Positions 1 through 33,370 of a stretch of DNA of 33,370 nt are shown one piece after another. The notes below the pieces were generated by a model. The model did no database searches and was not told the origin of the DNA. It saw only the letters and a program-made list of their open reading frames with translations. Numbering within the stretch: the first letter of the stretch is position 1; every line of letters starts with the position of its first letter. The stretch comes from Magnetococcales bacterium HCHbin5 (GTDB lineage: Bacteria; Pseudomonadota; Magnetococcia; Magnetococcales; Magnetaquicoccaceae): NCBI GenBank assembly GCA_002753505.1, contig PEAG01000039.1, forward strand, positions 1-33,370, written 5' to 3'. The position numbers were made by a program, and so were the translations under genes.

Positions 1-140
1 GAGTGCCCCTGCGGGGCGTTTTGGGCGCGCTGCGCCCATTTGCTGCGCAAATGGGCTTCTGTGAAAGCGCGCCCGTTACATGCAGGGGCTTTGCCCCTGC
101 ACCCCACCGGGGACCGTGACTGGTCCCCGGACCCCTGCAA
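1..140. repeat. Truncated palindromic repeat element E0 (right end)
   Basis: This is the right end of a GC-rich repeat element whose other half lies beyond the window. It carries nested hairpins, including one with arms CCCATTTGC / GCAAATGGG, the GGGGCTTTGCCCC hairpin and the GGGGACC / GGTCCCC hairpin. It ends in CCCCTGCAA at 132-140, just before the stop codon of the downstream glycosyltransferase. It matches the reverse complement of the left ('type a') arm of E1, E2 and E3, so the whole element is inverted relative to those three. It may also work as a transcription terminator for the minus-strand operon. No protein-coding role is supported. Confidence 0.8.
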
Positions 141-153
141 TGGTTTTAACAGA

Positions 154-3021
154 TTAAGAAAAGCATGTGTCGGCCAACACCTTGTCAATCACCCGCAACA
201 GAGCTCCCACATCCACAATCATCTCCTGATAAGCCGGATCCCCGTCCGCACAAACCAGACAACCATAGAAACAGTGGTTGAGAGAGGCATAAATCAAATG
301 CTGAAACTGACGGGCCGAATAGGACATCAACTCAATCAGCGTGGTGCCGGGCTGACAAAACACAATGTTGGTGCCACCCGATCCAAAGGGGGAGACAATC
401 ACCTTGGCCCCGTTGTAAAGCGCAACCTTCTCCCTGACCTCCAACTGCTCCGGATAGATGACCTGAAAACCCCGGGATTGCAGGGCCGCAACCACAGCCT
501 CCTCGTTCAAAATACGCTGCCGACCCTCCAACTTGTTGCGCGACAGATAGATCAACCCCCGCGCAGGAACCGAGCCATCCACCCCGAACGCCGGCAACAA
601 ATTATCCCGCAACCAGGAAACATTGTCCAAGGTGTGACTGAGCGGCGCAATATAGGAGGGAAAAATCAACGTCTTGACCTGCAGGGTCTCACCGGTGAAC
701 AGCCGAATCCGGGAGGGAGCGATCCCCAACGCCAACAAGGTCTCCCAATGGAAGGATTGCAACGGAGCCCGCACAATCAAAGGCAGATCGGCCAACGCAG
801 GCACAGCCTGCAACGCCCAAAGCCGGGGCAGCATTTCGACAAACCAGTGGTGCCAATTGGCCCAGGAGGCCCCACTGATCAATATGGCCGGCCCCTCCTC
901 ATACTGGTCAACCCCCTTGTTAAGATAACAGTTCATATCGATCGGCAGGGAGTGAACCCCGTCCGGCATCTCCACCGGCACAACCGGCCGACAAAGCCGC
1001 CTGCGGCTGTTTTTGCCATACCAACTGATCACACCCGTTGAATAATCCCGCTGATGATAACTCTCCTCCATCATCAGATGGCGATCCAGAAAAACCCCAA
1101 AACCGGGAAATTCAATCCGCACATTTTCAAGACGGGCAATAAAAGGGGGCTGGGATAGAATGGAGCGGCTGCGAAAATCAAAATTGGGGGCGTTGGCCCC
1201 CACCATCTCCTCTGTACAAGGAAAAAGATCCTCATACCCCGCACCCTTGAGATACAACCCCAGGTCGATGGAAGGCTGCGGCCCGTTGCGCTCCGCAAAG
1301 CGGCAGATCAAATTGCCGGATCGGCTCAACAACTCGTCCGCCGGGACGGTCGTACACCATTTATGGACAGAGACATACTCGAAGGAGAGCAGCTCCCCCC
1401 GCAGCGAAAGCGGGGGCGGGGGCGGCAAAACAGCATCGCTCTGCGTGGCCGGATACAAAAAGGTTTCCAGTTGACCCAGCAACGCTGCATCACCGTAGTG
1501 TTGACAGGCAAAGGCCTGCCCCCGGCGACGAATCTCTTCCGCCTCCGAGCGGTTTTCGCTGATAAAACGGACAATGGCGGCCAACTCGGCCAGCGAGGAG
1601 AAGGTCAAATAATGCTCCCCCGGAATAAAATAGCGGGAGAGATCCGACGGCGACTCCTGCACCAACAGCGCACCAGCGAGCAGCGTCTCAAATGTACGAC
1701 CTGTCACCGGGCTGGGCTGGGCAGGACGCAGGGCAAAACGGAGACAGCACGGCATGTGCGCCAACTGCTGCCGGTAGGATGCATAGCGTTCGATGGGGGA
1801 GAGATTTGCCGGACCCATGATCCGCCCCCTGTGGCGAACAGGCAACCCCATCTCTGTGGCCGCCGCCAGCCAGAAACTGCGATACCCTGTTGCAAACTCA
1901 TCAAACCACAGCTCGCCGGTCAACGGTTGATTCGGTGCGCTGGCATATCCCCAGGGCAAGGGCAGCGGCAGCAGCTTGTTGGCCAGGCGGGGATCGCTCC
2001 ATATCGACCGGGACGGGGATGTATCACCCCAGACCAGATCAAGCAGAGGGGCGATTTCCAGCAAAGCCGCCGGGTCCATCGATTCCGCATCCAGCAGGGT
2101 CATCACAATTTTTAACGAAGGCAGCAGACGCCGCAGTAATGCCAGCATCTCCATGGATATCCGACGGGCCTCGATCTCCGTGCTTTTGGTCAAAACAAGC
2201 TGCTCATCCAGTATCAACAGCTCTGCCTGCTGCTGCAAACAGGCATCGAGCAGGGTTTGATAATCCTCCATCAGGTTGCGGGAGTGAATGTGCGCCAACG
2301 CGGCCCGCCAACCGTAGCCATTCATCGCCGCGACCAACCGGGACTCCGCCACCAGACGCTGTTCCACCTCCGCCGGATAGGACCAGACATCCATCGGCGG
2401 ATTGGGATAGGGCAGTTTGGGAAAAACACCGCTGCGCATGGCCACCACCACCCGCCGCTGTGACTGGGGGTGAGGCGGTGGCGAGAGGGGGTGCAACAGG
2501 GGACGATAGTCGCTCCGGCCCTGTTGCCGCATCCTCTCCCAGGAGAGGGCTGGCAAAACAGCCGACCCCTGCCAGCGATCCCGGAGGCTGGGCACAGCCG
2601 CCGTCAGCACGGCAAAAATGCGGGTCAACCGCTCCTGTTTGTCTGCGGTCGTCGGCTGTGTCTTCAGCAGGCCCGTGAGGGTTGGCACCACGACCTGGTC
2701 AAAAAACAGGGCCTGCTGATCCGCAGGCAGCCGCTCTACCTGCTCCTGCAGGCTGACCAGGCCCCGCTGCTCCTCTGTTGGATTATTGAAAGAGAGGCCA
2801 CCGGCACTGAGTGCCATGGAGATGGTGGGATTTTGAAAGCCTTTGTTGGCCAGCAGCATGGCCAGCAGATAGGCGGCGCGCAGCCGTCCGCCGGTCAGCA
2901 GCCGTGTCATTGTCCCGTACATTTCGTTGGGGTCGTGTTGTGGCAACTGCACAAATTCGATCAGTGCGGGAATATTGTCCTGGGCATCCAGGTGATAAAC
3001 TGTTTTGAAAAAGTCCTGCAC
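154..3021 (-). CDS. Two-domain glycosyltransferase: CgeB-like domain plus GT61 domain
   Basis: A 955-residue protein, probably cytoplasmic, that should add sugars to a surface glycan. Residues about 1-180 are helical and not recognised. Residues about 190-540 resemble CgeB-like (GT1_2) transferases, with the typical C-terminal part containing SRYFIPGEHYLTF and a following helix of the 'EEIRRRGQAFACQHYG' type. Residues about 700-950 are a GT61 (DUF563) domain: SGASWANWHHWFVEMLPRLW, then YLSRNK, and SPFGSGGTNIVFCQPGTTLIE near the end. The start is GTG at 3021, preceded by CCAGGAG about nine bases upstream. It is the last gene of the minus-strand sugar operon, 97 bases after the SDR gene. Two transferase modules in one chain suggest a processive or two-step enzyme. 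Acceptor and donor cannot be told from sequence. Confidence 0.85.
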   Translation of the reverse strand: MQDFFKTVYHLDAQDNIPALIEFVQLPQHDPNEMYGTMTRLLTGGRLRAAYLLAMLLANKGFQNPTISMALSAGGLSFNNPTEEQRGLVSLQEQVERLPADQQALFFDQVVVPTLTGLLKTQPTTADKQERLTRIFAVLTAAVPSLRDRWQGSAVLPALSWERMRQQGRSDYRPLLHPLSPPPHPQSQRRVVVAMRSGVFPKLPYPNPPMDVWSYPAEVEQRLVAESRLVAAMNGYGWRAALAHIHSRNLMEDYQTLLDACLQQQAELLILDEQLVLTKSTEIEARRISMEMLALLRRLLPSLKIVMTLLDAESMDPAALLEIAPLLDLVWGDTSPSRSIWSDPRLANKLLPLPLPWGYASAPNQPLTGELWFDEFATGYRSFWLAAATEMGLPVRHRGRIMGPANLSPIERYASYRQQLAHMPCCLRFALRPAQPSPVTGRTFETLLAGALLVQESPSDLSRYFIPGEHYLTFSSLAELAAIVRFISENRSEAEEIRRRGQAFACQHYGDAALLGQLETFLYPATQSDAVLPPPPPLSLRGELLSFEYVSVHKWCTTVPADELLSRSGNLICRFAERNGPQPSIDLGLYLKGAGYEDLFPCTEEMVGANAPNFDFRSRSILSQPPFIARLENVRIEFPGFGVFLDRHLMMEESYHQRDYSTGVISWYGKNSRRRLCRPVVPVEMPDGVHSLPIDMNCYLNKGVDQYEEGPAILISGASWANWHHWFVEMLPRLWALQAVPALADLPLIVRAPLQSFHWETLLALGIAPSRIRLFTGETLQVKTLIFPSYIAPLSHTLDNVSWLRDNLLPAFGVDGSVPARGLIYLSRNKLEGRQRILNEEAVVAALQSRGFQVIYPEQLEVREKVALYNGAKVIVSPFGSGGTNIVFCQPGTTLIELMSYSARQFQHLIYASLNHCFYGCLVCADGDPAYQEMIVDVGALLRVIDKVLADTCFS

Positions 3022-3118
3022 CGTGAGACTCCTGGTTGAAGCCTGAGCGTCCAGTCAGGCATAAATTGCCGTTATATTCCTGTTGGAGCTGCCATTGTTG
3101 CAGGGAGAGCGTGTGTCG

Positions 3119-3874
3119 TCACCGCCCCCCTGCAACCGGCAACACGATGCCTGTGATATAGGCTGCCTGCTCGGAGATCAACCATAGCACCGCCTGGGCC
3201 ACCTCTTCCGGTTGTGCCACACGCCCCAGTGGAATGGTTGCAGCCGCCTGGGCCAGCTCCGCATCGCCCGCATCAGCCAGTGTGCCCGATGCCACAACGC
3301 CCGGGCTGACCGTATTGATGCGAATACCCTCCCGGGCCATTTCTCGGGCCAGGCCGATGGTAAAGGTGTTGATGGCCGCCTTGGAGGCTGCATAGGCTTC
3401 GATATGTCGGCCACCGAATGTCCCGGCCTGGGAGGATATATGCACAATCGCGCCCCCGGATCCTCCTTTGGAGCGGGCCATGCGGCCGATTGCCGCCTGT
3501 GTACACCAGAAGGGGCCCAGCAGATTGACATCGATGATGCGTCGAATCAGGGCAGGGTCCATCTCCATGAAGGGTTGTCGCACACCGGCCACCATCCCAG
3601 CGTTGTTGACCAGGGCTGTCAGCGGGGCCATTCCTCGCTGATCCAACTGTTGAAACAGTTGTTGCACCTCCTCTTCACGGCCCATGTCGGCCTGGATGAC
3701 GCAGCCCTGGCCACCGGCTGTCACAATTTCTGCCAAAACCTGTTGTGCCTGGGGGGCACTGTCGCGGTGGTTGATGCAGACGGCATAGCCTTGCCGGGCC
3801 GCCAGTCGGGCGACCGCAGCCCCGATGCCCCGGCTGCCACCGGTCACAAGCAGGGTACCTTTTTCGCCATTCAT
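3119..3874 (-). CDS. Short-chain dehydrogenase/reductase (FabG-like)
   Basis: About 251 residues, the usual length for a classical SDR. The N-terminal cofactor motif TGGSRGIG, NNAG near residue 90, the catalytic Ser in HISSQAG, and YAASK are all present, so it should be an active NAD(P)(H)-dependent oxidoreductase. The family reduces or oxidises many carbonyl substrates, including acyl-ACP and keto sugars. Its place between repeat element E1 and a glycosyltransferase in a sugar locus favours a keto-sugar or lipid-precursor substrate, but this is inference. I prefer the ATG at 3874, which has GGGG eight bases upstream. An in-frame ATG at 3892 has no visible ribosome site. E1 ends about 50 bases upstream, so transcription must either read through E1 or start in the AT-rich gap. 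Confidence 0.82.
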   Translation of the reverse strand: MNGEKGTLLVTGGSRGIGAAVARLAARQGYAVCINHRDSAPQAQQVLAEIVTAGGQGCVIQADMGREEEVQQLFQQLDQRGMAPLTALVNNAGMVAGVRQPFMEMDPALIRRIIDVNLLGPFWCTQAAIGRMARSKGGSGGAIVHISSQAGTFGGRHIEAYAASKAAINTFTIGLAREMAREGIRINTVSPGVVASGTLADAGDAELAQAAATIPLGRVAQPEEVAQAVLWLISEQAAYITGIVLPVAGGR

Positions 3875-3925
3875 CGATTCAGCCCCACACATACCAATGA
3901 TCTTTTTTTAAATCTTTTCAAATTA

Positions 3926-4544
3926 TTGCAGGGGTCCGGGGACCGTCACGGTCCCCGGTGGGGTGCAGGGGCAAAGCCCCTGCATGTAACGGGCGCGCTT
4001 TCACCGAAGCCCATTTGCGCAGCAAATGGGCGCAGCGCGCCCAAAACGCCCCGCAGGGGCACTCCTGGAGGGCGGCAGCCCGACCGAGAGCTGGCCAAAT
4101 CAGGCATGGCTTGGAAAAAAACCGATCCTGGCCTTGTATCAAACAAAAAGCGCAGTACAATCAAAGCGCAATATAATCAAAGCGCAATATAATCAAAGCG
4201 CAATATAATCAAAGCGCAATATCCGAACGTTCTGCTTTCTTATCCAAACATTTTCCGTAACATAACCGTGCGCGTCGGGCTGCCGCCCTCCCAAGGTCGC
4301 CCCTGCGGGGCGGTTTTGGGCGCGTTGCGCCCATTTTCTGCGAAAATGGGCTTTGGGAAAACGCGCCCATTACATGCAAGGGCTTCGCCCCTGCACCCCA
4401 CCAGGGGGATGATCCCCCTGGACCCGCAATCCGTTCAGATTTCTGCGAAAATTGGCTTTGGGAAAACGCGCCCGTTACATGCAAGGGCTTCGCCCCTGCA
4501 CCCCACCAGGGGGATGATCCCCCTGGACCCGCAATCCGTTCAGA
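3926..4544. repeat. Composite palindromic repeat element E1
   Basis: A left ('type a') arm at about 3926-4140 starts with TTGCAGGGGTCCGGGGACC and runs through at least five nested GC-rich hairpins. A centre of about 120 bases holds the 16-bp tandem repeats and a conserved TTATCCAAACATTTTCC stretch. A right ('type b') arm at about 4262-4429 is in opposite orientation and ends CCCGCAA. The two arms are imperfect inverted repeats of roughly 170-200 bases. The outer part of the right arm, 4335-4439, is repeated in tandem at 4440-4544 (period 105). The arrangement resembles a non-autonomous MITE-like element. No open frame inside looks like a real gene. It fills the gap between the SDR gene and the E1-beta gene. 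Confidence 0.85.
4143..4222. repeat. 16-bp tandem repeats in the centre of E1
   Basis: Four exact copies of AATCAAAGCGCAATAT at 4159-4174, 4175-4190, 4191-4206 and 4207-4222 follow one degenerate copy at 4143-4158 (ACAAAAAGCGCAGTAC). There are no spacers. The central regions of E2 and E3 lack this expansion, so it is specific to this copy. Each unit contains GCGC flanked by AT-rich sequence. It may be simple slippage, or an array of binding sites; sequence alone does not decide. Confidence 0.95.
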
Positions 4545-4618
4545 GGAGGATCAGAAAGGCCCTCCGTTCAGAGGAGGATCAGAAAGGCCCTCCGTTCAGA
4601 GGAGGATCAGAAAGGCCC
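4535..4618. repeat. Three 28-bp tandem repeats over the 3' end of the E1-beta gene
   Basis: Three exact copies of a 28-base unit, starting TCCGTTCAGAGGAGGATCAG, lie at 4535-4562, 4563-4590 and 4591-4618. The third covers the last codons and stop of the minus-strand E1-beta gene; the other two are untranslated. The first ten bases of the unit are also the bases carried along at the end of the 105-bp arm duplication of E1. The array therefore seems to have grown from the original gene-to-element junction. Confidence 0.95.
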
Positions 4619-5674
4619 CTTGAAAGCCTCCACCTCCTTGGCACTCACCCGCTCCGGGTTCCACTCCTGCCCATCCCCCCGCACCATGCCAAACGCCGCC
4701 TTTGAAATGGAAGCCGCATGGGGATAAAAATCCACCTCCAACGGCCGCGTGGTCGGACAGGGAGTCGGGGCAAAACCCAACCGCTTCACCTGCACAGGCC
4801 GACTCCCCTGCCACTGCTCGCTCACCTGCGCCACAATCTCGGCCGTCGCCCCACAGTTGGTCCAACTGTTGTCCACCACCAACAACCGCCCGGTTTTTTG
4901 CACCGAACGACAGATCGTCGCCATATCCAACGGAGCCAACGACACCGGATCAATCACCTCCGCCGCAATACCCACCTCCTCCGCCAACTGCCTGGCCGCA
5001 CGACTGGCCTCCATCACCATGTGACCAATCGCCACCAGCGTAATATCATCACCCGACCGCAAAACACGCGCCTGCCCGAACGGCGTCTCATAAAGATGCT
5101 CCGGAACCGGCCCCTGCACGTTAAACAACATCCGATGCTCCATGATCAATACCGGATTGTTGTCCCGAATGGCCGCCACCATGCACCCCTTGGCATCATA
5201 AGGCAAACTCGGCGCAAAAACCTTGATCCCCGGCACATGCATGAAATAGGAGTGAAACGCCTGACTGTGCTGCGGCCCCTGCCCCCAACTGCGACCAACC
5301 ACACCCCGCACCACCAAAGGCACCGGCATCGCCCCGGCAAACATGTAACAACTCTTGGCGGCAATGTTGACCAACTGGTTCATGCACAACAATAAAAAAT
5401 CCATCCGCTGATGGGTGTTGATCGGCCGCAAACCCGCCAAAGCCGCCCCGATGGCCATGCCGGTCACCGCATCCTCGGAAAGCGGAGTGTCAAAACAACG
5501 GTCCGAACCAAACCGCTCCGCCAAACCCAGCGTCGTCCCATAAAAGCCAATGGGATCATCCACCCCCTGACCCAACACAAAAACAGTGGGATCCCTCTCC
5601 ATCTCCTGGGCCATCGCCTCCTGAATGGCCCCGGCAAATGTCAAAGTCCGCTCGCCCCCATCATGCAAAGACAT
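4607..5674 (-). CDS. Thiamine-diphosphate dehydrogenase E1 beta-like subunit
   Basis: 355 residues, the usual length of pyruvate/2-oxoacid/acetoin dehydrogenase E1 beta chains. It has the transketolase pyrimidine-type domain at about 10-180 (LGQGVDDPIGFYGTT, then DTPLSEDAVTGMAIGAALAG) and the C-terminal transketolase domain (SGDDITLVAIGHMVMEA, VIDPVSLAPLDMATI, TGRLLVVDNSW). The ATG at 5674 has a strong AGGAGGAG site and lies inside the 3' end of the alpha gene, so the two are probably translationally coupled. A longer frame upstream only shadows the alpha gene. No E2 lipoyl acyltransferase or E3 lies nearby, which argues against a housekeeping dehydrogenase complex. In this sugar context it may transfer a two-carbon unit from pyruvate to a keto sugar (inference). 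Its last codons lie in a 28-bp tandem repeat. Confidence 0.9.
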   Translation of the reverse strand: MSLHDGGERTLTFAGAIQEAMAQEMERDPTVFVLGQGVDDPIGFYGTTLGLAERFGSDRCFDTPLSEDAVTGMAIGAALAGLRPINTHQRMDFLLLCMNQLVNIAAKSCYMFAGAMPVPLVVRGVVGRSWGQGPQHSQAFHSYFMHVPGIKVFAPSLPYDAKGCMVAAIRDNNPVLIMEHRMLFNVQGPVPEHLYETPFGQARVLRSGDDITLVAIGHMVMEASRAARQLAEEVGIAAEVIDPVSLAPLDMATICRSVQKTGRLLVVDNSWTNCGATAEIVAQVSEQWQGSRPVQVKRLGFAPTPCPTTRPLEVDFYPHAASISKAAFGMVRGDGQEWNPERVSAKEVEAFKGPF

Positions 5675-6620
5675 CTTGAAATAGCTCCTCCTGCTCGGGA
5701 AATGGGCTCTCTTCCGCATACTGAAAAGCCCGCTCGATCTCCTGCTCGACGGCAGTCTCAATCTGTTGGCGACTCTCCGGCTGCAGCCGGGCGGCCAACT
5801 GATCCACCGGATCGTTGGCCAACAGAGCCTGAATATCGGCACGGCTGCGGTATCCCATGTGCCAGTCATCCTTCGGCCCCACATGCTCTTTCAACCGGCA
5901 GGTCAATATTTCCAGAAAATAGGGGCCACCCTGGGGATCCCGCACCGCCGCCAGAGCCGTCCGGGCCGCCTCCCGCATCCGAAAAATATCGCCATCCTCC
6001 ACCCGCGCCGAGGGAATACCATAACCGCTGATACGCTGCACAATGTCGGACTGGGCAGAACGGGCCGAAATGTGCGAGTGGATCGCATAGCCATTGTTTT
6101 CACAAACAAACAGAATCGGCACCCGCTTGAGAGCCGCAAAATTGAGGCTTTCGCTGAAAACCCCCTCCTCGGTGGAACCATCCCCCAGAAAACAGATGAC
6201 CCGCTGCGGCTTGCCCTGCCGCTGCAACGCCCACGCATACCCCACCGCATGGGGAATGTGGGTGGCCACGATGGCAGTGGTCCCCATCATATGTACCTGC
6301 ATGTCGATCAGGTGCATGGAGCCCCCCTTGCCACGGGCACAACCATCCACCTTGCCGTACAACTCCGCCACCATGGCCGGCAGATCCCCCCCCTTCGCCA
6401 AATAGAGGGCATGCCCGCGATAGGTTCCGAAAACCACATCCTCCGGCTCCAACAGATCACAAACCGCCACCGACGGAGCCTCCTGACCAATGGAGAGGTG
6501 AACCGGGCTTTTGATCTTGTCCGTCGGATAGAGCCGGGCCACCTCCTCCTCCACCCGACGAATGCGGTAAAGCGAGCGGTACAACCGTTCACACAAAGCG
6601 GAATCTGTAGTCTGTTCCAT
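5661..6620 (-). CDS. Thiamine-diphosphate dehydrogenase E1 alpha-like subunit
   Basis: 319 residues from the ATG at 6620. A GTG at 6659, overlapping the upstream stop, would add 13 residues with no family similarity. The protein shows the E1 alpha landmarks: SIGQEAPSVAV, TYRGHALYLAKG, the GKGGSMHL loop, and the thiamine-diphosphate/Mg signature beginning GDGSTEEG and ending CENN near residues 142-172. The phosphorylation-loop region (ISARS) is short, as in bacterial acetoin-type enzymes. It should form an alpha2beta2 heterotetramer with the overlapping downstream beta subunit and decarboxylate a 2-oxoacid. It follows an NAD-dependent epimerase and an aldo/keto reductase in one tight operon, pointing to sugar chemistry rather than central metabolism. 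The acceptor is unknown. Confidence 0.9.
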   Translation of the reverse strand: MEQTTDSALCERLYRSLYRIRRVEEEVARLYPTDKIKSPVHLSIGQEAPSVAVCDLLEPEDVVFGTYRGHALYLAKGGDLPAMVAELYGKVDGCARGKGGSMHLIDMQVHMMGTTAIVATHIPHAVGYAWALQRQGKPQRVICFLGDGSTEEGVFSESLNFAALKRVPILFVCENNGYAIHSHISARSAQSDIVQRISGYGIPSARVEDGDIFRMREAARTALAAVRDPQGGPYFLEILTCRLKEHVGPKDDWHMGYRSRADIQALLANDPVDQLAARLQPESRQQIETAVEQEIERAFQYAEESPFPEQEELFQDVFA

Positions 6621-6655
6621 GTCTTTATCCAAAAGGTGACAAAAAAGGGTCCGTA

Positions 6656-7609
6656 TCACTGTTCAACAGGTGGATGGGCACGCCACCATTGAATGGTCCT
6701 GGCAATCCCCTCCGCAAGAGAGGTCTTGGCCTTCCACCCCAACTCCCGCTCCGCCTTGCTGCAATCGAGCGATAACGAAGTTTTGATGGTGGGCTGGGAA
6801 AGGTCATGCTCGATGCGCAACGCCCGACCGGAGGCCTGAACAATGGCATGCACCAGATCCTTGATGGAGACCGCCTGACCAATGCCACAATTATAAAGGC
6901 CAAACGGGCTTGGCTGCCGTTCGATCGCCGCCTCCACAAAGTCCGCCAGATCATCCACATACAACAGATCCCGCGCCTCCTCCCCGGTACCCCAGACGGT
7001 GACACACCCCTCCCGGGCCGTCAAGACCTTGGTGATGGTGGCACCAAAAACATGGGACCGCTCCAGATCAAACTTGTCATGCGGACCATATATGTTGGAG
7101 TGGCGAATGGCGGTAAAACGGGTCTGGCCGATCTGCGAAAAAAATTCGCACATTTTTTCAATATACAACTTGGTGTTGGCCGCCCCGAAATAGCGGGGAT
7201 GCAGCGGGGCGTTGGCATCAAAAGACTCCTCGGTCAACGGCTCCGCGCTGGATGGGTACATGATGCTGCAACTGAAAAAAATAACCTGCTTGAGCTGCCG
7301 CTCAAAGGCTGCCCGAAAAAGCAAAGAGTTCATGACCGCATTGTCGGTGACATGAATATACGGGCGCGTCACAATATCCCTGGAACCAGAGGTGGTGGCC
7401 GCCGCCTGGATGATCACATCCACCCCCTCCAGACAGCGCGCAACATCCCGGGAATCGGTCAAATCCGCCGCAACCCAACCCAGACCAGGATGGTCAAACG
7501 GGGGCCGCTTGTGATAAACCCCCACCACCTCCCAACCCGGATAACCCGCAAATCGCTCCACCAGATTGCGCCCGATAAAACCGGTTGCCCCGCAGACCAA
7601 CACTTTCAT
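6656..7609 (-). CDS. NAD-dependent epimerase/dehydratase, GDP-fucose-synthase-like
   Basis: 317 residues of the extended SDR family. The N-terminal GATGFIGRN is the NAD(P)-binding turn. CSIMYPSSAEPLTEE, RHSNIYGPHDKFDLERSHV and VWGTGEEARDLLYVDDL match WcaG/Fcl-like enzymes that epimerise and reduce 4-keto sugars. The region where YxxxK is expected reads YFGAANTKLYIEKM, so the Tyr-Lys spacing is not canonical. I have the impression that this variant is shared by a subgroup of relatives. The start is ATG at 7609 with GGAGAGGGA upstream; the longer frame to 7711 lacks support. It ends next to the E1-alpha start, within one operon. Likely job: epimerase or reductase on a nucleotide-activated keto sugar. 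Confidence 0.85.
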   Translation of the reverse strand: MKVLVCGATGFIGRNLVERFAGYPGWEVVGVYHKRPPFDHPGLGWVAADLTDSRDVARCLEGVDVIIQAAATTSGSRDIVTRPYIHVTDNAVMNSLLFRAAFERQLKQVIFFSCSIMYPSSAEPLTEESFDANAPLHPRYFGAANTKLYIEKMCEFFSQIGQTRFTAIRHSNIYGPHDKFDLERSHVFGATITKVLTAREGCVTVWGTGEEARDLLYVDDLADFVEAAIERQPSPFGLYNCGIGQAVSIKDLVHAIVQASGRALRIEHDLSQPTIKTSLSLDCSKAERELGWKAKTSLAEGIARTIQWWRAHPPVEQ

Positions 7610-7714
7610 CTCGCTTCCCTCTCCAACCGGCAGGCCGCAAGGGGACAGTACCGGCATGACAGTCCAGGTGAACCCACCCGGCACCCACAAACAACCCAAT
7701 CGGGTCGGCACACA

Positions 7715-8686
7715 CTACGCGCCGGAGCTGGCCCCAGGCCCATCATATCCTTGGTTGTACAGCAAAATTTTTTCAATGACAGCCTCCGGCAACGGACCCG
7801 CTGCCCCAGCCCGGCCATTCTGTTCGGCCTCCGCAGGGGTCATGATCCCGGGAATCACCACCGAGACATCCGGAAAAGAGAGAACAAAGCGTAATGCACT
7901 CTCCGCCGCCTGACCCGGTCCGGCCGCTGCCAGGGCCAGCACATGGTTGGCGGCCTCCACCCATCGCCTGATTTGCGGGCCGTTCCAACGGCACCGATGA
8001 TCTCCCTCCGGGAAAACGGTCTCGGCGGTCATGGTGCCAGAAAGAAAACCGCTGCACAACGGCGTACGGGCGATCACTCCGGCACCCCCCTTGCGGGCCG
8101 CTGCAAACAACCCTCCGCTCACGGCCCGGGTGTCCAGCATGTTAAAATTGGCCTGCACCACTGGAAACCCCAATACCCGGATGGCCACCTCTGCGTCAGC
8201 CGGGGAGCTGGCCGACAGGCCGAAGGTACGGATCAGGCCCCGTTGGCGCAACCCTTGAAGACACTCCACAATCTCCGGTTGCTGTTCCAACAGGGCGATG
8301 GGCGGGCTGTGCAATTGCAATATATCGACATGATCAACCTGCAGCCGCTTCAAGCTGGCCATCAACGACTGTTCAATGGCGGCAGGGCTGTAGTCGGGGG
8401 CGGTGTCGTAGGAGCGATAACCCGCCTTGGTCGCCAGCACCACCTTGTCGCGCCGACCCCGAATGGCCTGGCCCACCAGCACTTCGCTGTGGCCCAACCC
8501 ATAAAGGGGCGCGGTGTCGATCAGGCGATACCCCAACTCAATGGCCCGATCCAGCGCGGCCAGCGAGGTGGCGTCAGAGGTACTGCCATAGGAGATCTGC
8601 CCGGCCGTCCAGCCGCCGATACCCCAGGCCCCAAACCCCACCTCCGACACCGTGATGCCAGTGGTTCCCAACGAGCGCATGCGCAT
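7715..8686 (-). CDS. Aldo/keto reductase
   Basis: 323 residues from the ATG at 8686; a second ATG six bases later is equally possible. The AKR tetrad is visible: Asp and Tyr in LIDTAPLYG, Lys in LATKAG, and His in ILQLHSPP. Family features such as LGTTGITVSEVGFGAWGIGG at the N terminus and a C-terminal SVVIPGI segment are also present. It should be an NADPH-dependent (beta/alpha)8-barrel carbonyl reductase. Related enzymes act in deoxysugar pathways as keto-sugar reductases, which fits the neighbours here. The ribosome site AGGGA lies about twelve bases before the ATG. About 75 bases separate it from the radical SAM gene upstream. Its exact substrate cannot be read from sequence. Confidence 0.88.
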   Translation of the reverse strand: MRMRSLGTTGITVSEVGFGAWGIGGWTAGQISYGSTSDATSLAALDRAIELGYRLIDTAPLYGLGHSEVLVGQAIRGRRDKVVLATKAGYRSYDTAPDYSPAAIEQSLMASLKRLQVDHVDILQLHSPPIALLEQQPEIVECLQGLRQRGLIRTFGLSASSPADAEVAIRVLGFPVVQANFNMLDTRAVSGGLFAAARKGGAGVIARTPLCSGFLSGTMTAETVFPEGDHRCRWNGPQIRRWVEAANHVLALAAAGPGQAAESALRFVLSFPDVSVVIPGIMTPAEAEQNGRAGAAGPLPEAVIEKILLYNQGYDGPGASSGA

Positions 8687-8763
8687 GGTTGCTTTTGTTC
8701 CCTCTCTCTCGCACTGATGTGACCGCTTGAATGCCAACAACCATGGCAGGAACGAAAAAATGG

Positions 8764-10728
8764 TTACCCGTCCAGAGGGGTGCTGCCGTAAAGATAGGCC
8801 CCTTTCTTGTTGCCCCACCAGACAATCTCACGACACCAGGTCTGAAAATGATCATAACTGCGACGGGCCCGCTCAATACGCAAACGGGTGGGTCGGGCCT
8901 CCAGAGGGAGCTGCAACCCCTTCAGAACGCCCTGATAATAGTCCATCATGTTATGATTCAATTCAATTTCCACATCGTCAACAACAAAGGGCTGATGCAC
9001 CAGGGCCAGATTCAAGCGCAAGGCATCCGCCAACGCCGCGCCCAACCGTTCGTCACAACCCGCCTCCCGGGCCAAACGCTGCAACAATGCCCCGGACTCC
9101 TGGTAAAACTGTTCCAGTTTTTTTTCAGCGGTCAACTGGATAAAGATGTACTCATCGGTCGGCCAAAAAATATCCAACCACTCCGGGCTGTGGGTATATT
9201 CATAGCCGCCGGCCTGGATGGCCTTTGCCTCCGCGATAAAAAAGTCGCGCACCTGGGCCAGCAGGGGAAAATCCGCCCCATCGACCGCCATGAAACGCTC
9301 AAAAATATCCCGATAGGCCACCCCGCCCACCTCCCGCATCACAATGATCGGAATTTGCAAAATTTTGTCAAAATGCAGCAACGCCGTCATCCAGGCCACC
9401 GCGCGACAGCGACACCAGTCGGCACGGGACAAACTGTAGGTGGCCACCACCAACTCCTGCCTTTCGGGCACATCATCCTCCATCGACTCCAGATGGCCGT
9501 GAATATTGACCACCCCGGTCTCCACCGTCTCGATGGCAAACCGCGCCCGATAATCGGCATGGCCCATCTCCGCGTTTGGCACGACCACACAGTTGCCAAA
9601 CTGAATGCGGTTGTGCTGACCCGATACCAGCAACTGGTCGATACCGGCCACAAAGGAGTCATAGGTCTCCCCCGGCAACCCCAGAATCATGTCGCTGAAG
9701 GTCTCCACCCCGGCGCGGGCAAAACGGTGTTGCAGCTCCAGGTAGACATCCAGCGAGATATTGTCGCGGCGAATATTTTTCAGCACCTCCAGCGAGAGAC
9801 TCTGAACCGAGAGGGCCACCCCCTTGTTCAAGCCGGCATCGGAGAGTATTTTCTGGGTCAGAAAGGCCCGTTCGGTGGCATTTTTGGTATTCTGCACCGA
9901 AAAGCCCTGGGGGAAACCGGTGCGGGCCCGATTGTCCGCCACATGGCGCACAATATCGAGATCCCGGGACAAAATGCCAAAATTGGCATCGCATACAAAC
10001 ACATACCCAATCTTGTTATCGGAAAACCAGTCGGCCTCCCGCAACAACCGGTCAATACTGAAACGGGCAACCTTGGCTGAGGTGGCAGAGCCCCAGTCAC
10101 AAAAACTGCAACTGAAGGGACAGCCCCGATTGGTCTCCCACAGGCCGATCCAGTTTTCCGTTGGATTGTTGCGGATCAAGGTGTCCAGAACCCCATTCAG
10201 AAAGGGGGATGGAATCTCATCCAGATCCCGGATACGGTCACCATTGGGGTTGCGATGGAAAACTCCATCCACGCCAATCCAGCTCACACCGGGAATGGCC
10301 ACCGGATCAACGGCGGGAAAGGCCTCCAGGTAGCGCAGGAAGGAGCGTTCCGACTCGTTGTGAAAGGCGAGATCAATCTGCGGATTGGCCCGCAAAAACG
10401 GCTCACAATGGTCCGGCACCTCCGGGCCACCGATGATAATGCGTATCTCAGGCCGCAACGCCTTCAACCGTCGCGCCGCCTCCAGGGAGATGCGGATGTT
10501 CCAGGCGTAGGCACTGAACCCCACCAGATCGGCCTCCCGGATGCGGTCGACAATGACATGGATGGGCATGCGTTTGTAGATCGGCTCCAGGAAACGGACC
10601 CTGGCCGGATCGCTGGCGTGTTGCTGGAAGTAGGATTGCAAGCAGGCCACCGAATAGGGCAGATAGTTCTGCCCCGAAAAGCTGTTGTTGATCTGCACAA
10701 GGGCGATGGTAGCGGGGAGACCCGACAT
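8764..10728 (-). CDS. B12-binding domain radical SAM protein
   Basis: 654 residues. Residues about 1-150 look like a cobalamin-binding Rossmann fold (SFSGQNYLPYSVACLQSYF, IREADLVGFSAYAWNI, IIIGGPEVPDH). The radical SAM core begins near residue 205 with RGCPFSCSFCDWG, giving Cx3Cx2C for the [4Fe-4S] cluster. It continues with SVQSLSLEVLKNIRRDN and DMILGLPGET. A C-terminal region of roughly 250 residues is helical and unassigned. The start is ATG at 10728 with GGAG nine bases upstream. Family members methylate unactivated carbons or rearrange carbon skeletons. Inside a sugar-nucleotide operon, C-methylation or another radical modification of a sugar or lipid carrier is plausible, but unproven. 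The classical DxHxxG B12 motif is not obvious, so base-off binding is likely. Confidence 0.88.
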   Translation of the reverse strand: MSGLPATIALVQINNSFSGQNYLPYSVACLQSYFQQHASDPARVRFLEPIYKRMPIHVIVDRIREADLVGFSAYAWNIRISLEAARRLKALRPEIRIIIGGPEVPDHCEPFLRANPQIDLAFHNESERSFLRYLEAFPAVDPVAIPGVSWIGVDGVFHRNPNGDRIRDLDEIPSPFLNGVLDTLIRNNPTENWIGLWETNRGCPFSCSFCDWGSATSAKVARFSIDRLLREADWFSDNKIGYVFVCDANFGILSRDLDIVRHVADNRARTGFPQGFSVQNTKNATERAFLTQKILSDAGLNKGVALSVQSLSLEVLKNIRRDNISLDVYLELQHRFARAGVETFSDMILGLPGETYDSFVAGIDQLLVSGQHNRIQFGNCVVVPNAEMGHADYRARFAIETVETGVVNIHGHLESMEDDVPERQELVVATYSLSRADWCRCRAVAWMTALLHFDKILQIPIIVMREVGGVAYRDIFERFMAVDGADFPLLAQVRDFFIAEAKAIQAGGYEYTHSPEWLDIFWPTDEYIFIQLTAEKKLEQFYQESGALLQRLAREAGCDERLGAALADALRLNLALVHQPFVVDDVEIELNHNMMDYYQGVLKGLQLPLEARPTRLRIERARRSYDHFQTWCREIVWWGNKKGAYLYGSTPLDG

Positions 10729-10926
10729 CCGACTTACTCCGCAGCGATGGAAACGCCCCCCATCCTGGTGGGGCAACAAGCAGTGCAGCGAGACGCCTTA
10801 TCTCGATTCGACACCACACACAAAGCATGAACGACAAGCCCGGCGGTCAACCAAAACTTTACCTCCATGGCGACCGTCAGGGAGGTGTGACCTTCCCCCG
10901 GGTACAGAGACAAAAAAGACGCAGTC

Positions 10927-11937
10927 CTACCGGGTCAGAAACAGCCCGCCCGACTGTACCCGCTCACGCCAGTAGGCCAACAGATCCCCCATGGTCTGCT
11001 CAAAGCTGATCTCCGGTTTCCAGCCCGAATGGCGGCTGAACTTTTCGGTATTGGGTATTTGCAAATCCGCATCGATGGGGCGCAACCGCTCCGGGTCCAC
11101 CTCTATCCGAATGCGGTCACGGGCGGGAGAGAGGGAGAGCAGATGGTTCAGCATCTCCCGGATGGTGCAATGGAAGGCCCCGCCAATGTTGTAATACTCT
11201 CCCGGGATGGGATTGACCGTCACCAGCATATAATAGGCCCGCACCGCATCCCGCACATCCGCCCAGGTACGCATGGAGTCCAGGTTGCCAACCCGCAGGA
11301 CGGGCGGGATCCGCTCCGCCTCGATCATGGCAATCTGTTTGGCAAAGGTGGATTCGGCAAACACATCCCCACGCCGTGGGCCGGTATGGGTGAACATGCG
11401 GGTGGTCATCACCTTTTGTCCATAGGCTTCGGCATGATAGCGTCCCAGCAGGTCGGTACCCACCTTGGAGATGGCATAGGGGGAGGCGGGATGAAAAGAG
11501 CACTCCTCATCAATCGGCAGCTTTTCCATGGGCACGCGCCCGAACACCTCCGACGAAGCGCAGACATGGATCACCGGATCGATGCCGGGACACAGGCGTA
11601 ACACCTCCAACAGGCGGGAGGTGCCGTTGATATTGGTATCCAGGGTATCATCGGGCGAGTTGAAACTGGTTTTGGGATAGCTCTGGGCCGCCAGATGAAA
11701 CACATAGTCGGGTTTGACCGCATGCACCACATGCTGCAGGGAGAGATAGTCCCGCAAATCGGCATAATGCTGGAACACCCGATCCCCTGCATTGATGCGG
11801 GGCAGCAGGTGGGCCACATTATCCAGCATGCTGCGCCAGCGGCACAAACCGTGTATCTCCCAATCGGTATGTTCCAGCAAAAAATCTGCCAGATGGGAGC
11901 CGACCATGCCTGTTATTCCGGTAATCAATGCACGCAT
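10927..11937 (-). CDS. GDP-mannose 4,6-dehydratase-like enzyme (possible GDP-heptose dehydratase)
   Basis: 336 residues of the extended SDR family. The N-terminal GITGMVGSHLADFLL, DLRDYLSLQHVV, FHLAAQSYPKTSF, the ASSEVFG catalytic segment and YAISK fit the Gmd group; TRMFTHTGPRRG and the ADVRDAVRAYYML segment agree. These enzymes form a 4-keto-6-deoxy sugar from GDP-mannose. Homologues (DmhA/WcbK) do the same with GDP-D-glycero-D-manno-heptose. Heptose genes nearby make the second substrate attractive, as inference. The ATG at 11937 has an excellent AAAGGAGG site seven bases upstream. The gene follows rfbG by 26 bases, so the two are co-transcribed. A 198-base gap with nothing recognisable separates it from the radical SAM gene. 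Confidence 0.87.
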   Translation of the reverse strand: MRALITGITGMVGSHLADFLLEHTDWEIHGLCRWRSMLDNVAHLLPRINAGDRVFQHYADLRDYLSLQHVVHAVKPDYVFHLAAQSYPKTSFNSPDDTLDTNINGTSRLLEVLRLCPGIDPVIHVCASSEVFGRVPMEKLPIDEECSFHPASPYAISKVGTDLLGRYHAEAYGQKVMTTRMFTHTGPRRGDVFAESTFAKQIAMIEAERIPPVLRVGNLDSMRTWADVRDAVRAYYMLVTVNPIPGEYYNIGGAFHCTIREMLNHLLSLSPARDRIRIEVDPERLRPIDADLQIPNTEKFSRHSGWKPEISFEQTMGDLLAYWRERVQSGGLFLTR

Positions 11938-11963
11938 ATTTGTGCCTCCTTTCTGTTTGCTGT

Positions 11964-13073
11964 CTAGCAAAATTGCGGTGTTTTATGGAGAGATGCCCCA
12001 TAGAGATCGATCTGTTGCAGGCAGACGGTGCGCATATCCTGGCCGCTCCGATAGGCCTTTGTCCATGCAACGATGGATTCAATCACCTGTTCCAACCTCC
12101 AGCGGGGGGTCCAGCCCAGCTCGGCGCGGGCCTTGGAACATTCCAACTTCAGGTAGGCGGCCTCATGGGGTTGGGAGGGGTCCACCTCCAGCCGATAGCG
12201 AGCCTCCGGGCCCCAGAGGGCACACAGACGGCTGACAATGGATTCGACCGGCCGGGCATCTTCATCCCATGGGCCAAAGTTCCAGCCGGTTGCCAGGGGG
12301 GTGCCCCGTTCAACCAGTTGTTCTGCCAGCAACAGATAACCCAGCAGCGGTTCCAGCACATGTTGCCAGGGCCGGATGGCGTGGGGGTTGCGCACCACGA
12401 TGGCCCGCCCGTCGAGCAGGGCCCGGACACAGTCGGGGATCAGCCGGTCCACCGCCCAGTCGCCGCCGCCGATCACATTGCCGGCCCGGGCAGAGGCCAG
12501 GGCAATGGCCGGTTGCGCATCGGACCGGGCATGAAAAAAAGAGTTGCGGTAGGCAGCGGTGACCAGTTCGGAGCAGGCTTTGCTGCTGGAGTAGGGGTCA
12601 TGACCGCCCAGGGGTTCATTTTCCCGATAGCCCCAGTGCCACTCCCGATTTTCGTAACATTTATCGGTGGTGATATTGACAATGGCCTGTACCGAGGGGC
12701 AGCGGCGGGCCGCTTCCAGCAGGTGAACGGTGCCCATGACGTTGGTGGCGTAGGTTGCAACCGGCTGTTGGTAGGAGGCCCGCACCAGCGGCTGGGCGGC
12801 CATATGAAACACAATATCGGGCCTGGCCTGCTGCATGACCGTTTGCAGTGTTTCAGCGTCCCGGATGTCGGCAATGGTGGAATCGACCCATTGATCCAGC
12901 CGGCAGAGTTGAAAAAGGCTGGGGTCGGTTGGTGGTTCCAGGGCATACCCTTTCACTTCCGCGCCCAGGGTGTGCAGCCAGAGGGAGAGCCAGGAGCCCT
13001 TGAAGCCGGTATGTCCCGTCAAAAACACGCGCCGTCCACGCCAAAAGTCAGGGGTTATCGTCCTGTTTTCCAC
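11964..13073 (-). CDS. rfbG: CDP-glucose 4,6-dehydratase
   Basis: 369 residues, close to the usual 360. It converts CDP-D-glucose to CDP-4-keto-6-deoxy-D-glucose, the second step of CDP-3,6-dideoxyhexose synthesis. Visible landmarks are FLTGHTGFKGSWLSLWLH (NAD turn plus the RfbG-specific W segment), NITTDKCYENREW, YSSSK, and GGGDWAVDRLIPDCVRAL. The start is GTG at 13073, with GGAGAAGGGA just upstream. It stands first in the minus-strand run that goes on to the Gmd-like gene. It lies about ten kilobases from rfbF and rfbH, with heptose genes between, so the pathway genes are split in this locus. Assignment is firm; the end product depends on the other genes. Confidence 0.93.
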   Translation of the reverse strand: MENRTITPDFWRGRRVFLTGHTGFKGSWLSLWLHTLGAEVKGYALEPPTDPSLFQLCRLDQWVDSTIADIRDAETLQTVMQQARPDIVFHMAAQPLVRASYQQPVATYATNVMGTVHLLEAARRCPSVQAIVNITTDKCYENREWHWGYRENEPLGGHDPYSSSKACSELVTAAYRNSFFHARSDAQPAIALASARAGNVIGGGDWAVDRLIPDCVRALLDGRAIVVRNPHAIRPWQHVLEPLLGYLLLAEQLVERGTPLATGWNFGPWDEDARPVESIVSRLCALWGPEARYRLEVDPSQPHEAAYLKLECSKARAELGWTPRWRLEQVIESIVAWTKAYRSGQDMRTVCLQQIDLYGASLHKTPQFC

Positions 13074-13105
13074 TCTCTTCCCTTCTCCTCTTAAATCTTT
13101 TCAAG

Positions 13106-13154
13106 CAATGGCAGGGGTCTGGGAACCGTCACGCCCCCCAGACCCCTGCCATTG
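13106..13154. terminator. Solo repeat tip forming an 18-bp perfect hairpin
   Basis: CAATGGCAGGGGTCTGGG at 13106-13123 pairs perfectly with its reverse complement at 13137-13154 around a 13-base loop. It is the outer tip of the large repeat elements without the rest: the flank AATCTTTTCAA on the left and AGAAGCACA on the right also occur at E1/E3 and E2. It sits between the stop of the HddC-GmhB fusion gene and the start of rfbG, both on the minus strand, so it may stop or attenuate transcription. There is no clear U tract. Confidence 0.6.
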
Positions 13155-13191
13155 TTCAGAAGCACAGGAACGGAAGGAAGCCATCGCCTGA

Positions 13192-14412
13192 TCAGGCGGG
13201 TTGACCCGATCCGTTCATCGTCTCAAACAAAAAATGGTCCAAACGACCGCCGGTAAACAGATGCCCCACCACCCCGGCCGCCGCCGCCGCCGCCAGATCG
13301 GAAGGCTTGTCCCCGATCAACAGACTGCCGGAACGATCAATCTCCCATTCTGACATAGCCTGTTCCAGCAGGCCAGGATTGGGCTTTCGACAGGAACACT
13401 CCACCCGCAACGCCCCCAGCCCTGCCGTGGGATGGTGCGGACAGTGGTAAACGGCATCCACATGGGCCCCCAGACTCGCCAACTCAAGCTCCATCCAGGC
13501 GGTCAACCGCTGAAACGCCGCCTCATCATAATAACCACGGGCGATGCCAGCCTGATTGGTAACGATAATAACCAGATAGCCCTGCTCGTTACACCAACGG
13601 ATCGCCTGAGGGGCCCCCGCCACCCACTCAAAACGGTCCGGGGTATGCACATAGCCATGGTCAATATTGATCACACCATCCCGATCAAAAAAGCAGGCCC
13701 TGCGGCGTTGCCAATGGGTCAAATCCTGATCCGCCCGGGCATAATCCACGGGGATACCCATATCGATAAAATATCCCCTGTACGGCCTGCCAAACAGTCG
13801 CCGCTCCTGCACCAGGCGGGGAAACAGCTCCCGCTCCAACGAAGAGACCCCCGCCGGCAGAGACTCCAACAACCGGCGATCCATCCAGGCAATCCCCGCA
13901 TTGATCAGACCCGGGTGCGGATCAGCCTCTTTTTCCCGAAACGCCACCACCTCTGTGCCGTGGATCTCCACCCGTCCGTAACGGGCCGCATCAGGCACTG
14001 CGCGCAAAGCCAGGGTCGCACTCGCCCACTCCGGATCGGTGGCGGCCAGGGGCAGATCCAGATAATTTATATCAAACAGGGAATCACCATTCAGCAAAAA
14101 AAAATGCTCCTGCAACTCCGCCGCCAGGAAGAGCAAGGCTCCCCCCGTCCCCAGGGGCTCCGGTTCAATGAAAGCGCGAACAGTCCGTTTGCGGTTCTGG
14201 TTGCTGTTGAAATGGTCAACAATCTGCTCCCCCAGATAACCACAGGACAGGACAATATCCCGGATGCCGTGGCGGGACAAATTCCAGACCAGATGTTCCA
14301 AAAAGGGACGACCGCCAACGGGCAGCAGGGGCTTGGGTACCTGCCTGGTCAATGCCCCCAGTCGGGTTCCTGCCCCACCAGCGAGAATGACAGCCTGTTT
14401 TGTCGGATACAT
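13192..14412 (-). CDS. Fused heptose-1-phosphate guanylyltransferase and heptose bisphosphate phosphatase
   Basis: 406 residues from the ATG at 14412 (GGTGG six bases upstream). Residues about 1-235 are an HddC-like nucleotidyltransferase: LAGGAGTRLG, QVPKPLLPVGGRPFLEHL, LLNGDSLFDINY and YFIDMGIPVDYARA. Residues about 240-400 are a GmhB/HddB-like HAD phosphatase: FFDRDGVIN, VTNQAGIARG, a zinc-loop CPHHP with downstream CSCRKPNPG, and GDKPSD. Together they would perform two steps of GDP-D-glycero-D-manno-heptose synthesis: removal of the C7 phosphate and GMP transfer to heptose 1-phosphate. The kinase HddA acts between sedoheptulose isomerisation and the phosphatase and is not in the window. 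The gene is divergent from gmhA. A longer upstream frame lacks similarity and is not used. Confidence 0.9.
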   Translation of the reverse strand: MYPTKQAVILAGGAGTRLGALTRQVPKPLLPVGGRPFLEHLVWNLSRHGIRDIVLSCGYLGEQIVDHFNSNQNRKRTVRAFIEPEPLGTGGALLFLAAELQEHFFLLNGDSLFDINYLDLPLAATDPEWASATLALRAVPDAARYGRVEIHGTEVVAFREKEADPHPGLINAGIAWMDRRLLESLPAGVSSLERELFPRLVQERRLFGRPYRGYFIDMGIPVDYARADQDLTHWQRRRACFFDRDGVINIDHGYVHTPDRFEWVAGAPQAIRWCNEQGYLVIIVTNQAGIARGYYDEAAFQRLTAWMELELASLGAHVDAVYHCPHHPTAGLGALRVECSCRKPNPGLLEQAMSEWEIDRSGSLLIGDKPSDLAAAAAAGVVGHLFTGGRLDHFLFETMNGSGQPA

Positions 14413-14731
14413 GATACCACCGTGAAATTTTGTTGCTGACCCTGCGCAAATGCCCCGTACCATCGGAACAGCTTCCAGGAGTGGGATGCGTGAATCCTGA
14501 CCAAAAGTCAACAAAAAATGTGGAAACCGGCCTGATGATGCAGGAATTGACCGTTTTTCCAGACCGGACGCGGCCCTGGCACCGGACAGGATCGGCCACT
14601 GCATAAATCCCCTTGCATGACCAATAAGGAGAGACTACCCTCGAGAAAAACGTGATGTGGGGGCTGTCATGGGCACCATGGGCTGGTGTCGATACCGCCG
14701 GTGTCGCCAGCTAATGACCGGAGCGGGCACA
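14413..14731. other. Divergent intergenic region between hddC-gmhB fusion and gmhA
   Basis: About 320 bases separate two divergent heptose genes and must hold both promoters. I see no gene in it. A TTGACT hexamer on the minus strand near 14510 has no good -10 at the right distance, so I do not call a promoter. GTG and ATG codons in frame with gmhA between 14657 and 14714 lack a ribosome site. Confidence 0.5.
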
Positions 14732-15379
14732 ATGAATGCAATCGAAAACTGTTTTTTGCAATCCTCTGACCCGGCCCGTTTCGCCCAGGGATATTGTGAC
14801 TATTTGGGTCGTCTGTTCAACCAACTGGATTATGACCGAATCGGTGCCTTCCTGGATGCCCTGTTGCAGGCACGGGAGCGACAGGCCCGCATTTTTTTTA
14901 TCGGCAATGGGGGCAGTGCGGCCACCGCCAGCCACTTTGCCAACGATATTGCCATCGGTTCCCGCAGTCGTCGCAAGCCCTTTCGGGCCGTCAGCCTGTG
15001 CGACAACGTGGCCATGCTCACCGCCCTTGCCAACGATTTTGGCTATGATCAAATCTTTGTCCGCCAACTGGAAAACCAGATGGTTGCCGGGGATATGGTT
15101 GTTGCGCTCTCGGCCTCCGGCAACTCTGCCAATGTTGTGCGCGCCATCGAATACGCCAATGCACACGAGGCGTTCACGGTGGGATTGACGGGATTTGATG
15201 GCGGACACCTGCAGCGATTGGTCCATTTGAATGTGCATGTACCGTCCAATCCAGGTGAATATGGTCCGGTGGAAGATATTCACATGATACTGGATCATCT
15301 GGTCGGGGCTTTTTTGATGCAGCGGGTTCAGGCCGAGGAGAGGGAGAGTGCTGCCCAGGCGTCGGGGCAGTGCGCATGA
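14732..15379 (+). CDS. gmhA: Sedoheptulose-7-phosphate isomerase
   Basis: 215 residues, slightly longer than the usual 190-200. It isomerises D-sedoheptulose 7-phosphate to D-glycero-D-manno-heptose 7-phosphate in the cytoplasm, the first step of heptose-nucleotide synthesis. SIS-domain landmarks are FIGNGGSAATASHFANDI, ALSASGNSANVVRAI and the Glu/His helix VEDIHMILDHL. The ATG at 14732 has GGAG at the proper distance; upstream in-frame starts at 14657 and 14714 are not supported. It is divergent from the HddC-GmhB fusion and is followed after 64 bases by a glycosyltransferase on the same strand. Together they indicate a GDP-heptose branch. Confidence 0.93.
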   Translation: MNAIENCFLQSSDPARFAQGYCDYLGRLFNQLDYDRIGAFLDALLQARERQARIFFIGNGGSAATASHFANDIAIGSRSRRKPFRAVSLCDNVAMLTALANDFGYDQIFVRQLENQMVAGDMVVALSASGNSANVVRAIEYANAHEAFTVGLTGFDGGHLQRLVHLNVHVPSNPGEYGPVEDIHMILDHLVGAFLMQRVQAEERESAAQASGQCA

Positions 15380-15443
15380 CGACCCATCCGCATATCCTGC
15401 ACGGCACCTTACCCTTGCAATCATTTCATTATCAATAGGATAA

Positions 15444-16742
15444 ATGGTCTGCATGAACAACCACCCTTCTTCTGCCCCCATTCTGCTCAGTATCTGCATT
15501 CCCACCTACAATCGCCAGCGGCAACTTGCCCATGCCCTGGAAAGTTTGCGCTGGACTCTGGATGTGGGATTTCCGGTTGAAATCACGGTCTCCAATAATG
15601 CCTCCACCGATGAAACAGAGCGGGTTGCGCTGGAGAAGGGTGCCCTCTTTCCCCACTTTCGCTATGCTCGCCAGCACCGCACGGTGGAGGCTGACATCAA
15701 TATTATCGCCGCCATGCGGTTGGCATCCGGCAAATATTGCATCTGGATGGCCGATGATGATTATCTCATTCCGGCTAGTTTGTTGGCAGAAATAGAGTAT
15801 CTGAACCAGCATGAGGATATTATTGTCAGCCATGCCTCGCCACAAATGTGGAATGATGTCACCCAGACAGAGTGTGGTTTGGTCTATCCGTTGGAGGAGG
15901 CTGTCGAATTTTCCCGCATTCAGAGTGCGGAGCTGTTTAATTTTATCTTTGCCAAACGGGTGTTTCCCGAATGGGGTCTCTACCGCACCGAGCAGTACAT
16001 GAAGGTGTTGTTTGAGCCCCATGCCCTCTATTTTCCGTTTGTCTGGACCTTTCGGGCTTTGGCCTATGGCCGGGTTCGTTTTCACACCACCCCCAACTAT
16101 CGGGTGGTTCTTCACAATGCGTTAAAGCATCAGGATCTCAACCAGGAAAATCAGGGGTTGGTGCAGGTCAAGACCTTCATGGACAAGTATCGGGGCGGGA
16201 TGGAGTTTGCCGCCTCCATGGCGTTGTGTGCGGCCGGTTTGGCTGAATTCAATCCAGACAACAGGAATGTTGTCCTGGACATGATCAATGATTTTGTGGT
16301 TGGTCGCATCAGTGTGGCCGCCCGTATTGCCCAGCATCATGGCAATTTTATTGCGGCTTCCGAATTTTTGCGGCGGCAGTTGTTGTGGGCAAAAACGGAG
16401 GCGGACCGGGCGATGATTCGCCAGTTGGAGGAAGAGGTGGTGGCCGGGGCGGCTGTGCAGGCGGTTGGGGAGTTGTTTGGGATTACGGCCGGGGCCAAGC
16501 GTCTTGTGTTGTGTGAAATGGCTGATCCGACGGGGATCCAGTTCCGTTTTCATCAGCTTGCGCCCAACGTTCCCACGGCGATTTGTTCTGTTTCCGTTGC
16601 GTTGTGTGAAACGGATCGGCAGGATTGTCTTTATCTCACGGAGCAGGAGGCGGTACGGCAAGCCTTGCGCGCAAGCGGTGTGCCCATCGGTAAAATTGTC
16701 TTGTATTCCGAAGCGGTGGCCATGTTCCGCATCACGGCCTGA
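15444..16742 (+). CDS. Family 2 glycosyltransferase
   Basis: 432 residues. The GT-A domain covers about residues 1-250: SICIPTYNRQRQLAHAL, ITVSNNASTDET, and the metal-binding acidic cluster in IWMADDDYLIP near residue 104. The remaining 180 residues are helical and then alpha/beta, with no family I recognise. Two starts are possible: ATG at 15444, three bases after AGGA, and ATG at 15453, twelve bases after it. The gene follows gmhA by 64 bases and is probably co-transcribed, so it may transfer the heptose or its derivative (inference). It converges on the minus-strand reductase gene across element E2, which probably ends both transcripts. Confidence 0.87.
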   Translation: MVCMNNHPSSAPILLSICIPTYNRQRQLAHALESLRWTLDVGFPVEITVSNNASTDETERVALEKGALFPHFRYARQHRTVEADINIIAAMRLASGKYCIWMADDDYLIPASLLAEIEYLNQHEDIIVSHASPQMWNDVTQTECGLVYPLEEAVEFSRIQSAELFNFIFAKRVFPEWGLYRTEQYMKVLFEPHALYFPFVWTFRALAYGRVRFHTTPNYRVVLHNALKHQDLNQENQGLVQVKTFMDKYRGGMEFAASMALCAAGLAEFNPDNRNVVLDMINDFVVGRISVAARIAQHHGNFIAASEFLRRQLLWAKTEADRAMIRQLEEEVVAGAAVQAVGELFGITAGAKRLVLCEMADPTGIQFRFHQLAPNVPTAICSVSVALCETDRQDCLYLTEQEAVRQALRASGVPIGKIVLYSEAVAMFRITA

Positions 16743-16785
16743 CGCGCATCCGCAACACTGACCCTTGCAATTTGCTTTTAAACAA

Positions 16786-17361
16786 TTGCAGGGGCCTGGG
16801 GACCGTCACGGTCCCCAGTGGGGTGCAGGGGCAAAGCCCCTGCATGTAACGGGCGCGCTTTCCCAAAAGCCCATTTGCGCAGCAAATGGGCGCAGCGCGC
16901 CCAAAACGCCCCGCAGGGGCACTCCTGGAGGGCGGCAGCCCGACCGAGAGCGGGCCAAATGGGGTATGGCTTGGAGAAAAAACACTCCTGGCCTTGTGTC
17001 AAACAAAAATCTGCATATCCACAAGTTCTGGTCTCTTATCCAAACATTTTCCATAACATAACCGTGCGAGTCGGGCTGCCGCCCTCCCAAGGTCGCCCCT
17101 GCGGGGCGGTTTTGTGCGCGTTGCGCAAATTTTCTGCGAAAATTTGCTTTGGGAAAACGCGCAGTGCATGCAGGGGCTTTGCCCCTGCACCCCACCGGGG
17201 ACCGTGACGGTCCCCGGACCCCTGCAATCGTTTAAAATTTGTGCGCGTTGCGCAAATTTTCTGCGAAAATTTGCTTTGGGAAAACGCGCAGTGCATGCAG
17301 GGGCTTTGCCCCTGCACCCCACCGGGGACCGTGACGGTCCCCGGACCCCTGCAATCGTTTA
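16786..17361. repeat. Composite palindromic repeat element E2
   Basis: Same design and orientation as E1. A type a arm at about 16786-17000 starts TTGCAGGGGCCTGGGGACC. A short centre contains CTTATCCAAACATTTTCC. A type b arm at about 17058-17227 is in inverted orientation. Its outer 122 bases (17113-17234) are repeated at 17240-17361, period 127, including the flanking bases CGTTTA. The left flank TAAACAATTGCAGGGG and the right flank, read on the other strand as TAAACGATTGCAGGGG, show that the terminal inverted repeat extends beyond the GC-rich part. The element fills the whole gap between two convergent genes and probably forms a bidirectional terminator. No coding sequence inside. Confidence 0.85.
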
Positions 17362-17375
17362 GAAGCACACTGCAA

Positions 17376-18278
17376 CTATTTGGATTCCGCCAACATCTGG
17401 GCAAACCCCGCCGCCAGCGGGATGGCCGGTTGCCAGCCTGGGAGGGGCTGGCCCATGCGCCACGTCTGCATCACCTCCCTGGGTCGGTAGGGCCGCTCAC
17501 CCCATTGGATGGGCAATCGCCGCCCTGCCGCCTGCTCAAACAGATGCACCAACGCCTTGAGCGACAGCGGCGCACCGGACGAAAGGGCAAAACACTCATG
17601 CCCCTGCCCCACCCCACTCAACAACCGGTCGGCCGCAATCCCAAAGGCACGCACCACATCGTCAATATGCACCATGTCAATCTCCTGCTCACCCGGTGAC
17701 ATGGCCAACGGCGCACCCTCGCTGGCCAAATGCATCAGCAGATGGAGCAATTTTTTTCGCGGATCCTGGGGACCATAGGTGTCAGACAGTTTCAGAGTGA
17801 TCACCCGCAACGCATCGGTCGCCACATAATAGGCCAAAATGGCCTCAAAAGCCTGCTTGGTGGCCGCATAGAGATTGACCGGTTCACAGGAACGGTTTTC
17901 ATAGTGTTGCCAAAAGGTGCCGGTATTCACCAGATAACGCACCCCCTGCCGGGCCATGGCATCGGCCAGTTGGCTGGCAAACAGCAGGTTGCTGTTGATC
18001 AAGGGGGTCACATCCGCCGCCTGATGCTGCGCCAGAAAGAGAGAGGCCAAATGAAATACCACCGTCGGCTTGACCCTCTGCATGATGGCCTCCATCCCCG
18101 CCATGCTGCCATCATGGGTGTGCTGCGTCAGGTGGGGCAAAATAGCCTCAACCGCTGCCAACGACGATCCGCCGCGCACAATGCCATGCAAAACCCACCC
18201 CTCTGCAATCAGATGGCGGGCCAACCGGGAACCGACAAAACCGGTCATACCCGTCATTAATGCCACTTTTTCTTGCAT
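17376..18278 (-). CDS. NAD-dependent 4-ketoreductase, AscF/YerF/RfbJ-like
   Basis: 300 residues of the extended SDR family. Landmarks are TGMTGFVGSRLARHLI, VVFHLASLFLAQH, NTGTFWQHYENRS, LYAATKQAFEAILAYY (YxxxK) and LKLSDTYGPQDPRKKLLHLL. The last two are typical of the reductases that finish CDP-3,6-dideoxyhexoses (abequose, ascarylose, yersiniose). It would reduce the 4-keto group of a CDP-3,6-dideoxy-4-keto sugar. I use the ATG at 18278 because the turn TGMTG then sits where relatives have it. A GTG at 18293, overlapping the TGA of the upstream epimerase gene, is a coupled alternative. It directly follows that epimerase, matching the AscE-AscF pair. Which sugar results is uncertain. Confidence 0.82.
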   Translation of the reverse strand: MQEKVALMTGMTGFVGSRLARHLIAEGWVLHGIVRGGSSLAAVEAILPHLTQHTHDGSMAGMEAIMQRVKPTVVFHLASLFLAQHQAADVTPLINSNLLFASQLADAMARQGVRYLVNTGTFWQHYENRSCEPVNLYAATKQAFEAILAYYVATDALRVITLKLSDTYGPQDPRKKLLHLLMHLASEGAPLAMSPGEQEIDMVHIDDVVRAFGIAADRLLSGVGQGHECFALSSGAPLSLKALVHLFEQAAGRRLPIQWGERPYRPREVMQTWRMGQPLPGWQPAIPLAAGFAQMLAESK

Positions 18279-18289
18279 GATGTGTACAC

Positions 18290-18871
18290 TCACTCAACGG
18301 CTGCACGATAACGGAAAGGGGTTTGATAGGCCTGCAAGGTGGGAAAGCCCAGATCACGCGCCGACAGAATCGGCTGCGTCTCCGGCCAGGGGATCCCGGC
18401 TGAACTCCAGAGAATGCCGGCATCGTGCAACGGGGCATGGACACTGCTCACCTTGTAAACCAGAGTGGCCCGGTCGCTGGTGACACAAAAACCGTGGGCC
18501 AGACCGGCGGGCAGATAGACCGCGTTGCCGCGTTGTGCCGTCAGGGTGAAGGTTGCAAACTGGCCATAGGTTGGCGAGCCCGCCCGCAAGTCAACCACCA
18601 CATCAAAAGCCTCGCCCACCATGCAGTAGACCAGTTTGACATGATCCATGGGCGGGGTTTGGAAGTGCAACCCCCGCAGCACCCCCCGCACCGACTCCGA
18701 GTAATACTCCTCAGCCAGATCCAGCTGCAACCCGTGTTCTGCAAAGACATCCCGTTGGAATATCTTGACAAATCGACCCCGCTGGTCTTCGTGAATGGTT
18801 GGGAAAATTTCATAACAACCGGAAATGTGGCTTGATCGAATATCCACGGAAACTCCAATATGCGCCAACAT
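18290..18871 (-). CDS. RfbC-like cupin epimerase (possible CDP-sugar 5-epimerase)
   Basis: 193 residues, near the usual 180-185 of dTDP-4-dehydrorhamnose 3,5-epimerases. It shows the family core: DQRGRFVKIFQ, SVRGVLRGLHFQTPP (catalytic His), KLVYCMVGEAFDVVVDLR, and YLPAGLAHGFCV. No RfbA, RfbB or RfbD genes for dTDP-rhamnose are nearby, while CDP-sugar genes are. So an AscE-like role, epimerising C5 of a CDP-3,6-dideoxy-4-keto sugar, is more likely (inference). The ATG at 18871 lacks a clear ribosome site, and an in-frame ATG at 18886 does too. Its first codons and upstream region are duplicated at 18966-19072, inside repeat element E3. Confidence 0.82.
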   Translation of the reverse strand: MLAHIGVSVDIRSSHISGCYEIFPTIHEDQRGRFVKIFQRDVFAEHGLQLDLAEEYYSESVRGVLRGLHFQTPPMDHVKLVYCMVGEAFDVVVDLRAGSPTYGQFATFTLTAQRGNAVYLPAGLAHGFCVTSDRATLVYKVSSVHAPLHDAGILWSSAGIPWPETQPILSARDLGFPTLQAYQTPFRYRAAVE

Positions 18872-19072
18872 AATGACCACGCCCATGCTTTTTATAATCT
18901 TTTCAAACTATTGCAGGGGCCTGGGGACCGTCACGGTCCCCAGTGGGGTGCAGGGGCAAAGCCCCATATGCGCCAACACAATGACCACGCCCATGCTTTT
19001 CTAATCTTTTCAAACTATTGCAGGGGCCTGGGGACCGTCACGGTCCCCAGTGGGGTGCAGGGGCAAAGCCCC
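18858..19072. repeat. Tandem duplication of epimerase 5' end plus repeat tip
   Basis: Bases 18858-18965 contain the first codons of the epimerase gene, its leader and the tip of element E3. They recur at 18966-19072 with few changes; the copies differ by one base in length. The copy starts ATATGCGCCAACA, so it holds an orphan start-codon region that reads straight into the GGGGCAAAGCCCC hairpin. Confidence 0.9.
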
Positions 19073-19514
19073 TGCATGCAAGGGCGCGCCTTCCCAAAAG
19101 CCCATTTGCGCAGCAAATGGGCGCAGCGCGCCCAAAACGCCCCGCAGGGGCACTCCTGGAGGGCGGCAGCCCGACCGAGAGCTGGCCAAATGGGGCATGG
19201 CTTGGGGAAAAAACCATTCCTGGCCTTGTATCAGAAAAAAACCTGAATATCCGAACCTTCTGGTTTCTTATCCAGGCATTGTCCATAACATAACCGTGCG
19301 AGTCGGGCTGCCGCCCTCCCAAGGTCGCCCCTTCGGGGCGGTTTTGTGCGCGTTGCGCAAATTTTCTGCGAAAATTTGCTTTGGAAAAACGCGCAATTCA
19401 GCAGGGGCTCCGCCCCTGCACCCCGCCGGGGACCGTGACGGTCCCCGGACCCCTGCACTTGTTTAAAAGAACGACAGCCGGGGAGCGTGACGCTCCCCGG
19501 ACCCCTGCACTTGT
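18911..19514. repeat. Composite palindromic repeat element E3
   Basis: Same orientation as E1 and E2. An extra left tip at 18911-18965 precedes the full type a arm, which starts at 19018 and runs to about 19235. A centre follows with TTATCCAGGCATTGTCC. The type b arm runs from about 19288 to 19459. A second, shorter right tip at about 19460-19514 is built of GGGGAGCGTGACGCTCCCC. The element lies between rfbH and the epimerase gene, both on the minus strand, so it may cause polarity between them. The rfbH stop codon abuts or overlaps its right end. Confidence 0.85.
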
Positions 19515-21158
19515 TTACTGGAAAAAGCCTTTCAAACAGGCAACCATATAGGCCAGCTTCTGTTCCGTCATACCCGGATAGAGACCCACCCAAAAAGTAT
19601 TGTGCATGATCTGATCGGTACAGGCCAGATCCCCCACCACCCGATAACCCTGACCGGTCCGACGCATCTCATCAAAACAGGGATGCTTGAGCAGATTGCC
19701 GGCAAACAACATCCGGGTCTGTATCTTTTTGGCCTCCAAATGGGCAACGATCTGATCCCGTGTAAACCCGGCCCCCTCACGCACCGTCAACAAAAACCCA
19801 AACCAGGAGGGATCCGCATCGGCCGTCGGCTCCGGCAAAATCAACCGGTCGGCCAGATCAGCCAACTCCGTCGTCAAATAATGCCAATTCTGCTGCCGCG
19901 CCCTGGTAAAAGCAGGCAACTTGGCCAGTTGGGCACAACCAATAGCCGCCTGCATCTCCGTGGCCTTCAGATTGTAACCAAAATGCGCATACACATATTT
20001 ATGGTCATACCCCATGGGCAACGCCCCGAACTGCTGGCTGAACCGCTTTTTGCAGGTATTATCCCGCCCGGAGGGACACCAGCAATCCCGCCCCCAATCC
20101 CGAAACGACTCCAGCAACCGCCCCAACAGCGCATCCTGGGTGTAAACAGCCCCCCCCTCCCCCATGGTCATATGATGGGGCGGATAAAAACTGGAAGTCC
20201 CAATATCACCAACCGTGCCCGTATAGTGCCAACGCCCCTCCCAGAAATAGCGGGAACCCAAAGCGTCACAGTTGTCCTCGATCAGCCATAAATTATGCCG
20301 ACGGCAAAACGCCTTGACCTGCGCCAGATCAAACGGATTGCCAAGGGTATGGGCCAGCATGACCGCCTTGGTCCTGGGAGACAACGCCTCCGCCAACAAA
20401 GCGCAATCCACATTGTAAGTCGGCAACGTCACATCGACAAAAACCGGCACCGCCCCATACTGCACGATGGGCGCAACCGTGGTGGGAAAAGCCGCCGCCA
20501 CCGTGATCACCTCATCCCCCGGCAAAATGCGCCGCTCCCCCAACTTGGGCGAAGTGAGTGCCATGAAAGCCAACAGATTGGCCGAAGAGCCGGAATTGAC
20601 CAGTGCCGCACGGCGCACCCCCAAAAATTGGGCCAATTCACGCTCAAAACTCTCCGCATAACGACCAGCCGTCAGCCAGAAATCCAACGCGCTCTCCACC
20701 AGCAGCAACATCTCCTGCGCATCGAACACCCGACCGGCATAACCGATCCGGTCCTGCTCCGGCGTAAAAGGTGCCGTCATGGCTGGTTCATGGATGGCAC
20801 TATAAAAGGCCCGGGTGGTCAACCGGCTCCACTTTCTGAGCATCTCTTCTGTTTTGGCAGCATTCAGACAGCCCACACCCGCCTGAACAAACGCCGACCG
20901 ATGCACCGTCAGCAGGCGGTCCATGCGAAGCTGCCCCGCCTGTGCAAGGGCTCCCCAGGCCAACGCCTCCGGAGCCACAACCACCCCATAATCATCCGCT
21001 ACCGCGGGGTCCGTGACACTGTCCAGGAGGGCAATAATATACTCATCCGGTTGACCGGCCTGGGCGACAATGATGGCGGGCACGGCGGCCGCAACGACCG
21101 CTGCCGTGGTAGAAGATGTGAGCAGAACCAGCTCACCGCTGCGATTGTTGGCTGCCAA
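19515..21158 (-). CDS. rfbH: CDP-4-keto-6-deoxyglucose 3-dehydrase with N-terminal extension
   Basis: 547 residues against the usual about 437. The core from roughly residue 105 on is Rfb[69 protein letters not shown] and [14 protein letters not shown]. The His in PPHH replaces the usual PLP-binding Lys and marks this PMP-dependent dehydratase. The Cys segment carries ligands for its [2Fe-2S] cluster. It removes the C3 hydroxyl of CDP-4-keto-6-deoxyglucose together with a reductase (DdhD/AscD) not found here. The frame begins with TTG at 21158, with AGGGA nine bases upstream. The first 100 residues are Ala/Val-rich and match nothing I know. Starts nearer the core have weaker ribosome sites. 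Confidence 0.9.
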
Positions 21159-21244
21159 GGTGTTTTTTCCCTAATCTGTTTTGTGTAACCCGCTTCCTGG
21201 TGGAGCAACCATCCCGACTCGACAGGTTGCGCTCCAACATCTGC

Positions 21245-22561
21245 TCAATAGACCCCCACTGTCTCTGGCAGCACCAAACGATGATTGGACAGATGACTCT
21301 TGACCATCAAAGGAGAAACGCCAAAATAGGTTCCCGCTTCCACAATACGATCCTCATCGGTAAAATCGCCATCCAGGAAAGACTTTACGGCATCGATAGG
21401 CGCAAGAAACTCGGCAGCAAAAGCGCGTTGCACTTTTTGTCGAGCCGTTTTTGTGTTGGTCACTGGCAACCATCGGTCCCCACCCGGGGCTGAAAAATGG
21501 TCCCCCAACCAGCGAGCCAGATTGAACCGTCGCCCAGATAAGCTTTTGTGGCGAAACAGCAAACTGACTTGGCTCCCCCCAACCTCCCGAATAGCCAAAC
21601 TCCATGGTATCCTCGCCGTTGGCGCATGATCGGCTGTCAGGTCCTCCACCTTCAAACCAAACAGATCACACAGGTGCCGATCCTTGATTGGCTCCATCCC
21701 GTTGCCCAAAACGGCGCGCATCTTTCGTGCCAAAGTTCTGCCCCGCTCCCAAGGTTCACAATGCGGCCGATCTGGCCAATCAGCCATGCGCAGCCCTTGG
21801 AGAGCGGAAAAATCACCCATAATGCCCTCGGAATCCATACGCTCTCTGATATTATTCAGGATCAAAGATGCATCCAGACCAGCGCAAGCCGCCGCAACCT
21901 CCACCATCGCGGACTCCCCTGCACCCTTTGACAACTGCAAAAAGTTCTCGATGTATGCAGGTGCGTCATCAGGATCCAACCCCAGAACGGCTTCCAGCTT
22001 GCGATAAGAAGCGAACTGTGAATGGCTGCGTTCCATGCTGACTTCCCGCCAGAGGGTGTGCAACTCCGTATTTTGGATCCCTATGATATCCAGACGGGCC
22101 AAAACCGTCTGGATGAACGACTCCACACTCTCCGCAAACAGACCAACAGGTATGGATTCACGACAACCGGTCAAATATCGAACAGGTTCGTTGCTGTCTT
22201 CAGCAGAAGGCGTACAAACAACGGTGATCGTTTCACCGTCCGATTCAAACCGCAGGTGAGGCCATAAAAATCCGTGACCTGCCCCGCGCATCTCATGTGA
22301 CAGACACCAGTCAACGCCCGGCGTTGTCTCCGGGGTCGGCTCCCAACAGAGCCGCCACCATGAAGAGGCAAACCAGACCGCCAGGGGATAACAGGAGACC
22401 AATACCGTGTCACGCACCGATCTGGCCCTGTCATCATCCACCCGCGTCGCCAACCGATTCTGAATGCGGATTCGCAAGAAGCCGGAGGTCTGTCGGATCT
22501 CCTCCGGACCGTGTTCTGCAGGTGACCATTGTTCAGGCGCAAGTATGAAGGACTCGTTCAT
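21245..22561 (-). CDS. IrrE/ImmA-like protein with altered zinc motif
   Basis: 438 residues. The C-terminal part has the IrrE/ImmA layout: SLLFRHKSLSGRRFNLARWL, then VQRAFAAEFLAPIDAV, then AGTYFGVSPLMVKSHL. In active family members the first segment contains HExxH. Here it reads ARWLGDHF, so the zinc ligands and catalytic Glu are missing and it is probably not a peptidase. The N-terminal 280 residues are not recognised. The ATG at 22561 has AGGA close upstream and overlaps the stop of the preceding small gene by four bases (ATGA). The pair sits between rfbF and rfbH and has no visible link to sugar synthesis. Such overlapping pairs often are toxin-antitoxin or regulatory modules. That is inference only. 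Confidence 0.65.
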   Translation of the reverse strand: MNESFILAPEQWSPAEHGPEEIRQTSGFLRIRIQNRLATRVDDDRARSVRDTVLVSCYPLAVWFASSWWRLCWEPTPETTPGVDWCLSHEMRGAGHGFLWPHLRFESDGETITVVCTPSAEDSNEPVRYLTGCRESIPVGLFAESVESFIQTVLARLDIIGIQNTELHTLWREVSMERSHSQFASYRKLEAVLGLDPDDAPAYIENFLQLSKGAGESAMVEVAAACAGLDASLILNNIRERMDSEGIMGDFSALQGLRMADWPDRPHCEPWERGRTLARKMRAVLGNGMEPIKDRHLCDLFGLKVEDLTADHAPTARIPWSLAIREVGGSQVSLLFRHKSLSGRRFNLARWLGDHFSAPGGDRWLPVTNTKTARQKVQRAFAAEFLAPIDAVKSFLDGDFTDEDRIVEAGTYFGVSPLMVKSHLSNHRLVLPETVGVY

Positions 22562-22992
22562 GATTCCTGCCACCGGTCGAGCACCTCTTGTCGAAAAGGA
22601 TCCCTCTCCGGCATGGGGTATCCGTGGTATGTGCCCAGTCCGGCATTCTCCAACTGGGCTTCCAACGGCACCCCCTGCGCGTTGACAGCCCAAACATTCT
22701 GGGGCCACTCACCCTTTTCCTGGACGCTGACCAAACCCCTCCGTATCCCGGCTTGAAGAAGCTCTGCCTCCTCACTCCGGGTAAAGATTCCTGCGTCATC
22801 ACACAACGCTTTGTCGGGTCTCAAGCTGTTTGGTGGTGTCAAACCAAAATTGCCCGGATTCCGTTTATGCTCCGGGTTGCCACCATAACCACTACGCTCA
22901 GCCAACCTGTTGAGACGTTGCCTCTCCCCGTCATCCTGGGGAGGTGGACGCATTCTCCTTTTGGGGTTAAGGGATTTTCGCTCCAATCTCAT
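22558..22992 (-). CDS. Small protein of unknown function, partner of the IrrE-like protein
   Basis: 144 residues from the ATG at 22992, with AGGA eight bases upstream. The first 70 residues are basic and polar. The rest contains TRSEEAELLQAGI, WAVNAQGVPLEAQLENAGLG and TYHGYPMPERDPFRQEVLDR, a compact alpha/beta pattern. I have the impression that this pattern occurs in small uncharacterised proteins next to IrrE-like genes, but I cannot name the family. No signal peptide or membrane segment is visible. Its stop overlaps the start of the IrrE-like gene, so the two are translationally coupled. A 13-base inverted repeat lies 16 bases upstream of the start and could be an operator. Confidence 0.7.
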   Translation of the reverse strand: MRLERKSLNPKRRMRPPPQDDGERQRLNRLAERSGYGGNPEHKRNPGNFGLTPPNSLRPDKALCDDAGIFTRSEEAELLQAGIRRGLVSVQEKGEWPQNVWAVNAQGVPLEAQLENAGLGTYHGYPMPERDPFRQEVLDRWQES

Positions 22993-23008
22993 CACACGGA
23001 TCCTATCG

Positions 23009-23021
23009 CGCACACAGTGCG
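23009..23021. promoter_or_regulatory. Candidate operator, 13-base inverted repeat
   Basis: CGCAC, three bases, GTGCG lies 16 bases before the start codon of the small gene at 22992 and just upstream of its ribosome site. This is where an autoregulated toxin-antitoxin or repressor operator would be expected. A TTGACA hexamer occurs at 23067-23072 on the minus strand but lacks a good -10, so the promoter is not called. Confidence 0.25.
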
Positions 23022-23159
23022 AACGGTATGAAACAGCCACCACAGGTCGATGTTGTTCAACGCGATTGTCAAAATTGCCCGGCATACACAAAAAAAGCGG
23101 TGGCGGAACATTTCCCCTGTCAGCCCCAATCCCGGGGCGATGATCTCTCGCGGGCTGCC

Positions 23160-23930
23160 CTACCAGGTTTTCCAAGGTGCCTTGTTGGAGTCCCAGAGGG
23201 CGTTCAACACCTCTTTGTCGCGCAGTGAGTCCATCGGGTGCCAAAAGTCATGATGATGATAGGCGGAGAGCTCCCCCCCGCGCGCCAACTGCTCCAGGGC
23301 ATCCCGCTCCCAGATGCTGCTGTCCCCCTCGATATAGTCGATCACCTTGGGCGACAGGACAAAAAAACCGCCGTTGATCCAACGCCCATCCCCCTTTGGC
23401 TTTTCTTCAAAGGAGAGCACCTTGTTGCCGGCCATGTTCAAGGCCCCGAAACGCCCCATGGGCTGAACCGCCGTCATGGTGGCCAGGGTGCCGGACTGGC
23501 GATGAAAATCCAGCAACTGCGGGATATTGACGTTGCCCAAACCATCACCGTAGGTAAAACAGAAAGCCTCCTCGTCCGCCACATAACTGCGGACCCGCTT
23601 GAGCCGGCCACCGGTCTGCGTCTTCTCTCCCGTACTGACCAGGGTGACACGCCAAGGCTCCGCCAGACAGCGGTGAACCTCCATGCTGTTACTGGTCATG
23701 TCAAAGGTGACATCGGAACAGTGGAGAAAATAGTTGGAAAAAAACTCCTTGATCATGTAGCCCTTGTAGCCGCAACAGATCACGAACTCATTCAAACCAA
23801 AGGAGGAATAAATTTTCATGATGTGCCACAGGATGGGCATGCCGCCAATCTCCACCAGGGGCTTGGGGCGGAAAGCTGTCTCCTCGCCGATGCGTGTACC
23901 CAAGCCGCCAGCCAGAATGATTACCTTCAC
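23160..23930 (-). CDS. rfbF: Glucose-1-phosphate cytidylyltransferase
   Basis: 256 residues, the normal length. It makes CDP-glucose from glucose 1-phosphate and CTP, the first step of the CDP-3,6-dideoxyhexose pathway. The N terminus VKVIILAGGLGTRIGEET holds the nucleotide-binding motif, followed by FRPKPLVEIGGMPILWHIM, ICCGYKGYMIKEFF, TYGDGLGNVN and FEEKPKGDGRWINGGFFV. These fix the family. The start is GTG at 23930 with AGG at a suitable distance; upstream residues of the longer frame have no family match. It is the first protein gene of the minus-strand locus, 116 bases beyond a tRNA-Ser gene. About 165 bases without a gene separate it from the small-protein/IrrE cassette. Confidence 0.94.
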   Translation of the reverse strand: MKVIILAGGLGTRIGEETAFRPKPLVEIGGMPILWHIMKIYSSFGLNEFVICCGYKGYMIKEFFSNYFLHCSDVTFDMTSNSMEVHRCLAEPWRVTLVSTGEKTQTGGRLKRVRSYVADEEAFCFTYGDGLGNVNIPQLLDFHRQSGTLATMTAVQPMGRFGALNMAGNKVLSFEEKPKGDGRWINGGFFVLSPKVIDYIEGDSSIWERDALEQLARGGELSAYHHHDFWHPMDSLRDKEVLNALWDSNKAPWKTW

Positions 23931-24046
23931 GAGCCGATACCTGTCAGAATGAGAGCGCGGGAGAAAAACCAGACAACGAAGCAAAAAAACGGGGAATGAC
24001 GGTTCCGAAACAGGATAATCCAAAGAAAGGACCGGGTTACTCTTAG

Positions 24047-24136
24047 TGGCGGAGGAGCAGGGATTCGAACCCTGGGTGGGGTTTCCCCCACAACGATTTT
24101 CGAGACCGTCCCGTTCGACCGCTCCGGAACTCCTCC
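24047..24136 (-). tRNA. tRNA-Ser (anticodon CGA), CCA encoded
   Basis: The minus strand folds as a class II tRNA of 90 bases. The acceptor arm is GGAGGAG/CTCCTCC. The anticodon stem ACGGT/ATCGT closes the loop CTCGAAA, which gives anticodon CGA for UCG serine codons. A long variable arm GTGGGG/CCCCAC follows, then the T arm with GGTTCGAATCC, discriminator G and an encoded CCA. It separates the sugar locus from the gpmI block and could have been an integration site for the locus. Confidence 0.95.
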
Positions 24137-24168
24137 GTCTAAGAGTTTGTCATCCTTTCTTACCGCCC

Positions 24169-24197
24169 ATACTAACCACTATCGCGCCAATAAGCAA
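24169..24197 (-). promoter_or_regulatory. Candidate promoter of tRNA-Ser
   Basis: On the minus strand, TTGCTT at 24192-24197 and TAGTAT at 24169-24174 are 17 bases apart. The -10 box lies about 33 bases before the tRNA 5' end, a reasonable leader for a processed tRNA. The match to sigma-70 boxes is moderate. Confidence 0.35.
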
Positions 24198-24237
24198 TGG
24201 CTGCTCTCACCCACCGGCAACAGTTTTTTTGAACGCT

Positions 24238-24300
24238 CCGCCAACCCCACCGCCAGCAGCCGGCGTCAAGCTGCTGGCGGTGGCCTGACAAGGTTGGCGG
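24238..24300. other. Long interrupted hairpin in the tRNA-gpmI gap
   Basis: CCACCGCCAGCAG at 24247-24259 pairs with 24271-24283. Directly outside it, CCGCCAACC at 24238-24246 pairs with 24292-24300 across an eight-base bulge. That gives 22 paired bases around an 11-base loop. There is no U tract on either strand after the stem, so it is not a simple intrinsic terminator. Confidence 0.6.
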
Positions 24301-24605
24301 CGCATGGCCGCAGCAGAACCGCTGTTGCCACAAACAGATTCACAAAAAATCATTAATATTTTCAATTATTTCATCTGTAACCTGCGTTCTGGCAGGGGGC
24401 GGGGATACCCGGCGGGAGCCGAAAATTGTTGGCATCCCTGTGCCTGGTTTGGCGGCATGGATTGTGCTTTGCGACAGGAGAGCCCTGTTGGCAACCCATC
24501 GTCTGCGCCACGGACAATCAATGGCAAGTCAGTGCGAATACCCCCTTGCTTGCGTGGATCGTGCCGGACGAGACATTCACACCTATCGCTCAACAAGAGT
24601 ATTGC
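24301..24605. other. Leader region upstream of gpmI, no gene seen
   Basis: This gap holds an AT-rich patch (24345-24375) with TAATAT at 24354-24359, where a promoter of the gpmI operon could lie; no matching -35 at 16-18 bases is visible. The last 180 bases are open in the gpmI frame but lack similarity to the enzyme. I see no RNA gene here. Confidence 0.4.
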
Positions 24606-26177
24606 ATGAACATAAAACCCGTTACCTTGGTGGTGTTGGATGGCTGGGGTGTCAGTGCGGAACAGAACCACAACGCCATCCACCACGCCGCCACCCCCAA
24701 CTTTGACCGCTGGTGGAACAGCTATCCTCACGCCCTGGTGCAGACCAGCGCGGGGGATGTGGGATTGCCGGACGGACAGATGGGCAACTCGGAGGTTGGG
24801 CATACCAATCTGGGCGCAGGACGCATCGTCTACCAGGATTTGACCCGCATCAACAAGGCCATCTGGGACGGCAGCTTTGCCAGCAACCCCGCCCTGGAAG
24901 AGACCATTGGCCGGGCAGTGGCACAAAACGGCGCGGTTCACCTTTACGGGCTCCTCTCCCCCGGCGGGGTCCACTCCCACAGCGAACATTTGCTGGCCGC
25001 CGTCCTGGCCGCCCACGATTGCCAGGTCGAGCAGATTTATGTCCATGCCATCCTGGACGGGCGGGATACCCCGCCCCGCTCGGCGATGGAATATCTGCAA
25101 GCCTTTCAAAGCGGACTGAAGCGGATCGGAGCCGGGCGTATCGTCAGCCTCTGCGGTCGCTATTATGGCATGGATCGGGATAACCGCTGGGACCGGGTCA
25201 AACGGGCCTACGAAATGTTGACCCTGGGCATCGGCCATCGGGCCACCGATCCGCTCCAGGCTCTGCAGGATGCCTACGATCGGGGTGAGAACGACGAGTT
25301 TGTTCAACCCACCCTCATTGTGCCCGACACGCAGAGTGTGACCACGTTGAAAGATGGGGACAGTCTGTTGATGCTCAATTTTCGCGCCGACCGGACGCGG
25401 GAGATTTGCCACGCCCTGCTGGACCCGGCCGAAGGCCCCCAGGCCTTTCAAGGTTTTACCCGCCGCGTACAACCCAAACTGGCTGGCCTGTTGACCATGA
25501 CCCAGTACGATACCAGCCTGCAACCGGTGGCGGTGGCCTTTCCACCGGAACCCCTCACCCATATCCTGGGGGAGCTTCTTGCCGAGGCCGGTCTGCGGCA
25601 GCTGCGCGCCGCCGAGACGGAAAAGTATGCCCATGTCACCTATTTTTTCAATGGAGGCCGGGAAGAGTCCTTTGTCGGTGAGGAGCGGCTGCTGGTCCCC
25701 TCGCCCAAGGTGGCCACCTATGATCTGCAACCGGAAATGTCCGCCGTCACCTTGACCGATCAGGTGATCGAACGGCTCTCCCAGGGTCATCTTGATTTTA
25801 TTGTCGTCAACTATGCCAACCCGGACATGGTGGGGCACACCGGCCAGTTTGAAGCGACCGTACGGGCCATCGAGTGCGTTGACCACTGCCTGGGACGACT
25901 GGCAGAAGCCGTGTTGGCCGCGGGGGGAGAGTTGTTGATCACCGCCGACCATGGCAATGCCGATTGCATGTTGACCCCTGGCACGCAGCAGCCCCATACC
26001 GCCCACACCAACAGCCCGGCTCCCCTGCTCTACCTGGGACGGGCCGCCACGCTGCAGGATGGCCGCCTGTGCGACATCGCCCCAACCCTGCTGAAATTGA
26101 TGCATTTACCCCAACCAACCCAGATGAGTGGCACCCCGCTGCTGCGTTTTGCGTCGGAAAAAACGGAGCAACCATGA
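24606..26177 (+). CDS. gpmI: 2,3-bisphosphoglycerate-independent phosphoglycerate mutase
   Basis: 523 residues, typical of iPGM. It interconverts 3- and 2-phosphoglycerate in glycolysis, using two Mn ions and a phosphoserine. The N-terminal VVLDGWG supplies a metal ligand, and GQMGNSEVGH places the nucleophile at Ser62. YGLLSPGGVHSH, HAILDGRDTPPRSA and RYYGMDRDNRWDR follow. The C-terminal metal sites appear in NYANPDMVGHTG and ITADHGNADCM. The ATG at 24606 matches the family start, though the ribosome site (AAGAG) is weak. The stop overlaps the start of the EnvC-like gene (ATGA). It opens a plus-strand operon that is conserved in proteobacteria. Confidence 0.96.
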   Translation: MNIKPVTLVVLDGWGVSAEQNHNAIHHAATPNFDRWWNSYPHALVQTSAGDVGLPDGQMGNSEVGHTNLGAGRIVYQDLTRINKAIWDGSFASNPALEETIGRAVAQNGAVHLYGLLSPGGVHSHSEHLLAAVLAAHDCQVEQIYVHAILDGRDTPPRSAMEYLQAFQSGLKRIGAGRIVSLCGRYYGMDRDNRWDRVKRAYEMLTLGIGHRATDPLQALQDAYDRGENDEFVQPTLIVPDTQSVTTLKDGDSLLMLNFRADRTREICHALLDPAEGPQAFQGFTRRVQPKLAGLLTMTQYDTSLQPVAVAFPPEPLTHILGELLAEAGLRQLRAAETEKYAHVTYFFNGGREESFVGEERLLVPSPKVATYDLQPEMSAVTLTDQVIERLSQGHLDFIVVNYANPDMVGHTGQFEATVRAIECVDHCLGRLAEAVLAAGGELLITADHGNADCMLTPGTQQPHTAHTNSPAPLLYLGRAATLQDGRLCDIAPTLLKLMHLPQPTQMSGTPLLRFASEKTEQP

Positions 26178-27067
26178 ACGAGATAAAAAAAACAGGACGT
26201 CGATACTCGACATGGTATATCATTGCCCTGGGCGTGATTGGCTGTATGCTGTGGCTGGGGGTCGCCACCCCGCTCATGGCCACTGAATTTCAGGTCACAA
26301 AAAAACAGCGTCGCCTTGCCGATCGCACAGGATTCATGTATGGATTAGATACGGGAGAGGCACGGAGCCAAAAACCGCAGCGGTCGGTGCGCAAAACCAC
26401 CAGCCAGCCACGGTATCATGCCCGGCCAGCCAATAAAAAAACAGGAAAATCCCTTGCCCGGAAGAGCAGTGCCAAATCGCGGCATACTCCTGTTGTAAAA
26501 GCAACAAAACGGTCAAACGTTGCGCACCGGTCGCTGGCTGCCCACAGCAAACAGGAGCGCGGGAAGCAGCAAAAGTCCGTTGCTCGGGCGCAGAGTGGCA
26601 AACGGTCGGGGACGTATAAACTCTCCAGACAATCAAACCATTCAAAGCAGACACAGACGGCTACCCGGGAGCAGCGTATGGGCACGTTTGTGGAACCGGT
26701 CAACGTCTCTGGCATATCGCGGTCGTCCGGTCTCTTTTTCCGCGTTCCAGAAAACTCTGATGTTGCGGCCACTTCCAAGGGCAAAGTGGTCTATGCCGGC
26801 TGGTTTCGCGGTTATGGTCTGCTGACCATCCTGAACCATGGTGGTCGTGTCTACTCCCTGTATGGACATAATCGCGGCTTGCTGGTCGAGAAGGGCGATG
26901 CTGTCGAGCCTGGACAGATTATCGCCAAAAGTGGCAAAACAGGCTCAGTCGATGGTGTGCCTGGGCTCTATTTTGAAATTCGCAAGGGCAACAAGCCACA
27001 AAATCCCAAACAGTGGTTGGCCAAGAGCAAAACACGGCATGAGGAGATGGCCAGCCTTATGCGATAA
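26174..27067 (+). CDS. EnvC-like M23/LytM murein hydrolase activator
   Basis: 297 residues. A signal peptide or anchor is visible at about residues 12-36 (hydrophobic stretch ending near PLMATEF), so it is exported. A long basic Lys/Arg/Ser-rich linker covers about 40-170. The LytM domain is at about 180-290: GKVVYAGWFRGYGLLTILNH, YSLYGHNRGLLVEKGDAV and LYFEIRKGNKPQNP. Active M23 enzymes have LHFE; here the His is Tyr, and the first HxxxD-type site is also missing. It is therefore likely an amidase activator like EnvC rather than a peptidase. GGAG lies six bases before the ATG, which overlaps the gpmI stop. A short spacer leads to ctpA. Confidence 0.88.
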   Translation: MNEIKKTGRRYSTWYIIALGVIGCMLWLGVATPLMATEFQVTKKQRRLADRTGFMYGLDTGEARSQKPQRSVRKTTSQPRYHARPANKKTGKSLARKSSAKSRHTPVVKATKRSNVAHRSLAAHSKQERGKQQKSVARAQSGKRSGTYKLSRQSNHSKQTQTATREQRMGTFVEPVNVSGISRSSGLFFRVPENSDVAATSKGKVVYAGWFRGYGLLTILNHGGRVYSLYGHNRGLLVEKGDAVEPGQIIAKSGKTGSVDGVPGLYFEIRKGNKPQNPKQWLAKSKTRHEEMASLMR

Positions 27068-27130
27068 AAAAGAGGCCCGCATACGGGTTAAAACGGATTC
27101 GGTACCGCAAGAAGCGGCAGGAGCTAGGTT

Positions 27131-28576
27131 ATGAAAAATCAGTCGCGGGTAAAACGCCCGCTTGTCTTGGGTCTGCTCATTCTGGCTGTGCTGGCCGGGC
27201 TGCATTTGGCGGCCGGCAATGTGCTGGCAGTCAGTCAGGTCACCTACGAAAAGCTGCGCGTCTTCTCTGAGGTTTTCGCCCTGGTCAAACAGAACTATGT
27301 CGAAGAGGTGGACGAGAAGGCGGTCCTGTATGGTGCCATTCACGGCATGCTGAAATCGCTGGATCCCCACTCCTCCTTTCTCACCCCGGAAAATTTCAAA
27401 GAGATGCGGGTGGACACCAAAGGGGAGTTTGGTGGTCTGGGTATTGAAATTTCCCAGGCGGAGCGGGGCATTCTGGTGGTCTCCCCCATTGAAGATACCC
27501 CCGCTTTCCAGGTCGGCGTCAAGGCCGGCGACCTGATCGTCAAAATCGATGGCGAGAGCTCCGAAGAGATGAATCTGCTGGATGCGGTCAAAAAAATGCG
27601 GGGCAAACCGGGCACCGCTGTCCAACTGACCGTTCTGCGTAAGGGCACCTCCAAACCGCTCACCTTCAAGATTGTGCGGGACATCATCAAGGTTCGGAGC
27701 GTCAAGTGGCGTCTGGAAAGTGGCAACATTGGCTATACCCGCATCGTGCAATTCAATGAGCAAACCATGCCCCTGCTGGAACAGGGTATAGAGGAGCTGA
27801 AAAAGGAGGCGGGCAAAGAGGGGATCAAGGGGTTGGTGCTGGATCTGCGCAACGACCCCGGTGGACTGCTGGACCAGGCCGTCGAGGTGGCAGACTCTTT
27901 CCTGGAAAAAGGGCTGATCGTCTACACCAAAGGCCGCATTCCCGGCAAGGACATGTCTTTTGAAGCACGTGCGGGCGACCTGGTGGATGGGGCCCCCATT
28001 GTCGTGTTGATCAATGCCGGTTCGGCCTCGGCCTCGGAGATTGTCTCGGGTGCCCTGCAGGACCACCGTCGGGGTATCATCATGGGTACCAACTCCTTTG
28101 GCAAGGGGTCGGTGCAGACCATCATACCCCTGGCCGATGGTTCCGGCCTGCGCCTGACCACAGCCCAGTATTATACCCCCAGTGGCCGGTCGATTCAGGC
28201 CAAGGGGATTGCCCCTGACATTGTGGTCGAAGATCTGGATCTCAACGGCAACAAGCGGGAAGGCAGTGAGCGTCACACGACAGAGGCCGATTTGAAGGGC
28301 CATCTTAAAAATGCCAACGAACCCGATGCAGGAGAAAAAGATGCCAGCAAGGAGAAGGCGAGCGGGAGTGAAGCCGACAATCCAAAGGGTGGCAAAGAGG
28401 GCGACAGTGCCGAAGACAAAGCGGCCAGCAGGTTGAAAAAGCTTGAGGATGCCGATCGGATAACCGGTCACAGCAAAGAGGATTATCAACTGCAACGCGC
28501 CCTGGATCTGTTGCGTGGTTTCCAGGTGCTGCGTGGCCTGCTGCAGAGAGATACTCCCCAGTTGGCAAGTCGATAA
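27131..28576 (+). CDS. ctpA: S41 family C-terminal processing peptidase
   Basis: 481 residues, with an N-terminal membrane/signal segment at about 10-35 (LVLGLLILAVLAGLHLAAG). A helical region DPHSSFLTPENF follows, then a PDZ domain at about 95-180 (GLGIEISQAERGILVVSPIEDTPA in two parts) and the peptidase core. The catalytic Ser lies in NAGSASASE near residue 300, and the Lys in GTNSFGKGSVQ near 325. It cleaves periplasmic substrates near the C terminus. The region after about 385 is charged and low-complexity (Glu/Lys/Asp/Ser), ending with a conserved helix DYQLQRALDLL. AGGAG stands before the ATG at 27131. EnvC-like proteins and CtpA often share operons and act in cell-wall remodelling. Confidence 0.94.
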   Translation: MKNQSRVKRPLVLGLLILAVLAGLHLAAGNVLAVSQVTYEKLRVFSEVFALVKQNYVEEVDEKAVLYGAIHGMLKSLDPHSSFLTPENFKEMRVDTKGEFGGLGIEISQAERGILVVSPIEDTPAFQVGVKAGDLIVKIDGESSEEMNLLDAVKKMRGKPGTAVQLTVLRKGTSKPLTFKIVRDIIKVRSVKWRLESGNIGYTRIVQFNEQTMPLLEQGIEELKKEAGKEGIKGLVLDLRNDPGGLLDQAVEVADSFLEKGLIVYTKGRIPGKDMSFEARAGDLVDGAPIVVLINAGSASASEIVSGALQDHRRGIIMGTNSFGKGSVQTIIPLADGSGLRLTTAQYYTPSGRSIQAKGIAPDIVVEDLDLNGNKREGSERHTTEADLKGHLKNANEPDAGEKDASKEKASGSEADNPKGGKEGDSAEDKAASRLKKLEDADRITGHSKEDYQLQRALDLLRGFQVLRGLLQRDTPQLASR

Positions 28577-28588
28577 CGGGAACCCAGC

Positions 28589-30085
28589 TTGAACAAGCCG
28601 GGGCGGGACGACGGGCGGGCTCTGCCAGGGTGGTTGGCTCTTGTTGTCGTGCTGTTCGTGCTGGCGGGGTGGGGCGTCGTCTCCTATCTTGATGGGCGTG
28701 TTGAATCGAAGAAAGAGGCGGTAACGGTCAAGCAGACGGTTGCAGAGCGGGAGCCTGTGACCCCCGTTTCCACCCAAAAAGAGCGCAGTCCGGTACCGGA
28801 TGACGCCCCCAAAAGCAGCGTCACCCTCAGAAACGGCCTGGACTTGGGATCGCTCCGCCTGACATTGGCGGAGACGATTCGCCTCCCCAAGCCTCCTGCG
28901 CACCACACTGCCCTGCCGGGGCAACCGTCGCCCCTGGCAGAGGGTGTTCCCCGGTCGGCACAGCCCGTCAACCAATCGGCTGCGGTCACACCCGCTCCCC
29001 CGCCCCTGCTGCCATCCGCCGGACAACCCTCAACAGCCGGACCCGCTGCGCCACAACCGGCAGAACCCCCGTCTGCACCGCCATTGGAGCCGTTTCCGGT
29101 GCGGGTGGCACCCGTGCCGGCACAAACCGCTGTGCCGCCGCCGCCCGTACGGCAACCCGCCGCGCCATCCTCCGCCGAGGTGACCGTGTCACCTGCTCCC
29201 ACGGCAGAAAGAGCGTCCAGTCAACCGATCAAGCCCCCTCTCTCCATGCATGGGAGCGGGAGCGGCGATACGGTTCACTATGAAGAGCCTTTGCCAAAAA
29301 CCGGAAAAAAGCTCCACGGTGAGACTCCGGTCGTCCCTCCGATTCTCCCGGAGGAAAAAAAAGACGGCAGATTCCATACACTGGCATTAATCATTGACGA
29401 TTTGGGGTACAATTTACCCATCGCCCAGGGCATAATGGCTCTGTCGGCAGATTTGACCCTGGCCATTTTGCCAAGGCTGCCCCATAGCCGTCAGATTGCC
29501 CGCATGGGCAAACAGACAGGGCGGGAGATGCTGCTCCATCAACCCATGGAGCCTCAACGCTACCCACAGACAAACCCCGGACCAGGGGCGATACTGGCCA
29601 GCATGGAGCGGGCCGACATGCAGGCGGTACTGAGAACCAACCTGGATCTGTTTCCCGAGGTGGTCGGCATCAACAATCATATGGGTTCCCGGCTGACGGA
29701 GCAGAGCGATGCCATGGATGCGGTGATGGCGGTGTTGTCAGAAAAAAAATTGTTTTTTATCGACAGCCGCACCTCGGACAGCTCTGTGGGCTTTGCACGG
29801 GCCATGGCCAACCAGGTGCCCTCAGCCGTTCGACACGTATTTATCGATAATGTGCCCGAAGAGGGGGCCATACTGCGCCAGTTGGCACAATTGGAGCATA
29901 TGGCACACAAACCGGGGAATGCCATTGGCATCGGGCACCCTTACCGCGAGACACTGACGGCTTTGCAGCACTGGTTGCCCACCCTGGCGCACAAAGGGAT
30001 TCACCTGGTACGGGTCTCCCGTTTGATTCGACCGGCGATGGCCCGTGCCCTCTATCCAGGCCAGGGTGAGGCGGCGGCAAGATAA
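28589..30085 (+). CDS. Divergent polysaccharide deacetylase (DUF610/YibQ family)
   Basis: 498 residues starting with TTG at 28589 (CGGGA upstream). One membrane segment at about 13-34 (GWLALVVVLFVLAGWGVVSY) anchors it in the inner membrane. Residues about 100-225 are a Pro/Ala-rich linker. The deacetylase-like domain lies at about 265-490: LALIIDDLGYN, LAILPRLPHS, EMLLHQPMEP, INNHMGSRLT, FFIDSRTS and IGIGHPYRET. These are the conserved motifs of this family, a relative of NodB deacetylases. The substrate is not established; a role at the cell envelope is likely. It lies 12 bases after ctpA and completes the conserved four-gene operon. Confidence 0.9.
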   Translation: MNKPGRDDGRALPGWLALVVVLFVLAGWGVVSYLDGRVESKKEAVTVKQTVAEREPVTPVSTQKERSPVPDDAPKSSVTLRNGLDLGSLRLTLAETIRLPKPPAHHTALPGQPSPLAEGVPRSAQPVNQSAAVTPAPPPLLPSAGQPSTAGPAAPQPAEPPSAPPLEPFPVRVAPVPAQTAVPPPPVRQPAAPSSAEVTVSPAPTAERASSQPIKPPLSMHGSGSGDTVHYEEPLPKTGKKLHGETPVVPPILPEEKKDGRFHTLALIIDDLGYNLPIAQGIMALSADLTLAILPRLPHSRQIARMGKQTGREMLLHQPMEPQRYPQTNPGPGAILASMERADMQAVLRTNLDLFPEVVGINNHMGSRLTEQSDAMDAVMAVLSEKKLFFIDSRTSDSSVGFARAMANQVPSAVRHVFIDNVPEEGAILRQLAQLEHMAHKPGNAIGIGHPYRETLTALQHWLPTLAHKGIHLVRVSRLIRPAMARALYPGQGEAAAR

Positions 30086-30191
30086 TCCCCTCTGTTGTCC
30101 ACCGGTCCGGGCAGTCACATACGACGGCATACGGAACAACGGGCGTTGCATGGATGCCCGCCGAGCCGCCATTTCTGGGAGTAGGATAGCG

Positions 30192-31562
30192 ATGTCTTCA
30201 GAACAGTCGACCGTTGAGGCTCTGGAAAAACTGCTGGATTTGCTGAGCGACAAACAGCCGGCGTTGGGGGAGGCCCTGGCGCAGGTGGAGTCCATGCTGC
30301 AACAGCCGCTCTGCGTCAAAGAGGTGCGAGAGGCTGGCGCGGCGGCGGCAGCGGTTATTGAGCAGCTGATCCTGCCGTCCCTGGCTCAGGATCCGCCGCG
30401 CCTGCAGCAGGCCAGGGCCTTGCAAGCGCGTTTTTTGCAGGAGATTCATGAGGGAGAGGATCTCTGGTTGCGTGGAAAGGAGAGTGTTCTGTCCACCACC
30501 ATTCAGGCCATCCGGGATGGCATGCCTGTTTACGTGCCGCCGCACGCGGAGGAGCCGCTGCCGCGCTCCCTTTTTGATCGCATGACGGCCGCTCTGTCGC
30601 TGCTGGGTGAGTCGGAAAAAGGGTTGCTGGAGCAGGTTGCCGGTTGGCAAGGGGATGCGGCAATCAACTGGGGAGCTGTCGCGCCGCTGTTGGAGCAGAT
30701 TCAGGCTGCGGGTCACAAGGCTGCCGTCGCTCCCTGGCAACGGGAACGGCGCGCTCTGCGTGATACGCTGCTGCAGATTGCTCGTGGATATGAAGAGACC
30801 CTGGCTCTCCTGGGACGCAAGGATACCGATCTCTCCCCGTTGACCGATGGGGAGCGGCAAACGGACAGTCGGATGGAGCTGCGGCGTTTGCAGACGTTGC
30901 TGCACAGCCAAGTGATGGCTCTGCAAAAAGAGGCCCGTCTGCTCAGGGCCCAACAGGATGAGGGGCGACAGCGGGCTGAACAGTTGAAAGAGCGTATTGA
31001 TCAACTGGAAGCCACGTTGGCACAGGCGCGCCGTGAACAGTTTCTGGATCCGGTCACGGGCATTCCAGACCGCTTTGCCTTCATGGCCCACCTGCACCGT
31101 CACCTGGACCGGGCCTTGCACCTTGGAGAAAAATTTTCCTTATTATTATTGCATTTTTATGAGTTGCAACCCCTGATTGCGGGGTTGGACAACAGCGGCG
31201 GGCTGTTGCAGGGCAACCCGGAAAAACGGCTTTTGATGGCCATCATTCAAGAGGTGCGCCCCCACCTGCCGGACAACGCCTTTTTGGCACGGTTGAGCAC
31301 GGAGCGGATGGTCATCCTGCTGCCCAGGTTGAGTGTGAGTGCGGGAGAACAGTTGGGCACGGTGATCGGGCAAACACTGGAAGAGGTTGTTTTCCAATTG
31401 GATGGTAAAAATGTGCCGCTACAGGTCAGTTGTGGTTGCGCCGCCTTTCAATCGGGCATGAATGTGGCGCAAATGTTGGAGACCACAGATCGACTGGCGG
31501 CAGCGGCACACAGTTGGAGAGAAGCAGGTCAGATGGGGGCCCAGCGGGTGCGGGTTTGCTAG
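30192..31562 (+). CDS. Degenerate GGDEF-domain protein 1
   Basis: 456 residues from the ATG at 30192 (AGGA six bases upstream). Residues about 1-270 are helical, with a coiled-coil segment at about 225-280 (LLRAQQDEGRQRAEQLKER). A GGDEF-type domain starts near 283 with LDPVTGIPDRFAF. Where GGDEF should stand the sequence reads STERM (in FLARLSTERMVILLP, about residue 366), and the I-site RxxD is also absent. It cannot be an ordinary diguanylate cyclase and is probably a c-di-GMP-independent signalling or scaffolding protein. Its N-terminal layout resembles that of the next gene (VIEQLILPSL versus LLEQLVLPAL). The two are tandem paralogues, 80 bases apart. Confidence 0.8.
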   Translation: MSSEQSTVEALEKLLDLLSDKQPALGEALAQVESMLQQPLCVKEVREAGAAAAAVIEQLILPSLAQDPPRLQQARALQARFLQEIHEGEDLWLRGKESVLSTTIQAIRDGMPVYVPPHAEEPLPRSLFDRMTAALSLLGESEKGLLEQVAGWQGDAAINWGAVAPLLEQIQAAGHKAAVAPWQRERRALRDTLLQIARGYEETLALLGRKDTDLSPLTDGERQTDSRMELRRLQTLLHSQVMALQKEARLLRAQQDEGRQRAEQLKERIDQLEATLAQARREQFLDPVTGIPDRFAFMAHLHRHLDRALHLGEKFSLLLLHFYELQPLIAGLDNSGGLLQGNPEKRLLMAIIQEVRPHLPDNAFLARLSTERMVILLPRLSVSAGEQLGTVIGQTLEEVVFQLDGKNVPLQVSCGCAAFQSGMNVAQMLETTDRLAAAAHSWREAGQMGAQRVRVC

Positions 31563-31642
31563 GAGAGCCGATGCGGTGAAGCTTTTCCTGGCAAGTCTGT
31601 ATCACCGGGCCCGGCACAGCTCCGGGATGGGGGAGACGAAAG

Positions 31643-32986
31643 GTGTCAGAAATCAGAGAGAGATTGGAGCAGATTCGAGATCTGCTGAAGAGCGACCCGC
31701 CGGATGGCCGGAAAGCGTTGCGGTTGGTGAAAGATTTGCTCATGCACGATACCTGTTTTCAGGCCTGTGAGTCACAGCGCGCTGGAGCGGCTTTGCTGTT
31801 GGAGCAGTTGGTGTTGCCTGCCCTGGTCGGCACCCAGGAACACCAGGCCCGTGTCGGGCGGTTGATTCGTCGTATTCACACGGCTCACTCTTTCGACCCG
31901 CAGAGTATGGCGGCCGATCTGCAGGAGATTGCTGTCTGGTTGTCTCAGCTGCAATCCGTGGTTCAACGTTCGGAACCGGAGCCTCCCTTTCCGGCCGCGC
32001 TTTTGCAGTCGGCCTTGATCACCCTGGGTGGCAAGCCTGTTCAGGAGATCGTGGCGACAGACAAGGCGGTTGATTGGCAGGCCCTGTATCTTCAATTGGG
32101 AGCCATTATCCACCAGGAAAACCGCTGGCGGGCAGGGTGGCAGCAGGAACAGCAGGCATTGAAAAACCTGCTGGCAGGTACGACCCAGGTGATGGCGGAC
32201 AATTTGCGCATGATTGGTGCGGATGCAGGGGATCTGTCCCAACGGGCGGAGGCGTTACGCCGTTCGGATGGGGTTATCGATTGGGCCGGTTATGTGGCTG
32301 CCCTCTTGCAGGGGATGGAGCGTTTTCGGGATCGGGCATTGGATATTCGCCAGCGTCTCAGGGGTGTCCAGGAGGCGGCGGAACACTCCCGTGTATTGAT
32401 ACGGCAGGCGGACTGGGCGTTGATGGAGACCCGTGACGAAAAGCTGTTGGATATTCACACCGGGCTGCCCAACCGTTTTGGTCTGTTGGCCCGTCTTGAG
32501 CAGGCCAAGCAGTTGGCGGGTCAGGAGGGGTTTGCTTTGGTTGTGGTTTTGTTGGAAGAGTATTCGGTCATTGTGCGTGAGTTGGGGCGTGATCGTGTCA
32601 ATCGTTTGATGGCGGCCCTGGCGGGGCGCATGGTCTCCCTGATGCGGCCGGGGGATTATTTGGCCCGTTATGGGGAGGAGACTTTTGTCTTGTTGGCTCT
32701 TGGTCTGGGGGAACCGGAGGCGGTAGCGGTGGCTGCCGAGTGGCAGGATATTTTGGATCACACCCGTTTTGAGTTGTCGGATGCTCTGTTGTCGGTCCGC
32801 ACCTATTATGGGGTTGCCTGTTATGAGCAGGGTGAAAATACGGAGGCTCTGTTGGGATTGGCCAACATGGCGGCGCAGGAGTCCATGGCGGAGGGGGGGG
32901 TACGGGTCCGCTCCATTCCGCCCCGACAAAAAGTGCCCCCCACCCCACCGCCGCCGCCACCCAGGCGACGATTTGGTTTTCTCTAA
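31643..32986 (+). CDS. Degenerate GGDEF-domain protein 2
   Basis: 447 residues, start GTG at 31643 with GGGAG eight bases upstream. It has the same order as the preceding protein: helical region to about 260, then DIHTGLPNRFGLLARLEQA and a GGDEF-type fold. The signature reads GEETF at about 342, and the inhibitory I-site RxxD (RPGD) stands exactly five residues before it. Cyclase activity is doubtful, but GTP or c-di-GMP binding is possible. The last residues are Pro-rich (PPTPPPPPPRRR). It ends about 50 bases before element E4. A role in c-di-GMP-responsive envelope or motility control is conceivable but not shown. Confidence 0.8.
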   Translation: MSEIRERLEQIRDLLKSDPPDGRKALRLVKDLLMHDTCFQACESQRAGAALLLEQLVLPALVGTQEHQARVGRLIRRIHTAHSFDPQSMAADLQEIAVWLSQLQSVVQRSEPEPPFPAALLQSALITLGGKPVQEIVATDKAVDWQALYLQLGAIIHQENRWRAGWQQEQQALKNLLAGTTQVMADNLRMIGADAGDLSQRAEALRRSDGVIDWAGYVAALLQGMERFRDRALDIRQRLRGVQEAAEHSRVLIRQADWALMETRDEKLLDIHTGLPNRFGLLARLEQAKQLAGQEGFALVVVLLEEYSVIVRELGRDRVNRLMAALAGRMVSLMRPGDYLARYGEETFVLLALGLGEPEAVAVAAEWQDILDHTRFELSDALLSVRTYYGVACYEQGENTEALLGLANMAAQESMAEGGVRVRSIPPRQKVPPTPPPPPPRRRFGFL

Positions 32987-33033
32987 ATACCCGGCACCGC
33001 AAAGCTCCCCGCTTCCATTCTGCCGTCAAACGA

Positions 33034-33370
33034 TTGCAGGGGTCCGGGGAGCGTGACGGTCCCCAGCGGGGTGCAGGGACGGAGTCCCATATGCGCTAAC
33101 ATGATTGCGGTCTTCTTTTTAACGATTGCAGGGGTCCGGGGACCGTCACGGTCCCCGGCGGGGTGCAGGGGCGGAGCCCCATATGCGCTAACATGATTGC
33201 GGTCTTCTTTTTAACGATTGCAGGGGTCCGGGGACCGTCACGGTCCCCGGCGGGGTGCAGGGGCGGAGCCCCTGCTGAACTGCGCGTTTTCCCAAAGCAA
33301 ATTTTCGCAGAAAATTTGCGCAACGCGCACAAAACCGCCCCGCAGGGGCGACCTTGGGAGGGCGGCAGCC
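33034..33370. repeat. Composite palindromic repeat element E4 (left part)
   Basis: Two extra tips start at 33034 and 33126, and a full arm at 33218; the period is exactly 92 bases. The full arm is of type b but points inwards from the left, so the element is inverted relative to E1-E3 and agrees with E0. It is cut by the window end. Each extra tip is joined to ATATGCGCTAACATG (33089 and 33181), very like the gene-start fragment captured in E3. Nothing in it looks like a functional gene. Confidence 0.82.

What the first reader, a model, noticed from the sequence alone, without database searches (positions are those of the whole stretch)
21245..22992. Overlapping cassette of a small protein and an IrrE-like protein lacking HExxH, inserted in the rfb operon
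The two genes overlap by ATGA, share no chemistry with the flanking rfbF and rfbH, and have a palindrome before the first start. The IrrE-like protein keeps the AAEFLAP and C-terminal helices but has ARWLGDHF instead of the zinc site. This could be a toxin-antitoxin, anti-phage or regulatory module of undescribed type.
Basis: partly seen in the sequence, partly recalled or inferred. Interest (0 to 1): 0.68.

Follow-up and report, generated by a model that had tools for sequence, protein, structure and literature searches.

The report
Peptidase-dead IrrE antitoxin-like gene pair
Two overlapping genes sitting in a sugar-synthesis operon of a Magnetococcales-type bacterium are a mobile cassette found across many bacterial phyla, most likely a toxin and its antitoxin, in which the antitoxin is built on a DNA-damage protease (IrrE) whose catalytic site has been replaced by other, strictly conserved residues.

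Summary
On the minus strand a 144-aa gene (22558-22992) overlaps by ATGA a 438-aa gene (21245-22561), between rfbF and rfbH. The palindrome is chance. The pair is conserved: 77 of 81 homologous loci found through the large gene, from Magnetococcales to Acidobacteria, Cyanobacteria and Planctomycetes, carry the small gene directly upstream, mostly overlapping by 4 or 8 nt. Neither protein reaches a curated family cut-off. The large protein models well (pLDDT 94.5): its C-terminus matches CapP, PprI and IrrE, and its N-terminus a CDI immunity protein. All four metal-site residues (H, E, H, E) are replaced; R350 and Q375 are invariant in 84 of 84 and D354 is acidic in 81. The small protein weakly resembles CDI and RelE-type toxins. 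One relative pairs the large protein with TumE, a validated toxin family, and relatives with intact HExxH have a similar small partner. The small gene decays while the large stays intact, never the reverse. Best reading: a toxin-antitoxin module of the IrrE-antitoxin kind (RosmerTA, VapBC52), in a new variant with a dead peptidase and an undescribed probable toxin. Toxicity and phage defence are untested.

The parts
22558..22992 (-). small gene P0002, 144 aa, probable toxin; conserved NPKR, YGGNPEHK, CD, EAQLEN, YHGYP
   Evidence: no Pfam/NCBIfam/PADLOC/PHROGs hit; dN/dS 0.08-0.18 among relatives
21245..22561 (-). large gene P0001, 438 aa, probable antitoxin: N-terminal CdiI/Whirly-like domain + degenerate IrrE domain + HTH
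22558..22561 (-). ATGA overlap of start and stop codons
   Evidence: 4-nt or 8-nt overlap in most homologous loci
22103..22558 (-). N-terminal domain (aa 2-153) of the large protein, proposed toxin-neutralising (immunity-like) domain
   Evidence: CdiI of B. dolosa 5ffp_A Z 6.6, rmsd 3.7, 122 of 155 residues
21248..21769 (-). C-terminal IrrE/PprI/CapP-like domain with HTH (aa 265-438)
   Evidence: 7t5t Z 11.4 rmsd 3.3 over 158 residues; 8sln Z 9.2; 3dti Z 9.0
21500..21514 (-). former HExxH site, now R350-W-L-G-D354
   Evidence: R350 84/84, position 354 Asp or Glu 81/84
21428..21442 (-). R374-Q375-K376-V377-Q378; Q375 stands where the third metal ligand (Glu) stands in intact relatives
   Evidence: R374, Q375, Q378 84/84
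23160..23930 (-). flanking rfbF (nucleotidyltransferase), upstream of the cassette
19515..21158 (-). flanking rfbH (DegT/DnrJ aminotransferase), downstream of the cassette

Best explanation
A toxin-antitoxin-like cassette. Shown: two overlapping genes inherited as a unit, spread patchily over many phyla. Inferred: the small protein is the toxin, probably an RNase-like translation poison of RelE/BECR type. Inferred: the large protein binds and silences it through its N-terminal CdiI/Whirly-like domain. Inferred: the C-terminal IrrE-HTH part senses damage or invasion (perhaps ssDNA, as in CapP, PprI and VapB52) or binds the operator. Because all metal ligands are gone, toxin release should not run by IrrE self-cleavage as in VapB52; release by conformational change or by degradation of the antitoxin by another protease is expected.
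For: Pairing: 77 of 81 loci, mostly with 4- or 8-nt overlap; distances of the two proteins correlate, r 0.66 against a permuted maximum of 0.21. Both genes under purifying selection. Mobility: plasmids and many phyla, patchy within the phylum (16 of 299 genomes). Partner swap: R. etli large relative (hhalign 99.2) preceded by TumE PF20126, a validated toxin family (PMC10584680). Structure: the small protein's VIA list is led by a CDI toxin 5t87_E (Z 5.0, 63 residues), then BrnT, RelE and HigB; the large N-terminus matches a CDI immunity protein. Decay: small broken with large intact in 4 of 15 loci found by the small gene (one more cut by a contig end) and in 10 found by the large gene; reverse 0. 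Intact-HExxH relatives have similar small overlapping partners, two of them on plasmids beside VapBC and MazEF.
Against: No toxicity, binding or phage data. The small-protein fold match is weak (Foldseek best E 0.11, VIA Z 5 or below; model pLDDT 78) and may be a common arrangement. The TumE pairing rests on one locus. Four large genes have no small partner (L068, L071, L093, L101), so the large protein may have a use of its own. The large protein is big for a plain antitoxin.
Confidence: 0.62

Rival explanations
1. A regulatory pair without toxicity: the large protein is an IrrE/PrpR-like transcription regulator with a dead peptidase domain, and the small protein is its co-factor or ligand-sensing partner.
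For: C-terminus matches the Mtb transcription regulator (6d2s Z 8.9); DeoR-type HTH hit in one relative; large gene kept when the small one is lost.
Against: TumE and another unrelated gene in the same place; no constant neighbouring target operon; small gene often disrupted; toxin-like fold hints; beside defence and TA genes in several loci.
Confidence: 0.2
2. An anti-phage system in which the large protein senses infection and the small one is a nuclease-like effector that is not toxic on its own.
For: Neighbours include Ssp, Wadjet, Olokun, AbiE, DRT, TIR, SoFic and Dnd/Dpt genes; controls gave mainly kinase-type, Mad-type and MkoA hits and one AriA-type hit.
Against: Many loci have no defence neighbours; enrichment was not tested statistically; no phage data. 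Overlaps with the main explanation.
Confidence: 0.12
3. The reverse polarity: the large protein is the toxin/effector and the small one its antitoxin.
For: Makarova 2009 (PMC2701414) listed COG2856 proteins as predicted toxins; a small upstream gene is a common antitoxin position.
Against: Small gene broken with large intact in 14 loci, never the reverse; ImmA/IrrE-domain partners act as antitoxins in RosmerTA and VapBC52; TumE takes the small gene's place.
Confidence: 0.06

Closest known systems
VapBC52 of M. tuberculosis (PMC13273310, 2026)
   Same: Large multidomain antitoxin with an IrrE/CapP/PrpR-like peptidase domain plus HTH; toxin binding depends on the N-terminal domain; both match CapP 7t5t, IrrE 3dti and 6d2s.
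   Different: VapB52 keeps HEXXH and E245, binds Zn and cuts itself with ssDNA; here all four residues are replaced. The toxin there is a PIN RNase; here an unrelated small protein. The N-terminal domain differs (CdiI/Whirly-like here).
RosmerTA / NetFlax ImmA hub D25 (PMC10440598)
   Same: ImmA/IrrE-domain antitoxin paired with varied toxins, mobile, defence-linked; weak PADLOC RmrA hit E 0.006.
   Different: RmrA is described as carrying a protease domain; the metal site is absent here; the toxin-like family matches no PADLOC model.
TumE-TumA (PMC10584680)
   Same: A relative of the large protein is preceded by a TumE-family toxin.
   Different: The window's small protein is not TumE (hhalign prob 0.2).
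CapP/CapH (CBASS) and PprI/DdrO
   Same: C-terminal fold.
   Different: Those are active proteases that cut a separate repressor (PMC10904395); here no catalytic site and a toxin-like partner.
CDI toxin/immunity pairs (5t87, 5ffp)
   Same: Fold resemblance of the small protein's C-terminal half and of the large N-terminus.
   Different: No secreted carrier; the immunity-like domain is fused to IrrE-HTH; the matches are distant and come from two different CDI systems.

Membership tests
Peptidase M78 / IrrE | HExxH plus third Glu ligand | tested here: not met
   H->R350, E->W/F/L351, H->D354, E->Q375; R350 and Q375 84/84
Peptidase M78 / IrrE | IrrE fold with HTH | tested here: met
   7t5t Z 11.4, 8sln Z 9.2, 3dti Z 9.0
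Peptidase M78 / IrrE | Pfam gathering score | tested here: not met
   14.5 bits against 22
Type II toxin-antitoxin | overlapping two-gene operon inherited as a unit | tested here: met
Type II toxin-antitoxin | one product toxic, the other neutralises it by binding | not testable with these tools
   needs expression and binding assays
Type II toxin-antitoxin | horizontal spread and partner swapping | tested here: met
   many phyla and plasmids; TumE swap at one locus
RosmerTA | ImmA protease-domain antitoxin | tested here: not met
   protease site absent; PADLOC RmrA only E 0.006
RosmerTA | phage protection | not testable with these tools
   no assay
RelE/BECR toxins (small protein) | RelE/barnase-like fold | tested here: inconclusive
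   Foldseek none significant; VIA 5t87_E Z 5.0, RelE/HigB/BrnT Z 2-3
TumE (small protein) | similarity to PF20126 | tested here: not met
   no Pfam hit; hhalign prob 0.2 against the R. etli TumE
VapBC52 | PIN-domain toxin partner | tested here: not met
   no PIN hit in the small protein

The most novel reading that the evidence does not exclude
The erased metalloprotease site has been rebuilt into a conserved R350-D354-Q375 pocket (with invariant R345, R374, Q378, R379) that senses a ligand or DNA and releases a new class of RNase-like toxin by conformational change, without proteolysis.
Probability: 0.3. Interest if true: 0.78.

Novelty: new variant of a known kind. Interest (0 to 1): 0.6.

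Why it matters
An IrrE-type antitoxin was recently shown (VapBC52) to cut itself on ssDNA, which is thought to free the toxin. A widespread group that has lost every catalytic residue, while keeping the replacements fully or nearly invariant, is a natural test of whether proteolysis is needed in such systems. It also adds an unannotated probable toxin family (no Pfam, NCBIfam, PHROGs or PADLOC model) that accompanies most of the relatives found in one scan of 84,980 species.

Tried and rejected
Palindrome as operator: chance. Pfam, NCBIfam, PADLOC and PHROGs for the small protein: nothing. PDB by sequence profile: nothing credible for either protein. Phage records: none for the small protein or its relatives; one IMG/VR contig carries the pair (L103). 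TumE homology of the small protein: rejected. Foldseek for the small model: no significant match. Papers on the 5t87 and 5ffp systems: not found in the library. The careful tree did not finish; the quick tree was used. Rfam: nothing in the window.

Full report
WHAT IS THERE. Both genes are on the minus strand. The small gene runs 22992->22558 (144 aa, P0002) and the large one 22561->21245 (438 aa, P0001), sharing ATGA. They lie between rfbF and rfbH; the genes after rfbH are a dTDP-sugar epimerase and an NAD-epimerase. In sister genome G113 a dehydratase-like gene (rfbG by reading its sequence) sits between rfbF and rfbH. In G065, G089 and G113 the pair and the rfbH homologue lie on different contigs. 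So the pair is a guest in the operon.

THE PAIR ELSEWHERE. A search of 84,980 species genomes with the large protein gave 276 relatives, of which the best 80 loci were fetched, plus one viral contig. In 77 of these 81 loci the small gene lies directly upstream in the same direction, mostly with a 4- or 8-nt overlap. Hosts span Magnetococcales, other Proteobacteria, Acidobacteria, Cyanobacteria, Planctomycetes, Spirochaetes, Armatimonadetes and others. The tree mixes phyla: 12 changes for Pseudomonadota, at least 5 of them forced by supported branches (quick tree). Plasmid copies occur in Massilia, Rhizobium, Sphingomonas and Allorhizobium. Pairwise distances of the two proteins correlate at r 0.66, against a maximum of 0.21 in 2000 permutations. 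dN/dS is 0.08-0.18 for the small gene and 0.09-0.22 for the large.

THE LARGE PROTEIN. The AlphaFold2 model is confident (pLDDT 94.5, pTM 0.92). Residues 265-438 match CapP (Z 11.4, rmsd 3.3, 158 residues), PprI (9.2), IrrE (9.0) and the Mtb regulator 6d2s (8.9). Foldseek puts IrrE first but with a weak E-value (0.097, probability 0.99). Residues 2-153 match a CDI immunity protein, 5ffp_A (Z 6.6, 122 of 155 residues), then Whirly and PUR proteins at Z about 5; at this Z it may be only a common arrangement. Profile alignment with three relatives that keep HExxH places R350 on the first His, W351 on Glu, D354 on the second His and Q375 on the Glu that corresponds to the third ligand. Over 84 sequences R350, Q375, R345, R374, Q378 and R379 are invariant, and position 354 is Asp or Glu in 81. 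Loss of the site with strict conservation of the replacements argues for a re-used pocket, not for neutral decay. This is inference.

THE SMALL PROTEIN. No library knows it. Y36, C64, D65, P97, H123, P126 and D131 are invariant among 69, and H42 and K43 nearly so. The model is moderate (pLDDT 78). No Foldseek hit is significant. The VIA list is headed by a CDI toxin, 5t87_E (Z 5.0, 63 residues), with BrnT, RelE and HigB among the next rows at Z 2-3. That is a hint of a RelE/BECR toxin, no more.

WHICH IS THE TOXIN. Three lines point to the small protein. (a) In R. etli the large protein's relative (hhalign 99.2) is preceded by a TumE-family protein; TumE is an experimentally validated translation toxin (PMC10584680). 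(b) Decay is one-sided. Among the 15 other genomes found through the small gene, it is broken with a full-length large frame in 4, with 1 more cut by a contig end. Ten further loci found through the large gene show the same. The reverse was seen in none. If disabling hits fell by gene length, four in a row on the small gene would have a chance of 0.004. The ten loci are biased, since they were found by the large gene, and most are from metagenome bins. (c) ImmA/IrrE-domain proteins act as antitoxins in RosmerTA (PMC10440598) and VapBC52 (PMC13273310).

THE WIDER FAMILY. Relatives with intact HExxH (L210, L219, L220) have a small overlapping upstream gene that resembles P0002 (hhalign prob 70, E 4e-5). 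The Tistrella/Agrobacterium partner gives prob 97. Two plasmid loci found with the L220 small protein (L226, L227) again show a small gene overlapping an annotated ImmA/IrrE metallo-endopeptidase by 4 nt, near MazEF and VapBC genes. So the dead-peptidase form probably arose within a larger group whose other members can cut. L101 (Pseudorhodoferax) has an unrelated upstream gene and an N-terminal pentapeptide domain.

NEIGHBOURS. Among 276 proteins near 35 loci, PADLOC hits included SspB, Wadjet JetB and JetC, Olokun OloA and OloB, AbiEi, DRT with a DnaG-like partner, TIR, SoFic and PD-T4-2. Among 232 control proteins from a subset of the same genomes the hits shown were kinase-type PD-T4-6, MkoA, Mad-type and one AriA-type. 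Massilia H6 has the pair inside a Dnd/Dpt island with a HipA gene. This suggests defence-island residence for part of the loci; no statistical test was made, and only the first 25 families of each list were displayed.

MECHANISM. Shown: co-inheritance, overlap, mobility, loss of the peptidase site. Inferred: P0002 poisons translation, P0001 holds it through its N-terminal domain, and the IrrE-HTH part senses a signal. Self-cleavage on ssDNA, the event reported for VapB52, is not expected for this group because the ligands are missing, unless another metal site exists.

NOVELTY. The kind (ImmA/IrrE-domain antitoxin with a swappable toxin) is known since RosmerTA. The peptidase-dead subgroup and the toxin-like family were not found described in the libraries searched here, which hold open-licence papers only.

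Noticed in passing
L101 8841-9359 and 9344-11260: Pseudorhodoferax large relative has an N-terminal pentapeptide-repeat domain and an overlapping upstream gene of unknown family with YHGT/FRGT motifs (possibly ADP-ribosyltransferase-like, unproven).
   Followed up: partly
L105 5132-7095: R. etli plasmid: TumE-family toxin upstream of a winged-HTH plus IrrE-like protein; a further possible antitoxin form for TumE.
   Followed up: partly
L219, L220, L210, L226, L227: Overlapping pairs of a GKC...HGYP small protein and an intact-HExxH IrrE protein; an unannotated probable toxin-antitoxin family of its own.
   Followed up: partly
L068 1152-2867: Spirochaete large gene without small partner, beside AAA_21 and RloB genes (possible defence system).
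   Followed up: no
L071 1-612: Desulfobacteraceae large gene without small partner, next to what reads as a DegT-type aminotransferase gene, again possibly a sugar-synthesis locus.
   Followed up: no
L112 and L124 (Pollutimonas bauzanensis): Two diverged copies of the pair in one genome.
   Followed up: no
window 24047-24136: tRNA-Ser (CGA) directly upstream of rfbF, about 1 kb from the cassette.
   Followed up: no
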